From Chloroflexota bacterium (GTDB lineage: Bacteria > Chloroflexota > Anaerolineae > Anaerolineales > E44-bin32), in NCBI GenBank assembly GCA_022561215.1, contig JADFRQ010000003.1, positions 1 through 64,000 of the forward strand: a stretch of DNA of 64,000 nucleotides, written 5' to 3'. Positions 1-64,000 of the stretch are shown here, piece by piece. Position 1 is the first letter of the stretch; each line of letters begins with the position of its first letter. The position numbers were made by a program, and so were the translations under genes. Below the pieces are notes generated by a model. That model was not told the DNA's origin. It searched no databases and saw only the letters and a list, made by a program, of their open reading frames with translations.

Positions 1-120
1 GTCATTTTTAGTTTCAGTGAAAACCGATGGGAACAGTTGCTTGAGTTTTTCTCTATTAGTTGCTGATATATCCAGCGATTTCAAATCAGCCTTTTCGGGC
101 ATCTCTTTATCTTTGCTCAT
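1..120 (-). CDS. DNA methyltransferase, N-terminal part (runs off left edge)
   Basis: An open frame starts with ATG at 120 and runs 40 codons to the window edge. A ribosome site (AGGAG) lies about ten bases upstream at 129-134. The visible N-terminus is hydrophilic and contains NREKLKQLFPSVFTETKND. This resembles the opening of type III or type II adenine-specific DNA methyltransferases (Mod), which commonly begin with an E/R-KLKELFPEVFTEGK-like stretch. That would make it the modification subunit of a restriction-modification system continuing to the left. Only the first 40 residues are visible and no catalytic motif (DPPY or FxGxG) is in view, so the family call rests on N-terminal resemblance alone. 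Confidence 0.5.
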   Translation of the reverse strand, partial: MSKDKEMPEKADLKSLDISATNREKLKQLFPSVFTETKND

Positions 121-136
121 ATATTAAAACTCCTAT

Positions 137-275
137 CTCTCATAAGCTCTCATAAATTCCCAGAAATTCAATAAGTAGTATTCTATTCAACAACAACAAG
201 TTATGGCAATGCAGCCCTATGAATTAGCCCTTATTTAGCCCAATTCTCTCATAAAATCTCTAATTTCTCTCATAA
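137..275. repeat. Four CTCTCATAA iterons upstream of the methyltransferase
   Basis: The 9-mer CTCTCATAA (TTATGAGAG on the other strand) occurs at 137-145, 147-155, 246-254 and 267-275. The first two starts are 10 bp apart and the last two 21 bp apart, so copies fall on the same DNA face. They sit in the AT-rich, otherwise empty stretch between the methyltransferase start and the lipoprotein gene. They could be binding sites for a controller protein. Nothing else is seen in 121-388. Confidence 0.5.
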
Positions 276-388
276 TTCTTAATCGGCTTTCACCCATTTA
301 GGAGAGCCAAAAGATCCCTCATTTTGGATCATATTTTTTCTCCTTGGCTTGCGTAACTTGCTGAACTTTCTGTGTGCGTGCGTGTTCC

Positions 389-1105
389 TCAATTGCCTGC
401 TCTCAACTCCAGTAGCTCAATTAAGGGGTCCAATAAGAAGGCGCCTGCCCGATTACCAAACCGATCTCCGCCGCCACGTTCAGCACGAAGAGTAGCGATG
501 GCCTCCGGGTCAAAATTCCCTCCGAAGCCACCACCCGGTCCACCCCCGCCAAAGGCGCCTCCCTGTCCACCCCCGCCAAAGGCGCCTCCCGGTCCACCCC
601 CGCCAAAGGCGTCTCCGGGACCTGCTCCGAATCCATCACCCCCAGCACCATTAGGAAAATCACCACCTCGACCGAATTGGGCTCCTCCCTCGGGAATAAT
701 CCCCAATTCCCGCGTTAATTCGAGAATATTTTCCTGGGATAAATCCATCTCCGTAATGGCCTGCAACTGATCAAGCGTCATCGAATCCTGAATTTGTCTT
801 AGGATGGCACCTAATTCTTCCGCCGCCACGTTATCACTCGTACTTAGACTGCGGAAAGCCTTCCAAAGGGGAACTAATTCCGATGCTTGATCTCTCGTCA
901 CCGCCAATTCTGTTTCTTCCAATCCAAATATCCCGATCATCAATTGAAAGTTATCAGGCAGCTCAAATTCCAATTCATCGTTTGTATTAGAGGATTCATT
1001 CGCCCCAGAATCTTGTCCTGCGATGCTCTGATCCTCGGTTTGGCTGCAACCAGCAAGCACAGCCACCAGGAGTAAAATTCCTATGACTAATCCTAGCTTC
1101 TTCAT
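389..1105 (-). CDS. Lipoprotein with Gly-rich nonapeptide repeats
   Basis: Putative secreted lipoprotein of 238 aa. I use ATG 1105 because AAGGAG lies eight bases upstream; a longer frame to 1147 has no ribosome site. The N-terminus is MKKLGLVIG followed by a hydrophobic stretch and a lipobox ending LAGC. The middle (ELVPLWKAFRSL, then LRQIQDSMTLDQLQAI) is helical. The C-terminal third is glycine-rich, with three near-perfect tandem 27-bp units coding GGGGPGGAF-like nonapeptides at about 536-612. It is the last gene of an ABC exporter operon (HlyD, ATPase, permease), so it probably works with that transporter at the cell surface. Chloroflexota genomes often carry such a protein beside MacB-like transporters, but its function is not known. 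The complete frame suggests a functional gene. Confidence 0.75.
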   Translation of the reverse strand: MKKLGLVIGILLLVAVLAGCSQTEDQSIAGQDSGANESSNTNDELEFELPDNFQLMIGIFGLEETELAVTRDQASELVPLWKAFRSLSTSDNVAAEELGAILRQIQDSMTLDQLQAITEMDLSQENILELTRELGIIPEGGAQFGRGGDFPNGAGGDGFGAGPGDAFGGGGPGGAFGGGGQGGAFGGGGPGGGFGGNFDPEAIATLRAERGGGDRFGNRAGAFLLDPLIELLELRAGN

Positions 1106-1219
1106 CTTTATTCTCCTTAGGTTAACAATCCTTGCCACACCATACAAGCATGACTACCTTCATAAATGTTCTTTCATAACCTTTGTCTCGTCGCCTGCAT
1201 TCGTCTGCCAACCACTTCC

Positions 1220-2461
1220 TCATTCATATCGCAGCGCTTCAATGGGATCCAGTTGAGACGCTTTATTGGCGGGATAAAATCCGAAAAAAACACCGACGAT
1301 AACCGCCGAGGCGAAGGCTAGCAGTATCGAAGTGGGAACAATGACAGTGCGCATCCCGCCAATCTCGCCAAACAACCATGAACCTCCCGCGCCCGCGATG
1401 ACCCCTATCACGCCACCGGCGAGACTAAGCAGCAGCGCTTCAGTCAGGAATTGCCAGCGAATGTCCGCCGGTGTGGCGCCGACGGATTGACGAACACCAA
1501 TTTCGCGCGTCCGCTCCGTGACGCTCACCAGCATGATGTTCATAATCCCAATCCCCCCCACAATCAACGAAACGCCGGCCACCCAGGCCAGCAAACTGCG
1601 GAATGCCGCCGTGGTCGCCTCCTGAGTCGCAATAATGGCTTGTTGGGTGGTCAGATTGAAGTCAGCTTCTTCGAGTGACACGTCATGCCGTTTCGCCAGC
1701 AGAAGTTCAATTTGAAGGATTGTGTCGTTGATCCTATCCAACTCTTCAATTTCAACATAAATCACTCGAACTCGATCCCCTCGAAACCGGGCAAATTGGG
1801 AGGGTGTGAACTTCTGGAATACCACAGTGATCGGTGTGTATAGGCGTGAATCGAAATCCACGTCCCCAACCAAACCTTTTTCTTGGAGAACGCCGATGAC
1901 AACCAGTTTGGTCGTGTCCACGGTCACTGTCTGGCCGATGGAGTTACTTTCGCCAAATAATTCTGCAGCCAAGCTTGAACCTAAAACTGCTACTTTTTGT
2001 TTGCGATCAATTTCGATTTGGTTGAAGTAACGCCCCTGATCGATTTCCATATCGCGAACCGAAGGGAAATCGGAAGTGGTGCCTAGGATAGAGACGCCGC
2101 TCAAGGTAATATTTTCGAATTTAACATTCTCCGAGGATGGCTGTTCCACGACGACAGCCTTAACACCGCTGATCTCCTCTGCGATGGCAAAAGCATCATC
2201 AAAAACCAACCCCGAGCTACGACCACCTTGCGGGCCACCAAATCCGAATCCTGCTCTCGTGAAATTCGCGGTTACAAATACAAGATTTGAACCTAGTCCG
2301 GTGATCTGCTCTTCAATGGTGGCCTCGGTGCCGGATGAGATGGCAATCATAATTATCACCGAGGCAACACCAATAATGATTCCAAGCATGGTTAAAAGGG
2401 AACGCAATTTATTTCTGCTTATGCTCTCCCACGCAACTCGAAGGAATTCAAGCGGCTTCAT
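1220..2461 (-). CDS. MacB-like ABC transporter permease (FtsX family)
   Basis: Membrane component of a MacB/LolCE-type ABC transporter, 413 aa. ATG 2461 follows a strong site, GGAGGTGATC; a GTG 12 bases further upstream is less likely. The N-terminal helix contains [19 protein letters not shown], typical of the family. A large extracytoplasmic MacB_PCD domain follows (about residues 50-260). Three C-terminal helices form the FtsX domain, with [17 protein letters not shown]-type coupling sequence and a final DPIEALRYE motif that is diagnostic of MacB/YknZ permeases. The gene overlaps the end of the ATPase gene by 14 bases, indicating translational coupling. The likely role is mechanotransmission or export of a lipophilic compound or peptide, energised by the adjacent ATPase with the HlyD protein as periplasm-side adaptor. 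Substrate unknown. Confidence 0.93.
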
Positions 2462-3200
2462 GATCACCTCCACCTGTTCTGATTATGCGCCCTGTTCTGC
2501 CGTTCTCAATGACGGTCTCTACGCGCCCATCCTGAAGATGAATGGCTCTCTCGGTATGCCGGGCGATTTCAGGGTCGTGCGTCACCATGACAATCGTGCG
2601 CCCTTGATCGTGGAGCACATGCAGTAGATCCATGATTTCCTCGCCTGATTTTGAATCTAGATTCCCGGTTGGTTCGTCGGCGAGGATCAGCACGGGATCA
2701 TTGACCAAGGCGCGCGCAATAGCCACTCGCTGTTGCTGCCCACCGGATAATTCGTGAGGTTGGTGAAGCATTCGATCTTCCAGTCCGACGGCCTCCAATA
2801 CCGCCTTGGCCTGAATTTCGCGTGTTTCCCGATCAGGTTGTTTTTGGCGATCATATAGCAGGGGAAGCATCACATTACTTAATGCCGACGTGCGCGCCAA
2901 AAGATTGTAGGATTGGAAAACATAGCCCAGCTTTTGGTTGCGAATCGCTGCCAGTTCGACTTTGCTGAGTTCGCTGACATCCTCGCCATCCAGAATGTAA
3001 CTTCCCGATGTTGGCTTCGACAGACAGCCGAGAATGTTCATCAGTGTGCTCTTCCCCGAGCCCGATGGCCCCATGATTGCCACAAACTCCCCTGTCTGAA
3101 TTTGAATGCTCACGCCGTCCAGCGCAGCCACACTGATCTCCCCCATGCCGTAGACCATGGTTAACTGAGTCGTTTGAATGATCGTTTTCTGATCCATCAT
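2448..3200 (-). CDS. MacB/LolD-type ABC transporter ATP-binding protein
   Basis: Cytoplasmic ATPase of 250 aa that powers the adjacent permease. Visible motifs are Walker [10 protein letters not shown] near residue 44, Q-loop FQSYNLL, signature [15 protein letters not shown], Walker [13 protein letters not shown] and the H-loop (VTHD). The DEPTGNLD sequence is characteristic of the LolD/MacB/FtsE class. Its ATG at 3198-3200 overlaps the TGA of the HlyD gene as ATGA, and its 3-prime end overlaps the permease start, so the three genes form a coupled operon. The C-terminus has a short extension after the D-loop region. Family assignment is secure; the transported substrate is not inferable. Confidence 0.95.
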
Positions 3201-4624
3201 TGCGTTTCCACGATCCCGGTTGTCACCAATTCTCCGACTTGCAACCCGGACAGAATTTCAGCAAAAGAGAAGTCCCTGAGGCCAACCTCCACTATGCGGA
3301 GCTTAAGCTCACCATCCTGCATAACAAAGACTGCAAACTCACCAGGTTCGAGTTCCCGCAGCGCTTCAAAGGGAATTATGGGAACACCTTCGGCTCTTCC
3401 GCCAACTACATCGACTGCCGCGTTGAGGCCAATTGGTAAACGCTCGAGGTCAGCGGAAGAAGATTCATCCAATTTGACCAATCCACGGATTGTTGAAACA
3501 CCTTGAATCGTAACAAGGCTGGGATCCACCTGAACCACTTGTCCCAGAAACGTGCGATCTGGCAAAGCATCGAACACCACCTCTGCCTCAAAACCGACGG
3601 CGATTTTATCGAGGTCTGTTTCATCGAGAAATATCTCGACATAGGGCTGGGTCAGATCAGCGAGTGCGATCAAGGTGCCGGCTACTGTTTCACCTACCGA
3701 AGCTGAAACGTTCATTACTGTGGCGTCCAGCGGTGCGGTGATAACGGATTGCTCGAGGTTTCGAATGGAGATGGACCGCTTAGCCTCTGCATTCTGTAGC
3801 TGCAGCTCGGCTTTGGATACCTCCTCCGGATCCGGCCCATCACGAAGCCGCTCGTAATTGCGCTCGGCTTCTGCGAGCCTGGCTTCGGCAATCGCCACAT
3901 CGGCATCGAGCACCATTTGCTGTATATCAGTCGGTTGTCCGAGGTACCAATTTAATGCCCGCAACGCCGAATCAACTTTGCCCTGTGCAGAGGATAATTT
4001 TGTCAGTGCCAAAGCCCTGCCGGGATCATCGGCGGGCCTGCCATAGAATTTGTTAAATTCACTCTGCGCTTTCTCGAGTTCGTTTTCTGCGAGGACCAAA
4101 CTTGCCTTTGCCGCATTGATCGTACTTTTGCTCGCGCGATTGCCTTCCTGCTGTACAAACTGCGTGTAATTGGCATCCTTCAATGCATCCTGTGCATTGG
4201 CCAGTTCGAGCAGCGCTAGGGCAGTCATCAGATCGGCTTGATCCGCAAGCTCATCCAAGACCTGCTGCGCATTCATCACCGCTAACTGATCGGAGGCTAC
4301 GCTGGATTCCAATTGCTCGCGTTCCCCTTGGATCGCCAATAGATCGCCTTCCTTTACGAGATCTCCAACTTGCACATAGAGCTCTTCAACGGGTCCTATC
4401 GTCCCGAAAGCCAAGAGAATCTCATCGGCAATAATCAGGGTCCCGGTGCCGCTTGCACGGATGATTATGTCTCCTTGCCGAACCAGCGCGGTTTGTACCG
4501 CAGGCGTATCCTCTGTTTCCTCTCGCTCACTGAAAAATTGGTAGGTTGCAAAACTGCCTCCCGCGATAACCAGCAATAAAATCGCAAACACCCAGCGGTT
4601 CTTTTTCGATAATAGCGACCGCAT
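3197..4624 (-). CDS. HlyD/MacA-family periplasmic adaptor (membrane fusion protein)
   Basis: Efflux adaptor of 475 aa, first gene of the operon. I choose ATG 4624 because GGAGGGAG lies about eight bases upstream; the open frame extends to 4666 without a site. An N-terminal membrane anchor ([13 protein letters not shown]) is followed by a lipoyl/barrel-sandwich half with [21 protein letters not shown] long alpha-helical hairpin follows (about residues 130-270, rich in A, E, L and Q). The second lipoyl half contains [20 protein letters not shown], and a beta-barrel domain includes [13 protein letters not shown]. Known MacA/YknX proteins stimulate the ATPase and link it to outer layers. Stop and next start overlap as ATGA, so translation is coupled to the ATPase. 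Confidence 0.92.
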
Positions 4625-4666
4625 AGCATACTCCCTCCACAGATAGATCTCACTTGATCTTGCCAA

Positions 4667-5014
4667 TCTTAGGAAAATTTCATGAACATCGTGTGAGCAA
4701 CTTATGTGGAAATTGTGAAGATCAGGTTTTCATGCGCGTATACATTAGGCTTTCACCGCAGTATGAGATTAAGCAATCGTAAGCCACAACCGCCCCCCAT
4801 TGTCCCTATTACAAAATGCTGATCAACGGAAAATGAGATTCTTCGCGCATTTGGTCTTCAGAATGACATTCAACGCGAAGTGATTGCTTTCAAACCGGAC
4901 GATCATTTGGTCCGCTTGCATGCGAGCTGACGGTTTTCGTATTCTGCGTAAGGCCCGTATGCGCGACTCGCCTACACAGCAAGGCAAAAGCATCTGCTGA
5001 ACGGACCAGGGACG
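4667..5014. other. Intergenic stretch with a half-copy of a dispersed repeat
   Basis: No gene is supported between the HlyD operon start and the decayed deacetylase. The segment 4835-4868 (GAGATTCTTCGC ... CAGAATGACA) resembles one arm of the palindromic repeat at 32916-33018. The first tens of bases are AT-rich and presumably carry the promoter of the HlyD operon, but I see no convincing -35/-10 pair. Confidence 0.4.
4835..4868. repeat. Partial copy of TGTCATTCTGAG-type dispersed repeat
   Basis: Reads GAGATTCTTCGC, a short spacer, then TTCAGAATGACA. This is the same order and spacing as the right arm of the element at 32916-33018 (GAGATTCTTCGC ... CTCAGAATGACA). Related palindromes are dispersed in many bacterial genomes. 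Only one arm is present here. Confidence 0.5.
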
Positions 5015-5602
5015 TTATTCCTCGAGTTCGATGAGCTCCGATAGCGTTGCAAAGCCAAAGCCGCGGCGCTTCAGTTCTGGGAGCACGAGCGTCAAGGTCT
5101 CGGCGGATCTCTCACCGCGCGTTCCAACATCGTGGAGCAAGACAATGGAGCCAGGTCGGATTCTCCAGAGGATGTAGCGTGAGGCAAAAAACGACGAGGG
5201 GATAATCACATCAAAGGGGTAGACGGAGGCCAGCGCGACACGGTATTTGTTTGCATCCAGAGTGGAGAGCATCGCGGCGTTGTACCATCCTGATCCAGGG
5301 CGAAACCACCGAATCGTCCCAAATTTGGAGAGTTATGTATGGGCCTTGAGCATTTATCTTCGAACTTGGTGGGCGAATAGGAAATCCTCGGCCTGTCAAT
5401 GGTAAAGTGGTCCCCGAGTTCATGCTCTTCTTCGACAATCCTGCTCACGATGGAATCATTGCCCGGGATATTGCTGGAAATTAGGAAAACGTCGCCCGCA
5501 CACCGTGCTGTTTAAGGACATCGAGGACGAGGGAAGTTGTGAGAGGATCAGGCCTATCATCAACACTGATCGCTACAAAGGGATTCTGCACTTTTACGGA
5601 AT
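5015..5602 (-). pseudogene. Polysaccharide deacetylase (NodB domain), frameshifted remnant
   Basis: Pieces of a NodB-type polysaccharide deacetylase are spread over different frames. The N-terminal piece reads NPFVAISVDDRPDP followed by VLDVLKQHGVRATF (about 5500-5600), the family metal-binding motif, with TFDDGPDP altered to SVDDRPDP. After ATF the frame shifts to LISSNIPGNDSIVSRIVEEE (about 5440-5490). The next piece, RWFRPGSGWYN and MLSTLDANKYR, lies in the frame ending at 5015. The C-terminus, GSIVLLHDVGTRGERSAETL then LKRRGFGFATLSELIELEE, is intact and carries the LLHD motif. At least two frame changes make a functional product unlikely. The upstream limit is unclear. The intact family deacetylates cell-wall or exopolysaccharide amino sugars. 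Confidence 0.75.
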
Positions 5603-5780
5603 AGACAACTCACGGCGATCGTTTTTCCAGCACTTTATAAATCCATTCAGGTTAGTGATATGTGAGGCTCAATAGAATAAGGATAACAAGAGCAACAAAA
5701 GACAGCGCATGTATCTTTGTCATTCATTATTCTCGAAGGCTTTCACGAGTGCGAAGGTTCGGTTGCGTGATGCGGGATTT

Positions 5781-7530
5781 TCAGTTCTTGGGTTGTTCGA
5801 CGAGCATTCTGCGCAACACTTTACCAATGAATGTGTTCGGAAGCTCTCCACGAAACTCAATATCTCAGGGCATGGCATATACTTCCAGACGCTTACGGCA
5901 GAGCTCGAGCGGCTCATCTTTCGAAAGTGAGGTTCCCGGCCTGAGAACGATGAATGCTTTGACCCTTTGTCCTGCGCCACCGGCCGAAATTCCCACAACC
6001 ACAATCTCCAAAACCTTGCTGTTATCATAGAGTACTTCTTCTACATCCCGCGGGAAAACACTATTCTCGCCCGCCATAATCGTATCGCGTTTTCGGCTGA
6101 TGATGTGGAAAAAGCCATCGGTGTCTATCACGGCAGCATCTCTGGTGAACAACCAACCATCGCTTAGCGCAGATTCAGGTGACTCATCATTCTCCTGTCC
6201 CAATATCCCAGCATGACCTGCGGGCGCTTGATAACCAATTCGCCTATTTTTCCAGATGGCAAATCATCGCCCTTAATAAAATCGACAATCTTCGCGTCTG
6301 TATTCGGCAGGGGACTACCGATTGATCCTTGTTTTCCTTGCGCATCAGAGGGATTGAAATGCGTTACCGGCGAAGCTTCGGTCTATCCGTAACCCTCCAC
6401 CAAGCGGCCCTGGTAAGTTTTTCAAACTTCTCCTGAAATTCGATGGGCAGCGGCGCAGCACCACTTATACACAATTTAGTGGAGGAGAGACCATAAGAAC
6501 ACACCTTCGGCGCGCCATTAATTGCCGCGTAGATCGATGGCACTTCGGGGATGAAAAAGGGCTTGTGCTGCTTGATGAAATCAACAGCTGCTGCAACTCA
6601 AATACTGGCAAGAGCACTATGGTCGCATCGATTGCAATCGGAATATTCATGATCGCCGTCATCCCATAGCTGTAGGTTAACGGCATAACACCCAAGAAAA
6701 CCTCTTCTCCGGCACGAATATCCGGGAACCAATGTCGAGTTTGCAGCGCGTTCGCTACCAAATTGGTGTGAGTGAGGCAAATGCTCTTCGGCTCATCCGT
6801 CGTACCGCTCGTAAATAGGGTGGCCGCCAAATCCTCGCTGCTCACCTCAACTTCGGGCACTTGACGAGCAGCGTAATGCATTAACGCCGCCATGGAAATA
6901 CGAATCGCCGGCGCATCACGATCATTGCCCTCATTGAGACCGGCTGCTTCCCCTTGTGAAAGAAGTTGGCGATAAACTTTCGAAGAAACAGCATTGCGAA
7001 TTTCGGCAAGAACGATCTTACTATTCGTTTGCGCTTGAACTGCACTCGCAAGGCTTGCAAACTCGATGAGCGTTAGAAAAACTTTCGCTCCGGTCTGCTT
7101 AATTTGCGCAAGGATTCACTCGCCATCTGCATCGGGATTGGGGAGCACAACGTCAGCACAAATTTTGAGGACAGCACAATAGGCGATAACCCATTTGGGG
7201 GACATTCGGCAGCACGATCATGACACGATCGCCCGGCTTTACGCCCATTCTGCGCAGCGCATGCGCAAATTGGTTGACCTTGCGATCAAGCTGTTTGTAG
7301 GTCAGAGACGATCCATAGAAAATGATTGCGTTGTGATTGGGGAACCAATCGGCCGAACCTTCCATAAACGCATCCGACTGCTGTCGCGGAATCGGGAATG
7401 TGCATGGGGTGTGCTTGCCGTAACTTCCTAACCAAGGTCGATCGGCTGTAATCTCGATCTGATCCCGCCATGAAGGACGTGCATGGGCGGAACCATCTCC
7501 AGCAAAGCGCTCAATTGCACGATTCACGGC
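5781..7530 (-). pseudogene. Acyl-CoA synthetase (AMP-binding) domain, decayed
   Basis: Remnant of a long-chain fatty-acid CoA ligase-type adenylating enzyme, broken by several lesions. In order: FYGSSLTYKQLDRKVNQFAH and KPGDRVMIVLPNVPQMG (about 7170-7330), a frame break near 7150, the ATP-binding loop TLFTSGTTDEPKSICLTHTN (about 6760-6830), PLTYSYGMTAIMNIPIAI, another break, then SDGWLFTRDAAVIDTDGFF with SRKRDTIMAGENSVFPRDVE (5900-6150). The last part, DIEFRGELPNTFIGKVLRR, lies after an in-frame TGA and carries the C-terminal catalytic lysine region. The 5-prime end is joined in the same frame to the hydrolase remnant upstream through a TAG at 7531-7533, so both once formed one fused protein. 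Intact homologues activate fatty acids with ATP and CoA. Confidence 0.85.
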
Positions 7531-8275
7531 CTAATGGCGCTCCAATTGCACGTTGTGCTTCGAGCCGCCATTGTCGATAACTTCCGCTCTAGGAATCGCC
7601 TCGGAGACTTTCTCGAAGACCTTGCGCGGGAAATAGCGAGCCCTTTCGCCTGTGAGAACAAGGGAGGGCGTTTGTATCCTGCACATCATTTCCCAACCCT
7701 TCCATTGCATAAGGCCGTTAAGCGCCATGCACTTCATCAGATGAATTTTCGCAATCCAGCGTGATCGATAGTTCCATCTGGGCCTGAATGCAGCCGTTGG
7801 GACTCGCGCAAGCAGCTCGGGGGAGAAGATACTCACCCGCGGTTGCGATGGGGACCAACTTCTCCAGCTTCTCGGGAAATGCAGCAGCCTATTCGACGCA
7901 AATCGATCCATCAAAGGAATGGCCAACGAGGATGGATTTCTCAGGAAAATTAAGTGTGGTTGCGATGGTATCAAGATCTTCCACAAGCTCGCTCATACTG
8001 TATTACAAGAAAGCTGCCTCTGACCGGCCATGACCGCGCAGATCCGGCAGCACCACGCGATACTTATTTGCAAAGTAATTGGCCTGGTACTCCCATGTCT
8101 CGGCGACTCCGGCATAACCATGCACAAACATGATCGTTCGATCGACACCCTCGGGCCACAGGTCGATAACGTTCAGCGATGAATTAGAAATTTCCCGGCT
8201 TGGAACATTCACCCGGTAAAGATTGAAATCCAGCTGAATTTCCCTCCGCTTGAAGTCTCCAAATTTCCTCTTCAT
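7531..8275 (-). pseudogene. Alpha/beta hydrolase domain, decayed (N-terminal half of a fusion)
   Basis: Begins with ATG 8275 after GGAGG at a good distance: MKRKFGDFKRREIQL, then the oxyanion region TIMFVHGYAGVAETWEYQAN and LPDLRGHGRS. A stop follows, and the rest appears in other frames: SMSELVEDLDTIATTLNFPE, the nucleophile elbow altered to GHSFDGS, and TPSLVLTGERARYFPRKVFE. The last segment ends KHNVQLERH, then TAG where homologues have a codon for Glu, and continues in frame as AVNRAIERFAGDG into the acyl-CoA ligase. The family hydrolyses ester or related bonds with a Ser-His-Asp triad; the usual GxSxG here has become GHSFDG. At least two disruptions plus the stop make it a pseudogene. 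Confidence 0.82.
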
Positions 8276-8726
8276 AATATCCTCCAGAGATCCATTGCCA
8301 GCCTGCGATAGGATAATGCATCCAATCTTCGGCACTTTCCAACATAACCACTATGTGCAACAGCTTGAAGGCACGTTGCAGGTGCCTAAAAATGAGCGCG
8401 TACCGCTCTAGGTTCGTTTCAGCCTACGATGTGATTCAATTGCGAAACCCATTTTTAGCAGGTTGGCATCATCTTCCCCATGACGATCACAATAACCATA
8501 AATTGTTCATAAGTGCACCTCAGCACGAGGCGCACATTGGGAAGGCTTGGCAATTTTTTCGGTGGTCCAGATGGCAGCGGCAACAGCCGCAGCTTCAACA
8601 TCATTTTGCACCACCGCCTGGCATTTTACTGCCGGGGGCATTGGGAAACCATCGGGAATGAAAACGAGCGAATTGATCCGACCGGGAGCAACACTTCGCG
8701 GATGTTATTAATAATAGCATTCGACA
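8276..8726. other. Intergenic stretch, no supported gene
   Basis: Short frames exist on both strands but none has a ribosome site plus recognisable protein sequence. The stretch may contain worn coding sequence, but I cannot assign it. Confidence 0.3.
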
Positions 8727-8786
8727 GCAGCTCTCCGCACGCGATGATTGCAACTCACTTGCCAAACATCGCGTGCGGAAAGCTGC
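8727..8786. repeat. Large inverted repeat upstream of the ArsR-type promoter
   Basis: Arms GCAGCTCTCCGCACGCGATG (8727-8746) and CATCGCGTGCGGAAAGCTGC (8767-8786) pair over 20 bp with one mismatch around a 20-base loop. It ends six bases before the -35 box at 8793. No T-run follows, so it is not an ordinary intrinsic terminator. It could be a cruciform or regulator site, or the worn end of a small mobile element. Confidence 0.7.
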
Positions 8787-8792
8787 GCCTCC

Positions 8793-8820
8793 TTGACAAG
8801 CGTTGGCTGCTCGGTACAAT
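8793..8820 (+). promoter_or_regulatory. Sigma-70 promoter of the ArsR-type gene
   Basis: A perfect -35 box TTGACA (8793-8798) is followed after 16 bp by TACAAT (8815-8820). The expected start of transcription is near 8827, only about ten bases before the ATG at 8838, so the mRNA is nearly leaderless. The operator palindrome covers this start point. Confidence 0.8.
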
Positions 8821-8823
8821 CAT

Positions 8824-8839
8824 ATAGATGGTCATCTAT
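8824..8839. promoter_or_regulatory. Operator palindrome overlapping the regulator start codon
   Basis: ATAGATGGTCATCTAT is a perfect 7-bp dyad with a 2-bp centre. It spans the predicted +1 and the first two bases of the start codon. ArsR/SmtB repressors bind imperfect AT-rich dyads at such positions, so autorepression is likely. A near-identical copy lies at 9227-9242. Confidence 0.7.
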
Positions 8840-9152
8840 GAATAGAAGCGAAAATACGCCTGATCCGATTGCATTCGTACGCGCGCTTGCCGACAATACA
8901 CGGCAAGAAATTATGGCGATGTGCTGCTGCGAATGGCGTTCCGTTGGCGAACTTGCAGATTCTTTGGATGTGACGCAACCTACGGTATCGCATCATTTGG
9001 CGTTTTTGCGCGAGGCGCGATTGGTCATCGCGCGCCCTGAAGGTCGGCATACGTTTTATACGCTTGACCAGGCTCAGGTGGCGAAGTGTTGCGGGGTCTT
9101 ACTGGTTAATTATGCACCGGATCTCGCACCCTCCGCGGAAAAGGCAACCTAA
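8838..9152 (+). CDS. ArsR-family transcriptional regulator
   Basis: Winged-helix regulator of 104 aa. ATG 8838 is chosen from the promoter geometry; the open frame extends upstream to 8748 but that would start before transcription. The core is PIAFVRALADNTRQEIMAMC, then SVGELADSLDVTQPTVSHHL (recognition helix) and a wing EARLVIARPEGRHTFYTL. A CCC cluster occurs in MCCCEW, where arsenic- or cadmium-sensing ArsR proteins carry their metal thiolates, and a CC pair occurs near the C-terminus (KCCG). This suggests a soft-metal or metalloid sensor that leaves DNA when metal binds. No intact resistance gene follows directly; a second operator downstream may mark the missing target. Confidence 0.9.
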   Translation: MNRSENTPDPIAFVRALADNTRQEIMAMCCCEWRSVGELADSLDVTQPTVSHHLAFLREARLVIARPEGRHTFYTLDQAQVAKCCGVLLVNYAPDLAPSAEKAT

Positions 9153-9172
9153 AGACCGCGAGCCCAAAATCT

Positions 9173-9213
9173 CCCGCTTGACCATAATTATGGCAACTTA
9201 GCGCGGGTTTTTT
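9173..9213 (+). terminator. Probable intrinsic terminator after the ArsR-type gene
   Basis: CCCGC (9173-9177) pairs with GCGGG (9203-9207), with an inner ATAATTAT self-complementary segment, followed by six T residues. The stem is short and the loop long, so strength is uncertain. Confidence 0.5.
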
Positions 9214-9226
9214 CTGGCTTTTTTCC

Positions 9227-9242
9227 ATAGATGGCCATCGAT
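9227..9242. promoter_or_regulatory. Second copy of the ArsR-type operator
   Basis: ATAGATGGCCATCGAT differs from the dyad at 8824-8839 at two positions and keeps ATAGATG and the CATC half. It stands ten bases before a short frame at 9252, suggesting that a second regulated transcript once started here. Confidence 0.55.
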
Positions 9243-9251
9243 GAGATCTCA

Positions 9252-9329
9252 ATGAGAAAGGTGGTGAGAATAATGCAACTCAAGCGATTTATGTTGAGGC
9301 GAATAGCCCACTGTTGCGAAGGAGCGTGA
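9252..9329 (+). CDS. Possible 25-aa peptide after the second operator
   Basis: ATG 9252 opens a 25-codon frame, MRKVVRIMQLKRFMLRRIAH followed by CCEGA. It is strongly basic with a terminal Cys pair. Its position relative to the second operator mirrors the regulator gene, but there is no clear ribosome site and no homology I recognise. It may be the remnant of a lost metal-resistance gene. The following 9330-9976 holds no supported gene. Confidence 0.2.
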   Translation: MRKVVRIMQLKRFMLRRIAHCCEGA

Positions 9330-9976
9330 ATCACGCCCTGAGCATGGCGTTAAAAGGCTTGGATAACGGGGAGACCGCGCGGCTCCCCGCCATTTTCATA
9401 CAATTGAATAAGTCATACCTCCAATCGGGACTTTCTCGGCCAAATGGATGTTGGGGGCTTGATTTGCTGCGGCTGAAATCCGCCAAGCTGCAAACATAAA
9501 AAAGGTTTTATTCGATCGCACCTTAGTTGAAAGTGCACATAATCACCAGCAGAGCCAGGTATTGCGTAATCGTGTTCTAAAATCCAGCACAATACTGCTC
9601 ACTGATTGCAAGTGTGGAATTCCACTGAGTGGACGATTCGCATACCGTTGGCGACAAAGTCACAATTAATTTCTGAATAGGTAAAAATCGCGTTAACCTT
9701 TCCGGTTAATTTTCTCATCAAAAGCACAAGATAATCGAACATCCTCGGTTGATTTATTACCTCAAATTTACCTCCCAGAGAACCATTTTCCTTAGACTAG
9801 AATCGGGCGCTGATTATGGCTATGCAATGCGCAATAATGGAACTCATAAAAACATGCTCGCCGACGGATCGCAGGAGGAGAATTAATTGCAAGTTCCGCG
9901 ATCAGGGAATGCTTTGACAAAGACATTGTAACGTTCGTTTATCCCACTCGTTGCATAGGTTGATGATTCAAGAATT
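9330..9976. other. Intergenic stretch, no supported gene
   Basis: About 650 bases without a convincing frame. The right end, 9913-9942, has TTGACA followed 18 bases later by TTTATC, a weak candidate promoter for the sigma-factor gene at 9977. Confidence 0.3.
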
Positions 9977-10513
9977 ATGGCTTCGAAAATTAAAGACCTG
10001 GAAGCAGAGGACGAGAGCATGCTTGTTAATCTATCGATCAAAGGTGATGCAAATGCCTTTGGCATCCTCTATAGTCGCCACATGCAATCCATTTACAAGT
10101 ACATCTTTTTCCGCGTCGGCGATGAGTTGGAGGCGGAAGATATGACGGAAGAGGTATTCGTAAGGGTGTGGGAAGCGCTGCCCAGATATCAATTTGAAAA
10201 ATATCCATTCGCTACTTGGATTTACCGTATTGCACACAACCTGGTTGTTGATGGCTATCGGCGTAAGCCACGCCCAGACCCGGTTCCTGCTAATGAAATA
10301 GGGCTTCTGCCGGATCGCGAGTCATTAACTGAGGACTTGCTCGTAGCGGGAGATGCAACCGCCGCCCTGGTTCAGGCCATTCAAAAACTCAGCGACGAGG
10401 AGCGCCAAGTGATCGTGATGCGTTTTACTCAAGGCCTCACGCACTCGCATCATTGGCAAAACCAAGGGAGCATCGCGCGTTATCCAGCATCGCGGGTTGA
10501 AATCACTGAATAA
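9977..10513 (+). CDS. ECF RNA polymerase sigma factor, region 4 frameshifted
   Basis: Extracytoplasmic-function sigma factor. Region 2 is clear: DANAFGILYSRHMQSIYKYI, DMTEEVFVRVWEALPRY and FATWIYRIAHNLVVDGYRRK. Region 4 starts at AIQKLSDEERQVIVMRFTQG, but then the annotated frame leaves the family sequence (LTHSHHWQNQ). The neighbouring frame restores the helix-turn-helix, RIIGKTKGASRVIQHRGLKS, and continues to a TAG near 10580. One indel at about 10445 therefore disrupts the DNA-binding domain, giving a 178-aa product with an unrelated tail. Either the gene is newly inactivated or the contig has a base error. It sits directly before a membrane protein resembling DUF5667, the usual partner in Chloroflexota. 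Confidence 0.8.
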   Translation: MASKIKDLEAEDESMLVNLSIKGDANAFGILYSRHMQSIYKYIFFRVGDELEAEDMTEEVFVRVWEALPRYQFEKYPFATWIYRIAHNLVVDGYRRKPRPDPVPANEIGLLPDRESLTEDLLVAGDATAALVQAIQKLSDEERQVIVMRFTQGLTHSHHWQNQGSIARYPASRVEITE

Positions 10514-10604
10514 TTTACTTCGTTCAAGCTTACAGAATCATGACCAAGATAATCGTTTAGCTCAGGTCCTTGCGGACTGTATGTAGCAAATCGAAGCCAA
10601 CGCT

Positions 10605-11618
10605 TTGACAATTGAGAACTGCCTCGATTCGTATCCAGACTTCCGAGATGATCTGGCGCTTATGCTGCCGGTGGCGCTCTTCATACGCCAGAACAGCAAG
10701 GTACAACCTTCCGTCGTTTTTCAACAAAAAGCATTCGCCCGATTGCAGAAGCGACTCGAGCATCTTCCACGATTGTCGTTTCAAGATCGCGCAAAGAAGA
10801 TTGTTCGCACACTGCCCTGGATAACAGGAGTGAAAACAGAAAATCAAAGGAGTTTCAACGTGATTGGTATAGTTGTGGCAATTGTACTGAGTTTCATATT
10901 TACCACAGGGAGCGCACTGGCCGCGGACAGCGCCGGGCCGGGTGATCTGCTCTATGGCATAGATTTGGCATTCGAGCAAATCCGTCTGGAATTGACGACG
11001 GAAGAGGGCAAGATTGTTGAGTTTGAACTTGAAATCGCCGCCGAACGTCTTGAAGAAGCCGAGCACGAGTACGAAGCCGAGGCCGATCCCGATGAGATCA
11101 ATATCGCATTGAATTCATTCGATGAGGCCATTGCCGCTTTAGAAGCAGTGCTGGACGGAATGTCCCCCGAGCAACAAGCGCAGGTTCAAGAGACGATCAC
11201 TGCTTTACAGGATTTAAAGTATAGTTTCGAGGAATTTAAGTTAGAAATAGAGTTCGAGGATGGTAAGCTCGAAATTGAATTAGAACTCGAAAATCATGAT
11301 GAAGACGAAGATGCAGATCTCGATGAAGACGAGGACGCAGATCATGATGAAGACGAGGATGCGGACCTTGATGAAGACGAGGACGCAGATCATGATGAAG
11401 ACGAGGATGCGGACCTTGATGAAGACGAGGACGCAGATCATGATGAAGACGAGGACGCAGATCATGATGAAGACGAGGACGCAGATCATGATGAAGACGA
11501 AGACCTAGACGATGAGGGCTCGGATGAAGATTCCGATAAAAACGACGATCATGACTCAGACGACGATTCCGACGGCGATAAGTCTGAAGATGATAGCTCG
11601 GATGAGGAAGACGATTAA
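10605..11618 (+). CDS. DUF5667-like membrane protein with acidic repeat tail
   Basis: Membrane protein of up to 337 aa paired with the ECF sigma gene. The N-terminal part, CLDSYPDFRDDLALMLPVAL, matches the cytoplasmic head of DUF5667-type anti-sigma-like proteins. One transmembrane segment, VIGIVVAIVLSFIFTTGSAL, lies at about residues 86-106 and is followed by SAGPGDLLYGIDLAFEQIRL, the family hallmark. A helical domain of Glu-rich heptads leads into a tail of about 90 residues made almost only of D, E, H, A and L, in eight-residue units DEDEDADH or DEDEDADL. The true start is uncertain: NRLAQVLADCM precedes an in-frame TAG at about 10578, so the original gene began upstream and ATG 10605 may be a secondary start. 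The acidic tail may bind Ca2+ or other cations outside the cell. Confidence 0.7.
   Translation: MTIENCLDSYPDFRDDLALMLPVALFIRQNSKVQPSVVFQQKAFARLQKRLEHLPRLSFQDRAKKIVRTLPWITGVKTENQRSFNVIGIVVAIVLSFIFTTGSALAADSAGPGDLLYGIDLAFEQIRLELTTEEGKIVEFELEIAAERLEEAEHEYEAEADPDEINIALNSFDEAIAALEAVLDGMSPEQQAQVQETITALQDLKYSFEEFKLEIEFEDGKLEIELELENHDEDEDADLDEDEDADHDEDEDADLDEDEDADHDEDEDADLDEDEDADHDEDEDADHDEDEDADHDEDEDLDDEGSDEDSDKNDDHDSDDDSDGDKSEDDSSDEEDD
11296..11510 (+). repeat. 24-bp tandem repeat encoding acidic octapeptides
   Basis: About nine copies of a unit close to GATGAAGACGAGGACGCAGA plus TCAT or CTTG. Each codes for DEDEDADH or DEDEDADL. The near-identity of neighbouring copies implies recent expansion by slippage or recombination. 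Confidence 0.85.
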
Positions 11619-11658
11619 TCGTTCGATAATCCTCATTTTCGAGAAGGCACGTATAGGT

Positions 11659-11686
11659 AAGAGGGCTACCAGATGGTAGCCCTCTT
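11659..11686 (+). terminator. Perfect 12-bp hairpin after the acidic-tail gene
   Basis: AAGAGGGCTACC (11659-11670), loop AGAT, then GGTAGCCCTCTT (11675-11686). The stem is perfect, 12 bp long and starts 41 bases after the stop codon. Only a short T stretch follows (CTTGACTTG), so it may be a terminator of limited efficiency or an mRNA-stabilising hairpin. Confidence 0.65.
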
Positions 11687-12283
11687 GACTTGAATGAACC
11701 GTCTGCTGTCAGCAATGGGCAACCAGCCGGTTACCCGTACGACTGGATTATGGATGAAACGAAATACATTTGATTATTTCTTGGACATCCCTCTTGAACA
11801 AGCCGCTTGCCTTCAGCGGTGACCGAGGGGGTATCCCTGGGTCTCGCGAGGCGATTTTATAATCTTCTTAATTAAAATTTGGGCATTGGGCCGACTGGCA
11901 GCTCGCGTTCGTTCGCCTCGCCCCCCCGGAGATGGGCCGAAGGACGGCCGATAGCGAATTCCCAATTGAGAAGATAATTGCTTCGATCACCGCCAGAGCG
12001 GTCAGGTATGGAAACCTGACCTACACCTGGATGCTCCCAAGCCCAGAGCTGGATTCGACCGCTTATCTGAACGGAATCAATCCTCGCTAACTTCAAAAGA
12101 ATTGGATTCTCATTGCGTCTGGCTCCGTTGCGCAAGATTCTCCGGAACCTACAGGCAATTTGGCGCTAGGAGTCACCACCCATTCTTGATAACCTTCTAA
12201 CAATAGGTGCAAACTACGTATGGTGCTCCTTAAACAACCAATGCACGGTGGATATGTGCGTGTAAATCCGAGGAGTTCAATAA
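11687..12283. other. Intergenic stretch, no supported gene
   Basis: About 600 bases with only short frames on either strand, none with a ribosome site and recognisable sequence. The right end carries GAGGAG just before ATG 12284. Confidence 0.3.
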
Positions 12284-12872
12284 ATGGCGAAACGGGGCGA
12301 GAAACGCAAGACACGTGCAGAGAGGACTTCATCAAGAAGCTCAAAGGAAACGACTCACAGCGCCACGAATCGCCCTCATTGGCCTAGTACTTGTGGGTTC
12401 AGCATCTTGGTTATTATGGAATCGCAGTCAGGGTGGGCAGGCGGCAATTGACTATGACTCCTTGGGCAACTCCTATGATCAACCGATTCAAGCAGTACAC
12501 GAAATGGAATCTGGATCCTCTATCGCGTTCCTATCAGAAAGTGACCCTCAGCCAGAACTCAAGATAAAGGAGAGATTCTATAATTTCGGAGTTCTCGGCC
12601 CGACAGATATTGTGACCCGAGCATTTGTCATTGCCTACTCTGGCGACGGACCGCTGACGATCCGTCGCGTGTACACAACATGTGGGTGTACCTCTGCTGA
12701 TATCACCTCCGCTCATATCCCTCCGAGAAAGGTAGCGATTGTAAGTCTTCATCTTGATGCAGGATTTTATGATGTTCGTGGTCAAACTGTTCGCCGAGGG
12801 TTGATCATCGAAAATAATGATCGCAAACGATCTTCGATGGAGATCTGGGATCAAGCGACTGTGCACAACTAG
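12284..12872 (+). CDS. DUF1573 membrane-anchored protein, frameshift near the N-terminus
   Basis: Starts at ATG 12284 after GAGGAG with a basic head, MAKRGEKRKTRAERTSSRSS. The frame must shift by one base around 12340-12360 to reach the membrane anchor PRIALIGLVLVGSASWLLW and the rest, which is open to 12872. The soluble part contains ERFYNFGVLGPTDIVTRAFV, PLTIRRVYTTCGCTSADITS and a C-terminal beta strand LIIENNDRKRSSMEIW. These are hallmarks of DUF1573, an Ig-like domain with a conserved CGC motif, presumably facing outside. Such proteins commonly sit with TlpA thioredoxins and cytochromes, as here, and may take part in extracytoplasmic thiol or metal handling. The frameshift may inactivate it or be a sequence error; translation from ATG 12315 would give most of the protein. 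Confidence 0.72.
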
Positions 12873-12888
12873 CAGAGCATACAATTCA

Positions 12889-13415
12889 ATGAAGCTGGAT
12901 TCGCTTGATAAATCCAAGGAGAATGGAAATTCTCCCAATACCTGGGGCAAGGTACTTGCGCACGGATTTGATTTGGCATTACGCGGGCTGCTTGGATGGG
13001 GATGGATCCGTGTTCAGGCCGGCCCTCGAGATAGAGGACTAGCGCCGGATTTCTCGGTTTTGATATTTAATGGCGAAAGCGTCGCGTTGATCGAGTAAAC
13101 TGGAAATGTTGTGGTCATTAAATTCTGGGCTTCATGCTGTCTGCCTTGCAGAGATGAAGCCGCTTATTTAGGATCAATCTGGCGAAAGTATAATGACCAG
13201 GGCGTGGTCTTCATCGGGTTGCCTATGTGGACACGGAGCTTGAAGCTCTGACATATATGGATGATTTTGAACCCACCTACCCAAATGGGCCTGATTTGGG
13301 CAATGAAATCTCGCAAGCCTTGCGCATCCAGGGCATGCCCGAGACATTCTTCGTTGCGAAGGATGGAACATTACGCGGCGTGAAAATTGGTCCACTGGGC
13401 CCACCGGAATTATAG
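12889..13415 (+). pseudogene. TlpA/ResA-like thioredoxin, stop plus frameshift
   Basis: Membrane-tethered thiol-disulfide oxidoreductase remnant, 16 bases after the DUF1573 stop. Visible pieces are GLAPDFSVLIFNGESVALIE, an in-frame TAA at 13096-13098, then [20 protein letters not shown] with a CLPC redox motif (WASWC in homologues has become WASCC), and [12 protein letters not shown]. Near 13222 the frame shifts to [40 protein letters not shown] and a stop at 13415. The cis-Pro motif region GMPETF is intact. In ResA-type systems this protein reduces apocytochrome c thiols; the cytochrome genes downstream fit that role. Two independent lesions argue for true decay. Confidence 0.82.
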
Positions 13416-13467
13416 AATCGCAACCAGGTACCGTTAGCGGGATCGCCCAAGAACGTGAGCGTTTGCA

Positions 13468-14133
13468 TTGACGAACTTCGACCTCAAAGCCACTGCGGCG
13501 ACACGCGCACGTTATGCGCGCGTCGCACCATATTATGATTTGCTCGAAATAATTCCCGAGTGGCGCTATCGCCCGTGGAGGAAACGTTTTTGGCGTGTGT
13601 TGATGAATAAGCTGCCTGCGCACGGCCGGCTGCTTGAGATCGGTGTGGGAACGGGAAAAAACATGCCCTTCTGGCCAGAGACGGCGAGGATCACAGCCAT
13701 CGATCTCACACCGGGCATGTTGGAACGCGCCCAAAAACGTGCCGATTCTCTTGGAATAGACGCTCAACTCGCTCTTGGTGATGCACAAGCCTTGCAGTAC
13801 GCGGATGGCTCTTTCGACATTGCAGCGGCGACGTTTGTGTTCTGCTCCATCCCTGATCCATTGCTGGGATTGCGGGAGCTCCAACGCGTCGTTCGTCCAG
13901 GCGGATGGATATTTTTGATGGAACATGTGCGCGCACAAAACCCCGTCTTCGGGAAACTGATGGACCTTCTCAATCCTGTCGTCGTACGCACGATGGGGCC
14001 GAATATCAACCGTGACACTGTAGGCAACGTTCGCCAATCTGGCCTTGAGCTGGCCGAGGTTAATGACCTCGGCATGCGAGGGATATTCAAGATGATGGTT
14101 GCCCGGGTCTCGTTAGAATTGAGGGATAGATGA
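13468..14133 (+). CDS. Class I SAM-dependent methyltransferase (UbiE/PmtA-like)
   Basis: Soluble methyltransferase of 221 aa, probably starting at TTG 13468 (no ATG nearby). Motif I is RLLEIGVGTGKNMPF (about residues 50-64), motif II AITAIDLTPGMLERAQKRAD, post-motif LALGDAQALQYADGSFDIAA and motif III RELQRVVRPGGWIFLMEHVR. The N-terminal ARYARVAPYYDLLEI and the C-terminal GPNINRDTVGNVRQSGLELA match the group that includes phosphatidylethanolamine N-methyltransferases and UbiE/COQ5. The substrate could be a phospholipid head group or a quinone. It lies among cytochrome-maturation-type genes in the same orientation. The frame is intact. Confidence 0.85.
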   Translation: MTNFDLKATAATRARYARVAPYYDLLEIIPEWRYRPWRKRFWRVLMNKLPAHGRLLEIGVGTGKNMPFWPETARITAIDLTPGMLERAQKRADSLGIDAQLALGDAQALQYADGSFDIAAATFVFCSIPDPLLGLRELQRVVRPGGWIFLMEHVRAQNPVFGKLMDLLNPVVVRTMGPNINRDTVGNVRQSGLELAEVNDLGMRGIFKMMVARVSLELRDR

Positions 14134-14150
14134 GATTGAAGTAAGGAGTA

Positions 14151-14531
14151 TTGCTAATTGTAAGGGGGATGTTGCTGGCCTCGTGTGCGGGAGGAGCGCC
14201 TGATCTGCTTCTAGATCAAAGGGAAATCGATATGAGTCCGGTGATCAACGGAGAGATACGCACGATCGAAATCTCCCTTTATGATCTCGAGGAGAGGGAT
14301 GTCGTGATCGAAGCTGTGCCCACTTCGCGTGGATGTACACAGACAACTATCTCGCCGACCACAATTACTCCTGGCGAAAGCGCTTTGCTCGTGATGCAGT
14401 ATGATTCTGGGGCACATGAGTCTGATGAGAACGAGCCAGTAGTACGTCAGATTTTCATTGCTTCGAATGATGGCGACGAGCCCAAGATGGAATTTCGGTT
14501 CACCGCCGACTTAATTGCACGCGATTTATGA
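14151..14531 (+). CDS. Second DUF1573-type lipoprotein, one motif cysteine lost
   Basis: Small exported protein of 126 aa. It starts at TTG 14151, five bases after AAGGAG. Lipobox-like LLASC gives a lipid anchor, although the hydrophobic stretch before it is very short. The body is a single Ig-like DUF1573 fold: ISLYDLEERDVVIEAVPTSR, then GCTQTTISPTTITPGESALL and RQIFIASNDGDEPKMEFRFT. The canonical S-C-G-C motif reads S-R-G-C here, so the Cys pair is broken. With the protein at 12284 this makes two DUF1573 genes flanking the thioredoxin and methyltransferase, a common arrangement in Chloroflexota. Confidence 0.68.
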   Translation: MLIVRGMLLASCAGGAPDLLLDQREIDMSPVINGEIRTIEISLYDLEERDVVIEAVPTSRGCTQTTISPTTITPGESALLVMQYDSGAHESDENEPVVRQIFIASNDGDEPKMEFRFTADLIARDL

Positions 14532-14894
14532 TCCGTTGCCTATCCCTTATGCAACTTTCGAGTTTGAGTCACACCCACCTATGCTGTAGATGAAACATAC
14601 CTCTTGCGCGCACATTGAACTTTGCCTTCTATACTTGTGATGAAGGCATTTCGTTCACTGCGCTGAACGATGATGGAATTCGTTTTCGGTATTCTGATGG
14701 CCTATCTTTTGGTAGAACGCTGGTGAATTCGCTCACTTTCAGTTAAATTGCCTTGCCGATTAGGGCCGAATGTGACAAATTTCCCAAGTAATAAGGATAA
14801 ACGTACGCTGTCATTCAATCCTGTGCGAATTATGATAGGTAACGATCAGATTACTCTACATTATCCTAATGGATGGTTCCGAAGGAGAAAAGGA
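14532..14894. other. Intergenic leader before the cytochrome c gene
   Basis: No convincing gene. A tiny frame at 14669 (MMEFVFGILMAYLLVERW) exists but has no ribosome site. The region should carry the promoter of the cytochrome genes; I cannot point to clear boxes. Confidence 0.3.
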
Positions 14895-15395
14895 ATGCGA
14901 TACATGAGACGAAAGTTAATACTGATCCTGTCCATTCTTGTCATTGGAGGTATTTTTGTATCCGCTTGTTCTAGCTCTCAAACGGCGCCAACGGCAACGG
15001 AGCAGCTTGTAGACGAAGAAAACGAGCATGGCGAGGAAGAGCATTCCCCAGGTGAACATGAAGAAGGAGGACACATGGTGCCCGAGGATGCTGCGGCAAT
15101 GCCAAATCCTGTAGAGGCATCGGCAGAGAGCATCGCTAGCGGCAGGGAACTATTCGCCACTAATTGTGCACTCTGCCATGGAGAAACTGGAGAAGGAGAT
15201 GGTCCTGCAGCTTCAGGGCTGGCCATGCCTCCAGCCAATTTACATGAAGACCATGTTCAGGGGCGGACGGATGGATCTTTGTTCTATGTCATCAGTCATA
15301 GCAAACCAGAATCCCCTATGCCAGCATGGAAAGATATACTTTCCGAAGACGAGCGCTGGCATGTAATTAACTACTTACGCACATTTAGTGAATAA
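14895..15395 (+). CDS. Lipoprotein cytochrome c (single haem)
   Basis: Membrane-anchored mono-haem cytochrome c of 166 aa. ATG 14895 follows AAGGAG with seven-base spacing; the open frame continues upstream without a start signal. The signal peptide ends in a lipobox, GIFVSACSS. A linker rich in Glu and His (EENEHGEEEHSPGEHEEGGH) precedes the haem domain: ASGRELFATNCALCHGETGE carries CxxCH, PMPAWKDILSEDERWHVINY carries the Met ligand and the C-terminal helix. The fold is class I (cytochrome_CBB3-like). It probably shuttles electrons with the cytochrome b encoded next. The acidic His-rich linker could bind metal. Confidence 0.93.
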   Translation: MRYMRRKLILILSILVIGGIFVSACSSSQTAPTATEQLVDEENEHGEEEHSPGEHEEGGHMVPEDAAAMPNPVEASAESIASGRELFATNCALCHGETGEGDGPAASGLAMPPANLHEDHVQGRTDGSLFYVISHSKPESPMPAWKDILSEDERWHVINYLRTFSE

Positions 15396-15424
15396 GTAAT
15401 TGCGGATTTTCCGTTCATCCGCGT

Positions 15425-15459
15425 GAAGATGGCCGGCATTTATGCTGGTCTTCTTTTTT
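15425..15459 (+). terminator. Intrinsic terminator or attenuator between the cytochrome genes
   Basis: An imperfect stem GAAGATGGCCGGCA / TGCTGGTCTTC with a short ATTTA loop is followed by TTTTTT. It lies only 27 bases before the cytochrome b start, so it likely reduces rather than abolishes readthrough. Confidence 0.55.
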
Positions 15460-15485
15460 AATACAAAATGTGTACATTTAACATC

Positions 15486-16688
15486 ATGAAAAAGTTGCTT
15501 AAAGAAATCGACAAGCGGTTGCATCTTGGCGGTTTGTTGAATTTGCTCTTCGCCTCGTTTCCCCAAGACCACATCCCAATCCTGGAAGCGCCACCTTTTA
15601 GTCTGGGGCGTATTGCGGCACTATTGTTTGGGTTTTTAGTCGTCAGTGGATTGGGGTTGACCCTTTTCTACGAGCCGACAGCGAAAGGCGCAGCCTCCAG
15701 CTTGGCTTTTTTACACGCTGAGAGGCCGTTGGGTTGGCTGATCCATAATACCCATCGCTGGTCAGCTTTGTTGTTTCTAGCCGTGGTCATCCTGCATGCG
15801 CTACGTGTATTGATATCGCGCGCCTATCGTTTCCCCCGCGATATAAATTGGTGGTTAGGCATAAGCATGCTGATCCTAGTGATCTTCATGGGAGGGACAG
15901 GCTATCTTCTACGCTGGGATGTGAAAGCCTTTTCCCTAATGAGCCTGGTGATCAGTAATTTATCTGGGGTGCCGATCCTTGGTCCTTTCCTTATTAAGGT
16001 TATCTTGGGAGGCAGCCAACTGGATGTAGTTCCGCTTCAGCGCGGCTATACCTTGCATGTTTGGTTTCTTCCATTCTTGATGTTCGCGATACTTTCCAGC
16101 CATCTGCTCGTCGCCTGGAGACAGGGATTAGCGGAGGTACCCAAACTTTGGCTCACATGGATAGCGAAGTTTCCTATCATGCGTCGTCTGGACATGTTGC
16201 CGGGTATTGCGCTTTTAATACTTGTTATCCTGTTGTCCGCATTGACGCCGCATGAAGGCTTGGCAGGGCCGACCGATCGCTCTGTCCTGCCACATCCTGA
16301 TATGCTGCTCATGTTCTATTTTTTGCCCTTCTGGCTCTTTGGAGGCACAGCCCGGGTCATTGGTACGCTTATCCTCCCTGCCGTCCTATTGATCCTATTG
16401 CTACTCGTACCGAAAATCGGACGCAAGGGAGCTAAAAGATTGCGCCTTCTAACGTTATCTGCATTCGCTATCGTTGGGGTAATTTTGTTATTTGGGCAGA
16501 TCTCTGTGATGAACTACGAGGTCCCTATTCAAGGCTGCAACGCCTGTCATCGGGCGGCCATCATCGGTGGCGCTCCTATGGAACTGTCCGAGTTCAAACT
16601 GAGAGATCCTGATTGGCTTGTGCAACATCTCAGAGACCCACTGTTGTCGATCTTCGAGCCGGCGGAGGAGCCAAGTAATTTGCCCTGA
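15486..16688 (+). CDS. Cytochrome b (b6-type core) with C-terminal CxxCH segment
   Basis: Multi-helix cytochrome b of 400 aa starting at ATG 15486. Haem-ligand pairs are HNTHRWSALLFLAVVILHAL (helix B) and GYTLHVWFLPFLMFAILSSH (helix D). The amphipathic and Qo-site region includes MGGTGYLLRWDVKAFSLMSL, and subunit-IV-like helices contain HPDMLLMFYFLPFWLFGG. After the last helix comes a short external segment with GCNACH, a covalent haem c site, then PDWLVQHLRDP. This gives a bc-complex subunit with an attached c-type haem, as in alternative Chloroflexota and Firmicutes cytochrome bc complexes. The c domain is unusually short and ends at EEPSNLP, without a visible Met ligand, so it may be truncated. 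No Rieske gene is nearby. Confidence 0.85.
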   Translation: MKKLLKEIDKRLHLGGLLNLLFASFPQDHIPILEAPPFSLGRIAALLFGFLVVSGLGLTLFYEPTAKGAASSLAFLHAERPLGWLIHNTHRWSALLFLAVVILHALRVLISRAYRFPRDINWWLGISMLILVIFMGGTGYLLRWDVKAFSLMSLVISNLSGVPILGPFLIKVILGGSQLDVVPLQRGYTLHVWFLPFLMFAILSSHLLVAWRQGLAEVPKLWLTWIAKFPIMRRLDMLPGIALLILVILLSALTPHEGLAGPTDRSVLPHPDMLLMFYFLPFWLFGGTARVIGTLILPAVLLILLLLVPKIGRKGAKRLRLLTLSAFAIVGVILLFGQISVMNYEVPIQGCNACHRAAIIGGAPMELSEFKLRDPDWLVQHLRDPLLSIFEPAEEPSNLP

Positions 16689-16829
16689 AAATCCCATGCT
16701 GCACTTGTGGTTGCAGGCATCAGGTCGCGCACACTTTGTTCTGATCCACCTTCACCACCGGAAGGATATCGTCACTCCAGTGGTCTTTTAGGAGGTTATC
16801 GCGTTCTTCTTCGATTCGGTGTTGCAAGT

Positions 16830-17230
16830 GAGCAGCTGAAAAAAACTCGTATGTTTTAATTCGGAGCCATTGCCAAAGGTCGACCCGATGTCACGGATGT
16901 CGTTTCCGCAGAGGGATTGAGCGAAGATGATAATCTACCGTGTGGCTGCTTCCCTCGAAGTGGAAAGTGAACATCCGCAGGGGTGATGGAGAGTCGACAC
17001 GGCGAGGGAACTTGATCTCGATCTTGAGCAGCCTAACGGCCTTCAGGCGATGCGCGGCAACGGTGTCATGGCAGATGTCGATAGCGGTCGCCGATACTTT
17101 GAAGGAAGACTCGGCCTACGCGATTCAGGAACTATACGCAATTGGGCTGCAGACAGCCCGGATTACGTGTCTAAGGATGAACAGATCAGAGAAGTCCCTG
17201 CACAACTGATTAATCCACCCCTGTGTAGGA
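16830..17230 (+). pseudogene. P1B-type metal ATPase relic (P- and N-domain part)
   Basis: Scattered frames reconstruct the central part of a heavy-metal P-type ATPase. A degraded phosphorylation site LVCFNSEPLPKG (homologues: VVFDKTGTLTKG) is followed by KGRPDVTDVVSAEGLSEDDN, then RVAASLEVESEHPQG (the HP-motif region of the N domain), LDLEQPNGLQAMRGNGVMAD and RRYFEGRLG. Several frameshifts and a stop separate the pieces, and the essential Asp is lost. The membrane parts are missing on both sides. The best match in style is CopB/CadA-like pumps. An intact copper ATPase is present 4 kb away at 21298. Confidence 0.7.
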
Positions 17231-17316
17231 GCATTCACTGCCAAGAGATGCCGCGTGGCAGATTTTATTTTCGCGACAAGCAGCCGTTCGAAAGCAAGAC
17301 GCGCTGATCACCGCAT

Positions 17317-17350
17317 AAGCCTGGATGTCGGTGCAGGGCTTTTTTTTTTT
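17317..17350 (+). terminator. Intrinsic terminator before the MFS gene
   Basis: AAGCCTG (17317-17323) pairs with CAGGGCTT (17334-17341) with one bulge, directly followed by ten T residues in all. Good terminator geometry; it isolates the MFS gene from the upstream relic. Confidence 0.65.
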
Positions 17351-17458
17351 ACCTTTCCGGAATGTGTTTAAGAGTGCGTATTGCGAAAGAGAGTTGCTGA
17401 GAACACCCCACCTGCCAAGCGGATATACTTGACGATAGTGCGCGAAACTGGTTCCAAT

Positions 17459-18694
17459 ATGTTGGCAAACCGAAACCTGAGACTGCTCGTTATAGGGCAA
17501 TTCATTTCCGCAATTGGGGACCAATTCTATCTGATCGCGATGCCCTGGTTGGCTCTGCAGACAACAGGCAGCGCCTTTGTCGCCGGAACGGTGCTTGCCG
17601 CAGCGAGTGTCCCCAGAGCGGTGTTTATGTTGCTGGGTGGCGTAGCCACGGATCGCTTTTCTGCCAAAACGCTGCTAGTTGTCTCCAATGGTATACAAGC
17701 GCTCCTGATGGCATTGCTTGGTGTGGTGATCTTAATTCCGTTCACGAGTCTATGGTTCCTCTATGTGATGGCGTTTTCAACAGGCCTCATCGATGCGTTC
17801 GGGCTGCCTGCCTTTACTGCCTTGCTGCCTCGCATTACGGACGACGACGATCTGGAAGGCGGAAATATCTATTTACAGGGAGCCAACATGGCCAGCGTCG
17901 TGATCGGCCCCGCGCTGGCTGGGCTGCTTATCTCGCTGTCTTCCGCAGACTCGGGCTCACACTCAATCATGAGTGGGCTCGGGTCGGCCTTTCTAATCAA
18001 CGCTTTGACCTTTGTCGTCGGGATTTCCTTTTTCTGGGCGATACGGATCGATGACGATGCCAGGGTGGCTGATCGGGAACACGATTCGCTGATCACATCC
18101 ATACGCGACGTAATCGAGCACGTTCGCGGGGATACACAATTGAGAACCATGTTCTTCGTGATGATGATCCTGGGACTACTCCTGACCGGAACGGTCAGGG
18201 TCGGGTTCGCGTTGCTGGCAGATACACAACTATCAGGAGGGGTGCAAGATTTTGGAAACATGAATTCGGCACTGGGTGTGGGCCTGCTCGCGGGCATGAT
18301 CGGCGTCAAATTGCTCCCCCGGCCGCCGCAAGCAGTTTCGGGGCTCATCGTGCTAGGGTTATTTGCTTTCGTGCCAGCCGGCTTAATCTTGCTCGGTTTT
18401 GCCCCTCCCATCCTGATAACCCTTGCCATCATACTAATCATGGGCATCGCGTTTGGTTATGATTTTGTCTATTTGCTCAGCTGGCTCCAACGCCGCACCC
18501 CAGACCGCCTGCTTGGGCGCGTTATGGCGGTCGTCATGTTCTCTACGATCGGCCTATCACCGATATCGCAGGTGCTGATGGGTTATCTTCTTGATATTAA
18601 TATTCAGGCGACATTGATCGGTGCAGGCACACTCGTCCTGGCTCTTCTAATTGTCACCGGCGTAAATCGTGAAATGTGGGACCTTAAACATTAA
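17459..18694 (+). CDS. MFS transporter (MFS_3 / EntS-like exporter)
   Basis: Twelve-helix major facilitator of 411 aa. ATG 17459 is the first start adjacent to the conserved N-terminus NLRLLVIGQFISAIGDQFYL; the frame is open to 17381, but ribosome sites are weak for all choices. Features include the intracellular loop GVATDRFSAKTLLVVSN (motif A-like G-D-R), a long central loop (DDDARVADREHDSLITSIRD), and a second half with GVGLLAGMIGVKLLPRPP and GFDFVYLLSW-like helices ending in RTPDRLLGRVMAVVMFSTIG. This is the MFS_3 group that includes enterobactin exporter EntS and macrolide exporters. The gene lies 46 bases before a glycosyltransferase gene, suggesting export or self-protection linked to a glycosylated metabolite. 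Confidence 0.9.
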   Translation: MLANRNLRLLVIGQFISAIGDQFYLIAMPWLALQTTGSAFVAGTVLAAASVPRAVFMLLGGVATDRFSAKTLLVVSNGIQALLMALLGVVILIPFTSLWFLYVMAFSTGLIDAFGLPAFTALLPRITDDDDLEGGNIYLQGANMASVVIGPALAGLLISLSSADSGSHSIMSGLGSAFLINALTFVVGISFFWAIRIDDDARVADREHDSLITSIRDVIEHVRGDTQLRTMFFVMMILGLLLTGTVRVGFALLADTQLSGGVQDFGNMNSALGVGLLAGMIGVKLLPRPPQAVSGLIVLGLFAFVPAGLILLGFAPPILITLAIILIMGIAFGYDFVYLLSWLQRRTPDRLLGRVMAVVMFSTIGLSPISQVLMGYLLDINIQATLIGAGTLVLALLIVTGVNREMWDLKH

Positions 18695-18740
18695 CACGGG
18701 ATGGGGGCTTCATGCTCCCAATGATGGAGGGTGGTCTACT

Positions 18741-19985
18741 TTGCACATTTCAATCGTCGCCTATGGAACATGGGGGGATGTGCGTCCCGGTGTAGCGCTT
18801 GGGCTGGCGCTGAAAGATGCAGGGTACGGCGTACGTCTCATCGTGACACAAGATTTCGGCGAGTGGGTTAACGACGTTGGGCTGGACGTCCATCTGCTTC
18901 CACTTAATAAACACGAAATAATGCAGCGCGTATCCTCCGAAACCAATCCTTTCCGGGCAATGCTTGCCGTCCATCAAGAAATTGCACCAGCCTTGCTAAA
19001 GGCCGGACGAAGTTTGATCGCCGTTGCCCATGATACAGATGCCCTGCTGGTCAATGAGTGGCTGCTTGGAATAGCGAGTGGTATAGCAGAAACGCATCAA
19101 CTCAAGCTAATCAACATGGCATTGCAGCCGAGCATAAAGACCCGCGTAATGCCTATCGCCACAATGCCCGCGCTGCCAAATTGGGCGCCCTTTCGCGAAA
19201 CCTACAATTTGTTTACGTATGTCGTTGCATATTATTCTCGATGGTGGTCCTATGTCCGCATTGCAAATTCGCTGCGCAAAAATCTCCTGAACTTGCCACC
19301 GCTATCACCCCAAGGCTATTTGCATCTTCTCACCCGCACTCCGTCGATCACGATGGTCAGTCGGCACGTGGTCCCTCGCCCCACAGATTGGGAAGACCAC
19401 CGTCACTTAACTGGTTTTCTTTTCTATGACGATGCCGACTGGCATGCGCCTGCTGAGCTGGAAAAGTTCATTCATGCGCAAAGTGCACCTGTGTACGTTG
19501 GATTTGGGAGCATGCACGATCGTCGACCGGATGAAACGACGCACCTTATCATTGATGCCATTGCGCGAACCAACCGGCGGGCTGTGCTCTACAGCGGCTG
19601 GGCCAATCTTGGACGCCTCGATCTGCCTGAAACCATATACCGGCTGGACTATGCGCCGCATAGCTGGCTTTTCCCGCGCATGGCGGCATTGGTGCATCAC
19701 GGCGGTGCGGGAACGACCGCGGCGGCGTTGCGCGCGGGTATCCCATCGGTGCCCATCCCACACTCTGGTGATCAGCCTTTCTGGTCTAAAAGGCTGCATC
19801 AGATTGGCGCAGGCACTGTTCCCTTGCCCCGGTCGCGTCTCAACGCCGTCGACCTGGCAGATCGCATCACAACAGCTGTTGATGATCCTCAGTTAAGAAG
19901 ACGGGCGGATATCCTTGGCGCAAAAATCCGCGCAGAGAATGGGGCTGCCGCAATCGTTTCGGCGATAAACAAGATTCTTCAATAG
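18741..19985 (+). CDS. GT1-family glycosyltransferase (GT-B, UGT/MGT-like)
   Basis: Inverting glycosyltransferase of 414 aa. I choose TTG 18741, preceded by GGAGG, because it gives the canonical N-terminus HISIVAYGTWGDVRPGVALG; the longer frame from 18669 overlaps the MFS gene. The acceptor domain occupies residues 1-220. The donor domain shows PVYVGFGSMHDRRPDETTHL and the sugar-nucleotide site MAALVHHGGAGTTAAALRAG followed by PSVPIPHSGDQPFW, in which the HHGGAGTT and D-Q motifs bind the NDP-sugar. Homologues glycosylate macrolides, sterols or flavonoids and often detoxify antibiotics. Co-orientation with the MFS exporter fits a modify-and-export pair. The frame is intact. Confidence 0.92.
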   Translation: MHISIVAYGTWGDVRPGVALGLALKDAGYGVRLIVTQDFGEWVNDVGLDVHLLPLNKHEIMQRVSSETNPFRAMLAVHQEIAPALLKAGRSLIAVAHDTDALLVNEWLLGIASGIAETHQLKLINMALQPSIKTRVMPIATMPALPNWAPFRETYNLFTYVVAYYSRWWSYVRIANSLRKNLLNLPPLSPQGYLHLLTRTPSITMVSRHVVPRPTDWEDHRHLTGFLFYDDADWHAPAELEKFIHAQSAPVYVGFGSMHDRRPDETTHLIIDAIARTNRRAVLYSGWANLGRLDLPETIYRLDYAPHSWLFPRMAALVHHGGAGTTAAALRAGIPSVPIPHSGDQPFWSKRLHQIGAGTVPLPRSRLNAVDLADRITTAVDDPQLRRRADILGAKIRAENGAAAIVSAINKILQ

Positions 19986-20356
19986 CCTAAACAGCGGCGA
20001 GTAATCATAATCTCTATCTGTCTCGTAAACTATGCCGAACTGCGCTTGTATGCCATTCCCATCGCAGCGATTTTACCAACATTTTCCGGAAAAGATTGTG
20101 CGCCCTCGGGTATTCTATTTATTTACAGCGGACGTCTTTAACAATATCCCCGCACCGGCTGCTGTATGGGGGCACCCACAACAATGATGCTGTCGATGGG
20201 ATTTACTCTCGAATAAATCGCGTGAGGGAATCGAGCTATGACTCGTGACAGAAGGTCTGGCCGCTCGTCAATCAACCGGCCAGATTTCCCCCCCCTTATC
20301 CTTGATAGATTGCTCAGTGTTGGCGTTATCCTCGTGGCTATGAGGGTGAAGCAAAA
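19986..20356. other. Intergenic stretch, no supported gene
   Basis: No frame with a start signal or recognisable sequence. It separates the plus-strand MFS/GT pair from the minus-strand copper block. Confidence 0.3.
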
Positions 20357-20524
20357 TCAATTGCCCAATGGCAATTGATTTCGGTCCGTATTTCCCACAA
20401 GCCCTGAGTCCTGAGCAGCTTCCAATGAAACCGTGTAGTTGGTGCCCTCGTGATTGAAAGTGACACCCTCCTGAGCTTCCGTACCCTCGTGTTCGTGTTC
20501 ATGGTGATTATGATCGTTTCCCAT
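20357..20524 (-). CDS. Small His-rich protein (55 aa), putative metal binder
   Basis: A short frame missed by length cut-offs. ATG 20524 follows AAAGGA with eight-base spacing. The N-terminus is MGNDHNHHEHEHEGTEAQEG, with six His in about ten residues, then VTFNHEGTNYTVSLEAAQDS and a polar end PLGN. The His/Glu head is typical of nickel, zinc or copper chelating tails. The remainder looks like a small beta strand pair, resembling the tail of a metal-handling domain. It is oriented with the csoR-copA-YHS operon and lies 550 bases downstream of it, so a role in copper buffering is a reasonable inference. No homologue name can be given. Confidence 0.6.
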   Translation of the reverse strand: MGNDHNHHEHEHEGTEAQEGVTFNHEGTNYTVSLEAAQDSGLVGNTDRNQLPLGN

Positions 20525-21076
20525 GCAAATGTTCCTTTACAAAACGCCGCGGACTTTAGCCGAAGTCTAAACACTTCTGGCGACGAAAGCACAAGGCCAA
20601 AACGACATGGCGAGTACCATCCCCGATTTGCGAAATATAACGAAGTTGGCTTTACAACCCTCAAATATCTCTTCTGTAATTCGTCTAAAACTAGAAGACT
20701 CCTATCGGTAGGGAATACCGACTTGCTAGAGACGCGCCATCGCACCAAAGGGTCCTCGAGCATCGGGTCCAATTTAGAATCTTATGATCAAATTGACGCT
20801 CCTCTCCGCACCCACAACGCCGATAAGTTCCCCATGCTCCCGAGCCGCAATGACGACTACGTCAAATGGGGCGTGAGGGAGGAGTGGATTGTTGCGGAGC
20901 GTCCATCCCGCTTTGCGCGCCTGGGAGGGTCTCCGTTATCCGAACTTTTTCGGTTAGGGGAAATGGGCAATTACGCTCTCTTCCTGGCCCGGCCAGCCTT
21001 CCTCTTCAAGGAGAACCCGCTTGCCCGATTATGGTGTGGCACCAGCGAGCGGGTTACGTAGCTGATGCTGGCCGCG
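20525..21076. other. Gap between His-rich ORF and YHS gene, no supported gene
   Basis: Open frames on both strands lack recognisable sequence and start signals. A minus-strand run APFDVVVIAAREHGELIGVV, about 20870-20800, looks protein-like but I cannot place it; it may be a worn gene of the copper operon. Confidence 0.25.
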
Positions 21077-21268
21077 TTACTCTACCAGCAACAGTTCGAC
21101 GCCAGGGTGCTCCTCAGCCCAGTTCTCGAGTTGATACTCAGGAGCTTTCTCGAATGCCCCTTTGCAGCCATCGCAGCAGAAGTAATAGGTAGTGCCATCG
21201 TGTTCGGTGTGCGAGGCGGACTCGGTTTCGACCGCCATCCCGCAAACAACATCATAGGCTTTCGCCAT
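21077..21268 (-). CDS. YHS-domain metal-binding protein
   Basis: Protein of 63 aa, ATG 21268 with a strong site AAGGAGATATT. It is a single YHS domain: YDVVCGMAVETESASHTEHD, then GTTYYFCCDGCKGAFEKAPE. The DxVCGM motif and the FCCDGC cysteines are the expected metal ligands. YHS (TRASH-like) domains accompany copper ATPases and mercury or copper resistance proteins and may deliver or sense the metal. It is the gene after copA, with a 29-base gap, so it belongs to the csoR-copA operon. A complete small protein. Confidence 0.92.
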   Translation of the reverse strand: MAKAYDVVCGMAVETESASHTEHDGTTYYFCCDGCKGAFEKAPEYQLENWAEEHPGVELLLVE

Positions 21269-21297
21269 ACTAATATCTCCTTATATGGTTTCGCGCC

Positions 21298-23739
21298 TCA
21301 GATCTTTACTTTCCGGAGTCGCAATGAATTCATTACCACGCTTACCGAGCTGAACGCCATGGCGAACGCGGCCAAGATTGGATGAAGTTGGCGCAGGAAA
21401 TCCGGGGCCCAAGCAAATGGGTAGAGGGCTCCTGCGGCTATCGGAATTAGTATTACATTGTAACCAAAGGCCCAGAAAAGATTCTGCTTGATGGTGCGAA
21501 TAGTGGCCCGGCTCAAGCGCAACGCCTGTGGCACACTGCGCAGGTCGCCGCGGATCAACGTTACATCGGAGGCTTCAATGGCGACATCGGTTCCGGTGCC
21601 GATGGCGATGCCTACATCAGCCTGGGCGAGTGCAGGCGCGTCATTGATTCCGTCCCCAACCATCCCCACGACATACCCTTCTTCCTGCAGTTGCTGGATG
21701 TAAGCAGCCTTCTCTCCAGGCGCGATATCGGCGAAGATTGTATCAACACCGGCCTCAGCGGCGATCGCCTTTGCTGTTGCTAGATTATCGCCTGTGATCA
21801 TTGCCACATGCAGACCCAAGCTTCGCATTTCTTCGATCGCCTCCCGGCTGCCGTCTTTGATCGTGTCTGCTACCGCGATCAGGCCGATTGCCTCATCTCC
21901 AATGGTCAGCCACATGGCGGTTTTTGCTTCCTCCTGCAGGCGCTTGGCCTGAGGCTCCAGCCCGTTGAGATGGATATCGTACTCTTCCATTAATTTTAGA
22001 TTCCCGAGCAAGACACGCCGACCCTCCACGAATGCATGGATACCCCGCCCGGTGATGCTGCGGAAATGTTCCGGCTCGGCGAGCGTCAAGCCCTTCGCCT
22101 GCGCGGCGAGCACGATGGCTTCGCCTAGCGGATGTTCCGAACCGCGCTCGGCGCTGGCGGCGAGGCGCAGCACTTCGTCCTCATCCATTCTGCCATTGCT
22201 GCTGATCACGTCCGTAACGGCCGGTTCTCCCTTGGTGATCGTGCCGGTCTTGTCCAACACGATCGCAGTTAGCTTATGGGCGCGCTCCAGCGCGCCACTG
22301 CTCTTGAAGAGAATACCCTTCTCGGCTCCCTTACCTGAACCGACCATGATGGCAGTAGGCGTCGCCAGTCCCATGGCACACGGACAGGCAATTACAAGCA
22401 CGGCTACCAGGCGGATCAAAGCCCCAACCGATCCGGCCTCGGGCACAAGGAAGTACCACAAGCCGTAGGTCGCCGCGGCGATGACGATCACAACCGGAAC
22501 GAAGATGGCTGCCACTTGGTCGGCCAACCGCTGGATGGGCGCCTTGCTGGCCTGGGCCTGCTCGACCAATCGAATGATCTGCGCCAGCGCAGTCTGCCGC
22601 CCAACTGCCGTGGCTTCAAACCTTAACAGGCCCTGTTTGTTAATCGTCGCGCCGACGAGCCTATCCCCCGGTTCTTTATCTACCGGAAGGCTTTCGCCGG
22701 TAATCATACTCTCATCAATCGTGCTCTCCCCTCGAGTCACGATTCCGTCGACGGGCACTTTCTCACCCGGGCGTACAATCACAATGTCGCCAACCTCTAC
22801 ATCATACACAGGGATGTCCACTTCTTCACCCGCGCGCATAATTCGAGCTGTTTTAGGCTGCAATCCGATCAGCCGCTTAATCGCCTCGCTAGTCTGGCCC
22901 TTCGCACGCGCTTCCAACAACTTCCCGAGCACGATCAGCGTGATAATAACCGCCGCCGTTTCGAAGTACACGAAACCGGGCACCAGGCCCAGAGTCACCG
23001 CGACGGAGTAGGCATAAGCCACACTGCTTCCCAAGGCGACCAACACGTCCATATTGGCGGAACCATTGCGCAGCGCCTTGAAACTTCCTTCGTAATATTG
23101 CCAACCGACGTAGAATTGGACCGGCGTCGCAATCGCCCACATTAGAACGTTCACCCATCCCTGCTGGGCCCACTCCCCCAGGAGTCCGAAGTCGCGGCCC
23201 ATGCTCAACAACAGCAGCGGAATGCTGAATGCCGCCCCGATGATGAGCAGGCGGGTTTGTTTCTTCACCTCCGCCTGGCGAGCATCCCGCTCGGCATCCA
23301 CCATCTCTTCGTCCGGCGCGGCCTCGATGACGCCGTAACCGATTCTCTCCACCTGCTTTACCATGTCGCGGCGCGAAACCGTCCCTGCCAAGTAGTGGAC
23401 GGTCGCCGTATCGGTCGCCAGATTGACCGTTACATCGAGGACGCCTTCCAGTTTTTTCAGACCTTTGGCCACCGTGCTGGTACAGTTGGCGCACGTCATC
23501 CCCGTAATCGGCAGATCCAGCGAGGCGGTCGCCACACCATAGCCGATGCGCCCCACCTGAGCGACGAGATCCTGCTCTTGGACCAGATCAGGGTCATAAA
23601 CCACGCTGGCCCGCTCAAGGGCCAAATTGACGCTGACCTCTGTGACCCCTTTAAGTTTGCGTAGTCCTTTGTCGACATTACTGACACAATTTGCGCACGT
23701 CATCCCGGTGATGGGGAGTGTAATTTGCTTCTGTTGCAT
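21298..23739 (-). CDS. copA: Copper-translocating P1B-ATPase CopA
   Basis: Copper-exporting P-type ATPase of 813 aa, full length for the family. Two N-terminal HMA domains carry GMTCANC at about residues 12-18 and 80-86. Eight membrane helices follow in the usual order, with the intramembrane metal site CPC in [20 protein letters not shown], the actuator loop [17 protein letters not shown], phosphorylation site [17 protein letters not shown], the HP locus [10 protein letters not shown] and hinge [20 protein letters not shown]. The C-terminal helix contains YNVI and [15 protein letters not shown], typical of Cu+-selective (P1B-1) pumps. It uses ATP to expel Cu+ from the cytoplasm. Start ATG 23739 follows AGAGGAA. 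It is second in the operon, 39 bases after csoR. Confidence 0.97.
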
Positions 23740-23778
23740 GTTGGTTTCCTCTCTTCGCAGCGTAGAGTCTGCGCGGAG

Positions 23779-24063
23779 TTAAATCTTACTGCGTACGGCG
23801 AAGACATCATGCAGTTCGCTTAGGACACGATTTATGCCCGGGGCGTCATCGGCGCGCATAACATCGCTCACGCAATGCTGCATGTGATCATCCAACAGAA
23901 GCACGTTAACTTTGTCGAGTGCGGCTTGAACGGCCTGAACCTGATGGATGATGTCAATGCAATACTCATCTTCCTCGAGCATCCGGACGACGCCGTTGAC
24001 ATGACCGGCAATGGAACGCAGTCGATTGAGGGCATCCTTCTTGGTGTTTTGATCCTGTGGCAT
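23779..24063 (-). CDS. csoR: Copper-sensing repressor CsoR
   Basis: All-helical DUF156 repressor of 94 aa. ATG 24063 follows AGGGAG; an upstream frame to 24117 overlaps the operator and lacks a site. Signature features are DALNRLRSIAGHVNGVVRML, then EEDEYCIDIIHQVQAVQAAL, and a later LLDDHMQHCV. The C...H...C ligand set (EYC, DDHMQHC) forms the Cu+ site of CsoR and distinguishes it from formaldehyde-type FrmR and RcnR. Copper binding releases DNA and derepresses copA. A C/G-run dyad operator overlaps its own promoter upstream (24101-24138), consistent with autoregulation of the whole operon. Confidence 0.94.
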   Translation of the reverse strand: MPQDQNTKKDALNRLRSIAGHVNGVVRMLEEDEYCIDIIHQVQAVQAALDKVNVLLLDDHMQHCVSDVMRADDAPGINRVLSELHDVFAVRSKI

Positions 24064-24100
24064 ACTCAACTCCCTAATCTCGAAATGGTCTGTTATCAAT

Positions 24101-24138
24101 ATCCTATCCCCCCCCATAGGGGGGAGGGGTTATAGGAT
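24101..24138. promoter_or_regulatory. CsoR-type operator
   Basis: A dyad with outer arms ATCCTAT (24101-24107) and ATAGGAT (24132-24138) enclosing a run of eight C and a matching run of G (AGGGGGGAGGGG). G/C-run dyads flanked by TA are the known CsoR operator type. It lies between the promoter -10 and the csoR start codon. Confidence 0.8.
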
Positions 24139-24165
24139 TGTATAAAATCTAGTATCTTTTGTCAA
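24137..24165 (-). promoter_or_regulatory. Sigma-70 promoter of the csoR-copA operon
   Basis: On the minus strand TTGACA (24165-24160), a 17-bp spacer and TACAAT (24142-24137). This is close to consensus. The -10 box touches the operator edge, so bound repressor would block polymerase. Confidence 0.85.
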
Positions 24166-24592
24166 CCTCCAATAGACCGGCAATCCCAGCGCCTCCATGC
24201 TCGTGAAAGTTACCGGCGATTATTCCGAAGAGGCTGGCGCCGATGCCTTGGTGACCGGTTGAGATACATAGGCTTGCAACCAGCCGCTTATGGTTAATGG
24301 CTGCACCAGGGCCAATCTTGCCTCGGGCCAGCAGTCAGAGATTTGGTTTACAGGGGAATGAGAATCCAGCCCAACGAGAAAAGCGAGCGCTGAGATAGTT
24401 AACGACAGGTAAATCCGTAGATGGTGTAAAGCGCCAGATCAGCATGCCGCTTCATTCTTACCAACGGCGCTCCAGCCTGGACTTCGTGGAATGGATTGAA
24501 GGGGGAGACAAGTTTTTGCAGAATCGAACCGCCGGTCACGGCCTTTAGGCATCCAATGTCAAGAGAAACTGCTCGGGAGGCAAAGGTACGTG
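24166..24592. other. Intergenic stretch, no supported gene
   Basis: About 430 bases upstream of the copper promoter and downstream of the L,D-transpeptidase end. No recognisable frame, repeat or hairpin stands out. Confidence 0.3.
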
Positions 24593-25678
24593 TTACCGCT
24601 CCATTACGTCGATTACTGTGCCCCCTGGCATCCCCACCGTCACATCGCCGGGATCATATACGACATGTGGAAGAGTCCAGCGAAATGTCCAAAGGGCGTC
24701 AATAGGGCTTAGATTGACACAACCCCGCGAAGTTGGCACTCCAAAGTTGTTATGCCAATAGGTGGAATGCAGGGCTACACCTGATCCAACAAAAAGGGAT
24801 ATCCACGCCACGCCAGGCAAATCCCAACCTGTTGCTGCCGATCCTCCACTAAGTGGCAGGGACACTGCCTTGCGCCAGATCGGGTGTCGACCCAGAGGCG
24901 TCCCCCACTCATCTACCCGTTCCCCGCGAAAATTGAACAATGCGCCCGTAGAAGCGCGGGCGAAATACACTTCGTTCTTCCCCTCGAAGCAGGACAAGGT
25001 CTGTTCGTTAATGTCCACGCGAATACGTTTATCCTCCACCTCTGGATGGATGGGTGACATCCCCTCAGCAGTCAACGGACGAAATGCCTCCGCCGCCGCC
25101 CAAAATTTATCCCCGTAACCGTATTTTTCGCTTAAGCGGTACAACGCCTGTCCCTCGTTACCGATTTTTATTTCATCAATCCAGACAATTTGGCTGTAAA
25201 AAAAACGCGCGCGTTGGCCGCTAGCCAGGCGGTTAACAATCCAAGGTGCACGCGCGGGTGGGTTCACCAATTCCAAATTCACATAAGGAACCGTCACCTC
25301 CACCCACATCCCTTCGCCTATAGCGGTCGAGAGCAGAGCAGCCACGGGTTCGTTGGGAAGATTACGAACAGGTTGAACTTCCGGTGACCAAATATACCCA
25401 TCCAACGTTTCCACCCAGGTCTGGTTTATCCTGAAGGGCTGGTAACCCACGACGCGGCGCAATACGGGGATGATTTCATCCTCTGCGAGCCTTCGAACAA
25501 CTGTGCTCTCGGAAGTAGGGCGCGAATGAAGGGGGATTCCTGCGGCAAGGACACGTCCCAAACGTTCAAATTGTGGGAATTCTTGAGAGTCGATTTGTTG
25601 TCCTGGAGACAGCGCCAGACTTCCCAGGCCCAATGCGGATAGCTTGAGAAATTCTCGACGGGTGACGTAGTTGCTCAC
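24593..25678 (-). CDS. L,D-transpeptidase (YkuD) with TAT-like signal
   Basis: Cell-wall transpeptidase of 361 aa. I choose GTG 25678 since GGAGG is placed about seven bases before it. The N-terminus, VTRREFLKLSALGLGSLALS, is a twin-arginine-type signal. A variable N-terminal domain resembles SH3-like wall-binding modules (LHSRPTSESTVVRRLAEDEI). The YkuD domain covers about residues 225-360, with RVDINEQTLSCFEGKNEVYF, HSTYWHNNFGVPTSRGCVNL containing the catalytic His and the S-R-G-C-V-N nucleophile motif, then PGDVTVGMPGGTVIDVM. These enzymes form 3-3 peptidoglycan cross-links or attach proteins. The frame is intact. It lies tail-out to the copper operon, with no partner gene. Confidence 0.92.
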   Translation of the reverse strand: MSNYVTRREFLKLSALGLGSLALSPGQQIDSQEFPQFERLGRVLAAGIPLHSRPTSESTVVRRLAEDEIIPVLRRVVGYQPFRINQTWVETLDGYIWSPEVQPVRNLPNEPVAALLSTAIGEGMWVEVTVPYVNLELVNPPARAPWIVNRLASGQRARFFYSQIVWIDEIKIGNEGQALYRLSEKYGYGDKFWAAAEAFRPLTAEGMSPIHPEVEDKRIRVDINEQTLSCFEGKNEVYFARASTGALFNFRGERVDEWGTPLGRHPIWRKAVSLPLSGGSAATGWDLPGVAWISLFVGSGVALHSTYWHNNFGVPTSRGCVNLSPIDALWTFRWTLPHVVYDPGDVTVGMPGGTVIDVMER

Positions 25679-25705
25679 GAACGATCCTCCGACCAATTTA
25701 TCTTA

Positions 25706-25779
25706 ATGCCCTGGCACCCAATGGAAATTACACTTAATCTCAACTCGCTTGAGGGTCAAACTATCTAACGCCAGGGCAT
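25706..25779. repeat. Spaced 10-bp inverted repeat in the YkuD leader
   Basis: ATGCCCTGGC (25706-25715) and GCCAGGGCAT (25770-25779) are perfect complements, 54 bases apart, just upstream of the L,D-transpeptidase start. It could form a long leader hairpin or be a paired protein site. Confidence 0.45.
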
Positions 25780-26354
25780 GGAAGCGTAATTTTAACTTCC
25801 CGAGACAATTATAAACACTAATCCTACCCGAAATTTAGCATGCATAAAAGATTAGATGACCGTTTGAAAACAAAGTTCACTCCATCCATTTTCCGAATAT
25901 TAAACCCCTCTGCTGATTTCATGCAGAATAAGCCACTTCATCCATTATCGGTTTTTTTCCACCATTAGGTTGGAGCAGAGTCTCACCTTCTTTTCATCAG
26001 AGCAGATAATCCAACCAGGTGTGTTGCAGGAAATTTTGCCGATTTCGCTTCGACCATAAGTCATTCATCCATTTTTCCAGGGAGATTGGCGTAGATGATG
26101 ACGGTTTTCCCAACCGCCACTTGTCACTCTTTCACCCCGGCAGACTGCCCCGAAGCGAGCTAGAGCATAGTTTCGCGTACCCCTATTCCATAGGAAACTG
26201 ATTTTGTTGTTGAGCATGGATAAGACGATATTCAGTTGGCGATTGGAAAGAGCAGCGATCGTTGTCATCATTCAACTCACACGAATTAGGCCATAATGGG
26301 GAACCTCATGCGGCCCCGCGGCGACTCTTCTTGGAAGATTTACGGGAGGATAAC
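25780..26354. other. Intergenic stretch, no supported gene
   Basis: AT-rich sequence upstream of the L,D-transpeptidase. Only short frames without ribosome sites are present. Confidence 0.3.
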
Positions 26355-26477
26355 ATGATCATCCTCAATTCACCCCACACGCCGCAAGTGATGAGTTTCT
26401 TCCTATTGTTGATCGCGATGTTGGGGCTTAAATACACTGGAGAACACGCGGAGGGAATTAGAATATCCGGGAGGTGA
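26355..26477 (+). CDS. Possible 40-aa single-helix membrane peptide
   Basis: ATG 26355 is preceded by GGGAGG with six-base spacing. The frame codes MIILNSPHTPQ, then a hydrophobic segment VMSFFLLLIAMLGLKY and a polar basic end GIRISGR. This would be a small membrane peptide of unknown role, pointing toward the 3-prime end of the M23 gene. Evidence is only the ribosome site and the hydrophobic profile. Confidence 0.25.
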   Translation: MIILNSPHTPQVMSFFLLLIAMLGLKYTGEHAEGIRISGR

Positions 26478-26530
26478 TTTCTCGGCGCCAGCTCGGATCG
26501 GATCTTTTGGTTTTACCTGAACGCGCAAGG

Positions 26531-27730
26531 TTATGGTGAAACGAAGCTGAACGGGTTTACTCTTCCGTAGAAGTCGCTCTGCATTTCGAAATGAAGATGA
26601 GGCCCGCTGGAGTTGCCACTGGAGCCCACGCCGCCAATAACGTTTCCCTGAAAAGCTGCTTGCCCACACACCATGTTTACCGCGCTCATATGGGCATAGA
26701 GAGTCTGCCATCCATCACCATGGTCGATCACAATCATGAAACCATACCCATAGTTGTTCCAGCCGGCATAAACCACCACACCACTTGCGGAGGCGTAGAT
26801 GGCGCTGCCCACACCTCCGGCAATGTCAATCCCCGGATGGTAATCGGAGTAACCACTCCCAGACAGGAAACTGGCTGTCGTTGGCCAGATGAAATAACCC
26901 TCGCCGATCGGACCAGAATAAATCGAGCCACAAGCTCCTGGGCCTGCAATACTCGCTATGGCGGGGTTAGCGCGCGTAATGCGCGGCGCCGACCAGGTTA
27001 CAAATTCGCGCCGACCCCCCGGGATAACGATAGGTGTGCCCGGTTCGATATTTTGATTGTCCCCACCCAAAGCCGGAAAGATATTGTTCCCCGGCCAATC
27101 GATAATCTCCTGCGCTTCAACGCCGAAGTAACCGGCCACGCTCTCCATGCTGTCGCCGGCACTCCACTCATAGTAGGTCCCATTCACAGGGAGGATATTG
27201 AGGTTTTGATCCGGCCTTAGGCTGTGGGGATTGTCCTGTAACACGTCAAAATTGCCCCATAAAATCGTTTCAGGATTGAGGCCGAATTTTTCGGCGATGC
27301 CGAACAGCGTGTCGCCTTTTTTGACGATGTAATTAATAATTTCGAGACGCGGACGATCGGGGATGATCGTATGTACATCTACCTTGCGCCTGACCTCCAC
27401 GCCCAGCTGGAAATCGAAAGCGTATGGCAGCAGATCATCAAGCTCAACGCGTGTTTCAATCGTCAGCGCGAGATCATCCGAGGGTGCGCTCTCTTGGGCT
27501 GTTGTAGCCTCACTTAACGGAGATTGGAAATAATTGTTTCCTGCGGTCCAAATCCCCAGAATGCCCAGGACACCTATTATTACGAGTGCCGGCCCACGAA
27601 CGTTGGGCCAGTTGGATTTATTCGCGTTAAAGCCCATAACCCTCTGCCTTAGCTTGGTAGCGATGGTCTGTACGCGGTGCTTTATTTTCTGGTCCTTGAG
27701 GCGGGATAGTCTATTACGTGTATCGGGCAT
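26531..27730 (-). CDS. LysM-M23 peptidoglycan endopeptidase
   Basis: Membrane-anchored cell-wall hydrolase of 399 aa, ATG 27730. A basic cytoplasmic head with KIKHRVQTIATKLRQRV precedes one transmembrane helix (ALVIIGVLGILGIWTAG). A LysM domain begins YIVKKGDTLFGIAEKFGLNP and a second LysM-like unit contains YEWSAGDSMESVAGYFGVEA. The catalytic M23 (LytM) domain has all zinc-site motifs: DYHPGIDIAG (HxxxD), LYAHMSA and GPHLHFEMQ (HxH). GSSGNSSGPHLHFE is typical of family M23B. It cleaves peptide cross-links in peptidoglycan or acts as a divisome activator. The frame is complete. No operon partner is seen. Confidence 0.94.
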   Translation of the reverse strand: MPDTRNRLSRLKDQKIKHRVQTIATKLRQRVMGFNANKSNWPNVRGPALVIIGVLGILGIWTAGNNYFQSPLSEATTAQESAPSDDLALTIETRVELDDLLPYAFDFQLGVEVRRKVDVHTIIPDRPRLEIINYIVKKGDTLFGIAEKFGLNPETILWGNFDVLQDNPHSLRPDQNLNILPVNGTYYEWSAGDSMESVAGYFGVEAQEIIDWPGNNIFPALGGDNQNIEPGTPIVIPGGRREFVTWSAPRITRANPAIASIAGPGACGSIYSGPIGEGYFIWPTTASFLSGSGYSDYHPGIDIAGGVGSAIYASASGVVVYAGWNNYGYGFMIVIDHGDGWQTLYAHMSAVNMVCGQAAFQGNVIGGVGSSGNSSGPHLHFEMQSDFYGRVNPFSFVSP

Positions 27731-28011
27731 AGGAATAGAAGATGTGTCGAAGAAAATTGAGCTATTTTTCGTATCCGTTCCCTGCTGCTCAATCGCACAC
27801 CAAACTTACGCAAGTGTGAGATGCAAAGTTTACCATCCTTCCGCAATTATGTGGCCTCTGGCGAAGCAGTCTTTCTGGGCATTAAGCTTTCGCCGCTCAA
27901 GTAGCCTAAATAAGCAGCCACGAGGGCAGCACAAATGGGCTTAAGCACGAGAGTAATCCAGCGGCAATCGCTGCATAACAGCTAGGTGGGCTGGCGCTTC
28001 CAATGGGCAGA

Positions 28012-28233
28012 TCAAGGATAAAGCCGTTGCGCCACCACCTGGCGGGTTATCTCAGGATCCAGGGCCGACTTTCCTTCATGGACGAATTTTTCCGCATGGA
28101 CAATATCTTCCGAATCGGAAGTTTTGAGAACATACTCACCGGTGCCCGATTTATTTACCGCCGGCAAATATAGATCGTCATCGTATGCGGTCAGGATCAG
28201 GACCCCCGTGCTTTCGGCATCCGCGCGCACACG
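28012..28233 (-). pseudogene. Response-regulator receiver fragment (NarL type)
   Basis: The C-terminal part of a receiver domain without N-terminus or output domain. It reads RVRADAESTGVLILTAYDDD, then LYLPAVNKSGTGEYVLKTSD and SEDIVHAEKFVHEGKSALDP. The GVLILTAYDDD strand (usually VIMLTAYDDD) and the K in YVLKT are the conserved Thr/Ser and Lys switch residues. The phospho-acceptor Asp half is absent and no helix-turn-helix follows, so this is a leftover. The family pairs with PAS-type histidine kinases; a broken one lies at 38896. Confidence 0.7.
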
Positions 28234-28294
28234 TTTTTGGCATTCATTTTCCTTCCGAATTTTGCAATGAGCACCTTGCAGCCATGAATGCGAG

Positions 28295-29948
28295 CTATTT
28301 CCCATCCGCAATAATTATGCTTTGGATGGGACTGCGCAACCCCGAGTTGCTCGTGACCCTCCAATAAATAATTTGGCCTGGCGAATAATTATCCCATTTT
28401 TCAGGCGTGTGGTTAATCAATGGGCCGCTCATCCCTTCGACAAATCGCCAGGTGACATTTGCAGAGAATTCAGCGCTTGTGGAAACATCCACGTAGAACC
28501 CTGATGAACTCCCGCTGAAGCTGAAAAAAAATTCGGCCGCGTCCTCCATCGGCGTTGTTGCCGCGAGATTGGAAAATGGAGATTGAACGAGGTTGGGATC
28601 GATAATGTACTGCCACCAATCATTTGATGTTCCATCCGGAGCAACACCTGCAAAGGCGGGCAAATGGCGCAACCAATATTTGAAAAATCCTTGCGTCGAA
28701 CATCCCCAATCCGAGCAACTTACGGATTGTCGTGCGAGGGCGGGCGCGCTCAAACTAGGGTAATTGATGAAATCATCACATATTGATTCCACGGTCGATC
28801 GACTCGTGTAGTTGTATTCGTTCTCGGCATTGGGTGGGAAATGAACCATGCCGCAGCCAGAGAAGGTAACATTGGATGCGCGCAGTGCAGACTTACTGAA
28901 AAGCCCCCAGGCGGATTCTTGTTCCCAATTCTCGAAGATCTTGCGCATCGTTGCTTCCGTTCGATGACCAAAACTCTCCAGCATTTGTGTCAACGATCTT
29001 TCGTAGCTGAATCCCATGATAGGCAGGAGTTCGTTGCATGCGCTTCCCGGATAGGGTTTTGAGTTGTAGTCGAAGCCAATCGGGCCAGCAAGCCGCGATT
29101 CGTTAAATCCGAACCAGGGACCTCCGAAGATCCAGAGTTCATCGATCTCACCACGGTTCAATTTTCCGCAGATATCATATTCTGCGTTTTTCATAAATTG
29201 ACCATAATCGGCGATATCAGGATCATGGCGCGGCACGCCACGCTCGATTACGTCCAAATACGTTTCTTCCGTGTAAACGAAACCATCAATTTTCTCGAGC
29301 CAGATGTCGTTTACCTCTGTCATAAATGCGATGCTGTAATGTATTCGATTGCCCGAAATTTCCTTAAAAAAAGCGATATAGTCGTTCGCCAATCCCAAAT
29401 AATCACGCCATCCCTTAATCGCGGTCAATTTATTACCGCTGTTCAGGATGGGGTCATAAGCCAGCAAATATACCTTCTTAGTTAGTTTCTCTGTGGATAA
29501 TCTCGGCCAAACCGGCAGGGCAAGGTACGTTTGATCAAGCTTGCCATCCGCGCTACTATCGATGAGGAAAGGCTCCCCATTGGGGAATCTGAAAAGCACG
29601 CTGTGCAGTTGAAGGTCCAGAACCTGATCCAGTATTTCAACCACGTTATTGCCCAAATCGCTGCTCGAAATTTCACTGTTTGGCACGGTATCTTCGAAGG
29701 TGATATTAAAATCAAGGCCAATTTCCGTGAATTCTTCACATGAATCAATCTTGCCGTAGTTGCGCGCTTGAACTGCTGCATTAATTCCTTTCTCTTCGAG
29801 GATAAGCCTAACTCCGCTGTGCCACATCCGGCTGGAGAGGGCCTTGGGCCCATGTGAACGAGTTGTCTGGGATACATTCACCCGCCGGCCCGATTGCGGA
29901 ACATCCGCTACTCACAGCGAGGAGAAGAATAAGGGATAGGTATTTCAT
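28295..29948 (-). CDS. Secreted lipoprotein of unknown function, N-terminal frameshift
   Basis: A large exported protein in two frames. ATG 29948 with AGGAG starts a signal peptide, MKYLSLILLLAVSSGCSAIG (lipobox SSGC), leading into ECIPDNSFTWAQGPL. Near 29820-29860 the frame must change to join SGVRLILEEKGINAAVQARN and the remaining ~500 residues, which are open to 28295. Notable stretches are DELWIFGGPWFGFNESRLAG, then GCGMVHFPPNAENEYNYTSR and DDFINYPSLS. Similar proteins occur as secreted, often Ser/Thr-rich proteins in Chloroflexota, but I know of no assigned function. The WIFGGPWFGF motif and Cys pattern suggest an extracellular enzyme-like fold. One indel may mean recent loss or a base error. 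Confidence 0.6.
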
Positions 29949-30343
29949 TGCGATCTCCTGCCCAATATGTTTCCAGCCAGGATTGAGAAAGGTCAGTGCG
30001 GATCCAAAGATTTCGGAAAATGAATCCACGGGCGAAATTATGCGCTATTCTACTTCCGAGACGAGAAAATGCTCGAGCCCAACTAAACCTCGAGAACCAC
30101 AATTGAAATTTTACCGAGCGGAACGAATGCCGCTCATGGGAACAAGGCAACTTAACATCCTTCGATTATTCGAAAATGAAGTTATCGAATGCGCCCAGGG
30201 AATATTGGCAGAGGCAGACGAACCTTCAGCGGCTTTCTGCGAATGGGGTATGCCCAATTCGGCGGGAGGGGATGGTGAAGATGAATAAAATGGGCGATCA
30301 AAGCCAGTTATGACAACTTCACATTAACGCCGATCGGCGTTGA
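29949..30343. other. Intergenic stretch, no secure gene
   Basis: A plus-strand frame ending 30288 includes LNILRLFENEVIECAQGILA followed by EADEPSAAFCEWGM. It looks protein-like but has no ribosome site and no match I recognise, so it is not called. Confidence 0.25.
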
Positions 30344-30661
30344 TTATTCTGCCCCACTCATAAGTGCAACACGATAGGGAAATAGTTGCGCCTTCATTAC
30401 ACCGCTTTTCACAGCCGGGTCATTGTCCATTAATTGTTTCGCCACCTGCTCTGAATCGGCATTAAGGATAATGATGCCAAAAGAACTTGAGTCCGTATTT
30501 AAAGTCCGTCCAGCCATCACGAGTACTCCTTCATCCAACAGATTTTCCAGGTAATTGTAATGTTGGGCAATGATCTCGGATTCTTCGTCCGTAGAACCTT
30601 CACTGAGCATTTCAGGGCGAGTGGGTTGAATTTTATACAGGTATTGCGAAGCGTCCGACAT
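30344..30661 (-). CDS. YCII-family protein
   Basis: Small protein of 105 aa starting at ATG 30661 (MSDASQYLYKIQPTRPEML), preceded by GGAGGAGG. The body is a ferredoxin-like YCII fold: ESEIIAQHYNYLENLLDEGV, LVMAGRTLNTDSSSFGIIIL and DPAVKSGVMKAQLFPYRVAL. YciI-type proteins have a conserved His-Asp pair; here a His is present in AQHYNYL and an Asp in DNDPAV. Most members are of unknown role, some bind small acids or act as domains of dehalogenase-like or sigma-factor partners. Intact single gene. Confidence 0.85.
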   Translation of the reverse strand: MSDASQYLYKIQPTRPEMLSEGSTDEESEIIAQHYNYLENLLDEGVLVMAGRTLNTDSSSFGIIILNADSEQVAKQLMDNDPAVKSGVMKAQLFPYRVALMSGAE

Positions 30662-30811
30662 TTGGCCCTCCTCCAATCAACTCTTCTCGCGAGTTAAAGC
30701 AACGCGCTGCGTACTATTCATGTATATTGATGCTCGTTCTCTTATGGCGGTTACGGTTAAGTTCTCCTGCAGGTCAGGCCTGCGACGGCTAGGTGCCTGA
30801 ATTCCCTGCTC

Positions 30812-31333
30812 TCATTCAATGTTGTCAGCAAACCATTCGGAGTGGATAAAATCCGGCGCTAGTCTACTTTCGCTGCGTGCATTCGCCCAAAGAATGATTT
30901 CCGGGTCTTTTGCAGCTGTGGTGCAGAGAAATCTTGGATCAGGTGTAATTCCTGCGCGGATCAAATCCAGTCGATCGGCATCCCAACAAGTTTGAACGGT
31001 CACATCGCCCTCGGTTTTTCCATCCGTATGTGCTGCACAAGCCTCAAAGAGCAGATCGAATTCCTGATCGGTCAAATCGAACAGCCTGCCCCGCAGCGTT
31101 TTGGCGAAGTCCGCGCCGCGTAAACCATGGCCAGGATCCAGCGTTTCGTTTATGCGTTTAGAATCGTGAAGCAATGCAAAGAGACGAACGACTTCTTTGT
31201 TCGCCCCCGTTAAACGAGCTAATCTTAAACCGTTCTCAAGAACTCTCGCCCAGTGGGAAATACCATGGATTCCAAAACGTGGAAGAGCGTAATCCTTAAG
31301 GACAACCTTAATGAGTGCGCGAGATTGATGCAT
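30812..31333 (-). CDS. HD-domain phosphohydrolase
   Basis: Predicted metal-dependent phosphohydrolase of 173 aa. The HD motif set is clear: HGISHWARVLENGLRLARLT (first His), VVRLFALLHDSKRINETLDP (His-Asp), FEACAAHTDGKTEGDVTVQT (third His) and CWDADRLDLIRAGI (last Asp). Such small HD proteins hydrolyse nucleotides or nucleotide-derived second messengers. ATG 31333 begins MHQSRALIKVVLKDYALPRF. Intact, no evident operon partner. Confidence 0.88.
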   Translation of the reverse strand: MHQSRALIKVVLKDYALPRFGIHGISHWARVLENGLRLARLTGANKEVVRLFALLHDSKRINETLDPGHGLRGADFAKTLRGRLFDLTDQEFDLLFEACAAHTDGKTEGDVTVQTCWDADRLDLIRAGITPDPRFLCTTAAKDPEIILWANARSESRLAPDFIHSEWFADNIE

Positions 31334-31411
31334 GGATAGTTAGCTCGTTAGGCCTTAGGCATTGCTCGATTATTTTTACCTGGCTCCCAGGAAAGGAAAC
31401 CATTCGCGACC

Positions 31412-31716
31412 TCAGCATTGGCCAATAATGCTGTATTCATAACGCCCGCAAGCCGGATCATTCTCGGCAAAGCATCTCAACCGAAAGAGCACTGGAGCGA
31501 ATAAGTGTTCGCTTTCGGCATTGATTATCCCGGCAGCCATTAGGCCAGCGGCGTGACCCAATTTAAACCCATGGCCAATGATTTCCCTGTCGGACCGTCG
31601 CCGATCGAGCCACTTTCGAGTATCACGACACGCAGAACTTTTCTTACAACTTGGTAGGCTGAGCTGCGGTTTATGATGCCTGCTCCTACAAAGATCACAT
31701 CATAGGAAGGGTTCAT
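31412..31716 (-). pseudogene. FAD-dependent oxidoreductase (DAO type) with internal deletion
   Basis: ATG 31716 begins MNPSYDVIFVGAGIINRSSA, the dinucleotide-binding beta-alpha-beta start with GxG, followed by VVILESGSIGDGPTGKS. The sequence then jumps in another frame directly to a C-terminal motif, GHGFKLGHAAGLMAAGIINA, which in intact enzymes lies about 300 residues later. It ends at TGA 31412. The missing centre and frame change show an internal deletion. Members oxidise amino acids or sarcosine-like substrates with FAD. Confidence 0.75.
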
Positions 31717-31869
31717 TTATGTTCTCTTCCTACAGGAGAGCGGAAGCAAGAAACAAAATTCTTGGATGGGTTTCACCGAGAAATGTAGTTCTCTCGCATC
31801 TATATAGGTTATCCATTTCCTGCAGAGCTCGGTTGCGAATGCTGCACTCTATCGCCATTTCTGCTGATC

Positions 31870-32766
31870 CTATTCCTCCGGGTTGCGGTCAATGAAATCC
31901 AGGATATGCGTGGCTAATTCATCACCCTTTTCTTCTTGAAGGAAGTGTCCGGCATCATGAATCCATATGCCCTTGTTCTTGCCTGTCTTGGGGATTAAGT
32001 TCAGGAAGAACTCATAGCCTGGTTTCGTAATGGGATCACTATCAGAGAACATTACCAGAATGGGTTTCTGCCAAGCCGAGAGAACACTACGCGCCTTCTT
32101 CATCTCCGCTGCCCCGGAATCCTCGGGTCTTAAGGGTACGAGAAGTGGCCACGTCATTACACCGGCTTTGAAGGAAACATCCGGAAATGGAGCATCGTAC
32201 GCCGCTTTCGCTCCCGGAGTGAGGCGTTTTTTCTCCTTTAAGCCGGCCGCAATTATGCGTCCCATCTGCAAGTTTGGTGCACGCTCGACAAAATCCCTCC
32301 AACGATTAAATGCCTCGCCCAGCTCTTCTTCGCCCGTCGGCAAAAATGTGTTCATGATCACTAATCGGGCAAATCGATCGGGCATTTGGGTGGCCACAGT
32401 AAGACCCAGCAGCCCACCCCAATCCTGGGCAACGAGTGTGATCCGATCCAACTTCTTTAATTCTATGAAATCCTCCAGGGTGCTACGATGCATCTCAAAG
32501 GTATAGTCTTCTTTAGCGGAAAATTTGTCCGACCGGCCGAAGCCAATAAAGTCCATCGCGATGACACGATGATGCCGCGCTAGTGCTGGGATCATCTTCC
32601 GATAAAGATACGACCAGGTGGGTTCACCATGCAGGCAAAGAATCACCTCACCCGCGCCTTCGTCGACGTAGTGAACCCTTACTCCATTAATATCAATATA
32701 ATTTGGTTGATAGGGAAAATCTTCCAGGCTCGCAAAACGCTCGTCGGGAGTGCGAAGGACGGTCAT
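31870..32766 (-). CDS. Haloalkane dehalogenase-like alpha/beta hydrolase
   Basis: Soluble hydrolase of 298 aa starting at ATG 32766 after AGGAGG. Typical haloalkane dehalogenase features: oxyanion strand HGEPTWSYLYRKMIP (residues 46-60), nucleophile elbow VAQDWGGLLGL with Asp115 as nucleophile and Trp116 as halide ligand, and catalytic His in DAGHFLQEEKG. An Asp in MFSDSDPITKPG is placed like the acid of subfamily I. The GEPTW sequence and D-W-G-G elbow separate it from epoxide hydrolases and esterases. The reaction would be haloalkane plus water to alcohol and halide; cis-epoxide or ester hydrolysis remains possible. The second halide Trp is uncertain. Confidence 0.88.
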   Translation of the reverse strand: MTVLRTPDERFASLEDFPYQPNYIDINGVRVHYVDEGAGEVILCLHGEPTWSYLYRKMIPALARHHRVIAMDFIGFGRSDKFSAKEDYTFEMHRSTLEDFIELKKLDRITLVAQDWGGLLGLTVATQMPDRFARLVIMNTFLPTGEEELGEAFNRWRDFVERAPNLQMGRIIAAGLKEKKRLTPGAKAAYDAPFPDVSFKAGVMTWPLLVPLRPEDSGAAEMKKARSVLSAWQKPILVMFSDSDPITKPGYEFFLNLIPKTGKNKGIWIHDAGHFLQEEKGDELATHILDFIDRNPEE

Positions 32767-33159
32767 TATTTTCCTCCTCTTAGTGGTTCCATGGAGACTA
32801 GCCCTCTGTTATACGCAAGATGCTGAACCTATTTTCTTCAAGTAGATTCGGGTTAATAGCGATGCGAACGCAATCTGAGAACATAAGTCCGATAAGGTCG
32901 CCATCTGCTTTTAAATGTCATCCTGAGCAAAGCGAAGGACCCGATTTAAGAATGCAATTGGATTTAATCATGAAAAACGAGATTCTTCGCCTGCGCTTTT
33001 CTCCGGCTCAGAATGACAACCGTGGGCGGATAAACTTCGCCCCAAAACGGAAATAATTTATCGGCGGCCAGGTTTCCGTAGCTGGCCAAAATCATGGAGT
33101 ACAGTTTCAGCGTAACGGGCAATGCGAGCTTAAGCTCGATCCATTCATGTGAATTATCC
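32767..33159. other. Intergenic stretch carrying a MITE-like repeat
   Basis: Between the dehalogenase and the first aldo-keto reductase. The only clear structure is the inverted-repeat element at 32916-33018. Confidence 0.5.
32916..33018. repeat. MITE-like element with TGTCATYCTGAGC ends
   Basis: A 103-bp element with inverted ends: TGTCATCCTGAGCAAAGCGA at the left, and at the right the complement of TGTCATTCTGAGC. Inside the right half is GAGATTCTTCGC, also seen at 4835. Palindromic repeats of this TGTCATTCTGAGCGAAGCGAAG kind are dispersed in many environmental genomes. No transposase is present. Confidence 0.65.
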
Positions 33160-34158
33160 TTACTGAAATTCCATCCCTTCAGGTTTGTTATCCAGAATTT
33201 TCTCAATCGCCTGCATGACGTCGTCCGTTAACTGAGGAACAATCTCCAACGCGCCCATGTTTTCTTCGACTTGTTCGACCCGCGAAGCACCCGTGATGAC
33301 GGTGCTGACATTCGGATTTTTCAGACACCACGCCAGGGAAAGTTTGGCGAGACTTGTCCCCAAATCCTCTGCGACTTTCGAAAGCTCGCTCGCTTTTTCG
33401 ATTCGCCACTTTCCTTCTTCGCTTTCAAAAAACTCCTTCAGCCATCCATAACCTTTGAGGTTTACGCGTGTATCCCTGGGAATCCCCGCATTGTACTTTC
33501 CTGTGAGGATCCCCGATGCGAGCGGCGACCACGTTGTGGTCCCCAAACCAATGGTCTCGTAGAGTCGTGCGTACTCCACTTCAATTCGGCGTCGCTGAAA
33601 CATGTTGTATTCCGGCTGCTCAAGGGTGGCGGGGATCAGGTTGTACTGTCTGGCAACGCTGTGGGCCTCCATTATTTGCTGTGCCGACCATTCCGATGTG
33701 CCCCAATAAAACACCTTGCCCATGTGAATGAGATCCGTCATCGCACGCACAATTTCTTCCATCGGCACCTGTGGGTCTGGACGATGGCAGAGGTACAGAT
33801 CCAAATATTCCACACCCAACCGTTCCAGTGCTTGGTCACAAGCTTCAAATACATGTTTGCGATGCAATCCGTATTGCGTTGGCTTGGGGTTACGAATACT
33901 CCCCCACAGGACCTTACTCGAGATAAGGAAGCTATCCCGCCGCCAACCCAATTTCTTTAGCGCTTCGCCCATGACGAGTTCTGCTTTTCCTCGACCGTAA
34001 ATCTCGGCATTGTCGAAAAAATTGACGCCGGCATCATAGGCGGTCTTCATCATATCAACCGCCTGCGTTACTTCGATTTGATTGCCGAATGTAACCCAGG
34101 CACCAAATGATAATTCGCTTACTCGAATTCCGGATTTTCCAAGGCGTCGATATTGCAT
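33160..34158 (-). CDS. Aldo-keto reductase (KCNAB/YghZ-like)
   Basis: NADPH-dependent oxidoreductase of 332 aa, complete TIM barrel. Visible tetrad parts: FDNAEIYGRGKAEL (Asp, Tyr), FLISSKVLW (Lys) and YLDLYLCHRPDPQVP (His). The N-terminus MQYRRLGKSGIRVSELSFGA and the sequence VFYWGTSEWSAQQIMEAHSV resemble the potassium-channel beta-subunit branch (AKR6). C-terminal cofactor residues lie in NPNVSTVITGASRVEQVEEN. It reduces aldehydes or ketones; substrate unknown. It is followed on the same strand by no other gene of the path; a second AKR gene lies just upstream. Confidence 0.93.
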   Translation of the reverse strand: MQYRRLGKSGIRVSELSFGAWVTFGNQIEVTQAVDMMKTAYDAGVNFFDNAEIYGRGKAELVMGEALKKLGWRRDSFLISSKVLWGSIRNPKPTQYGLHRKHVFEACDQALERLGVEYLDLYLCHRPDPQVPMEEIVRAMTDLIHMGKVFYWGTSEWSAQQIMEAHSVARQYNLIPATLEQPEYNMFQRRRIEVEYARLYETIGLGTTTWSPLASGILTGKYNAGIPRDTRVNLKGYGWLKEFFESEEGKWRIEKASELSKVAEDLGTSLAKLSLAWCLKNPNVSTVITGASRVEQVEENMGALEIVPQLTDDVMQAIEKILDNKPEGMEFQ

Positions 34159-34314
34159 GGCATGGCTTTCTCCAACGATTTATGCGGTTGTTTGCTCATC
34201 CGATTTTCAATAACCCTGGATCCTTACCAGGGGGTTAACATGCAAGGCTAAATTTTCTGGGACCGACCTTTGAATATTGGGCATGGGCCTATTCGCAGAC
34301 CGATGTTCTACAGC

Positions 34315-35307
34315 TTATGTGGATTCAAAAGTGTGTTCTGTTCTCTCTTCACTTCTATCGGTGGCTGGCGAAGGTTCTGGTGTGAGCATGGAAATTTCCG
34401 CCCTCAGCTCTGGCGTCATGTTGATCTCAAGCGCAGTTAAGGATCCTTCCAGCTGATTGAGGTTGCGCGCACCCAGGATCGGTGCTGTCACCGCTGGATG
34501 GCTGGCGACCCAAGCTACGGCCAAACCTGTTGGCTCATAATCATGCTCCTGAGCGAAAATGGCAAAACTCGAGGCCGCATCATAATTCCATTGTGCGCCG
34601 TATCGAGCTTGATACATTTTATTATCAATAAACCGTCCACTATCCGGTCTTTTCGCAGATCCATACTTCCCTGTGAGCAATCCCCCTGCCAAGGGGCTGT
34701 ACGGCGTCACACCAACATTTTCCGAGATTGCCATCGGAAAAAGCTCGACCTCAGCCTGGCGCTTGACCAGGTTGTACATCGGCTGAATGCATTCGAAGCG
34801 CGCCAATCCTCGCGAAGTAGAAATTCCCAGAGCTTTGGCAACCTGCCATGCCGCAAAGTTGCTTGCCCCGAGATAATGAACTTTGCCTTGGCGAACCAAA
34901 TCGTCTAATGTGCGCATGGTCTCGTCGAGGGGTGTATGATCGTCAAAGCGGTGGATAAAATAGATATCGATATAATCCGTCTGCAGTCGTACAAGACTCT
35001 TTTCAACCGACAGCATAATATGATGGCGAGTGGCCCCCCTTTCGTTCACGTCATCCCCCATAGGAAAGTAGACTTTGCTGGTGATGATCACGTTCTCGCG
35101 TTCATGTTTAATAAGCCCGCCTAATATTTCCTCCGATCTACCACCCTCATAAACGTTGGCACAATCAAAGAAATTGATTCCAACCTCTCGGCAGCGCGCA
35201 TACAGAGCGCCAGAGGTCTCTTCATCCGCATCGCCACCGAATGACATCGTCCCAAATCCATATGCAGAAATGCTCAAGCCCGTCTTACCCAAGGTCACAT
35301 AGTCCAA
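34315..35307 (-). CDS. Aldo-keto reductase (second copy, different subgroup)
   Basis: NAD(P)H-dependent oxidoreductase of 330 aa. It probably starts at TTG 35307, preceded by AAAGGAG at eight bases. Tetrad parts: FFDCANVYEGGRSEEILG (Asp, Tyr), NVIITSKVYFPMG (Lys) and YIDIYFIHRFDDHTPL (His). Cofactor-binding end: HPAVTAPILGARNLNQLEGS. Only limited similarity to the neighbour at 33160, so this is not a recent duplicate. The C-terminal tail PSPATDRSEERTEHTFEST is unusually long and polar. Confidence 0.93.
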   Translation of the reverse strand: MDYVTLGKTGLSISAYGFGTMSFGGDADEETSGALYARCREVGINFFDCANVYEGGRSEEILGGLIKHERENVIITSKVYFPMGDDVNERGATRHHIMLSVEKSLVRLQTDYIDIYFIHRFDDHTPLDETMRTLDDLVRQGKVHYLGASNFAAWQVAKALGISTSRGLARFECIQPMYNLVKRQAEVELFPMAISENVGVTPYSPLAGGLLTGKYGSAKRPDSGRFIDNKMYQARYGAQWNYDAASSFAIFAQEHDYEPTGLAVAWVASHPAVTAPILGARNLNQLEGSLTALEINMTPELRAEISMLTPEPSPATDRSEERTEHTFEST

Positions 35308-35634
35308 GACAAACTCCTTTCATTGGATGCAGAACAACTCATCCCCATAAGCAAACACATGCTAGATGCAGGTGTTCTGCACCAAGGCAAACCACCCCGT
35401 CGATTCTTGTATATGCCAACACAAGCGTGCCCAGTTTAATTATGCTATAGGATGCGCATAATCCAAAACAATCGGGGATTCCCTGGCATCCCAATTATTA
35501 AGCACGGCATGCGCGCGCCGATGATTATTTCTCACCGATTTTTCATTTTCAAAAAGATACACTGTTTATCTAGTCGACTTTTACTGCAACGCAGGAATAT
35601 TCGCAGAGTTCGACGAAGGCCTGAGGATGGAACG

Positions 35635-36137
35635 ATGAGCCCTAAAAAGTACATGCCTTAACCATCCTCGCATGGTTGACTGCTGCTTGTTCAGGAGCAG
35701 TGGATGCGCCCCCAGTTGATAGTGCTAGCGAAGAGCCAATCGTTGAGAATTCCTCCATTTTTGTTCTGGATCAAGATGCGGGTGAAGGCCGGATCATTAT
35801 CGGAGATGTGCATATCAACCAGGCCGGCTGGCTTGTCATTCAGCTAAGTGAAGCAGGCGTTCCTGGTGCAGTTATCAGATACTCGGCGGTAAATGCAGGC
35901 GAGAATCATGATCCTTTGGTTGAGATTGATCCTGAAAACGCTACCTCATTGCTCTTTGCCAGTTTGTATCTTGATGCCGAGGTCCTAGGTACTTTCGAAA
36001 TTTCGGCTGATGATATCCCTCTAAAAAATGGCGATTCGATTATTCGTGTGCTCTTCAATATCACATTGACAAAGGGTACTGTTGTGGAAGATAGTTCTGA
36101 TTCCGAAACGGAAATCTATAGCGAGCCAAAGTACTAG
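35635..36137 (+). CDS. DUF7282-like lipoprotein with early frameshift
   Basis: Small exported protein. ATG 35635 starts MSPKKYM but that frame stops after eight codons. One base out, the signal peptide continues as LTILAWLTAACSGAVDAPPV with a lipobox ending AAC. The mature part is open from 35676 to 36137: GRIIIGDVHINQAGWLVIQL, then PGAVIRYSAVNAGENHDPLV and LFASLYLDAEVLGTFEISAD. This strand pattern (bias for GWLVI and LYAxLHxDxGxxGxYEF) matches the DUF7282 beta-domain found in surface lipoproteins. TTG 35676 is the only in-frame restart and would lack the signal charge. Function unknown. Its end overlaps the convergent CopC remnant by a few bases. Confidence 0.6.
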
Positions 36138-36623
36138 AAAGCACGATTTCGACGGAAGATCAATACTCCAATAAACAGCAGCAGAAAGAGGCTCAGCGCA
36201 CAATTAAGCGCCGGAAAGTAATATCGCGATCGCGGAGCAATTGTGAAGCCGTAGCTTCCTACTGCTTCATGTCCATCGCTGCTGATCACACGTCATTGCA
36301 CAGTGTAACCGCCTGGCTCTAAAAAAGGCAGCGTCGCCACGATTTGTACTTGATCAACAAACGTAATAACCCCGGTAATTTGCTTAAATCCTTTGGCGAA
36401 AAGCCTTAGCGAGCTATCCACACGAAGCGAGGCATCGAACGTCACAGCCGCACTTCAAGTGGTGAAGCATCGAGCACGGCGCCCCGCCGCAGGCTCCATA
36501 GCCACAAGCCGAGCATGTGCTTCTACTGGCCAGCAGTACAACTGCCAGCGCAAGGAGCGCTAGCAAGATTGTTGCATGGTAACGGAAATGCTTCGGATTG
36601 GTAATCTTAACGCAGTAACACAT
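36134..36623 (-). pseudogene. CopC-like copper resistance protein, multiply disrupted
   Basis: Remnant of a CopC/YobA-type protein with a C-terminal membrane helix. Signal-like start RYHATILLALLALAVVLLAS, then DASPLEVRL, a frame change, TFDASLRVDSSLRLFAKGFK, and EPGGYTVQ. At this point a TGA replaces the conserved Trp of the family motif (Y-x-V-x-W-R-V). It then continues RVISSDGHEAVGSYGFTIAP and the helix ALNCALSLFLLLFIGVLIF, ending at TAG 36134. The DGH motif of the copper fold is still readable. It follows a thioredoxin-like lipoprotein gene in the same direction. Intact CopC binds Cu2+ outside the membrane. Confidence 0.78.
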
Positions 36624-37497
36624 TCAGAGAGCTAGTCAATTCATCGACAGAGAGCGGGCCCCCAAATTTGGCATAAATCAAACCCGATCTATCGATCACA
36701 AAAGTCCAGGGCTCGCTACTTAATCCCCATTCGCTTACTTCTTCAACTACTTCGAACGTATCAAAATCCTTGTAGATTTCAATATGGATAAAATTAACCT
36801 GATCTTTCCTCTCAGCATAAACCTCTTCCATGCTTGCAAGCACGGGCGCACATAATTGGCTCGTACAAAAAGCCGGCGTAGAAAAAGTGACCACAGTTGG
36901 TTTTCCTGATGCCACCGCTTCCGCGATTGTCAATTGATAAAAACCTGGATTGGGATCAGGATCTGAGCTAATCTTGGTGATATCTGGCTCGCTATATAAT
37001 GTTCGGTTCTCGCTGCGCGGTGCCTGGGCTCCAACAGTTGGCGAGCTGCTTCGTTCCTGAATTTCAATGACAAATTCGGACCGCGCAATCGTGCCATCAG
37101 GCAGCGTAATCTCTGCCCGTATTTCATAAAATCCTGGAGTCTGAACCTGCGGATACAAGACCCAATAAGGAACCTCGCTGTCGCTGAAGTTTAAGGCTTC
37201 GCCCTCCCACACTTGGACTGGAGGCTGCGCTGATAAACGAAATGCACTCGCGCGAACTGCTGTGGCATTTGTAACTCTATCAGGACCATCAAATAGTAGG
37301 ATCGGAACCCTTGGCCGATCACCGAAAAAATCGTTGCTGGCCACCATTATCTGGAGACTGGAACCAATCAATCCATCCGTAGTTGGAGCATCTTCTAACA
37401 ATTCATCACTGCGGCAGCCAGAGAGGATGAGAAACGCGAAAATAAATAATGTGAGCACCCGGGTTTGTGCGCTACGCATTCTTTTGTGATTTCTCAT
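36607..37497 (-). CDS. Thioredoxin-like lipoprotein
   Basis: Exported protein of 296 aa, ATG 37497. The signal peptide TRVLTLFIFAFLILSGC has a lipobox (LSGC). The N-terminal part is a beta-rich domain (VPILLFDGPDRVTNATAVRA, TPGFYEIRAEITLPDGTIAR). The C-terminal half is thioredoxin-like: KPTVVTFSTPAFCTSQLCAP carries a CxxxxC pair instead of CxxC, followed by VNFIHIEIYKDFDTFEVVEE and EPWTFVIDRSGLIYAKFGGP. Similar two-domain lipoproteins accompany CopC or SCO-like genes. A role in extracytoplasmic copper or thiol chemistry is inferred. The gene end overlaps the CopC remnant. Confidence 0.8.
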   Translation of the reverse strand: MRNHKRMRSAQTRVLTLFIFAFLILSGCRSDELLEDAPTTDGLIGSSLQIMVASNDFFGDRPRVPILLFDGPDRVTNATAVRASAFRLSAQPPVQVWEGEALNFSDSEVPYWVLYPQVQTPGFYEIRAEITLPDGTIARSEFVIEIQERSSSPTVGAQAPRSENRTLYSEPDITKISSDPDPNPGFYQLTIAEAVASGKPTVVTFSTPAFCTSQLCAPVLASMEEVYAERKDQVNFIHIEIYKDFDTFEVVEEVSEWGLSSEPWTFVIDRSGLIYAKFGGPLSVDELTSSLNVLLR

Positions 37498-37743
37498 TGG
37501 AACATTTTATCTCTTTCGAAGTTCTGCTCTAGCAAAACAAGAAGTTTTACCCGGGCTATCCGTCACCGGAGCCATCAGAAATTTATTGTACCTTCCCTTT
37601 AGTAAGCGTTCCTTGTTGGCTGGCTCAATCGATGTGTGATTGATATCAGGTGGGGAGACAATGCAAAATTTGACCCTCTCTGACAATACATGTCGCCACA
37701 GCTCTTATTATGGCACTAATTTGATGAAGAATATCCTATATCA

Positions 37744-37765
37744 TTTATGACATTTCGCCCATAAA
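37744..37765. promoter_or_regulatory. TTTATG...CATAAA dyad, copy 1
   Basis: TTTATG (37744-37749) and CATAAA (37760-37765) with a 10-base centre. Same half-site as copy 2. Candidate binding site for an iron-responsive or other regulator of the FTR1 gene. Confidence 0.4.
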
Positions 37766-37958
37766 TTTTCTCGTGATTTCTATTACAATCATTGTGCACG
37801 ATTAAGGTCTACTTTATTTAAACGTATTTTCGTGCACAACGTATCCGTCCTGGCTCTCGTTGATTATTCAGTCATGCGTCTAAGAATGTGGAGCACGCGC
37901 GCAGGACAATCGAGCACAGATTCTACTATTGCGCGTAATCAATGACGAAGTCGGGCGA

Positions 37959-37978
37959 TTTATGACTTTAATCATAAA
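37959..37978. promoter_or_regulatory. TTTATGA-CTTTAA-TCATAAA dyad, copy 2
   Basis: A perfect 7-bp dyad with a 6-base centre, ending 30 bases before ATG 38009. The position over the expected promoter suggests an operator. It does not match the standard Fur box closely, so the regulator is open. Confidence 0.55.
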
Positions 37979-38008
37979 CGTCGGACGATATCCAAAGTGT
38001 GAGGATTT

Positions 38009-38836
38009 ATGTTCCCTAGTTTACTGATTGGCTTGCGAGAGGGCCTGGAAGCGGCACTAATTGTAGGCCTTGTTTTAGGTGTCCTTCAGAAGATGGATAA
38101 GAATGAATACAAACCGATCATTTGGTACGGGGTCGCGGCCGCCACATTGATAAGCGTATTAAGTGCGCTGGCAATTCAGCTTGTGGGTGCCAGACTCGAG
38201 GGACGGGCGGAGGAAATATTTGAAGGGCTGACCATGTTTCTTGCCGCAGCGGTTCTGACCTGGATGATCTTTTGGATGCAGCGTATGAGCCGTCAAATGC
38301 AAAAGGGACTCGAAAACGAAGTTCGCACTGCTGTTCAGCAAAGCCAAACCCTGGGCCTTTTCGGGATCGCTTTTTTCGCTGTTTTACGCGAGGGGATTGA
38401 GACGGCATTATTCCTCAGCGCGGCGGCGATGACGGCCTCCACGCGCGAATCCTTGATCGGTGGATTAATTGGAATCTTTATCGCGATCCTTTTAGGATGG
38501 GCGCTTTTTGCCAGCACAATCCGCTTGGATATACAGCGCTTCTTCCAGGTGACAAGCGTGCTCTTGATTCTCTTTGCGGCCGGGTTACTAACCCACGGCG
38601 TTCATGAATTTTATGAGGCCGGATTGATCCCCGGGCTAATCAGTCCTGTCTGGGATACGAATACATTTCTAAACGAAGATTCGATCTTAGGAAAACTATT
38701 GAAATCGTTGTTTGGTTATAACGCTGATCCATCCCTGACCGAGGTTATTGCATACCTGGGCTATTTTATTGTGATCACGATTGGAATTCGTTCTCTATCT
38801 AAAAAGACGGCTGTAATGGTAGAAGCAGGCGAATAA
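38009..38836 (+). CDS. FTR1-family iron permease
   Basis: Seven-helix high-affinity iron permease of 275 aa, ATG 38009 after GAGGAT. Both signature REGxE motifs are present: LIGLREGLEAALIVGLVLG (residues 10-14) and FAVLREGIETALFLSAAAM. Further helices include LTWMIFWMQRMSRQMQKGLE and LLTHGVHEFYEAGLIPGLIS. FTR1/EfeU proteins move ferric iron after oxidation by a partner such as EfeB/EfeO, neither of which is encoded nearby. Possible dyad operators lie upstream at 37744 and 37959. The frame is intact. Confidence 0.95.
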   Translation: MFPSLLIGLREGLEAALIVGLVLGVLQKMDKNEYKPIIWYGVAAATLISVLSALAIQLVGARLEGRAEEIFEGLTMFLAAAVLTWMIFWMQRMSRQMQKGLENEVRTAVQQSQTLGLFGIAFFAVLREGIETALFLSAAAMTASTRESLIGGLIGIFIAILLGWALFASTIRLDIQRFFQVTSVLLILFAAGLLTHGVHEFYEAGLIPGLISPVWDTNTFLNEDSILGKLLKSLFGYNADPSLTEVIAYLGYFIVITIGIRSLSKKTAVMVEAGE

Positions 38837-38895
38837 TTAGGGGTTGTAACGACTCGCCAAAGGGTCCAATGTTTCAGGGGTGAATCGGGACTGAA

Positions 38896-39335
38896 ATGGA
38901 CTCAACTATATCAAATCCTCTAAGTCTTCAACAACATCTCGCCACGCTGCCATGGGCCATTCCATTAGGCTTTCGATGGTGGCAATTTTTTACCAACTTG
39001 GTCCTGCAAGATGGGTTCACGATGCAGCCGGCGAAGAAATTCATTACATCGTCGAGATTTTGTTATTCGCCACTGCCGGTCCACTCTTAGCTTATCGAAC
39101 GTTAACCATCATAAGCAAATGGTCGGATGAGAAAGCGCTCGCTGAGAGCAAAGCGCGCATGAGTGATCGTCGATTGGCCTCCATAACGACCGCCTCCGCC
39201 GACGCAATTCTGGGGATCGACCAAGACGGTCGCGTGCAATCATGGAATCGCGGGGCCGAATACCTTTTCGGGTATTCTGAGCAAGAATTCGTCGGCCAAT
39301 CGCTTTCGGTTCCTTATTCGATTTCTTCAAAATAG
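38896..39335 (+). pseudogene. PAS-type sensor kinase fragment
   Basis: The N-terminal portion of a membrane sensor. MDSTISNPLSLQQHLATLPW leads to LGFRWWQFFTN, then a frame change to LGPARWVHDAAGEEIHYIVE, a membrane helix ILLFATAGPLLAYRTLTII, and a PAS domain beginning ASITTASADAILGIDQDGRV with WNRGAEYLFGYSEQEFVGQS. It stops at 39335 inside the PAS domain, and no histidine-kinase core follows. Both the frameshift and truncation mark it as dead. The lone receiver fragment at 28012 may be its former partner type. Confidence 0.75.
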
Positions 39336-39414
39336 GTCAATCCAGATCGGGTGAGGCGGAGAAACATGCGGGGAAATAACTTTCTATTGAACCATCAGAG
39401 ATAACATGGGCAAA

Positions 39415-40440
39415 CTATAAATTCTCCACTACCTCCAAACGACGGATGTAACCATCAACCCAGACGTTCGACCAGCCCCAGATCGTCGAATCCCTCACGA
39501 TGCGCCGTACTTCATCACGCGAAATTTTGGCCGCTCCTTGCAATACTTGATCATTCTTGCGGCTCACGGCCAGGGTCCGGATAGCAAACAATAATGGGTA
39601 CAGGCATGAAAGACGAATGGCATGTTTCCATGGGGGCAGGGCTTTGTAATACTGGGTAGCAGATTTTAGATGGCCATCGGCTTTTTTAACTAGCATTTCG
39701 ACGACTTGAAGGGCTTCTTTCTGAAAGCGCGGATCAAACAAATCATGTCGAGAGATATTGACTGCCGCGCAGAAGCTTTCCGGAACAAAAATCCAGCCGC
39801 GTTCATAATCTTTTTTTAACCCGCGAATAATATTCACAGTCTGCAATGCCAAGCCGCATTCACGCGCCAGAGGCAGCAAGCGTCCAATACGGGTTTTTAC
39901 AGATTTTGAGTAGACAGCAAAAAGCCTGGTGACCAGAAAACCGGGGCGCCCAGCGACCTCGTGCATGTACGAATCCATATCATCTTCGTCTGCAATTCGC
40001 GGCCCTCTCTCAACCCAATAGGCCATTCCTAGCGTTGAGGCATGTACATTTTGAATAATGATTGTTCGCGGACCCTCGGAAATATTGTTCAGCGCTTGGA
40101 TAAGGCCAACGATTTCCCTCGCCACGTAGGCATCCGGCGACATCGTCGCAGAAAATTCCATCACTTCGATCAGTGAGTAGGCGCTTGCTTCTCCAACCAA
40201 CACATTCGCCCAATGATTAAGCAAGTCTATTTTCTTGCTGGTCGGTATGTGGCGCTCATCCTCGATATAATCCGAAACTCTGAGCAACAAATACGCAATC
40301 GTGATGGCATTGGACAAGCGTTTTGGGAGTCGTTCAATTCCCAGCGAAAACGTCCTGCTGGAAATGCGCAACAAGTGTTTAAGATCAATCGCATGCTCCG
40401 CCTGAACTATCTGCGATTCTCTTGACAATAACTGAGCCAT
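39415..40440 (-). CDS. Squalene/phytoene synthase family protein
   Basis: Head-to-head prenyl synthase-like protein of 341 aa, ATG 40440 (MAQLLSRESQIVQAEH). Helical fold with RISSRTFSLGIERLPKRLSN, first aspartate-rich motif LLLRVSDYIEDE, and the later REVGLI-type helix. The second motif reads QTVNIIRGLKKDYERGWIFV, with Gly where squalene and phytoene synthases carry the first Asp of DxxxD; the distal Asp remains. YVREIV and SYMHEVAGRPG complete the family pattern. Members join two C15 or C20 diphosphates to make hopanoid, squalane or carotenoid precursors. The altered metal motif may indicate a different reaction. No other terpenoid gene is adjacent. Confidence 0.85.
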   Translation of the reverse strand: MAQLLSRESQIVQAEHAIDLKHLLRISSRTFSLGIERLPKRLSNAITIAYLLLRVSDYIEDERHIPTSKKIDLLNHWANVLVGEASAYSLIEVMEFSATMSPDAYVAREIVGLIQALNNISEGPRTIIIQNVHASTLGMAYWVERGPRIADEDDMDSYMHEVAGRPGFLVTRLFAVYSKSVKTRIGRLLPLARECGLALQTVNIIRGLKKDYERGWIFVPESFCAAVNISRHDLFDPRFQKEALQVVEMLVKKADGHLKSATQYYKALPPWKHAIRLSCLYPLLFAIRTLAVSRKNDQVLQGAAKISRDEVRRIVRDSTIWGWSNVWVDGYIRRLEVVENL

Positions 40441-40829
40441 GTCCCCCGATCTCCCATGTACTTTGAAGGAAAAATTTTGGATTAATTTTATGAAATGCAA
40501 ATCAGTTCGTCGCCCACAAAGAATACCAGAGTTTCGTATTCATCGCTATGGCGGGCGGTTCATGGTGCAAATTTTATCTTCCCATCCCCAGCTTAAATGC
40601 ATATGTGTATTGAATAGCGCTCGTGTTTTTTATGCATATTGAAAATCCCTGCTCGCGATTGCATAGTAGGTGACGCAGAATTGTGCATTAATGAAGGCGA
40701 ACGGAGAGAAAGTAATCGATGGCGGGTCTTGAACGGGAAATATTTATTCGTGGATTTTCCAGAGGGCTATCGCATACATGTTTTGCGCGGCTTTCATCTC
40801 GCAATTAACCTGGCATTACACATTGCTCA
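40441..40829. other. Intergenic stretch, no supported gene
   Basis: Between the prenyl synthase start and the end of the EEP phosphatase gene. Short frames only. Confidence 0.3.
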
Positions 40830-41633
40830 TCAGAGCGCTTCATCTCGCAGCTCCGCATATACCCCAAAATGATCGGAGGGCCAGACGCCGTCGACGCCTT
40901 GATCACAAACGACCTGGCAAGAAAGAATCTCTCCGACACCGTCCCTTTTCGTAGGCCCTACAAAGATGTAATCAATCCTTCGATCCGGAGCGAGCCAGTG
41001 CGGAATGTAGGGATTTTTCACTGTCCACGTTAATCCTGCTGATCCATCCCCCGCATGCGCCCATGCATCACGCAGGTACATGCTCTCGCCGTCCAATGTT
41101 TGCAGCCCGGTCAGGTGGCGAATTTCTGCGGAGTGGCTGACGGTATTAAAATCGCCTACAAGGATACTAGGGAAACCGTTTTCCGGAATGTGCGCCTTAA
41201 GCCGGTCGACGAGTGTCACTATCTGGCGTTCTCGAACTAAAACGTCATCAAATCGCCAACTCAGGTGGGTTGAGACAAAACACATCAATCCTGCAGGAGT
41301 ATCGAGTGTTGTTATGAGAGCAGCACGTCCATTGCGACCAGCTGGTGTTGGCAATACCACCTCTTCGCGATCGACAATTGGCCAACGTGAAGCGACGGCA
41401 TTGCCATTGATAACTCCTTCCCGAGGCCATCCGGTTACAGCACCCACAAAATCGCGGTGATAGTTGGTTCCATGCAAGAGATCTTCAAGCAGATCAATAT
41501 CATCCCCGCGCAGAACTTCTTGAAATCCTATGAGATCCGGATTTAGCTCGTCAATCTGCTGGCGGATTAGCCTGGAGCGATCCGACCAGGGCCCATCGTC
41601 ATTCCAAATATTTAACGTCATCACTGAGATCAT
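40830..41633 (-). CDS. Endonuclease/exonuclease/phosphatase (EEP) family hydrolase
   Basis: Metal-dependent phosphodiesterase or nuclease of 267 aa. ATG 41633 is chosen because GGAGGAGG stands upstream; the frame is open further to 41678. Diagnostic motifs: ISVMTLNIWND (Asn), DLIGFQEVLRGDD (Glu metal ligand), FVSTHLSW (His), ILVGDFNTVSHSAEI (D-x-N), RRIDYIFVG (Asp) and WPSDHFGVYAEL (catalytic S-D-H). The family includes DNases, sphingomyelinases and phosphoinositide phosphatases; the short length and no signal peptide suggest an intracellular enzyme. Confidence 0.9.
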   Translation of the reverse strand: MISVMTLNIWNDDGPWSDRSRLIRQQIDELNPDLIGFQEVLRGDDIDLLEDLLHGTNYHRDFVGAVTGWPREGVINGNAVASRWPIVDREEVVLPTPAGRNGRAALITTLDTPAGLMCFVSTHLSWRFDDVLVRERQIVTLVDRLKAHIPENGFPSILVGDFNTVSHSAEIRHLTGLQTLDGESMYLRDAWAHAGDGSAGLTWTVKNPYIPHWLAPDRRIDYIFVGPTKRDGVGEILSCQVVCDQGVDGVWPSDHFGVYAELRDEAL

Positions 41634-41775
41634 GAAAGCGACCTCCTCCTTCTCGCGCGCTGCAGGATTTCGCTGCAACGCCTGATCTGCGCCCGATAAA
41701 ATGCCGCCTCTCGCGCGCGGGGATCGCGCAAATCCATGCAGCGCCTCCGATTAGCTCGAACCCACAGGAACCAAG

Positions 41776-42168
41776 TTAACCGTCGCCTGCCAGGACTGCG
41801 CCGATATTCGGCTTCTGAAACTGCGGAGATTTTAGAACTTTACCATCTTCTCTAAGGCGAGGAGATTCCAAACCTTTGAACTTGCTCATATTGCTCTTGT
41901 GCACTTCCTCAAATAGAGCAACAGCATGGTTCTGCAATCCATGCGCTACAAAAGTTCCCAGCAAGACGTAAAGCAAATCGGTTAGTGCGTCTGCGACGCC
42001 GATAAGGTCATGTGTTTTTGCAGCAATGCGGTACTCATGTAGCTCTTCCTGCAGCAGATCAAGACGCAGATCAATGAGATTCTCTGAGATCAAGGCGGTT
42101 GGTTCCGTTTCCACGCTAACACCGCCAGCCTTGTGGAATTCGATCAATTTGGAAAGGCTGTTCTTCAC
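41776..42168 (-). CDS. MazG-like / PRA-PH-type NTP pyrophosphohydrolase
   Basis: All-alpha nucleotide pyrophosphohydrolase of 130 aa, ATG 42168. It shows the EExxE...D pattern: LRLDLLQEELHEYRIAAKTH followed by LIGVADALTDLLYVLLGTFV, and EEVHKSNMSKF near the C-terminus (a motif shared with dCTP/HisE-like enzymes). The enzyme would remove pyrophosphate from a non-canonical NTP or from phosphoribosyl-ATP. The C-terminal KSPQFQKPNI fits members that recognise modified nucleotides. Intact, with its start facing a divergent promoter region. Confidence 0.85.
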   Translation of the reverse strand: MKNSLSKLIEFHKAGGVSVETEPTALISENLIDLRLDLLQEELHEYRIAAKTHDLIGVADALTDLLYVLLGTFVAHGLQNHAVALFEEVHKSNMSKFKGLESPRLREDGKVLKSPQFQKPNIGAVLAGDG

Positions 42169-42431
42169 ATCCGTTCTCCTTATTGCAGATAGTTAATCCA
42201 TATTTGGGAGGTTTCAAAAATATCCGGCACGCCAATTGGCGAACGGGGTAAGGTGGCTTTATAAGATGGCCATTCACCACCGGCGTTCAGGATAGAAAGA
42301 CTTTACCCTTGAATTTGGCATAGAAATCGGATTATTTCAATGGAAGTGGATGATCCCATGCTCTGTCTTTCCAATCCTTCAGCCATCCAAGGCTTTCAAT
42401 GTTCGCTACGGCCCAAGGTATGATTGTAATC

Positions 42432-43604
42432 ATGGATTCATTTTTAAATAAGTTTAAATCGCAGTCCAAATCGTCAGAGCCACTACCCCCGGGCATGCAC
42501 CATTTTCGATCCGCTCACGATGATCCAATACCGTACCGATTGCATCTCCGTCTGGAAAAGGATGGTCACGGACTCTTGATACTTAACGCATCCACCATCC
42601 TGCACCTCAATCCAACCGCGGCCGAATACGCCTACCATCTGATTCACCAAACTCCTGATGACCAGGTTGCTGAGCAAATCACGCAGCGCTATCGGGTAAG
42701 CAAGCAGCAGGCCGTTGATGATATGCGCGACATGCGCCAGAGGATTAACGAGATCATTCTTGGAAAAGCCTCCGGTGTCGATGCCTTTCTGAATTTTGAC
42801 CATCAATCTCCAGATTCAATCGCTCTATCCGCACCCTATCGCCTTGATTGCGCCGTGACCTATCGCATGCAAGAGAATAATCGCAATCCATCGCCAGAAG
42901 AAGGGAAAGCTGAATTAGGTACCAATGATTGGAAGTTAATGCTCGATATGGCATGGCAGGCCGGGATTCCCCATATTATTTTCACTGGAGGTGAGCCGAC
43001 GCTGCGAGAAGATTTGCCGAACTTGATCCGCCAATGTGAACACAATGGCCAGGTCGCAGGGATGGTAACCGCCGGAATTAAACTTGGCACTACGCGTTAT
43101 CTTAGCAGACTGCTTCAAGCGGGACTCGACCAGGTGTTTATCCTCATGCAAACAGATGATTCACAGATATGGGATGCGATTACCAGCTTGCTTTATTGGT
43201 CCGAAATTCTTACTCATGAAATCATGATTGCGGTTCATATCACGCTATCGAAATACAATGTCACGCGGATTCGAGCGCTGCTTAATCGATTGGCAGAAAC
43301 CGGCGTTCACAACTTATCCCTCAGCGTAGATGATAAAGCGCTAGCGGAAGATCTGTTTTCTGCGCGAGAGCGCGCCGACGATCTGCATTTCAATTTAGTC
43401 TGGAATTTGCCCGTTCCCTACGCGCAACTTAACGCCGTCGCACTCGAGTTGGAGGCCGCCGGTGAAGTGGCGCAGCGCAGCGGTCCAGCTAGAGCATCGC
43501 TCTACGTTCAGCCCGATGGGACTTTGCACACCGAAAAGCGTAGCAAGCATATCTTGGGCAACCTTCTCAGCGATCCATGGCACGCGATCTGGTCCTTCAC
43601 GTAG
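42432..43604 (+). CDS. PqqD-radical SAM-like protein lacking the FeS cysteines
   Basis: A 390-aa protein, homologous along its length to the radical SAM enzyme at 44761. Start ATG 42432 is likely, with 42420 possible. The N-terminal PqqD-like domain has LRLEKDGHGLLILNASTILH then LNPTAAEYAYHLIHQ (residues 38-110). The SAM barrel begins PYRLDCAVTYRMQENNRNPS. The CxxxCxxC cysteines that bind the 4Fe-4S cluster are replaced by Met146, Asn150 and Asn153. The SAM-binding GGEPT motif is kept in AGIPHIIFTGGEPTLREDLP, and the C-terminal GNLLSDPWHAIW is intact. The frame is undamaged, so this looks like a pseudo-enzyme or substrate-binding partner, not an ordinary pseudogene. Confidence 0.8.
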   Translation: MDSFLNKFKSQSKSSEPLPPGMHHFRSAHDDPIPYRLHLRLEKDGHGLLILNASTILHLNPTAAEYAYHLIHQTPDDQVAEQITQRYRVSKQQAVDDMRDMRQRINEIILGKASGVDAFLNFDHQSPDSIALSAPYRLDCAVTYRMQENNRNPSPEEGKAELGTNDWKLMLDMAWQAGIPHIIFTGGEPTLREDLPNLIRQCEHNGQVAGMVTAGIKLGTTRYLSRLLQAGLDQVFILMQTDDSQIWDAITSLLYWSEILTHEIMIAVHITLSKYNVTRIRALLNRLAETGVHNLSLSVDDKALAEDLFSARERADDLHFNLVWNLPVPYAQLNAVALELEAAGEVAQRSGPARASLYVQPDGTLHTEKRSKHILGNLLSDPWHAIWSFT

Positions 43605-43666
43605 CATCGAGCCATTTGTGCCCTCGCAAATTTATGACCCAGGGCATTTTCAAAGATCCGCTCTGA

Positions 43667-44695
43667 TCAGCCAAAATAGGTCGCTTTGAGGATCCCCTCC
43701 ATAAGCGACGTTGAGATCGAATCTCCTTCAAAGATGGTTTCAAATTCATACAGTTTCTCGGGCATCGCCGTTTTCATGCCCACCATTATTTCGGACGCCC
43801 ATTGTGCAAAAGTAAGGCCACCGCTAAGTTCAATTCGCTCACCATCCGTGGATCGCAGCCATGCGGGGTGATAGGAATATGCGCCATCATCCAAGTACTT
43901 GTCAAAATCGGAACCAAGCAGGATCAGCCCAAAATTGTGATCAAAAACACGCTCGCGATCTTTAATCAACTCACCCTCTGATCGGGCCTCCAGCGGAGCG
44001 CGCTTGATAATTTGAGCGTAATAATCGCGTGACTCTTCCAATCCAAACCCGCCAAGCCGCGTGACCACCGATTGCACAAAGGGGCGCATCACAATGCCAA
44101 AATCAACTTCAAATATAGATTTTGGCCCTTCCTGTTCAAGCAGTTCCAGAAACAACTCTTCAAATGGGTGAATGGCAACTTTCAAATTCTGCGCGGCCCG
44201 CCGGCGCAAGTCGGCGCGCACTTCCGAAGTTGCAGCTTTTCTCCTCGTTTGCAATGAATGTTCAACTTCCACGGAGAGTGGACTGTCAGCAACTTGTTTG
44301 AGGATTCGCTTGTGGAGCATTCCCAAAATGGCGACAGTTAGGGTGATGTTGAAAGGCTTGCCGAGCAGGATTCCTGCCTCCGCCGCCGCGAGCCCACGCT
44401 TTATTCCACCACCCTCCATGCGCACAATAGCTACTTCGTAGACTTCATTCGCCCTTACCCGTTTTTTCCGAAGCCAATACCCCAGAGGGACCAGCAGGAG
44501 CGTGAAAATTATTTGCGCGAGCGGGCTCCGTAAGAACAGAATGATCAAAGCAACCGATAGGATTGCGAATATTGTTTTTCCAGATTTTCGTGTAAGACCT
44601 AGAAAAACTCTTCCCAGAAAGACCAAAAATAATGCGCCCAAAATAAACCGAGCAAGCGTGGATTGTTCAAAGATTTGAAGTACTTCAGAGAGCAT
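43667..44695 (-). CDS. Membrane protein of unknown function in radical SAM locus
   Basis: A 342-aa protein with three predicted N-terminal helices (FILGALFLVFLGRVFLGL, IFAILSVALIILFL, IIFTLLLVPLGYWL), followed by a cytoplasmic part. That part begins RVRANEVYEVAIVRMEGGGI and continues LAAAEAGILLGKPFNITLTV, a winged-helix-like segment also seen in DUF2207-type proteins. The C-terminal half contains FGIVMRPFVQSVVTRLGGFG and HNFGLILLGSDFDKYLDDGA. I do not recognise a named family with certainty. It follows the radical SAM gene by 65 bases on the same strand and is convergent with the cluster-less homologue, so it probably serves the same pathway, perhaps as a membrane docking or peptidase-like component. 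Confidence 0.65.
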   Translation of the reverse strand: MLSEVLQIFEQSTLARFILGALFLVFLGRVFLGLTRKSGKTIFAILSVALIILFLRSPLAQIIFTLLLVPLGYWLRKKRVRANEVYEVAIVRMEGGGIKRGLAAAEAGILLGKPFNITLTVAILGMLHKRILKQVADSPLSVEVEHSLQTRRKAATSEVRADLRRRAAQNLKVAIHPFEELFLELLEQEGPKSIFEVDFGIVMRPFVQSVVTRLGGFGLEESRDYYAQIIKRAPLEARSEGELIKDRERVFDHNFGLILLGSDFDKYLDDGAYSYHPAWLRSTDGERIELSGGLTFAQWASEIMVGMKTAMPEKLYEFETIFEGDSISTSLMEGILKATYFG

Positions 44696-44760
44696 TTCAA
44701 GCCGTCTGAGTGCGAAGGATTTAAATATGGAAAATATAGGGCGAGGACGACTTCTTCAAT

Positions 44761-46263
44761 TTAGTCCAACAGATCTTCGATTCGGATCAACGGCATGTCG
44801 CCGCTTGAGCGCACAGTCGTTTTTATAAGGCCTGGCGAGGGGACAAAACCCCCATTTGGATTATGAATAACTCCAGGGAGATCGCCGTTAATAATTCCGG
44901 CTGTTGGTGAATGGCCTCGGATTTGCTGGGCTGCTCCACCTGTCTCACAACTGCCACTGCATCCCGAGCAACCACCGCCACCCTGATTGGCGACACGGCC
45001 CCCATCGCGCGCCTCTCGTTCAATCCGGCACCCCCCTCCACAAAGAGCAAGATCGGGACAGTGATGATATTTTTCTGGGAGACCTGCCCAAAGAGGGTCG
45101 TCTTCACGATCGCGGAAAGAGCGGAAGAGCTCCCCCATCCAAATTTCTTCCCACGGATCATGGAGGATGTTTCCCGCTGAAACGTAGTAGGACTGGCAGG
45201 GCAAGATGTCACCGTTGGGTTCGATACACATCGAGTATTCGCCGGCGTTGCAGCGCTTGGCACCCACTTCCAATTCAACTGGGGAGAGGCGGTAATATTC
45301 GGTTGGCGTATACCAAAGAAAACGCATGCCCAATTTTTCGGCATGCTCGCGCACGCGCACAAGCAATGGTGGCATTTCATTTTCAGCGATCGCCGATGGA
45401 TGGGCAAACCCGCCTCCGGAGTAAATCATGCCGTTCATAGCAAATGTTTGAATTCCAAGATCGAAAAGGAAATCGATGATCTCTTCCGCGTGATCCATAT
45501 TGTTGCGCATGAGGGTCGTATTGGTTATCGCGTGCACGCCACTCGCTACGGCGTTTTCAATCCCGCGCACGGTCTGATGGAATGATGTTGCGCCCATCAT
45601 CGCGTTGTGGATTTCCGGGTAATTTGATGCCAGGGTAATTTGGATATGATCCAGGCCACTCTGGGCGATCTTCTCCATGAAGGGCTGATGCGCGATGTGG
45701 CGCCCATTTGTATTCAACCCCACGGTCATCCCCAGATCATCTGCATAGCGAATGATGTCCAGGAGATCGGGATGCAGCGTGGCTTCGCCACCCGTGAGAA
45801 TTACCTGCGGGATTCCTAGCAGAGCAACCTTATCCAATACCAATTTCCACTGATCAAACGGAAGCGAGGGCATGGCCAGTCGATCGGTCTCGTTATAGCA
45901 ATGTGGACATTGATTGTTGCAGCCATAGGTTAGTGCGATATCGACTTTAAAAGGAGCATTCACCTTCAAGCTAAAAAGCGGCGATACATCGAGAGAAGCC
46001 GTGAGCGCACAAGTGCGACAATCGATCTGTGGATCTTTGATTTGCTCGATCATGGTATAGATTTTCGAAATGTCGCCTTCGATGTTCTCTGCTTCTGCCG
46101 TACTGAATTTTGCCAGGAGTTTTGTGCGCGCTCGTGCTTGCGGCATTTCATCGAGCGCCATTTTGGCGATGAGGGCAGCATTAGTTGAGAGGTGAATTAC
46201 GTCCGTGACATCTACAAAAAGGACCCCGGCGCCCCCTGGTTCTATTCTTAAATGAATGCGCAT
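44761..46263 (-). CDS. PqqD-radical SAM/SPASM enzyme with Gly-Cys-rich tail
   Basis: A 500-aa enzyme from ATG 46263. N-terminal PqqD-like segment (IEPGGAGVLFVDVTDVIHLS), a Cys pair CRTC near residue 82, then the radical SAM core FKVDIALTYGCNNQCPHCYN with Cys115/119/122 and QVILTGGEATLHPDL. A SPASM-like auxiliary-cluster region follows: AKRCNAGEYSMCIEPNGDIL, CQSYY, HHCPDLALCGGGCR. The final 100 residues are unusual: NQGGGGCSGCSGSCETGG, then a Pro/Gly-rich stretch. The gene was likely longer: upstream in the same frame QPLEGPHTYRIQYPDGSRM follows a TAG at 46318, preceded by another 41 codons to 46443. Role: peptide or protein modification, substrate unknown. Confidence 0.88.
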   Translation of the reverse strand: MRIHLRIEPGGAGVLFVDVTDVIHLSTNAALIAKMALDEMPQARARTKLLAKFSTAEAENIEGDISKIYTMIEQIKDPQIDCRTCALTASLDVSPLFSLKVNAPFKVDIALTYGCNNQCPHCYNETDRLAMPSLPFDQWKLVLDKVALLGIPQVILTGGEATLHPDLLDIIRYADDLGMTVGLNTNGRHIAHQPFMEKIAQSGLDHIQITLASNYPEIHNAMMGATSFHQTVRGIENAVASGVHAITNTTLMRNNMDHAEEIIDFLFDLGIQTFAMNGMIYSGGGFAHPSAIAENEMPPLLVRVREHAEKLGMRFLWYTPTEYYRLSPVELEVGAKRCNAGEYSMCIEPNGDILPCQSYYVSAGNILHDPWEEIWMGELFRSFRDREDDPLWAGLPEKYHHCPDLALCGGGCRIEREARDGGRVANQGGGGCSGCSGSCETGGAAQQIRGHSPTAGIINGDLPGVIHNPNGGFVPSPGLIKTTVRSSGDMPLIRIEDLLD

Positions 46264-46317
46264 CCTGCTTCCGTCAGGATATTGAATCCGATAGGTATGC
46301 GGGCCCTCGAGCGGTTG

Positions 46318-46443
46318 CTATAAAGGATGAAACAAATCTACGAATCCATTGAGATCATCGCGCAATCCCGTAGACAAGCGCGCGGCCAAGGAGGATGACG
46401 TTTCATTGGTCTGTAGCTGGGTGTGACGATGATGGACTGCCAT
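46318..46443 (-). other. 41-codon frame upstream of the radical SAM gene, split by a stop
   Basis: ATG 46443 codes MAVHHRHTQLQ, then NETSSSLAARLSTGLRDDLN and GFVDLFHPL, and stops at TAG 46318-46320. The frame is the same as the following radical SAM gene and continues into it after the TAG. Alignment with the homologue at 42432 (SSEPLPPGMHHF versus the region around QPLEGPHTY) indicates it is the severed N-terminus of that enzyme, not a free peptide gene. Confidence 0.55.
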
Positions 46444-46608
46444 AGTATTGTCCCCGTATAGATGCCTTGATCTGCGTAGCAAGCGTTGAATTGCAGAAAC
46501 ACAAGAAATGTAATTCAAGTCTACCTTCCCATAATTAGCGAATGAACAATGGTCAATATTTCTAAGGATGATAAATAGGTCCGTCTGTCCGGCAGCGCGG
46601 AACACTGC

Positions 46609-47427
46609 TCAGGTGGTCAGGAGGATCGTGTTTGCAGAGGGATCATCGATCCGTATTCCCGAATGGGTTTCTTCGTGAGGAAGATCGGCTTGCTTAATTC
46701 GATCTCGTATTTGAATGTACGCAGTTTCATCCTCGAGCTTGAGTACAAAATAACGCAGCCCAATGCAATCTGCAGGTGGTGGCGGGGCACCAACACCAAC
46801 CCATGTATTGATACCCAGATGATGATGGTATCCATCCGTCGAAAGAAACGAGGCGCTTTTCCCAAAACGCAGCATAAGATTAAAACCGATCACATCTTGA
46901 TAAAATGTCTCTGATTCTGATATTTGCGCCACGTGCAAATGAACGTGACCTATGATTGTCTTTGAGGCAAGGCCATTCCAATTATCGCCATCTGCTTCAG
47001 CTAAGAGATCCTTGACGTCTAATGGATCGGTTGCCATTTGAATTTGGCCATTCACGAACGGCCATTCATGGCGCGGCCTGTCGCGGTAGATCTCAATCCC
47101 ATTGCCATCAGGATCGGCCAGGTAGATGGCTTCGCTCACGAGATGATCGGCAAATCCTCCGATGGGAATTTTCATTTCAATGAGATGTTGCAAAGAATGC
47201 GCCAGATGTGCGCGCGAGGGGACGAGCACTGCGAAATGGTAGAGACCCGTGGTTCCCAGGCTGCGCTGTGCCCTTTTATTTTCTAAGAGCACGAGCAAAT
47301 CATTCTCACCGGCGCCCAAGGCTGCCGTTGATTCTGTCTGGTGGTGGACTCTAAAACCAAGTCCATGTTTATAAAAGATCAAGGATTGCTCAAGGTCATT
47401 AATCGTGAGATAAACCGCATCGATCAT
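46609..47427 (-). CDS. VOC-family dioxygenase (CatE/2,3-dihydroxybiphenyl-like), two domains
   Basis: Vicinal oxygen chelate protein of 272 aa starting at ATG 47427 after GGGAGG. First domain: DAVYLTINDLEQSLIFYKHG then GLYHFAVLVPSRAHLAHSLQ and YLADPDGNGIEIYRDRPRHE. Second domain: IIGHVHLHVAQISESETFYQ, FLSTDGYHHHLGINTWVGVG and the ending LLTT. His in GHVHLHV and YHHHLG and a downstream Glu or Asp are candidate metal ligands. The arrangement matches CatE-type catechol 2,3-dioxygenases and glyoxalase-like proteins. It follows two ABC transporter genes by 19 bases, so it may act on an exported or modified compound. Reaction unknown. Confidence 0.85.
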   Translation of the reverse strand: MIDAVYLTINDLEQSLIFYKHGLGFRVHHQTESTAALGAGENDLLVLLENKRAQRSLGTTGLYHFAVLVPSRAHLAHSLQHLIEMKIPIGGFADHLVSEAIYLADPDGNGIEIYRDRPRHEWPFVNGQIQMATDPLDVKDLLAEADGDNWNGLASKTIIGHVHLHVAQISESETFYQDVIGFNLMLRFGKSASFLSTDGYHHHLGINTWVGVGAPPPPADCIGLRYFVLKLEDETAYIQIRDRIKQADLPHEETHSGIRIDDPSANTILLTT

Positions 47428-47446
47428 TTTGCCTCCCGCACGCTGT

Positions 47447-49252
47447 TCAAGCGCCCATTTCTTCAATGTATTCGAGCGATTGATGGCGGAAATAAGTGTT
47501 GTAGAGATCGGCGTAATGCCCGCCCTGAGCCATTAATGAGGCATGGGTTCCCTCCGCAAGGATGCGGCCGTGATCCAGCACAATGATACGATCGGCATTC
47601 TGAACGGTCCATAATCGATGGGCGATAATCACCGAAGTTCGATCACGCATCACGGAACGCAACCCTTCCTGAATTTGCGCCTCCGTAAACGGATCAACAC
47701 TCGCCGTGGCTTCATCCAGGATAAGAATAGAAGCGTCTTTCAACAATACACGTGCCAGGGCAATCAGCTGTCGCTGTCCCATCGACAAGTTGGACCCGCG
47801 TTCATTGACTCTCGTCTGCAGACCTTGTGGCAACGCCATCAACCATTCGCCGTTGCTGATATGTTCTGCGGCCTGATAAACCTCATCGTCGCTGGCCCCA
47901 GGTCGCGCGTTACGGATATTTTCAGCGACGGTGCCAGAAAACAAGAAGGGTTCCTGTGGAACCAGCCCCAGGTGCCTGCGGTATTGGGCCAGGTTCAAAT
48001 TGCGGATATCCTGTTGGTCAATTCGTATTTCCCCGCTTTGAAATTCGAAAAATCGGGCAATGAGATTAACGATGCTGCTTTTCCCTGCGCCGGTATGGCC
48101 AACCAGCGCCAGTGTCTCGCCCGGTTTTATCAAGAGCGAAAAGTTGGAGAGCACCTGCTCTTTGTCTGTATAGCTGAAATTCACCTGCCGAAATTCGATC
48201 TCGCCACGCACTTCCTCAAAAATGAGATTCCCACGTTGAACTACCTTTGGCGCCAAATCAATCAAGGCAAATACGCGTTCTGCCGCCGCTAATCCATCTT
48301 GAAACTGGCTCCAGAAAGAGGCGATGCTCATCATGGGGAACCAAAAAAAGGCGACGGCTTGCATAAAGAGATACCACTCTCCAGGTGAGATATCCCCCAA
48401 ACTCACCCTTTGTCCCCCAATGAATACCAATACAGCCGTCCCAATCCCAGACGATAAACCCATGATAGGAAATATGGTGACCAAGGTCAGACCGCGGCGC
48501 AATCCGACTTGATAAGCCTGTCGATTGATATGAGCAAAAGTCTCGTAAATTGCGCGCTCTTTGCGAAAACTCTTGGCAATCATAATCCCACTTATCGATT
48601 CCTGAATTTGTGCATTTATTTTGGCGGTCACTCTTCGGGCACGCTGGGTGACCCTTCTGGCAACTCTTCTGAAACTCAGAGCGAACATCATGGCGATAGG
48701 CACCATTAAGTAAAGCAACCCCGTGAGCAATGGGCTTATCGTGAGCAGCCAAACTGTCATGACCAAGGTTATCAATACCTGACTAAGTAAGTTGACAACC
48801 AGGCTCACCACATTCGAAAAATCCTGCGTATCCGAGGTCAGTCGGCTCACGATCTTACCCGAGGGATGCTCCTGGAAGAACGACATGTCATGTTCGATGG
48901 TCGCTTGGAATACGTCCGCACGCAGTTGCAAAACAACATCGCCAATAATCCGCGATGAGACCCACTGCTGAATGAAATTGGCCGTCCATGCCAGGCTGCC
49001 AAAAAACAAGACTGCCCCACAAGCCAAGGCCATCGCCCGAATGGATGGGTCAACAGCCACAATGTCAATTGCCCTGGCGATGGCAATTGGAACTGCGCTT
49101 CCAGCGAGCGAGTTAAGCGCCAAAACAAAGACAACCAGCGCTATTTTTTTACGATGCTCAAGAAAATAGACCGCAATGCGGGCGAGCAGATCGCGATCGC
49201 GATATTCTCGATCATATGATTCAGTTCCCAAACCGTCGAGAACAAATCCCAT
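47447..49252 (-). CDS. ABC transporter, half-size exporter (TMD-NBD), gene 2 of pair
   Basis: A 601-aa half exporter with six helices followed by an ATPase. Motifs: Walker A LVGHTGAGKSSIVNL, signature NLSMGQRQLIALARVL (S-M-G-Q instead of the usual S-G-G-Q), Walker B SILILDEATASVDP and H-loop IIAHRLWTV. It belongs to the heterodimeric BmrCD/LmrCD-like multidrug or peptide exporters. ATG 49252 overlaps nothing but stands only 6 bases after the preceding gene's stop at 49259, giving a coupled pair. The partner carries a canonical signature. Membrane helices contain FRKERAIYETFAHINRQAYQ in the usual coupling loop. Substrate unknown, possibly a lipid, drug or modified peptide. Confidence 0.94.
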   Translation of the reverse strand: MGFVLDGLGTESYDREYRDRDLLARIAVYFLEHRKKIALVVFVLALNSLAGSAVPIAIARAIDIVAVDPSIRAMALACGAVLFFGSLAWTANFIQQWVSSRIIGDVVLQLRADVFQATIEHDMSFFQEHPSGKIVSRLTSDTQDFSNVVSLVVNLLSQVLITLVMTVWLLTISPLLTGLLYLMVPIAMMFALSFRRVARRVTQRARRVTAKINAQIQESISGIMIAKSFRKERAIYETFAHINRQAYQVGLRRGLTLVTIFPIMGLSSGIGTAVLVFIGGQRVSLGDISPGEWYLFMQAVAFFWFPMMSIASFWSQFQDGLAAAERVFALIDLAPKVVQRGNLIFEEVRGEIEFRQVNFSYTDKEQVLSNFSLLIKPGETLALVGHTGAGKSSIVNLIARFFEFQSGEIRIDQQDIRNLNLAQYRRHLGLVPQEPFLFSGTVAENIRNARPGASDDEVYQAAEHISNGEWLMALPQGLQTRVNERGSNLSMGQRQLIALARVLLKDASILILDEATASVDPFTEAQIQEGLRSVMRDRTSVIIAHRLWTVQNADRIIVLDHGRILAEGTHASLMAQGGHYADLYNTYFRHQSLEYIEEMGA

Positions 49253-49258
49253 TGACGC

Positions 49259-51070
49259 TTAATCTCCCGTGTTAGTTGCTTGCGTTTTGTTTGGCGGGTC
49301 AGATTTTTCGTAGCCTGCAAATACTCGGGCATATTCTGGGCTGCGCTCGATTAATTGCTCATGGCTGCCCTGGTCAACGATCTCGCCATCGCGCAGGACA
49401 AGAATGCGATCGGCCCATCGGATTTGGCTCAATCGATGCGTGATCAGGAATGTCGTGCGGCCACTGCTAATACGTTTCATCGCGCGCTGAATTCGATCTT
49501 CTGTGGCACTGTCGATGGCGCTCGTGCTATCGTCGAGGATCAAAATTTTTGGGTCTGTGAGAAAAGCACGCGCAATCGCAATACGCTGTTTCTGGCCTCC
49601 AGAGAGCGTGACCCCGCGCTCGCCAATTTCGGTGTTGTATCCCTCTTTGAATGAGCGGATGAATTCATCTGCTTGCGCTTCTCGGGCCGCCGCCCGAATC
49701 TTCTCCTCGCTTGCTCCTTCTTTTCCGAAGGCAATGTTTTCAGCAATGGTGGCAGAAAAAAGAAAAATGTCTTGCTCAATAATTGAGATCTGCGAACGCA
49801 AGGATTGCATGCTCCAATCGCGAACGTCTTCACCATCCACTTTCACAACACCCGATTTTGCATCGTAAATTCGATTGATGAGCCGTGTCAGGCTGGTTTT
49901 CCCCGAGCCCGTCTGCCCAACGATCGCGATCGTCTCACCGGGCCTCGCTCTGAAACTAATATTCTTCAGCACGAGCTTGCCGTTATAACCAAAGCTGACA
50001 TTCTCGAAATGAACTTCACCGTGTATAGGCTGCGCAATTCCCTCCAGGTTTTCATCCAATTCCGTCTCAGCGTTAATAAGAAATAACATTCGGCGCGCCC
50101 CTGCGAGCCCGAGCTGCACCAAGTCAAATGAAAATAGCGAGATAAAAGTTGGGAATCGCAATCCGCCCATAAGCCCCATAAATCCCACCACTTCTCCTAA
50201 CGTGATCCTTCCTGCGTTCCAAATGAGCAAGGCATGGAAAAACCCAATTGCCCAAAATAAGTTAAATACCAGCATGGGCCAATAACGTGCTTGAATTTCC
50301 CCATGGCGCACGAAAAGATCGCGGTACTTGCGCGCGCTGTGGATGAACTTGTCTTTTTCGTAGCCCTCCATGACGTTCGCCTTGACCACTTCAATGCCGG
50401 CGATAGCCTCGGCCAAGCCGGCATTCATGACACCAAATTGATCGCGCATGGCAATGCTAATGGGGCTGAGCCGCTTGTTGTAATCCGCGAGGGTGATGCC
50501 GAGGAAAAATGTAAAAATCAGGGGCGTGAGCAGCAACTCTGTCTCGAGCGTGTTAATAAGGATGATGGGCACGATAAGGTTTAGCAGCGAATCGGTGATC
50601 AGCATCAACCCTGGACTAAACATCAAATTGAGCGCGCTCACATCATTCGTCGCCCGCGCCATAATGTCCCCTATACGTTGTCGGCCGTGGAACGTTTGAC
50701 TCTTACCCAGCAAGCTGACATAAAGTTCATGGCGTGCATCGCGTTCGACCCTTTGCGCAAGAAATTCGCCGGCGTAATTGCGAAAGAGGCCGCTAATTCC
50801 CTGTACGCTTGCCGCACCAAAAACGATGAGCGCTGCAGGTAAAAGATCACTTGTTGTCCAATTCAACCTCGTAATCAGGTCGAACGCCCTTCCGATAAAA
50901 ATCTGGACGTAACTAAATGCAAAGTTGTTTGCCAGGGCGGCGATGATCATCAGGATTAAGAAAATTGGGTGACGCAGCACATGGGAAATGATCCAGCGCA
51001 CGGGGGAAGTTCGATTGTAGGCATGTTCATTTTCGAGGGAGAATTCTCGAACGGCCAACTTTGCCTCCAT
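49259..51070 (-). CDS. ABC transporter, half-size exporter (TMD-NBD), gene 1 of pair
   Basis: A 603-aa half exporter, partner of the gene at 47447. I choose ATG 51070 (MEAKLAVREFSLENEH); the frame is open to 51199, and no strong ribosome site marks either. Motifs: Walker A IVGQTGSGKTSLTRL, signature GERGVTLSGGQKQRIAIARA, Walker B KILILDDSTSAIDS (Asp in place of the catalytic Glu) and H-loop LITHRLSQI. In heterodimeric exporters one site is degenerate in just this way, here Walker B Glu to Asp in this subunit with S-M-G-Q in the other. Six membrane helices include ILMIIAALANNFAFSYVQIF. Confidence 0.94.
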   Translation of the reverse strand: MEAKLAVREFSLENEHAYNRTSPVRWIISHVLRHPIFLILMIIAALANNFAFSYVQIFIGRAFDLITRLNWTTSDLLPAALIVFGAASVQGISGLFRNYAGEFLAQRVERDARHELYVSLLGKSQTFHGRQRIGDIMARATNDVSALNLMFSPGLMLITDSLLNLIVPIILINTLETELLLTPLIFTFFLGITLADYNKRLSPISIAMRDQFGVMNAGLAEAIAGIEVVKANVMEGYEKDKFIHSARKYRDLFVRHGEIQARYWPMLVFNLFWAIGFFHALLIWNAGRITLGEVVGFMGLMGGLRFPTFISLFSFDLVQLGLAGARRMLFLINAETELDENLEGIAQPIHGEVHFENVSFGYNGKLVLKNISFRARPGETIAIVGQTGSGKTSLTRLINRIYDAKSGVVKVDGEDVRDWSMQSLRSQISIIEQDIFLFSATIAENIAFGKEGASEEKIRAAAREAQADEFIRSFKEGYNTEIGERGVTLSGGQKQRIAIARAFLTDPKILILDDSTSAIDSATEDRIQRAMKRISSGRTTFLITHRLSQIRWADRILVLRDGEIVDQGSHEQLIERSPEYARVFAGYEKSDPPNKTQATNTGD

Positions 51071-51268
51071 ATTTCTTGGACGGGCAATTATACCTGTCAC
51101 TCCAAAGATAAGATCCTCCACAGCAAGGGGGCGACTGCGGAACAATGATACTCGGTGGAACGCTTTGTCAGTCGACCGAAGAAACAAAAAACAACCCATG
51201 TCCGCAACAAGCTACACGGGTACCTTTGGCATTTTCCCATAGTCGGCAAAGGGTTGCCTATAGGTTGA

Positions 51269-51835
51269 TTAAGCTTGGGTTGTGGGTCCTTGCTTGAGTT
51301 CGCGTAGCATATTGCAGAATAAGGCACCTTGTTCAATGGCATCATCCAGGGCAACGTGCGTATGCGGTAGTGCTTCAAACCATGCATCGGGCATATTTCC
51401 TTTGTGAGCTTCCAGGAATTCAATACCCAGGATTGCCATGGCAAGTGTTTTCATGTCGAGCGCCGAATGCCCAAAAGGGCTGTGGCCTGCAAATTGGATG
51501 AGGTACCAATAGATAAACATAAAGTCATATGCTGCTGGATAGGCAACAAACACGGGTTTCCCGGGAAGTTTGTTAAGCCAGTCAACATACTCCGGCATGG
51601 CTTCTTCGGCCGGGCGAAGATTTTGCCGGTTTGCTGCCCAGGCCTCAGGGTGCGCATCCCACCAGCGCATCACTGCGGGATCACTTGAAGCGTTGGGCAG
51701 CGTCTCAAGATTGGCTTGAAAAGTATCCAGCAGGATATTGTCTGCCCCATAGGCCGCAGAGGCGAAACTGAGCATTGAATACTCACCGGGGATGGGACCA
51801 TCGGCCTCAATATCGGTGCTCACATAAATTTCCAT
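51269..51835 (-). CDS. DEDDh 3-prime-5-prime exonuclease-like protein
   Basis: RNase-H-like nuclease of 188 aa, ATG 51835. Catalytic acids appear in [20 protein letters not shown] (D-x-E), in [20 protein letters not shown] (usual N/H-x-x-F-D-x replaced by AAYDF) and in [20 protein letters not shown], the H-x(4)-D motif typical of the DEDDh group. The family includes oligoribonuclease and PolC/DnaQ epsilon types. Small solitary exonucleases of this sort trim RNA or DNA ends. Intact; no operon partner apparent. Confidence 0.85.
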
Positions 51836-51953
51836 TGCATTTTCATCCTTGATTTACTACCGGATCATGAGCATAAGCCATGCCGCAAAATATAGCGGGT
51901 GCGCGTTACCGAAGCGGCCATCTCGATCGAATTTTCAAGCGCGCCTGGCTGTA

Positions 51954-52703
51954 TTACCCTCCCACGGATGGAACTTCCCGGGACACATAACATCCCACAC
52001 GTGAAGGATGATCAAGCACACTGAACGCTCCGTCTATCCCTCGCAGGGTCCATAGGACGAATAAATCACCAGCCGCCGCCAATATAAAGAAGAGACCGAA
52101 ACTCGCCAACCATCCATTCCCACTAACCAAAGCATACGTATACGGTAGGAAGCCCAGAATAAGGGCAGGGAGAAAGGTGCCTGTGCGATAAACCGAAGCC
52201 GGTGTTGGAATCCTTAAGTGCGCGTAGGGCGATAGTGTGCGGATATAAAATCCGAATTTAATGTCTTTTAGCGCATGATGGCCAGCGAGCAGCCAACCGA
52301 ATGCATGCAGCAGTTCATGCAGGGGTATACCGATGACGATCGCAGGAATAAAGCTGCGCAACTCCGTGAAATTCTGAAACCCTGACCTCAAGTTATCCCC
52401 ATCCCATAACCATGCGTAAGCGATGGAGAGCAAGATCACAAGCGGCAAAGTCATCAGCAGCATGCTTCCCGATGCTCTTGCGATATCTCTCGAAAGATCC
52501 ACCCATTGATCGGCATCGAACGCAAGCTCATTCACTGGATCAATACCAAAAGCAGCAACGTCAAATCTTGGGGCGTCATCAATTGCAATAGTACTTTGGC
52601 AAATTACGCGGGGCAAGTGCACGACAGGTGAGCGAAGATTTCGAGAACTTGGCAATGAGGAGCTTCTAGATGTGAGCTCCACAAAGATCGGCGATTGAGT
52701 CAA
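51954..52703 (-). CDS. DUF3267 putative membrane zinc metalloprotease
   Basis: Membrane protein of up to 249 aa. A zinc-binding HELLH sits inside a helix, IPAIVIGIPLHELLHAFGWL, followed by GHHALKDIKFGFYIRTLSPY and helix segments ending LFFILAAAGDLFVLWTLRG. This combination marks DUF3267, membrane zincins of unknown substrate. The first 80 residues are soluble, basic and Ser-rich (VELTSRSSSLPSSRNLRSPV), so the true start may lie further in. It is 12 bases downstream of the Asp-box surface protein gene, suggesting a shared transcript. Confidence 0.75.
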   Translation of the reverse strand: MTQSPIFVELTSRSSSLPSSRNLRSPVVHLPRVICQSTIAIDDAPRFDVAAFGIDPVNELAFDADQWVDLSRDIARASGSMLLMTLPLVILLSIAYAWLWDGDNLRSGFQNFTELRSFIPAIVIGIPLHELLHAFGWLLAGHHALKDIKFGFYIRTLSPYAHLRIPTPASVYRTGTFLPALILGFLPYTYALVSGNGWLASFGLFFILAAAGDLFVLWTLRGIDGAFSVLDHPSRVGCYVSREVPSVGG

Positions 52704-52715
52704 GTGAAAAATTGG

Positions 52716-54830
52716 TCATGGGATGAGATTGCCTCTTCGATAACCCCCACTCCCCTTGCTGCCAATATAAATGAGATCCTCAACGCTATCAACGCTTAGG
52801 CTCTGCACAAATGTGTTCACCATACCGGAGTCCCTCAGGATCCAGGTGGCCCCTTTATCGTCCGTGACATACAGACCTGCGTCTGTTCCGGCATAAAGCA
52901 CATTCGAATTTGAAGGATGAACGGATACGGCATATACACGCAGGCCACTTAAGCCGGTTTCGTTCCACTGCCCACCAGCATCACTGCTCGAATACAAGCC
53001 GATTTTTGTCGCCGCATAAAGCTGGTTTTCTGTATTGGGATCAAAATCGATTCCATAAACGCTGCTATTATTTAAGCCGCTGTTCCTAATGATCCAACTA
53101 TCCCCGCCATTAAGGCTCATCAACACGCTTCCCTGTTCGCCAGTTAGCCCGGCGAAAAGTACTGCTTGGTTGTAGGGATCGATCGCCAATGCAAATACAC
53201 CCACACCTCCCAACCCTGTGGCGTTCCACGAGGTTCCACCATCAAGACTCTTGAACACACCGTCCGTTCGTGTTCCGATGTAGAGACTCGCAGAATCTAC
53301 GGCGATCGACAGAATCGATTGTGTTGTTCCTCCAAATGAAAATGCGGGGAATCTATTTTGCGGAGAGCGAAATTGCTCAATTACGCCCTCGTCGATGATA
53401 TCCACAGGGATCCTGGTATCGTAGTGCAGAAGAAAACCTTCGCTGAACCCGGAAAAAGACGGCAATCCGGAATTACTGCTGTTCCAGGAATTTCCCGCAT
53501 CAATGGATTTATATATCCCGCTGCTGTTTGTGGCAGCATAGAGAATGAGCGGATTCGCTGTGTCCATAGCTAGGGCGTTAACGCCTTTATCTGCCAAACC
53601 GGAATTGGCTTCCTGCCAGCTTTCTCCTTTATCCGCGGATACATACACACCCCCTCCAAAGATGCTCGCGTAGAGCATTGATGGAGAGCCGGGGGCTACA
53701 AGCATGGACGTAATCGATGTCGCTATCAGGCCTGCGTTTGATCGATCCCACGTCGTCGCCTGATCCGAACTTTTATAAATGCCATCCCCCGCCGTACTGG
53801 CATAAATGGTGGTGCTGGAGTCAGGATCAACCGCGACGGCATAAATAAAATCGGGGCTTAAGCCGGCCGAATTCCAGCTCATACCCCCATTCGTTGTTCG
53901 ATAGACCCCTTTGAAATAAGAAGCGACGTACAGATTTTGGGTTGCATTCGGATCGATTGCCATGGCAAAAACTTTGGCGCCATTCAGTCCACTGCTCATG
54001 CTTTCCCATGTAACCGCGCCATCCGTCGACTTATACACAGCACCACCGTGCCAAGTGCCAACGTAAAGTGTCTTTGGCGTTTGCGGATCAATAATTAATT
54101 CCCTGGTGGCAAGATCGCCCAGACCATTGTTGTAAGCATTCCAATTTGCACCACTGTCGAGGCTCTTATAAACTCCCATAGAATGTGTGGCGGCATAGAG
54201 CACATTGGGATGCGTCGGGTGAACGGCAACTTCGTACACCCAATCTTCACCCAATCCTGCATTGGATTCCATCCAGCTAGCTCCGCCATCCACGGATTTG
54301 TATACACCACCTCCGTAGGGTGGGACGCCTCCCGGGCTGCGTGTTCCGGCATACAGAATGTTTGTTTCCAGTGGGTCAATAGCCAGGGAATAAACGATCG
54401 CATCTTGATTCAAGCCAGAACGCGCTGCGGCCCAGCTCAAGCCGCCATTTAGGCTTTTGTAGACACCATCGGTTTGTGTACCAAGATAGATCGTAGCCGA
54501 CCTAACTGGGTCGATGGCCACCGCGTTAATGAAGAGATTGTCCAACCCATCATTGATAAGCATCCAGGTCGCTCCACCGTCGAAGCTCTTATACATCCCC
54601 GATCCCCACGTTCCTGCGTAAATAACATCTGAATCACCGGGATCAATAGCCAGGCTCACAATGTGCCCGCCTTCAGGCCCCAGAGATCTGAATTCAGACC
54701 CTTGCGCTATCAAAGGCAAAAAAACCGTCATTAACGGAGCACTCTGCGCTTCTCGTGTTGGTGAAACTGAAAGCAACAGCAGAAGCACCGATAGGACCAA
54801 GGTTCGAAGCAGAAATTTCAGCCTGTGCAT
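52716..54830 (-). CDS. Secreted Asp-box (BNR/sortilin-like) beta-propeller protein
   Basis: Exported protein of 704 aa starting at ATG 54830 (MHRLKFLLRTLVLSVLLLLL signal, processed near SPTREAQS). The mature part is a chain of about thirteen units like VIYAGTWGSGMYKSFDGGAT followed by W and INDGL. Each contains the Asp-box S-x-D-x-G-x-T-W and a preceding LYAGT strand, as in VPS10/sortilin-type propellers, photosystem stability factor and sialidase folds. One unit is interrupted by an insertion near SFSGFSEGFLLHYDTR. The sequence bears no catalytic sialidase residues. Likely an extracellular binding or structural surface protein. Intact frame. Confidence 0.9.
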   Translation of the reverse strand: MHRLKFLLRTLVLSVLLLLLSVSPTREAQSAPLMTVFLPLIAQGSEFRSLGPEGGHIVSLAIDPGDSDVIYAGTWGSGMYKSFDGGATWMLINDGLDNLFINAVAIDPVRSATIYLGTQTDGVYKSLNGGLSWAAARSGLNQDAIVYSLAIDPLETNILYAGTRSPGGVPPYGGGVYKSVDGGASWMESNAGLGEDWVYEVAVHPTHPNVLYAATHSMGVYKSLDSGANWNAYNNGLGDLATRELIIDPQTPKTLYVGTWHGGAVYKSTDGAVTWESMSSGLNGAKVFAMAIDPNATQNLYVASYFKGVYRTTNGGMSWNSAGLSPDFIYAVAVDPDSSTTIYASTAGDGIYKSSDQATTWDRSNAGLIATSITSMLVAPGSPSMLYASIFGGGVYVSADKGESWQEANSGLADKGVNALAMDTANPLILYAATNSSGIYKSIDAGNSWNSSNSGLPSFSGFSEGFLLHYDTRIPVDIIDEGVIEQFRSPQNRFPAFSFGGTTQSILSIAVDSASLYIGTRTDGVFKSLDGGTSWNATGLGGVGVFALAIDPYNQAVLFAGLTGEQGSVLMSLNGGDSWIIRNSGLNNSSVYGIDFDPNTENQLYAATKIGLYSSSDAGGQWNETGLSGLRVYAVSVHPSNSNVLYAGTDAGLYVTDDKGATWILRDSGMVNTFVQSLSVDSVEDLIYIGSKGSGGYRRGNLIP

Positions 54831-55022
54831 AAGTCCTCTAGGATCTTGCAAGTGATTCTCATGAAAAACAATTGCCAATTGGATCCGCTTGTTTCCCATA
54901 AGTATGGATCGAAAAACTTTTCTACGCAGTGAGCAAGAAGTGGGCCATTCCTTGGTTGATGTAGTTTCATGCGAGCTGAAGCTGCGAACCGAAGTACGAG
55001 GCAGTGGCGCTTTCGCGGTAAT

Positions 55023-55166
55023 CTAGTAGTTTAATGATGCTCGAATATTTATAAATTCTTGGCGTGCAATCAGTCCGCGAAGGGCAATGTATACACTCTT
55101 TAATTCGAAGAGCGTCGTGGGTCTGCTTCGGTATTCTAGAGCAATATTCAATTTCGTGTGATTCAC
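55023..55166 (-). CDS. 47-aa ORF coupled to the signal-peptidase gene
   Basis: Its GTG at 55166-55164 overlaps the TGA of the S24/S26 peptidase gene as GTGA, as is usual for coupled operon genes. It codes MNHTKLNIALEYRSRPTTLF, then ELKSVYIALRGLIARQ and EFINIRASLNY. The sequence is helical and basic. It resembles the first segment of a larger protein that ends early, so it may be a truncated sixth cluster gene (nucleotidyltransferase-like enzymes occupy this position in some related loci, which I cannot confirm). No independent ribosome site is needed given the coupling. Confidence 0.4.
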   Translation of the reverse strand: MNHTKLNIALEYRSRPTTLFELKSVYIALRGLIARQEFINIRASLNY

Positions 55167-55654
55167 TTGCCTCCAAGCGAATAAGAATTACGAATCACAT
55201 TTTTTAGCCTACTCGCCAAATTACGACCTCGCCGCAAGAAACGAGTCGCAACTACCCAAGCCACCCCTGCGATTTTCCACCAGCCGCGATCAACCTGGAC
55301 GGATTTGCCATTTCGTTGGCGATGAAAGACTTCGCCCAGAACTTGATCCTCCGAGATTTCCTCTTGGATGGCGTTCATCGCATCCCCTCGAACGCTCAAT
55401 CGCCAAATCCCATCGGTAAATGTCTTTCCAATGATGCGGTGGGCGAGCAGTTTGTGATCCTTCGATTGATAAAAAACGATCTGGCCCACTGTCCAATGCC
55501 CTTGTTCCATAGGGCGCACAGTGAGAATATCCCCATCCCTGATAAAGGGACGCATGCTGGAACCGTAGGCCTTAAATTTTACGGCCTCGCCACGCGCAAG
55601 AATTTCGGTTGATATTGTGGCGAACTGCGAATGCCCGACCAGCAGCTCATTCAT
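55163..55654 (-). CDS. S24/S26-family signal-peptidase-like protein
   Basis: A 163-aa peptidase-like protein, ATG 55654. The catalytic Ser region is KFKAYGSSMRPFIRDGDILT, followed by KLLAHRIIGKTFTDGIWRLS and VRGDAMNAIQEEISEDQVLG. Ser in G-S-S-M, His in A-H-R-I and Asp in R-G-D match the Ser-His type S26B (SipW/SEC11-like) arrangement. The C-terminal tail KIAGVAWVVATRFLRRG may be a membrane helix with a basic end. Signal-peptidase-like genes of this type recur in loci with PqqD and HPr-kinase-like proteins. Here it would be a candidate leader peptidase for the 56-aa peptide. Confidence 0.82.
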   Translation of the reverse strand: MNELLVGHSQFATISTEILARGEAVKFKAYGSSMRPFIRDGDILTVRPMEQGHWTVGQIVFYQSKDHKLLAHRIIGKTFTDGIWRLSVRGDAMNAIQEEISEDQVLGEVFHRQRNGKSVQVDRGWWKIAGVAWVVATRFLRRGRNLASRLKNVIRNSYSLGGK

Positions 55655-55722
55655 CGCGCGACAATCTGCTCACGGGAAAAATATATTTGCAGCGAAATTT
55701 GAACGCATTTCTTCGCATTCGA

Positions 55723-56619
55723 CTAATGTCCATTCAACGCAAAGGTTTCCAGGAATTGGACCACGTCGCGCGCTGGTTTGAACTGGAATTGGTAGGCCGG
55801 GACGGACTCAATCAAGCCTTCACATAAATGCAGTATTCGAGGCATCACGTCTTCATCGAACCAAGGCACCGACAATACCGGAATTAATTTTGCCAGTACA
55901 TCCATTGGCTCAAGTCTATGCGCATCATTTTTTTCCCCATGCTGCAGAAAGAAAACCCCCGACAGCGGGGCGGACTCATTTAATGCAATTCCCGCCTCGC
56001 CTGGCCAGGGAGTTCCGAACATCTTGAAATCATTTCCGATCCTTCGCAGGAAAATGCGATCATCGCTTAAAAGCCGAAATCCTCTCTGCGCGCCCAGAAA
56101 TTGGCGAATGAGCGTGCTTTTCCCTGCACCTGATATCCCCGGGAAGATATAACCTTTTCCACGAATCTCAATTCCCGCGGCATGGATTAGCACACCGCCC
56201 CGCGAAGCAAGATGATACATTAGCAAGAGTTGATCTAGAGGGTACTGGATTGGATTAGCTATGAATGCGCCGTTTTCCATAAACACCGAAGGATTGCAAT
56301 ATACGGTCACATCGCTGCATTTGGAATCAAATGTAGCCTGCCAAAATGGCTTGCGCTTGCTCGCCTGGGGATTGAAGAGAAGTTGATATTCATCTTCCTT
56401 CCGATAGAGAGACCAGGACTCGTCGCTGTCAAATAATGGCGATAGATTTCCTAATCCTGGAAACGCTTCTGTTGTCAGTTCAATCCTAATATCTGGCGAG
56501 TCGGTGGCCTCGCCCAGAAATGGACGATAAGGTTCATGTATTGCATTTGGCTTTATGGGAAATTCGGAAGAGGTGCTGATCTGGAGTCCAGCAATCTTGA
56601 GGTGCAATCTATGTTTCAC
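55723..56619 (-). CDS. HPr-kinase-like P-loop protein of a RiPP cluster
   Basis: Protein of about 299 aa. The start is uncertain: I use GTG 56619, because the longer frame (56727) overlaps the precursor gene in another frame. The N-terminal half is a beta-rich substrate domain (HRLHLKIAGLQISTSSEFPI, NPSVFMENGAFIANPIQYPL). The C-terminal half is HprK-like: GVLIHAAGIEIRGKGYIFPG followed by Walker A GISGAGKSTLIRQFLG, then FRLLSDDRIFLRRIGNDFKM and GTPWPGEAGI. Such HPr-kinase-type P-loop proteins accompany PqqD proteins and peptidases in lasso-peptide-related and other RiPP clusters. They may phosphorylate a peptide or use ATP for remodelling. The frame is intact. Confidence 0.82.
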   Translation of the reverse strand: MKHRLHLKIAGLQISTSSEFPIKPNAIHEPYRPFLGEATDSPDIRIELTTEAFPGLGNLSPLFDSDESWSLYRKEDEYQLLFNPQASKRKPFWQATFDSKCSDVTVYCNPSVFMENGAFIANPIQYPLDQLLLMYHLASRGGVLIHAAGIEIRGKGYIFPGISGAGKSTLIRQFLGAQRGFRLLSDDRIFLRRIGNDFKMFGTPWPGEAGIALNESAPLSGVFFLQHGEKNDAHRLEPMDVLAKLIPVLSVPWFDEDVMPRILHLCEGLIESVPAYQFQFKPARDVVQFLETFALNGH

Positions 56620-56647
56620 TTTACCATAGGACAGCAATTCACTCAGG

Positions 56648-56818
56648 TCAGGAGCCGCTGAAGAAAACGCCCATGGCCTCGCAAGGACCCAGTGGACCGG
56701 GCGTACTATCGCTTTTGCAGCCCACACTGAGCACTTCGTTGAGCGCCAACTCGATCGTAAGCAGCTTTGGCTTTATATAGGCTCGTTTGGCTTCATTATC
56801 CTTCTTTTTTGTATCCAT
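56648..56818 (-). CDS. Candidate RiPP precursor peptide (56 aa)
   Basis: A short gene between the radical SAM gene (stop at 56831) and the HPr-kinase-like gene. ATG 56818 is preceded by GAGGT about six bases upstream. The N-terminal leader is basic, MDTKKKDNEAKRAYIKPKLL, followed by TIELALNEVLSVGCK. The pattern Y-x-KP-x-L...I-x-L...E-x-VL-x-x-GC is the leader style of several radical-SAM-modified peptides. The core carries Cys34 and Cys46, with TPGPLGPCEAMG between and after, then VFFSGS. It has no hydrophobic helix and lies exactly where precursors sit. No known family could be named, so this is an inference from position, ribosome site and sequence style. Confidence 0.72.
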   Translation of the reverse strand: MDTKKKDNEAKRAYIKPKLLTIELALNEVLSVGCKSDSTPGPLGPCEAMGVFFSGS

Positions 56819-56830
56819 AAGCACCTCAGA

Positions 56831-57940
56831 TTACTGGATCACCGCGAGTTCTTCAAGCTGCAACAGCTCAATTGCTTGCGCTCGAAGATGACCCGTGGAA
56901 CATACATATTCGGATTTTATGTATTCCTCGCCGTTTTCAAGATCAGAAAACGCAGGACAGGAACCGCACACGCTTCGATTGGAGCATGAATTGCACCCAA
57001 AAGAGGCGGGGGCTTTCACTTCGCGAATAAGTGCAATCTCATTCTCCCAACCGGTACTAAAATCACCGTCCGCAAGATCGAATTGGTAGCGTTCGGTCAT
57101 AATACAGGCTTGCAACTTACCGTAGGGAGTGACGTGAAAATTAGTTAAGCCAGCACCACATTGGTAAAGATTATCATTCATCACCAAAGATTCTGATCTG
57201 TTTTTCAATTCTATCCATTGTTCGCGGCGCGCGGGGCTCGATAAATCGGCGGCGACCGCTTCTTCGGGCGTGACTCGATATTGCAGAGGCGTCTTATCGC
57301 CAGCCAATGTCGGGAAAATTCCAGCATCGAAGCGGAAATTGACGCCATACTTATCGGCAAAACCCTCAATCTCATCCAATTCTGCTTTGTTCTGCTGCAT
57401 GAGCACGGTTTTCAGCGAGAAATTAATATTGTTATCGTACAGCCTTTGAATGCCTGCAATGCAACGGTTATAAGATCCTTTGACATCGGTGATGCGTTCG
57501 TAGGTTTCCTCCCTCGCACCATACAGGCTGACCTCAACATTGCTGGGGGGAAGCTCCTTAAATAGGCGAATGATGCGATTGGTGACCAGAGTTCCGTTGG
57601 TGAACACGGTAACCAATAAGCCCTTCTCTTTGGCATACCTGTAAATCTCGGGAAAATCTTTCCGCAGAATGGGATCTCCACCCGTGATCAAGAGATACAG
57701 GCAGCCGGCGGCGACAACATCGTCGATCAGCGTCTTCACTTCTTGGGTTCCGATTTCCTGGTCCTTATTGCGATGGTATTCTTCCTGAGGGCCCAGGTAG
57801 CAGTGCACGCAGCGCAAATTGCAGCGCTTGGTTAGTTCGATGGTTCCTGAAATGGGCACGCGCTGCTGGCGAACCTTGCGTCCAAGTTCCTGCATGAAAA
57901 GTTGTGCCGACTCCATAATGTCGGTTTCTGCATATTCCAT
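56831..57940 (-). CDS. Radical SAM/SPASM peptide maturase
   Basis: A 369-aa enzyme, ATG 57940 with GAGGT upstream. The core binds 4Fe-4S through Cys40, Cys44 and Cys47 in IELTKRCNLRCVHCYLGPQE. SAM-binding sequence: LYLLITGGDPILRKDFPEIY. The C-terminal SPASM part carries further Cys: LYQCGAGLTNFHVTPYGKLQ, ACIMTE, then SFGCNSCSNRSVCGSCPAFS and EYVCSTGH, enough for two auxiliary clusters. SPASM enzymes such as PqqE, AlbA and thioether synthases cross-link peptides, often with a PqqD partner as recognition element; a PqqD-like gene ends six bases upstream. It is expected to modify the peptide encoded at 56648. Confidence 0.93.
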   Translation of the reverse strand: MEYAETDIMESAQLFMQELGRKVRQQRVPISGTIELTKRCNLRCVHCYLGPQEEYHRNKDQEIGTQEVKTLIDDVVAAGCLYLLITGGDPILRKDFPEIYRYAKEKGLLVTVFTNGTLVTNRIIRLFKELPPSNVEVSLYGAREETYERITDVKGSYNRCIAGIQRLYDNNINFSLKTVLMQQNKAELDEIEGFADKYGVNFRFDAGIFPTLAGDKTPLQYRVTPEEAVAADLSSPARREQWIELKNRSESLVMNDNLYQCGAGLTNFHVTPYGKLQACIMTERYQFDLADGDFSTGWENEIALIREVKAPASFGCNSCSNRSVCGSCPAFSDLENGEEYIKSEYVCSTGHLRAQAIELLQLEELAVIQ

Positions 57941-57945
57941 AAAAA

Positions 57946-58269
57946 TTAGACCTCCACGACCAATTCTGCTGCGATCAACTCTTCTAGAAGTTCAACCAGA
58001 TCGCTATCAGCTTCATTTTTCGAGACCTCGAAATCCTCGAAAATTGCGGCAGCAATTTGATCTATTACCGTATCCCCATCCAATTTTTCCCAAACATAAT
58101 CCGCCACAGGGTTGAGAGCGAAAATACGCCGCATATCTGCCAGGTGACCCTTGATCGGAACCAAGAGGGTTTCACCAACGATCGCACGTGAGACAATATG
58201 CTCATTGCGCTTGTAGCGCTTCGCCCAAAAATCAGGCTGAGAATCCAGGGTTTTTGAATTCTCACCCAT
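57946..58269 (-). CDS. PqqD-family peptide chaperone (RRE)
   Basis: A 107-aa protein, first gene of the operon. Typical RRE fold sequence: HIVSRAIVGETLLVPIKGHL, MRRIFALNPVADYVWEKLDG, then QIAAAIFEDFEVSKNEADSD and LVELLEELIAAELVVEV. The NPVADYVWEKLDG segment matches the PqqD hallmark N-x-T/V-A-x-x-I/V-W-x-x-L-D. Such proteins bind the leader of a precursor and bring it to the radical SAM enzyme. The ribosome site is weak; the start follows the C25 peptidase gene by 89 AT-rich bases, so both its own promoter and readthrough are possible. Confidence 0.9.
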   Translation of the reverse strand: MGENSKTLDSQPDFWAKRYKRNEHIVSRAIVGETLLVPIKGHLADMRRIFALNPVADYVWEKLDGDTVIDQIAAAIFEDFEVSKNEADSDLVELLEELIAAELVVEV

Positions 58270-58358
58270 CTTTAAAGACCACGAATGCTAACATATTCCA
58301 TAATTTTGCGCTATTTCATTCATATTTATATAGTATGTTCATTTAATTCTTACTGCGC

Positions 58359-61300
58359 CTATTGCCCCACAAGATTTATCCTGAGCGCCGGATCCCCCAG
58401 CAGGGTGAACATCTCCAAGATCGAGAAAGTATTGCTCGATGATGCCGCGTACGTTTCGAGCGCATTCAGGATTGCATCGCCCAGGAGAACATCGCCACTC
58501 TGGAGAACTGACTGGAAGAATTGGTCGCCCAAGATTTTCGCATCGCGGTTGAGCGACAAACCGGTGGGTGCCCAGACCGCCACCGCCCCGCCCCCTGCTT
58601 TCGTCACCAAGGCTTCTCCCAGTGATGTAAACCCAGGCAACTCATGGCGGCCAATGTTGCAGGTCAGGGCCGTAACCACAGGTAATTTTGAACCATTGCT
58701 GAGCGAGGCCACATCTGCCGTTGTCAGCAAACCTTCCTGGGCCAAGCGATCCACACCACCATGCCCGATGAAATTAAGCAGCGCGGCGCCATCATTGATC
58801 GTATCCAGGAGCGCCTGGCGTGCCTCCCCAATCGATTGCTGGGAAAGATAAATCTTCTCCACTGTGTAACCCGGATCAAAGAGCCCGGCGAGATCATCGC
58901 TGTCGGCGGGGAAATTCCCTCCCGCATCAGGATCATCCGCCAACAGAACCACTTCATTGCGCCAATCCCCTGTTGAGCTCTCATAGGCGATAATTTTAGC
59001 GATCACCTGTGCCAGTTGGTCAGGCGAAACAACAGGCAGCCGCCCAATCGCTATTTCCGTCAGACCATCACTACCGACGACATCCCCAAAGAGATTGTCT
59101 GCAGCAAAGATTCCATACGGGGTGCCCACAAGCAAAGTGGGCACGATGTTTTCACCATAGCCAAGGTAATCCTTAAAGTCGATCGTCGCCGATCCTGCGA
59201 GGAGCACATAAGCCGGTGCACTGGACCAATTCTGGTAGGCATACGTTAGAAACTCGTGCACTGCTTCAGGTTCGGCAATGCCATGATTGAACTCGTCGTA
59301 GATGTCCTGCAGATCGACAACCAGCGCGTTGTGGCCCAGCCCTTGACGATAATCGGCCAGCGTTTGTGCCACGTCCATAAATGTATTGGGCGTAATGATG
59401 AGGTAGTCGGCAACATTGGCTGTGCTTCTCAGATCAGAACCGCTGTCGGAAGTGATCACTGCATCGCCGTCTGCACTATCAAGCGTGATGGCTAAGTAGC
59501 GCTTACTCGATCCCTCAGGTTCAAAGCTCACGCTGTGGCTGCCACCTGAAGAGGTGATCGTTGTCGCCTCCACAATTTCTGGAGTGCCTGGATTTGTCAC
59601 ATCAAAAACCATGATTTTATTGCTTGAAAATCCATCAATTGTCATTATCGGCTGATCGAGCCCCGAGGCGTAGAGAGCGTCGTCGACTGCAATGGCATAG
59701 CGGTTATAAGCAAGGTCAAAAGAGTCGATAAAGAAGAGGCTTTTCGGCACGCCTGCATCGAGCACGCCCTTAACCTCAATCGTGTTTGCGCCTTCGTTGA
59801 GCAATCCCTGATCAAAACCGAAAAGGGCATTATGTGCGCTGGTGCCGTTCCAGCTCGTCTCCCCGATCAGGGTCCCATTCAGGTACACAAGCGCATGGTG
59901 ATCGGGGTTTGCGCTCGAATCAGAAGCGCCTTGCAGGCGGATAGCGAGGCTAGACGAGCCACTTGCCGCGACCCCCAGGGCATCGAATGTGAAATTTTTC
60001 GACCCCAAACTGGGGTGGGCGGCAAGCACATAATCCCAGAACCAGAAATCGAGCGCCGCGTCTTTCAGCACCCCGTTCGCGGGCACCTTGTTGTCCTCGA
60101 TATGCAGCGCATCGCTGAAGGTCGTTTCTGCACTCAATGCAGTCGGCCCTTCCCCTGCAATCGTTTTCATCCATGTACCCTGGCCATCGGAGATCCAGAA
60201 GACATTCTCGTTGGTGAACCTGGAATCTATCTGCGGGGCAAAGAAGTAGATGCCGTTGTTGTTACCTTCGGGCAGATAGGCAATTTGCTCTCCCTGGTTG
60301 GTGACTTGCAAACGCTGGTCTTTGATGAGTTCTTTTGCCTGCCACTTTTGAATACTCATTGCAATGGCAATGTCACCTACATCCAGGTGATAGAGGCCTT
60401 CATCGTTAAGAAATACCTTGGCCGTGTTTGTAATAACGGGCGTTTGCAGCAACCCGGGTTTGAAGAAGGGGATAAAGATCTTGTATTGGCCGAGAACAGC
60501 CGGCTCAACTAGTGATTCCTTTTCAGGTTCTCGCAATGTTGGGACGCTAACGCGCAGACTTTCGTGCGCACTGCTCATAAACGAAGAGGCCATTGGCGCA
60601 TGGATTGCATTCGAAGCGCCGTGTGCAGTTACCGTGAACGGGCCATAGGTACGTTCGCCACCACTGGTTTCAACTTCCACCAGTTTATAGACGTATTGCT
60701 TGCCCGGTGAGGCGCCGATATCCACGTATTGGTACGTGCCGCCTTGCGCAACCGTGATCAGGCCCGGCAGCATTTGGTTGTTTAGTTTGACAAAACGTCC
60801 TGCAATCGGATCCTCGCGATAGACATAAAACCCGAGCGTGCCCAGCTCGGCGCTGGTCGTCCACTGCACGACAACTTTGCCGGATTGGGCGAAGGTATTG
60901 AAGGAAGAGAGAAAAACGCGTGTGGGCGTCGGGTCAAATCCAAAATCAGCGTGAACGACATTGCCGGCCATGGCCACCGGGTAAGGCGTGACCTGACTGT
61001 TGTTATCGGTATCAGGGATACCATCGGTATGCAGCTGCCCATCCAGCTCGCCGTTGTCATCCGTGACAACGACGAAGTAATCGCCGGCGAGCAATCCGAA
61101 GAAGTTGTAGGCGCCTCCTCCGGTGGTTAGGGCCGTTCCCAGGAGCGGCTCGGTTGGATCTAATGTTTGGTCGCCATTCGTGTCTTCGTAAAGTGCGAGG
61201 GTGACATTATCGACACCCGGTTCGCTGCCATCGACATCCCCATCCGCATTGGTGTCGTGCCAGACCAGGTTGCCGATGCTATACGCGGTACAGGCACCCG

Positions 61301-63587
61301 CTCCTCCACAAAGGATGCCAAAATCAGCATCCTGATAGCTCTGGTTGCCGGTGAGCGTGATGGTTCCATGGGGATTGGAACCGGTTGACGAGAGAACATA
61401 CCCAGATGGGATTGTGATGGTGACATCGTAGTCCCCAGAATCAAGGTCGGTGAACATGTAGGTGCCGTCGGCGGCGGTGGTGGTTGTAGCACTGGCGTCC
61501 CCACTCAGGGTGACCGTGACACCGCTGACACCAATTTCCCCTGCGTCTTGGACATCATTGTCATTCCAATCGTAAAAAACGGTATCCCCAATCGAGCCTG
61601 GAAGGTTGTAGCCGAAATCCACATACAGCGCATCAGGGGAGCCGGTGGTCAGGTTAACCGGCGCAGGGTCGTTGTATCGGTTTATCGTCGGTTCGCCCGG
61701 GTCATCGCCCCAATAGGTGGTGATCGAATACCCATCGAGCACACTATTGCTATCAGTGACGGTGACCATGTAAAACTCATCGAGAACAAGTCCCGAAAAG
61801 AGATAGGCACCGCTGGCATTCGTGATTGCTGTGGCGATGGAAGGCTCGCCAGGATCGAGTTCGCCGTCCTCGTTGGTGTCAAGATGCAGCGCCAGAGTCA
61901 CGCCTACTGCGCCGGGCTCGCCTGTATCATCTTCGTCGTTGTCGAGATCAAACCAGACGAGATCTCCAATGGTACCCAACCCCGATTTGAAATAACCAAA
62001 ATCAGCCAATACGTATATCTGATCGGTAATAAGGCTTATCACACCTGTCGGATTTTGCTGACTCTCGGTCCCAACCGTCAACGTATAGCCCTCCAGCGGC
62101 TGCCCAGCGGTAAAGTTGCTTGCCGCTATCTGAATTTGATGATTACCGGCACTAAGACCGGCGAACATGTACCAGCCGGCAGAATCGGTGGTCGTGGTTG
62201 TCCCGGTTGGCGTTCCGCTTCCATCAAGCAGTTCCACGAGAACGCCGCTTATCCCCGGTTCGCCCATGTCTTGAAGGCCGTCTTCACTGGCGTCCGACCA
62301 GACATAATCGCCGATTGCAGCGCCGGAGGGGGCATACCCAAAATCGGCCGCGCGGTAGTGCTCGCCGTCGTCGAGATCGATGTAATACGCGACGGTATAA
62401 ATTGCTCCATCACGCTGGATGCAATCCGAACCACAGACATTGTTCTCATAAGAAGTATGATAATCACCTATGGTGGTAATAAGCGTGCTGACAAAGCCAG
62501 AGGGAAGCGTGCTCGCGTCCACCTGGACGAGGTAGTACATGTTGCTGAGCATCTCAAACAGATACTCGCCATTGGCGTCGGTGACCTGGCTCTCGATGAT
62601 GCGCCCATCGCGCGGGTCAATGAGGTTAACCGTAACCCCTTGCAGCCCAGGTTCACCACTATCCTGTACCTCATCACGGTTGATATCCAACCAGACACGA
62701 TCGCCGATGGAATTCTCCGCTAAGAAGAGATCCGTCGCACAATTCTTTTTCTGTTGGCATTCTTTAGTGGGCGAGTTGTGGTGGTTGCCGATGACGACAC
62801 CGAAGCCAAAGGTTGCGAAGGCAGCTTTATCAACTTTGATTTCCCAGCCGTTGTACCATTGCCAATCATTACATCCTGCATCCGTGGTCACATAGCTCCC
62901 TGAAACTAAGGGGGAGTCCTCCAGAAGATCGGCAGTAGTCCCACATGTGCAGGTACCGGAAGTACAGTACCCCGTGGAGTTAAGGTTGTATTCCATGGGG
63001 CTTGAGATTTCAAAATAGACCTGATTAGATGTCGGCCCGTCGAGCCATACTCCATCGTCTCCAGTAAAACCTAGATTCCCATAACCAGAAGGGGTACCAG
63101 ATTCAACCGATAGTTGATCGACTTGAAAGTGCGCCACGATGTTGCCATCACCATCTTTAAAGGTGAATTCGCCCTGATCGCTCTCCCAGATGTCTTCAAA
63201 GCTCCGAAAGCCGCTTGGTCTTGATTCCCAGTGGGTTGAGTTAGCGCCGTAGGAATTGTCGTTGGAATAAAACATGTCCTGGTGGTAGAAGATATAGATA
63301 AAATTGGCATCTTCGAGCACATACATGTAGGCCGTGGAAAAATTATCCAAACCCGTTGGGGTGTGGGTGGTCGTGTTGCTATAGCGCGTAATCGTGCCGT
63401 AATCGATATAGACTTGATCCAACTTGCCGTCGAGCGTGGGGGCCGTCCATGCAAATGATGTCGCTACACCAATAATCAGCAAAGTGGCAACCGCGAGGAG
63501 AACAGCTGCAAATAATCGGAGTTCCTTTTTCCTTACTCGCAATATCCCGCCATTTACCTTGATTGCCTTTGGAGCAAAGCCTCGCAT
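58359..63587 (-). CDS. Secreted C25 (gingipain-like) peptidase with SdrD_B repeats
   Basis: A 1742-aa exported protein. ATG 63587 follows TAGGAG. The signal anchor is RLFAAVLLAVATLLIIGVAT. Residues ~45-290 form a CBM9- or reelin-like binding domain with paired Cys (TGYCTSGTCTCGTTADLL). Five SdrD_B-type repeats follow; each starts like SIGDRVWLDINRDEVQDSGE (others: AIGDYVWSD, TIGDLVWFD, SIGDTVFYD, SIGNLVWHD) and binds Ca2+ in known homologues. A fibronectin-like domain (VVVQWTTSAELGTLGFYVYR) precedes the C25 peptidase. In the latter, DYLIITPNTFMDVAQTLADY starts the fold, LLNFIGHGGVDRLAQ has the catalytic His and VVTALTCNIGRHELPGFTSL the catalytic Cys. The end, MFTLLGDPALRINL, is typical of the family. 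No sorting tail is visible. Confidence 0.93.
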   Translation of the reverse strand: MRGFAPKAIKVNGGILRVRKKELRLFAAVLLAVATLLIIGVATSFAWTAPTLDGKLDQVYIDYGTITRYSNTTTHTPTGLDNFSTAYMYVLEDANFIYIFYHQDMFYSNDNSYGANSTHWESRPSGFRSFEDIWESDQGEFTFKDGDGNIVAHFQVDQLSVESGTPSGYGNLGFTGDDGVWLDGPTSNQVYFEISSPMEYNLNSTGYCTSGTCTCGTTADLLEDSPLVSGSYVTTDAGCNDWQWYNGWEIKVDKAAFATFGFGVVIGNHHNSPTKECQQKKNCATDLFLAENSIGDRVWLDINRDEVQDSGEPGLQGVTVNLIDPRDGRIIESQVTDANGEYLFEMLSNMYYLVQVDASTLPSGFVSTLITTIGDYHTSYENNVCGSDCIQRDGAIYTVAYYIDLDDGEHYRAADFGYAPSGAAIGDYVWSDASEDGLQDMGEPGISGVLVELLDGSGTPTGTTTTTDSAGWYMFAGLSAGNHQIQIAASNFTAGQPLEGYTLTVGTESQQNPTGVISLITDQIYVLADFGYFKSGLGTIGDLVWFDLDNDEDDTGEPGAVGVTLALHLDTNEDGELDPGEPSIATAITNASGAYLFSGLVLDEFYMVTVTDSNSVLDGYSITTYWGDDPGEPTINRYNDPAPVNLTTGSPDALYVDFGYNLPGSIGDTVFYDWNDNDVQDAGEIGVSGVTVTLSGDASATTTTAADGTYMFTDLDSGDYDVTITIPSGYVLSSTGSNPHGTITLTGNQSYQDADFGILCGGAGACTAYSIGNLVWHDTNADGDVDGSEPGVDNVTLALYEDTNGDQTLDPTEPLLGTALTTGGGAYNFFGLLAGDYFVVVTDDNGELDGQLHTDGIPDTDNNSQVTPYPVAMAGNVVHADFGFDPTPTRVFLSSFNTFAQSGKVVVQWTTSAELGTLGFYVYREDPIAGRFVKLNNQMLPGLITVAQGGTYQYVDIGASPGKQYVYKLVEVETSGGERTYGPFTVTAHGASNAIHAPMASSFMSSAHESLRVSVPTLREPEKESLVEPAVLGQYKIFIPFFKPGLLQTPVITNTAKVFLNDEGLYHLDVGDIAIAMSIQKWQAKELIKDQRLQVTNQGEQIAYLPEGNNNGIYFFAPQIDSRFTNENVFWISDGQGTWMKTIAGEGPTALSAETTFSDALHIEDNKVPANGVLKDAALDFWFWDYVLAAHPSLGSKNFTFDALGVAASGSSSLAIRLQGASDSSANPDHHALVYLNGTLIGETSWNGTSAHNALFGFDQGLLNEGANTIEVKGVLDAGVPKSLFFIDSFDLAYNRYAIAVDDALYASGLDQPIMTIDGFSSNKIMVFDVTNPGTPEIVEATTITSSGGSHSVSFEPEGSSKRYLAITLDSADGDAVITSDSGSDLRSTANVADYLIITPNTFMDVAQTLADYRQGLGHNALVVDLQDIYDEFNHGIAEPEAVHEFLTYAYQNWSSAPAYVLLAGSATIDFKDYLGYGENIVPTLLVGTPYGIFAADNLFGDVVGSDGLTEIAIGRLPVVSPDQLAQVIAKIIAYESSTGDWRNEVVLLADDPDAGGNFPADSDDLAGLFDPGYTVEKIYLSQQSIGEARQALLDTINDGAALLNFIGHGGVDRLAQEGLLTTADVASLSNGSKLPVVTALTCNIGRHELPGFTSLGEALVTKAGGGAVAVWAPTGLSLNRDAKILGDQFFQSVLQSGDVLLGDAILNALETYAASSSNTFSILEMFTLLGDPALRINLVGQ

Positions 63588-64000
63588 GGCATCTTCTCCT
63601 ACGTGATCACAATTGATGGGATTGATCGTTCAATGTTCGTGATAATATTTCAGCTCAGACATTCCCGGTAGTAACGTAAACTAATGAATCTATCCACAGG
63701 CAAAAAATAATCCATCCTGCGATGGGGTTATTCTAAAAACCAATCTGCACTAATTTAAATTCGAAATGCGGCAGATGGTCAAAAGTCGGATTATCTCCCA
63801 ATATCAATTCTGACGCAACCCACCCAATTCCGATCTTTTTACTCTTTTTTCAACGCGCAAGAATAGGAAGAACTGGCCGGTTTACGTATTTCAGCTCAGT
63901 ACGAAGCTAGAATAAAATCGCATTTGTATCGCTACCCTATGGCCCATCATAATTAAAATCCAACAAAAATACTACAGATTGTTAGGTTTCTGCAAGGCGC
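63588..64000. other. Upstream region of the C25 peptidase gene with a 12-bp direct repeat
   Basis: AT-rich, no gene. ATTTCAGCTCAG occurs at 63647-63658 and 63888-63899, 241 bases apart in the same direction, and may be a regulator site. Confidence 0.4.

Follow-up and report, generated by a model that had tools for sequence, protein, structure and literature searches.

The linear polyphosphorylated peptides (LPPs) of Bacillota are made with a RiPP recognition element (RRE), an HprK-like kinase and a SipW-type leader peptidase from precursors with a YxxP leader (Nat Commun 2026, PMC13381572; here and below, from the part of the article that was available). In the same source, discrete lasso RREs are described as binding a [YW]xxPx[LIV] leader motif, the LPP RRE, kinase and SipW-type peptidase as acting on such leaders, the phosphate as sitting on core Ser3, and S29/H68/D93 as the active residues of the peptidase LppS. 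Paeninodin-type lasso peptides employ a PqqD-type B1 protein, a [YW]xxP leader, an HprK-fold kinase and a C-terminal Ser acceptor (PMC9266682, in the part available). PqqD, HprK-like and radical SAM proteins also stand together in SynChlorMet (TIGR04248-TIGR04251). Sactipeptide and ranthipeptide maturases carry a fused RRE; structure 5wgg is taken here to be a ranthipeptide maturase.

The DNA analysed here (the window) is a 64,000-nt stretch of a Chloroflexota contig, and its minus strand carries a compact cassette for a PqqD-type protein, a radical SAM/SPASM protein (rSAM), a 56-aa peptide, an HprK-like protein and an S26-type protein (Table 1). With LPPs the cassette shares a discrete RRE, an HprK-like kinase and a SipW-type peptidase with Ser/His/Asp, the window residues S33/H72/D91 being of the same kinds as those of LppS, and an NTP_transf_5 gene lies within 4 kb in 12 of the 54 cassettes described below. 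It differs in its rSAM/SPASM gene: 'Radical SAM' and 'rSAM' are absent from the main text of PMC13381572, and the LPP product is linear and made without a macrocyclising or cross-linking enzyme. Only the YxxPx[LIV] part of the LPP leader YxxPxVLxHQxIxFETxxS is present, with HQ and FET in 0/52 scored leaders. The NTP transferase and MsbA-like transporter of the LPP core set were not found in the window neighbourhood scanned (NTP_transf_5 was searched for at 50-64 kb, and no transporter was recognised among the neighbours), and no C25 link was found in the available part of the LPP article. LPP membership was rejected on the leader motif, the NTP transferase/transporter set and the presence of the rSAM.

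Of the paeninodin-type features, the PqqD-type protein, a [YW]xxP-like leader, the residues of a putative HprK-fold kinase and a C-terminal Ser, its putative acceptor, are present here, whereas the macrolactam cyclase C and the cysteine-peptidase B2 were not found among the frames at 51.9-63.6 kb, on which lasso membership was rejected; an rSAM enzyme and a cysteine-bearing core are present instead. SynChlorMet models matched partially, but with scores far below their curated cut-offs (29.1/100 bits, 27.2/125, 87.4/400 and 76.4/400 over the four models for ScmC, ScmD, ScmE and ScmF taken together) and with a single radical SAM gene, and membership was likewise rejected. Kinship to sactipeptide and ranthipeptide enzymes (SkfB 6efn; 5wgg) extends to the radical SAM/SPASM profile and the Cys-bearing core, but the RRE is discrete rather than fused, and a kinase and an S26B enzyme are added. 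The locus shows the general layout of a RiPP: next to the genes for an RRE and a modifying enzyme lies that of a short precursor whose leader is conserved and whose core varies. The cassette is a radical-SAM counterpart of LPPs and paeninodin-type lasso peptides. The sequence-only reading had known no named RiPP class with this gene set; the combination is indeed new, but because close kin have been published (LPPs, PMC13381572, in the part available) it is not wholly without precedent.

Layout and gene families of the window cassette

Five of the six packed minus-strand genes first proposed were retained, with gaps of 5, 12, about 28 and 68 nt from the PqqD to the S26 gene (the first had been counted as 6). 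The sixth, a 47-aa frame that does overlap the S26 stop at the reported GTGA, was rejected as a gene, since it had no family match (Pfam, NCBIfam) and no relative better than E = 1.2 among the cassette loci compared.

Table 1. Features of the cassette and its surroundings, in window coordinates
Feature	Position	Strand	Family or basis
PqqD-type RRE, predicted leader binder, 107 aa	57946..58269	minus	PF05402
Radical SAM/SPASM-type peptide maturase, 369 aa, without fused RRE	56831..57940	minus	PF04055
Precursor peptide, 56 aa, ATG 56818 to stop 56648	56648..56818	minus	Conserved slot, spacing, purifying selection in relatives
HprK/PEPCK-fold kinase, 298 aa from GTG 56619 (start uncertain)	55723..56619	minus	Conserved residues, AlphaFold2 model
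S26B (SipW/archaeal-type) signal-peptidase-like protein, 163 aa, candidate leader peptidase	55163..55654	minus	PF00717
Peptidase_C25 (gingipain-family) protein, 1742 aa	58359..63587	minus	PF01364; probable first gene of unit
47-aa open frame overlapping S26 stop	55023..55166	minus	Unsupported as gene

Each family call had been described as well supported, and three of the four score above their cut-offs: PqqD (PF05402, 52.1 bits, cut-off 23.4), Radical_SAM (PF04055, 84.5, cut-off 29.5) and Peptidase_S24 (PF00717, 24.1, cut-off 23.3). The S26 protein also matches TIGR02228, below its cut-off (39.1 bits, cut-off 51.85). The HprK-like gene is reduced to kinship, because both model scores lie below cut-off (best NCBIfam match TIGR04355, 43.9 bits, cut-off 200; Pfam Hpr_kinase_C, 23.3 bits, cut-off 33.3). 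Weak PDB sequence matches of the PqqD protein include a lasso PqqD chaperone (9x90, E 0.017) and PqqD (3g2b, E 0.028). The C25 gene, absent from the first reading, ends 89 nt upstream of PqqD on the same strand, and the unit is probably larger than five genes. Other large frames at 51.9-63.6 kb encode, besides the C25 protein, BNR-repeat and DUF3267 proteins.

Conservation of the cassette and its precursor

Further cassettes were tabulated (53; 54 with the window; L058, cut inside the rSAM, was left out), spanning Chloroflexota and at least eight other phyla, among them Omnitrophota, Aminicenantes, Verrucomicrobia, Planctomycetota and others; the 54 were gathered partly by the rSAM gene, and its presence in all of them is not independent. 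The order PqqD, rSAM, peptide, HprK on one strand was found in 50/54, the exceptions being L043 (no kinase found), L097 (peptide by eye only), L109 (contig starts in the rSAM) and L116 (no PqqD match); in L035, PqqD and rSAM form one frame. An S26 gene lies within 4 kb in 36/54 cassettes, on the other strand in four (L099, L104, L107, L114), and was not found within that distance in 18/54, some of them at contig ends. A search for rSAM relatives on plasmids returned none at 1e-30.

A YxxP-type leader peptide, as the sequence-only reading had placed in this slot, was found in all 54 tabulated cassettes, one having F for Y. The window peptide has its leader motif at Y14-x-x-P17, C34 20 residues after Y14, a second Cys at C46 and an S-G-S end; it had been credited with two core cysteines in its Pro/Gly-rich tail, but its two cysteines in total are C34 (of the 'GC') and C46, which leaves one in the tail. 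Y14, P17 and C34 are invariant in 24/24 aligned peptides, while the cores vary strongly and hold no invariant residue besides that first Cys (alignment A1, mean column identity 28%). From the leader Tyr/Phe to the first core Cys the distance is exactly 20 residues in 50/52 scored peptides (L108, with other spacing, and L097 were left out), and three Cys are present in 44/52. The usual C-terminal end is [GA]-[ST]; the L097 peptide, missed by the scan and without a standard start codon, ends in G-S. The pattern Y..P.[LIVA], 14-15 residues, C occurred in 23/23 slot peptides (40-130 aa) and in 1/1930 other frames of that size from the same 25 loci, the motif having been derived from the slot peptides themselves.

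A peptide profile run over 301 genomes of the Chloroflexota phylum gave matches in 14, four of which had supplied profile sequences; in each of 8 examined among the other 10 (G426 and G434 left out), a peptide copy lay inside a cassette. With the single peptide as query in the class, L002 (E 2.4e-5) and L003 (E 0.003) both lay inside cassettes; the matches L004-L007 (E 0.028-0.044) were rejected, their surroundings (L059-L062) having no phmmer match to any of five window proteins. Precursor copies can be multiple: one genome carries five additional ones at scattered sites, and in another two stand in tandem. The peptide is under purifying selection in relatives, with dN/dS of 0.03-0.22 among five G405 copies (compared from the leader Tyr onward; L088, a copy with an insertion, left out) and 0-0.07 among four f82 genomes. 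These values (0-0.22), all from relatives, are far below the value near 1 that had been named as counting against the frame. The operon is real, its 56-aa frame is a gene, the gene set very probably makes a small, chemically modified peptide, and the first description of it as RiPP-like with an undescribed gene set is borne out.

The enzymes are conserved at the residue level. In the rSAM, C40, C44, C47, C261, C279, C316, C319, C325 and C328 are present in 25/25 sequences (window and 24 loci) and C347 in 24/25, and the rSAM profile aligns with PqqE 6c8v (28-356) and 5wgg (30-357). Kinase residues H146, G161, G166, K167, T203, P204 and W205 are invariant (n=35), with D187 in at least 90%; an AlphaFold2 model (pLDDT 92.7) had HprK/P and PEPCK as its best PDB matches (E 1.7e-6 and weaker; TMq 0.29-0.49 at E <= 0.001). 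S26 residues S33, H72 and D91 were found in 12/12 (window and 11 loci); a single-sequence structure model (pLDDT 44) was set aside. The kinase motif [SNC]D[DE][RK] pairs with an S/T peptide end in 37/37 rows, against 4/14 for other motifs. This count of 51 rows, with motif classes defined post hoc, omits L041 (contig ends within the kinase), L043 (kinase not found in the locus) and L097, counts the two L089 peptides once and includes four near-duplicate f82-group rows (L091, L092, L093, L095). This link rests on two motif changes on a quick rSAM tree, and an independent-pairs test with 1-2 pairs had no power. The kinase of an annotated paeninodin cluster (L176) has LLSDDV, and its precursor ends in TFES.

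Proposed pathway, its alternatives and the C25 peptidase

The reading we favour, and hold to be likely, is a RiPP pathway for a cross-linked, C-terminally phosphorylated short peptide that works with a secreted C25 peptidase. For the chemical steps, the cleavage site and the role of C25 we infer the following. The PqqD protein (RRE) would bind the 56-aa precursor at its Y-x-x-P-x-L leader and present it to the rSAM/SPASM enzyme, which may oxidatively cross-link the core around the conserved Cys, most likely by thioethers. Like PadeK in paeninodin, the HprK-fold kinase would phosphorylate the last residue of the peptide, a Ser (in some relatives a Thr). PqqD would also hand the leader to the S26B peptidase, in the way LppB serves LppS, and the peptidase would cut it off just before or within the V-L-x-x-G stretch ahead of C34. 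The product may act with the co-encoded secreted C25 protein as processing substrate, modulator or cargo. In favour of the pathway are the gene order, the S26 neighbours (36/54), the Tyr/Phe-to-Cys spacing, the peptide copies inside cassettes of all 8 newly examined genomes, the low dN/dS in relatives, the leader motif known from lasso and LPP systems, the pairing of kinase motif with peptide end, the L176 paeninodin cluster and the single PqqD-rSAM frame of L035. Thioether, C-C and other cross-links and plain disulfides are indistinguishable from sequence, and the LPP kinase acts on core Ser3, not the C-terminus (PMC13381572, in the part available); these points weigh against the pathway, as do the missing S26 (18/54) and C25 (17/54) neighbours, the failure to recognise a transporter among the neighbours scanned and the two Cys of the window peptide, where 44/52 scored peptides have three.

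The C25 domain (PF01364, 283 bits, residues 1395-1737) forms the C-terminus of a protein with SdrD-B repeats and a signal peptide judged by eye. That the peptide is a dedicated C25 regulator (inhibitor, activator or tag), the whole cassette existing to make it, is possible but the less probable reading. In its favour, the protein is the only PF01364 match in the window's genome (90.8% complete). A same-strand C25 gene is found within 2 kb in 37/54 cassettes; it stands directly upstream of PqqD in 12/12 cassettes of the clade to which the window belongs, a clade of several phyla, and a C25 gene was present in 23/23 genomes of the class with this rSAM against 235/396 overall. The catalytic His and Cys of PF01364 domains are kept in 39/39 aligned C25 domains, the window's included. 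Against such a dedicated role, C25 genes are also frequent in genomes of the class that lack this rSAM, and 17/54 cassettes have none within 2 kb (L040, L041 and L089 without sequence on one side, others with little room); an NTP_transf_5 gene lies within 4 kb in 8 of these 17 and in 4 of the 37 with C25.

It is rather unlikely that the rSAM does not cross-link, the Cys forming disulfides or binding metal while the enzyme makes another change (epimerisation, C-C bond, decarboxylation). The curated models nearest to it are of several kinds (heme b synthase, NirJ2, mycofactocin), and all scores shown fall below cut-off, so the reaction is unreadable from kinship; yet the invariance of the first Cys and its set spacing from the leader motif suit a Cys-centred reaction, and the 24 aligned peptides offer no other invariant core residue. 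Less probable still is an operon for a peptide-derived redox cofactor like PQQ or mycofactocin, the peptide being consumed for its last few residues. PqqD with a radical SAM/SPASM enzyme is the logic of those pathways, and mycofactocin MftC is among the best rSAM matches, but membership of both was rejected (MftC equivalog 122.4 bits, cut-off 265; PqqE equivalog 74.5, cut-off 381.35), cores vary strongly around three invariant leader and first-Cys positions, the kinase and SipW-type peptidase belong to LPP/lasso logic, and the scattered and tandem precursor copies suit a secreted RiPP better. Small frames are common, but the view that unrelated genes came together by chance around a spurious one is refuted by the slot, motif and spacing conserved over 54 cassettes, the low background among other frames and dN/dS far below 1 in relatives.

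Among the literature matches listed (preprints and most subscription papers lay outside the scope), no paper dealt with this gene set or linked C25 to RiPPs; the available parts of PMC7470986 (RRE-Finder) and PMC12710340 do not contain 'HPr' or 'signal peptidase', nor does that of PMC10885120 contain 'C25', 'gingipain' or 'signal peptidase'. Within five closely packed genes the cassette connects radical-SAM RiPPs with kinase-bearing lasso peptides and with SipW-type leader peptidases, and its precursor is recognisable by its YxxP leader, a first Cys 20 residues on and, usually, a [GA]-[ST] end. The C25 link raises the question, not met in the available text of the matches listed, of why a secreted protease should be encoded alongside a modified peptide. 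We only tentatively propose a RiPP class over at least nine phyla, whose rSAM cross-linked, C-terminally phosphorylated peptide would be made for, and act on or through, the co-encoded secreted C25 protein; if true, the modified peptide would be a partner tailored to an extracellular protease.

Genes of the cassette and its precursor peptide

The minus-strand frames that the sequence-only reading had claimed in the window, with their order and spacing, were confirmed by a frame check. The PqqD protein (RRE) matched PF05402 at 52.1 bits, the radical SAM/SPASM protein (rSAM) matched PF04055 at 84.5 bits and carries CxxxCxxC and the C-terminal cysteine set, and the 56-aa precursor is present as the third frame, between the rSAM and kinase genes. 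Kinship of the fourth protein to HprK-related kinases stood, at scores that do not reach family cut-offs, and the fifth protein matched Peptidase_S24/signal peptidase I, as proposed, but weakly. The proposed sixth gene, a 47-aa frame, has no family, its best relative among the loci compared being no better than E = 1.2; two core cysteines had been placed in a Pro/Gly tail, but of C34 and C46 just one lies there. Neighbouring genes and fused frames are listed in the table.

Coordinates of genes downstream of the cassette and of fused frames at related loci
Feature	Location	Strand	Remark
BNR/Sortilin-repeat protein, 727 aa	window 52716-54899	(-)	NCBIfam NF045728, 225 bits (cut-off 175); downstream of cassette
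DUF3267 putative zincin peptidase	window 51954-52703	(-)	family match; downstream of cassette
PqqD + radical SAM in one frame	L035:3058-4368		
S26-type peptidase + NTP_transf_5 + GNAT domains in one frame	L102:3892-5973		
S26-type peptidase + NTP_transf_5 in one frame	L105:8135-9745		
S26-type peptidase + NTP_transf_5 in one frame	L110:5177-6874		

A search for the rSAM over 396 genomes of the class (threshold E <= 1e-60) gave matches in 23, including the window's. Twenty-five loci besides the window were compared, and one that ends inside rSAM (L058) was set aside. The proposed check was whether a short peptide always occupies the same slot: after rSAM, 23 of the 24 remaining loci have a frame of 47-72 aa whose leader is the same. 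At the 24th, L043, the peptide is located past a gene for a gingipain-family Peptidase_C25 (C25), and the locus examined showed no kinase. Y14, P17 and C34 are invariant over 24 aligned peptides. A tight motif, derived from the slot peptides themselves, occurs in 23/23 slot peptides of 40-130 aa versus 1 of 1930 other frames of the same size. The profile built from the 24 peptides matched 14 of 301 genomes of the phylum, four of which had contributed sequences to it; eight of the other ten were inspected (G426 and G434 were left out), and all eight have a copy inside a cassette. No family in Pfam or NCBIfam was matched by the 24 peptides, the best hits being single members at E = 0.06-0.07.

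The precursor is a tandem pair in genome G516, and genome G405 holds five more copies outside the cassette. Codon comparison gave dN/dS far below 1, both for five G405 copies, L088 being left out (dN 0.02-0.13 vs dS 0.35-1.26), and for four genomes of the f82 group (dN 0-0.03 vs dS 0.11-0.69); four of the five extra copies show few amino-acid changes and many silent ones. These copies lie at L083, L085, L086, L087 and L088, the last with an insertion, and a 912-aa frame adjoining the L083 copy resembles, by motif, a C39-peptidase ABC exporter.

Spread and architecture

Scanning of genome contigs with the rSAM alignment kept at least 80 loci, including at least 21 cassettes (L096-L116) in records titled proteobacterium Delta 3, Deltaproteobacteria, Planctomycetota, Verrucomicrobia, Aminicenantes, Syntrophaceae, Omnitrophota, Aerophobetes, WOR-3, Anaerolineales, Chloroflexota, Nitrospinae, Myxococcales, Kiritimatiellia, Nitrospira and one uncultured bacterium. 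The peptide profile matched 20 of these 21; the L097 peptide, in a frame without a standard start codon, was recognised by eye. The remaining 59 loci gave a single profile match, at L119. This Aminicenantes locus (L119:906-7104) has three radical SAM frames, of which one is also matched by the kinase profile, and its nearby peptide reads WKTPKL...C and ends Q-S.

The order PqqD-rSAM-peptide-HprK on one strand was found in 50 of the 54 tabulated cassettes, the exceptions being L043, L097, L109 (contig begins within rSAM) and L116 (no PqqD match). Locus L093 of genome G493 carries PqqD, rSAM, peptide, HprK, S26 and C25. Joint action of PqqD and rSAM is supported by L035, a natural fusion of both. 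In 52 peptides (L108, differently spaced, and L097, unscored, left out), the leader Tyr (one Phe) lies 20 residues from the first Cys in 50 and 21 in two; the core holds three Cys in 44, two in seven and five in one.

The two Nitrospira cassettes (L115, L116) each have three radical SAM frames plus NTP_transf_5, and their longer peptides end R-A-S. Sister loci (L118, L121, L124, L125, L126, L128, L130), mostly in HprK-PqqD-rSAM order, encode other short YxxP peptides, which are perhaps a second precursor family; several cores, chosen by eye among pattern matches, begin CGKC or CGQC.

Enzymes, kinase motif and neighbouring peptidases

The rSAM cysteines C40, C44, C47, C261, C279, C316, C319, C325 and C328 are kept in 25/25 proteins and C347 in 24/25, and the rSAM profile aligns nearly full length with PqqE (6c8v) and 5wgg. 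In the S26 protein, S33, H72 and D91 are conserved in 12/12. For the kinase, 35/35 sequences have H146 and the P-loop lysine K167, and at least 90% have D187; its AlphaFold2 model (pLDDT 92.7) resembles HprK/P and PEP carboxykinase at modest TM-scores (TMq 0.29-0.49, E <= 0.001). No NCBIfam model reached its cut-off for the cassette enzymes among the matches listed (for rSAM, the best 25 of 91).

Kinase motif and peptide end were scored together in 51 cassettes, those in which the motif was readable and the peptide had been scanned. The motif [SNC]D[DE][RK] was present in 37, all with a Ser or Thr peptide end (31 of them [GA]-[ST]); the other 14 (12 GED, NDEY in L050, SDEC in L108) showed a Thr end in four and a Ser end in none. 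Fisher's test of motif against C-terminal residue gave p = 8e-8. This value overstates the association, as just two changes of motif are placed on the rSAM tree; moreover, the classes were set after data inspection, and an independent-pairs test was without power. Ser/Thr follows the first Cys by two or three residues in 12/12 GED peptides versus 19/37 canonical ones. An annotated paeninodin cluster has LLSDDV in its kinase and Ser at the precursor C-terminus.

Directly upstream of PqqD in the window, a gene encodes a 1742-aa product with SdrD-B repeats, a C-terminal Peptidase_C25 domain (PF01364) and, by reading, a predicted signal peptide; it is the sole PF01364 match in its assembly (90.8% complete). 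Of the 54 cassettes, 37 have a C25 gene on the same strand no more than 2 kb away; the other 17 include L040, L041 and L089, which lack sequence on one side, and several with little. C25 stands directly upstream of PqqD in 12/12 members of the window clade (12 rSAM rows, SH-aLRT 100 on a quick rSAM tree), which joins class kin with records titled proteobacterium Delta 3, Planctomycetota, Verrucomicrobia, Aminicenantes, Kiritimatiellia and uncultured bacterium. His and Cys are conserved in 39/39 aligned C25 domains. C25 genes occur in 23/23 class genomes with the rSAM and in 235/396 overall, being frequent also in genomes without this rSAM. NTP_transf_5 was found within 4 kb in 8/17 cassettes without nearby C25 versus 4/37 with it; NTP transferases are also part of LPP (linear polyphosphorylated peptide) and paeninodin clusters. 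A term search of the main text of a RiPP leader-protease review (PMC10885120) returned no C25, gingipain or signal peptidase.

Relation to LPP and lasso pathways

RiPPs and RREs are known, as are radical SAM maturases, lasso kinases and LPP peptidases; neither the gene combination nor the precursor family nor the link to C25 was found among the matches listed in open-licence literature (preprints aside). In LPP biosynthesis, the SipW-like LppS is reported to strip the leader only with the RRE LppB present, its variants S29A, H68A and D93A each being inactive, and the HprK-like LppK to phosphorylate core Ser3 (PMC13381572), of which the Ser/Thr soon after the first Cys in GED peptides is reminiscent. 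Most discrete lasso RREs are reported to bind [Y/W]xxPx[L/V/I/A/F/Y] (PMC13381572), and PadeK to phosphorylate the paeninodin precursor on its C-terminal Ser (PMC9266682). An LPP-like relative on Butyrivibrio fibrisolvens plasmid pNP243 (L177:4998-7021) has HprK-like kinase, PqqD, S24/S26 peptidase and ABC transporter genes and a 57-aa, Cys-rich peptide containing YVKPEL; no radical SAM gene is annotated in that stretch.

The LPP leader is cut after Thr-1, 15 residues past the Tyr as counted on the printed motif (PMC13381572), and by analogy the window peptide would be cleaved near E28/V29. Alternatively, cleavage might fall at the residue preceding C34; of 52 peptides, 34 have G, A, T or N just before the first Cys and 12 have V. 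The cassette shares the RRE and the HprK-like kinase with LPP and paeninodin clusters and the SipW-type peptidase with LPP clusters, and has the radical SAM enzyme in addition.
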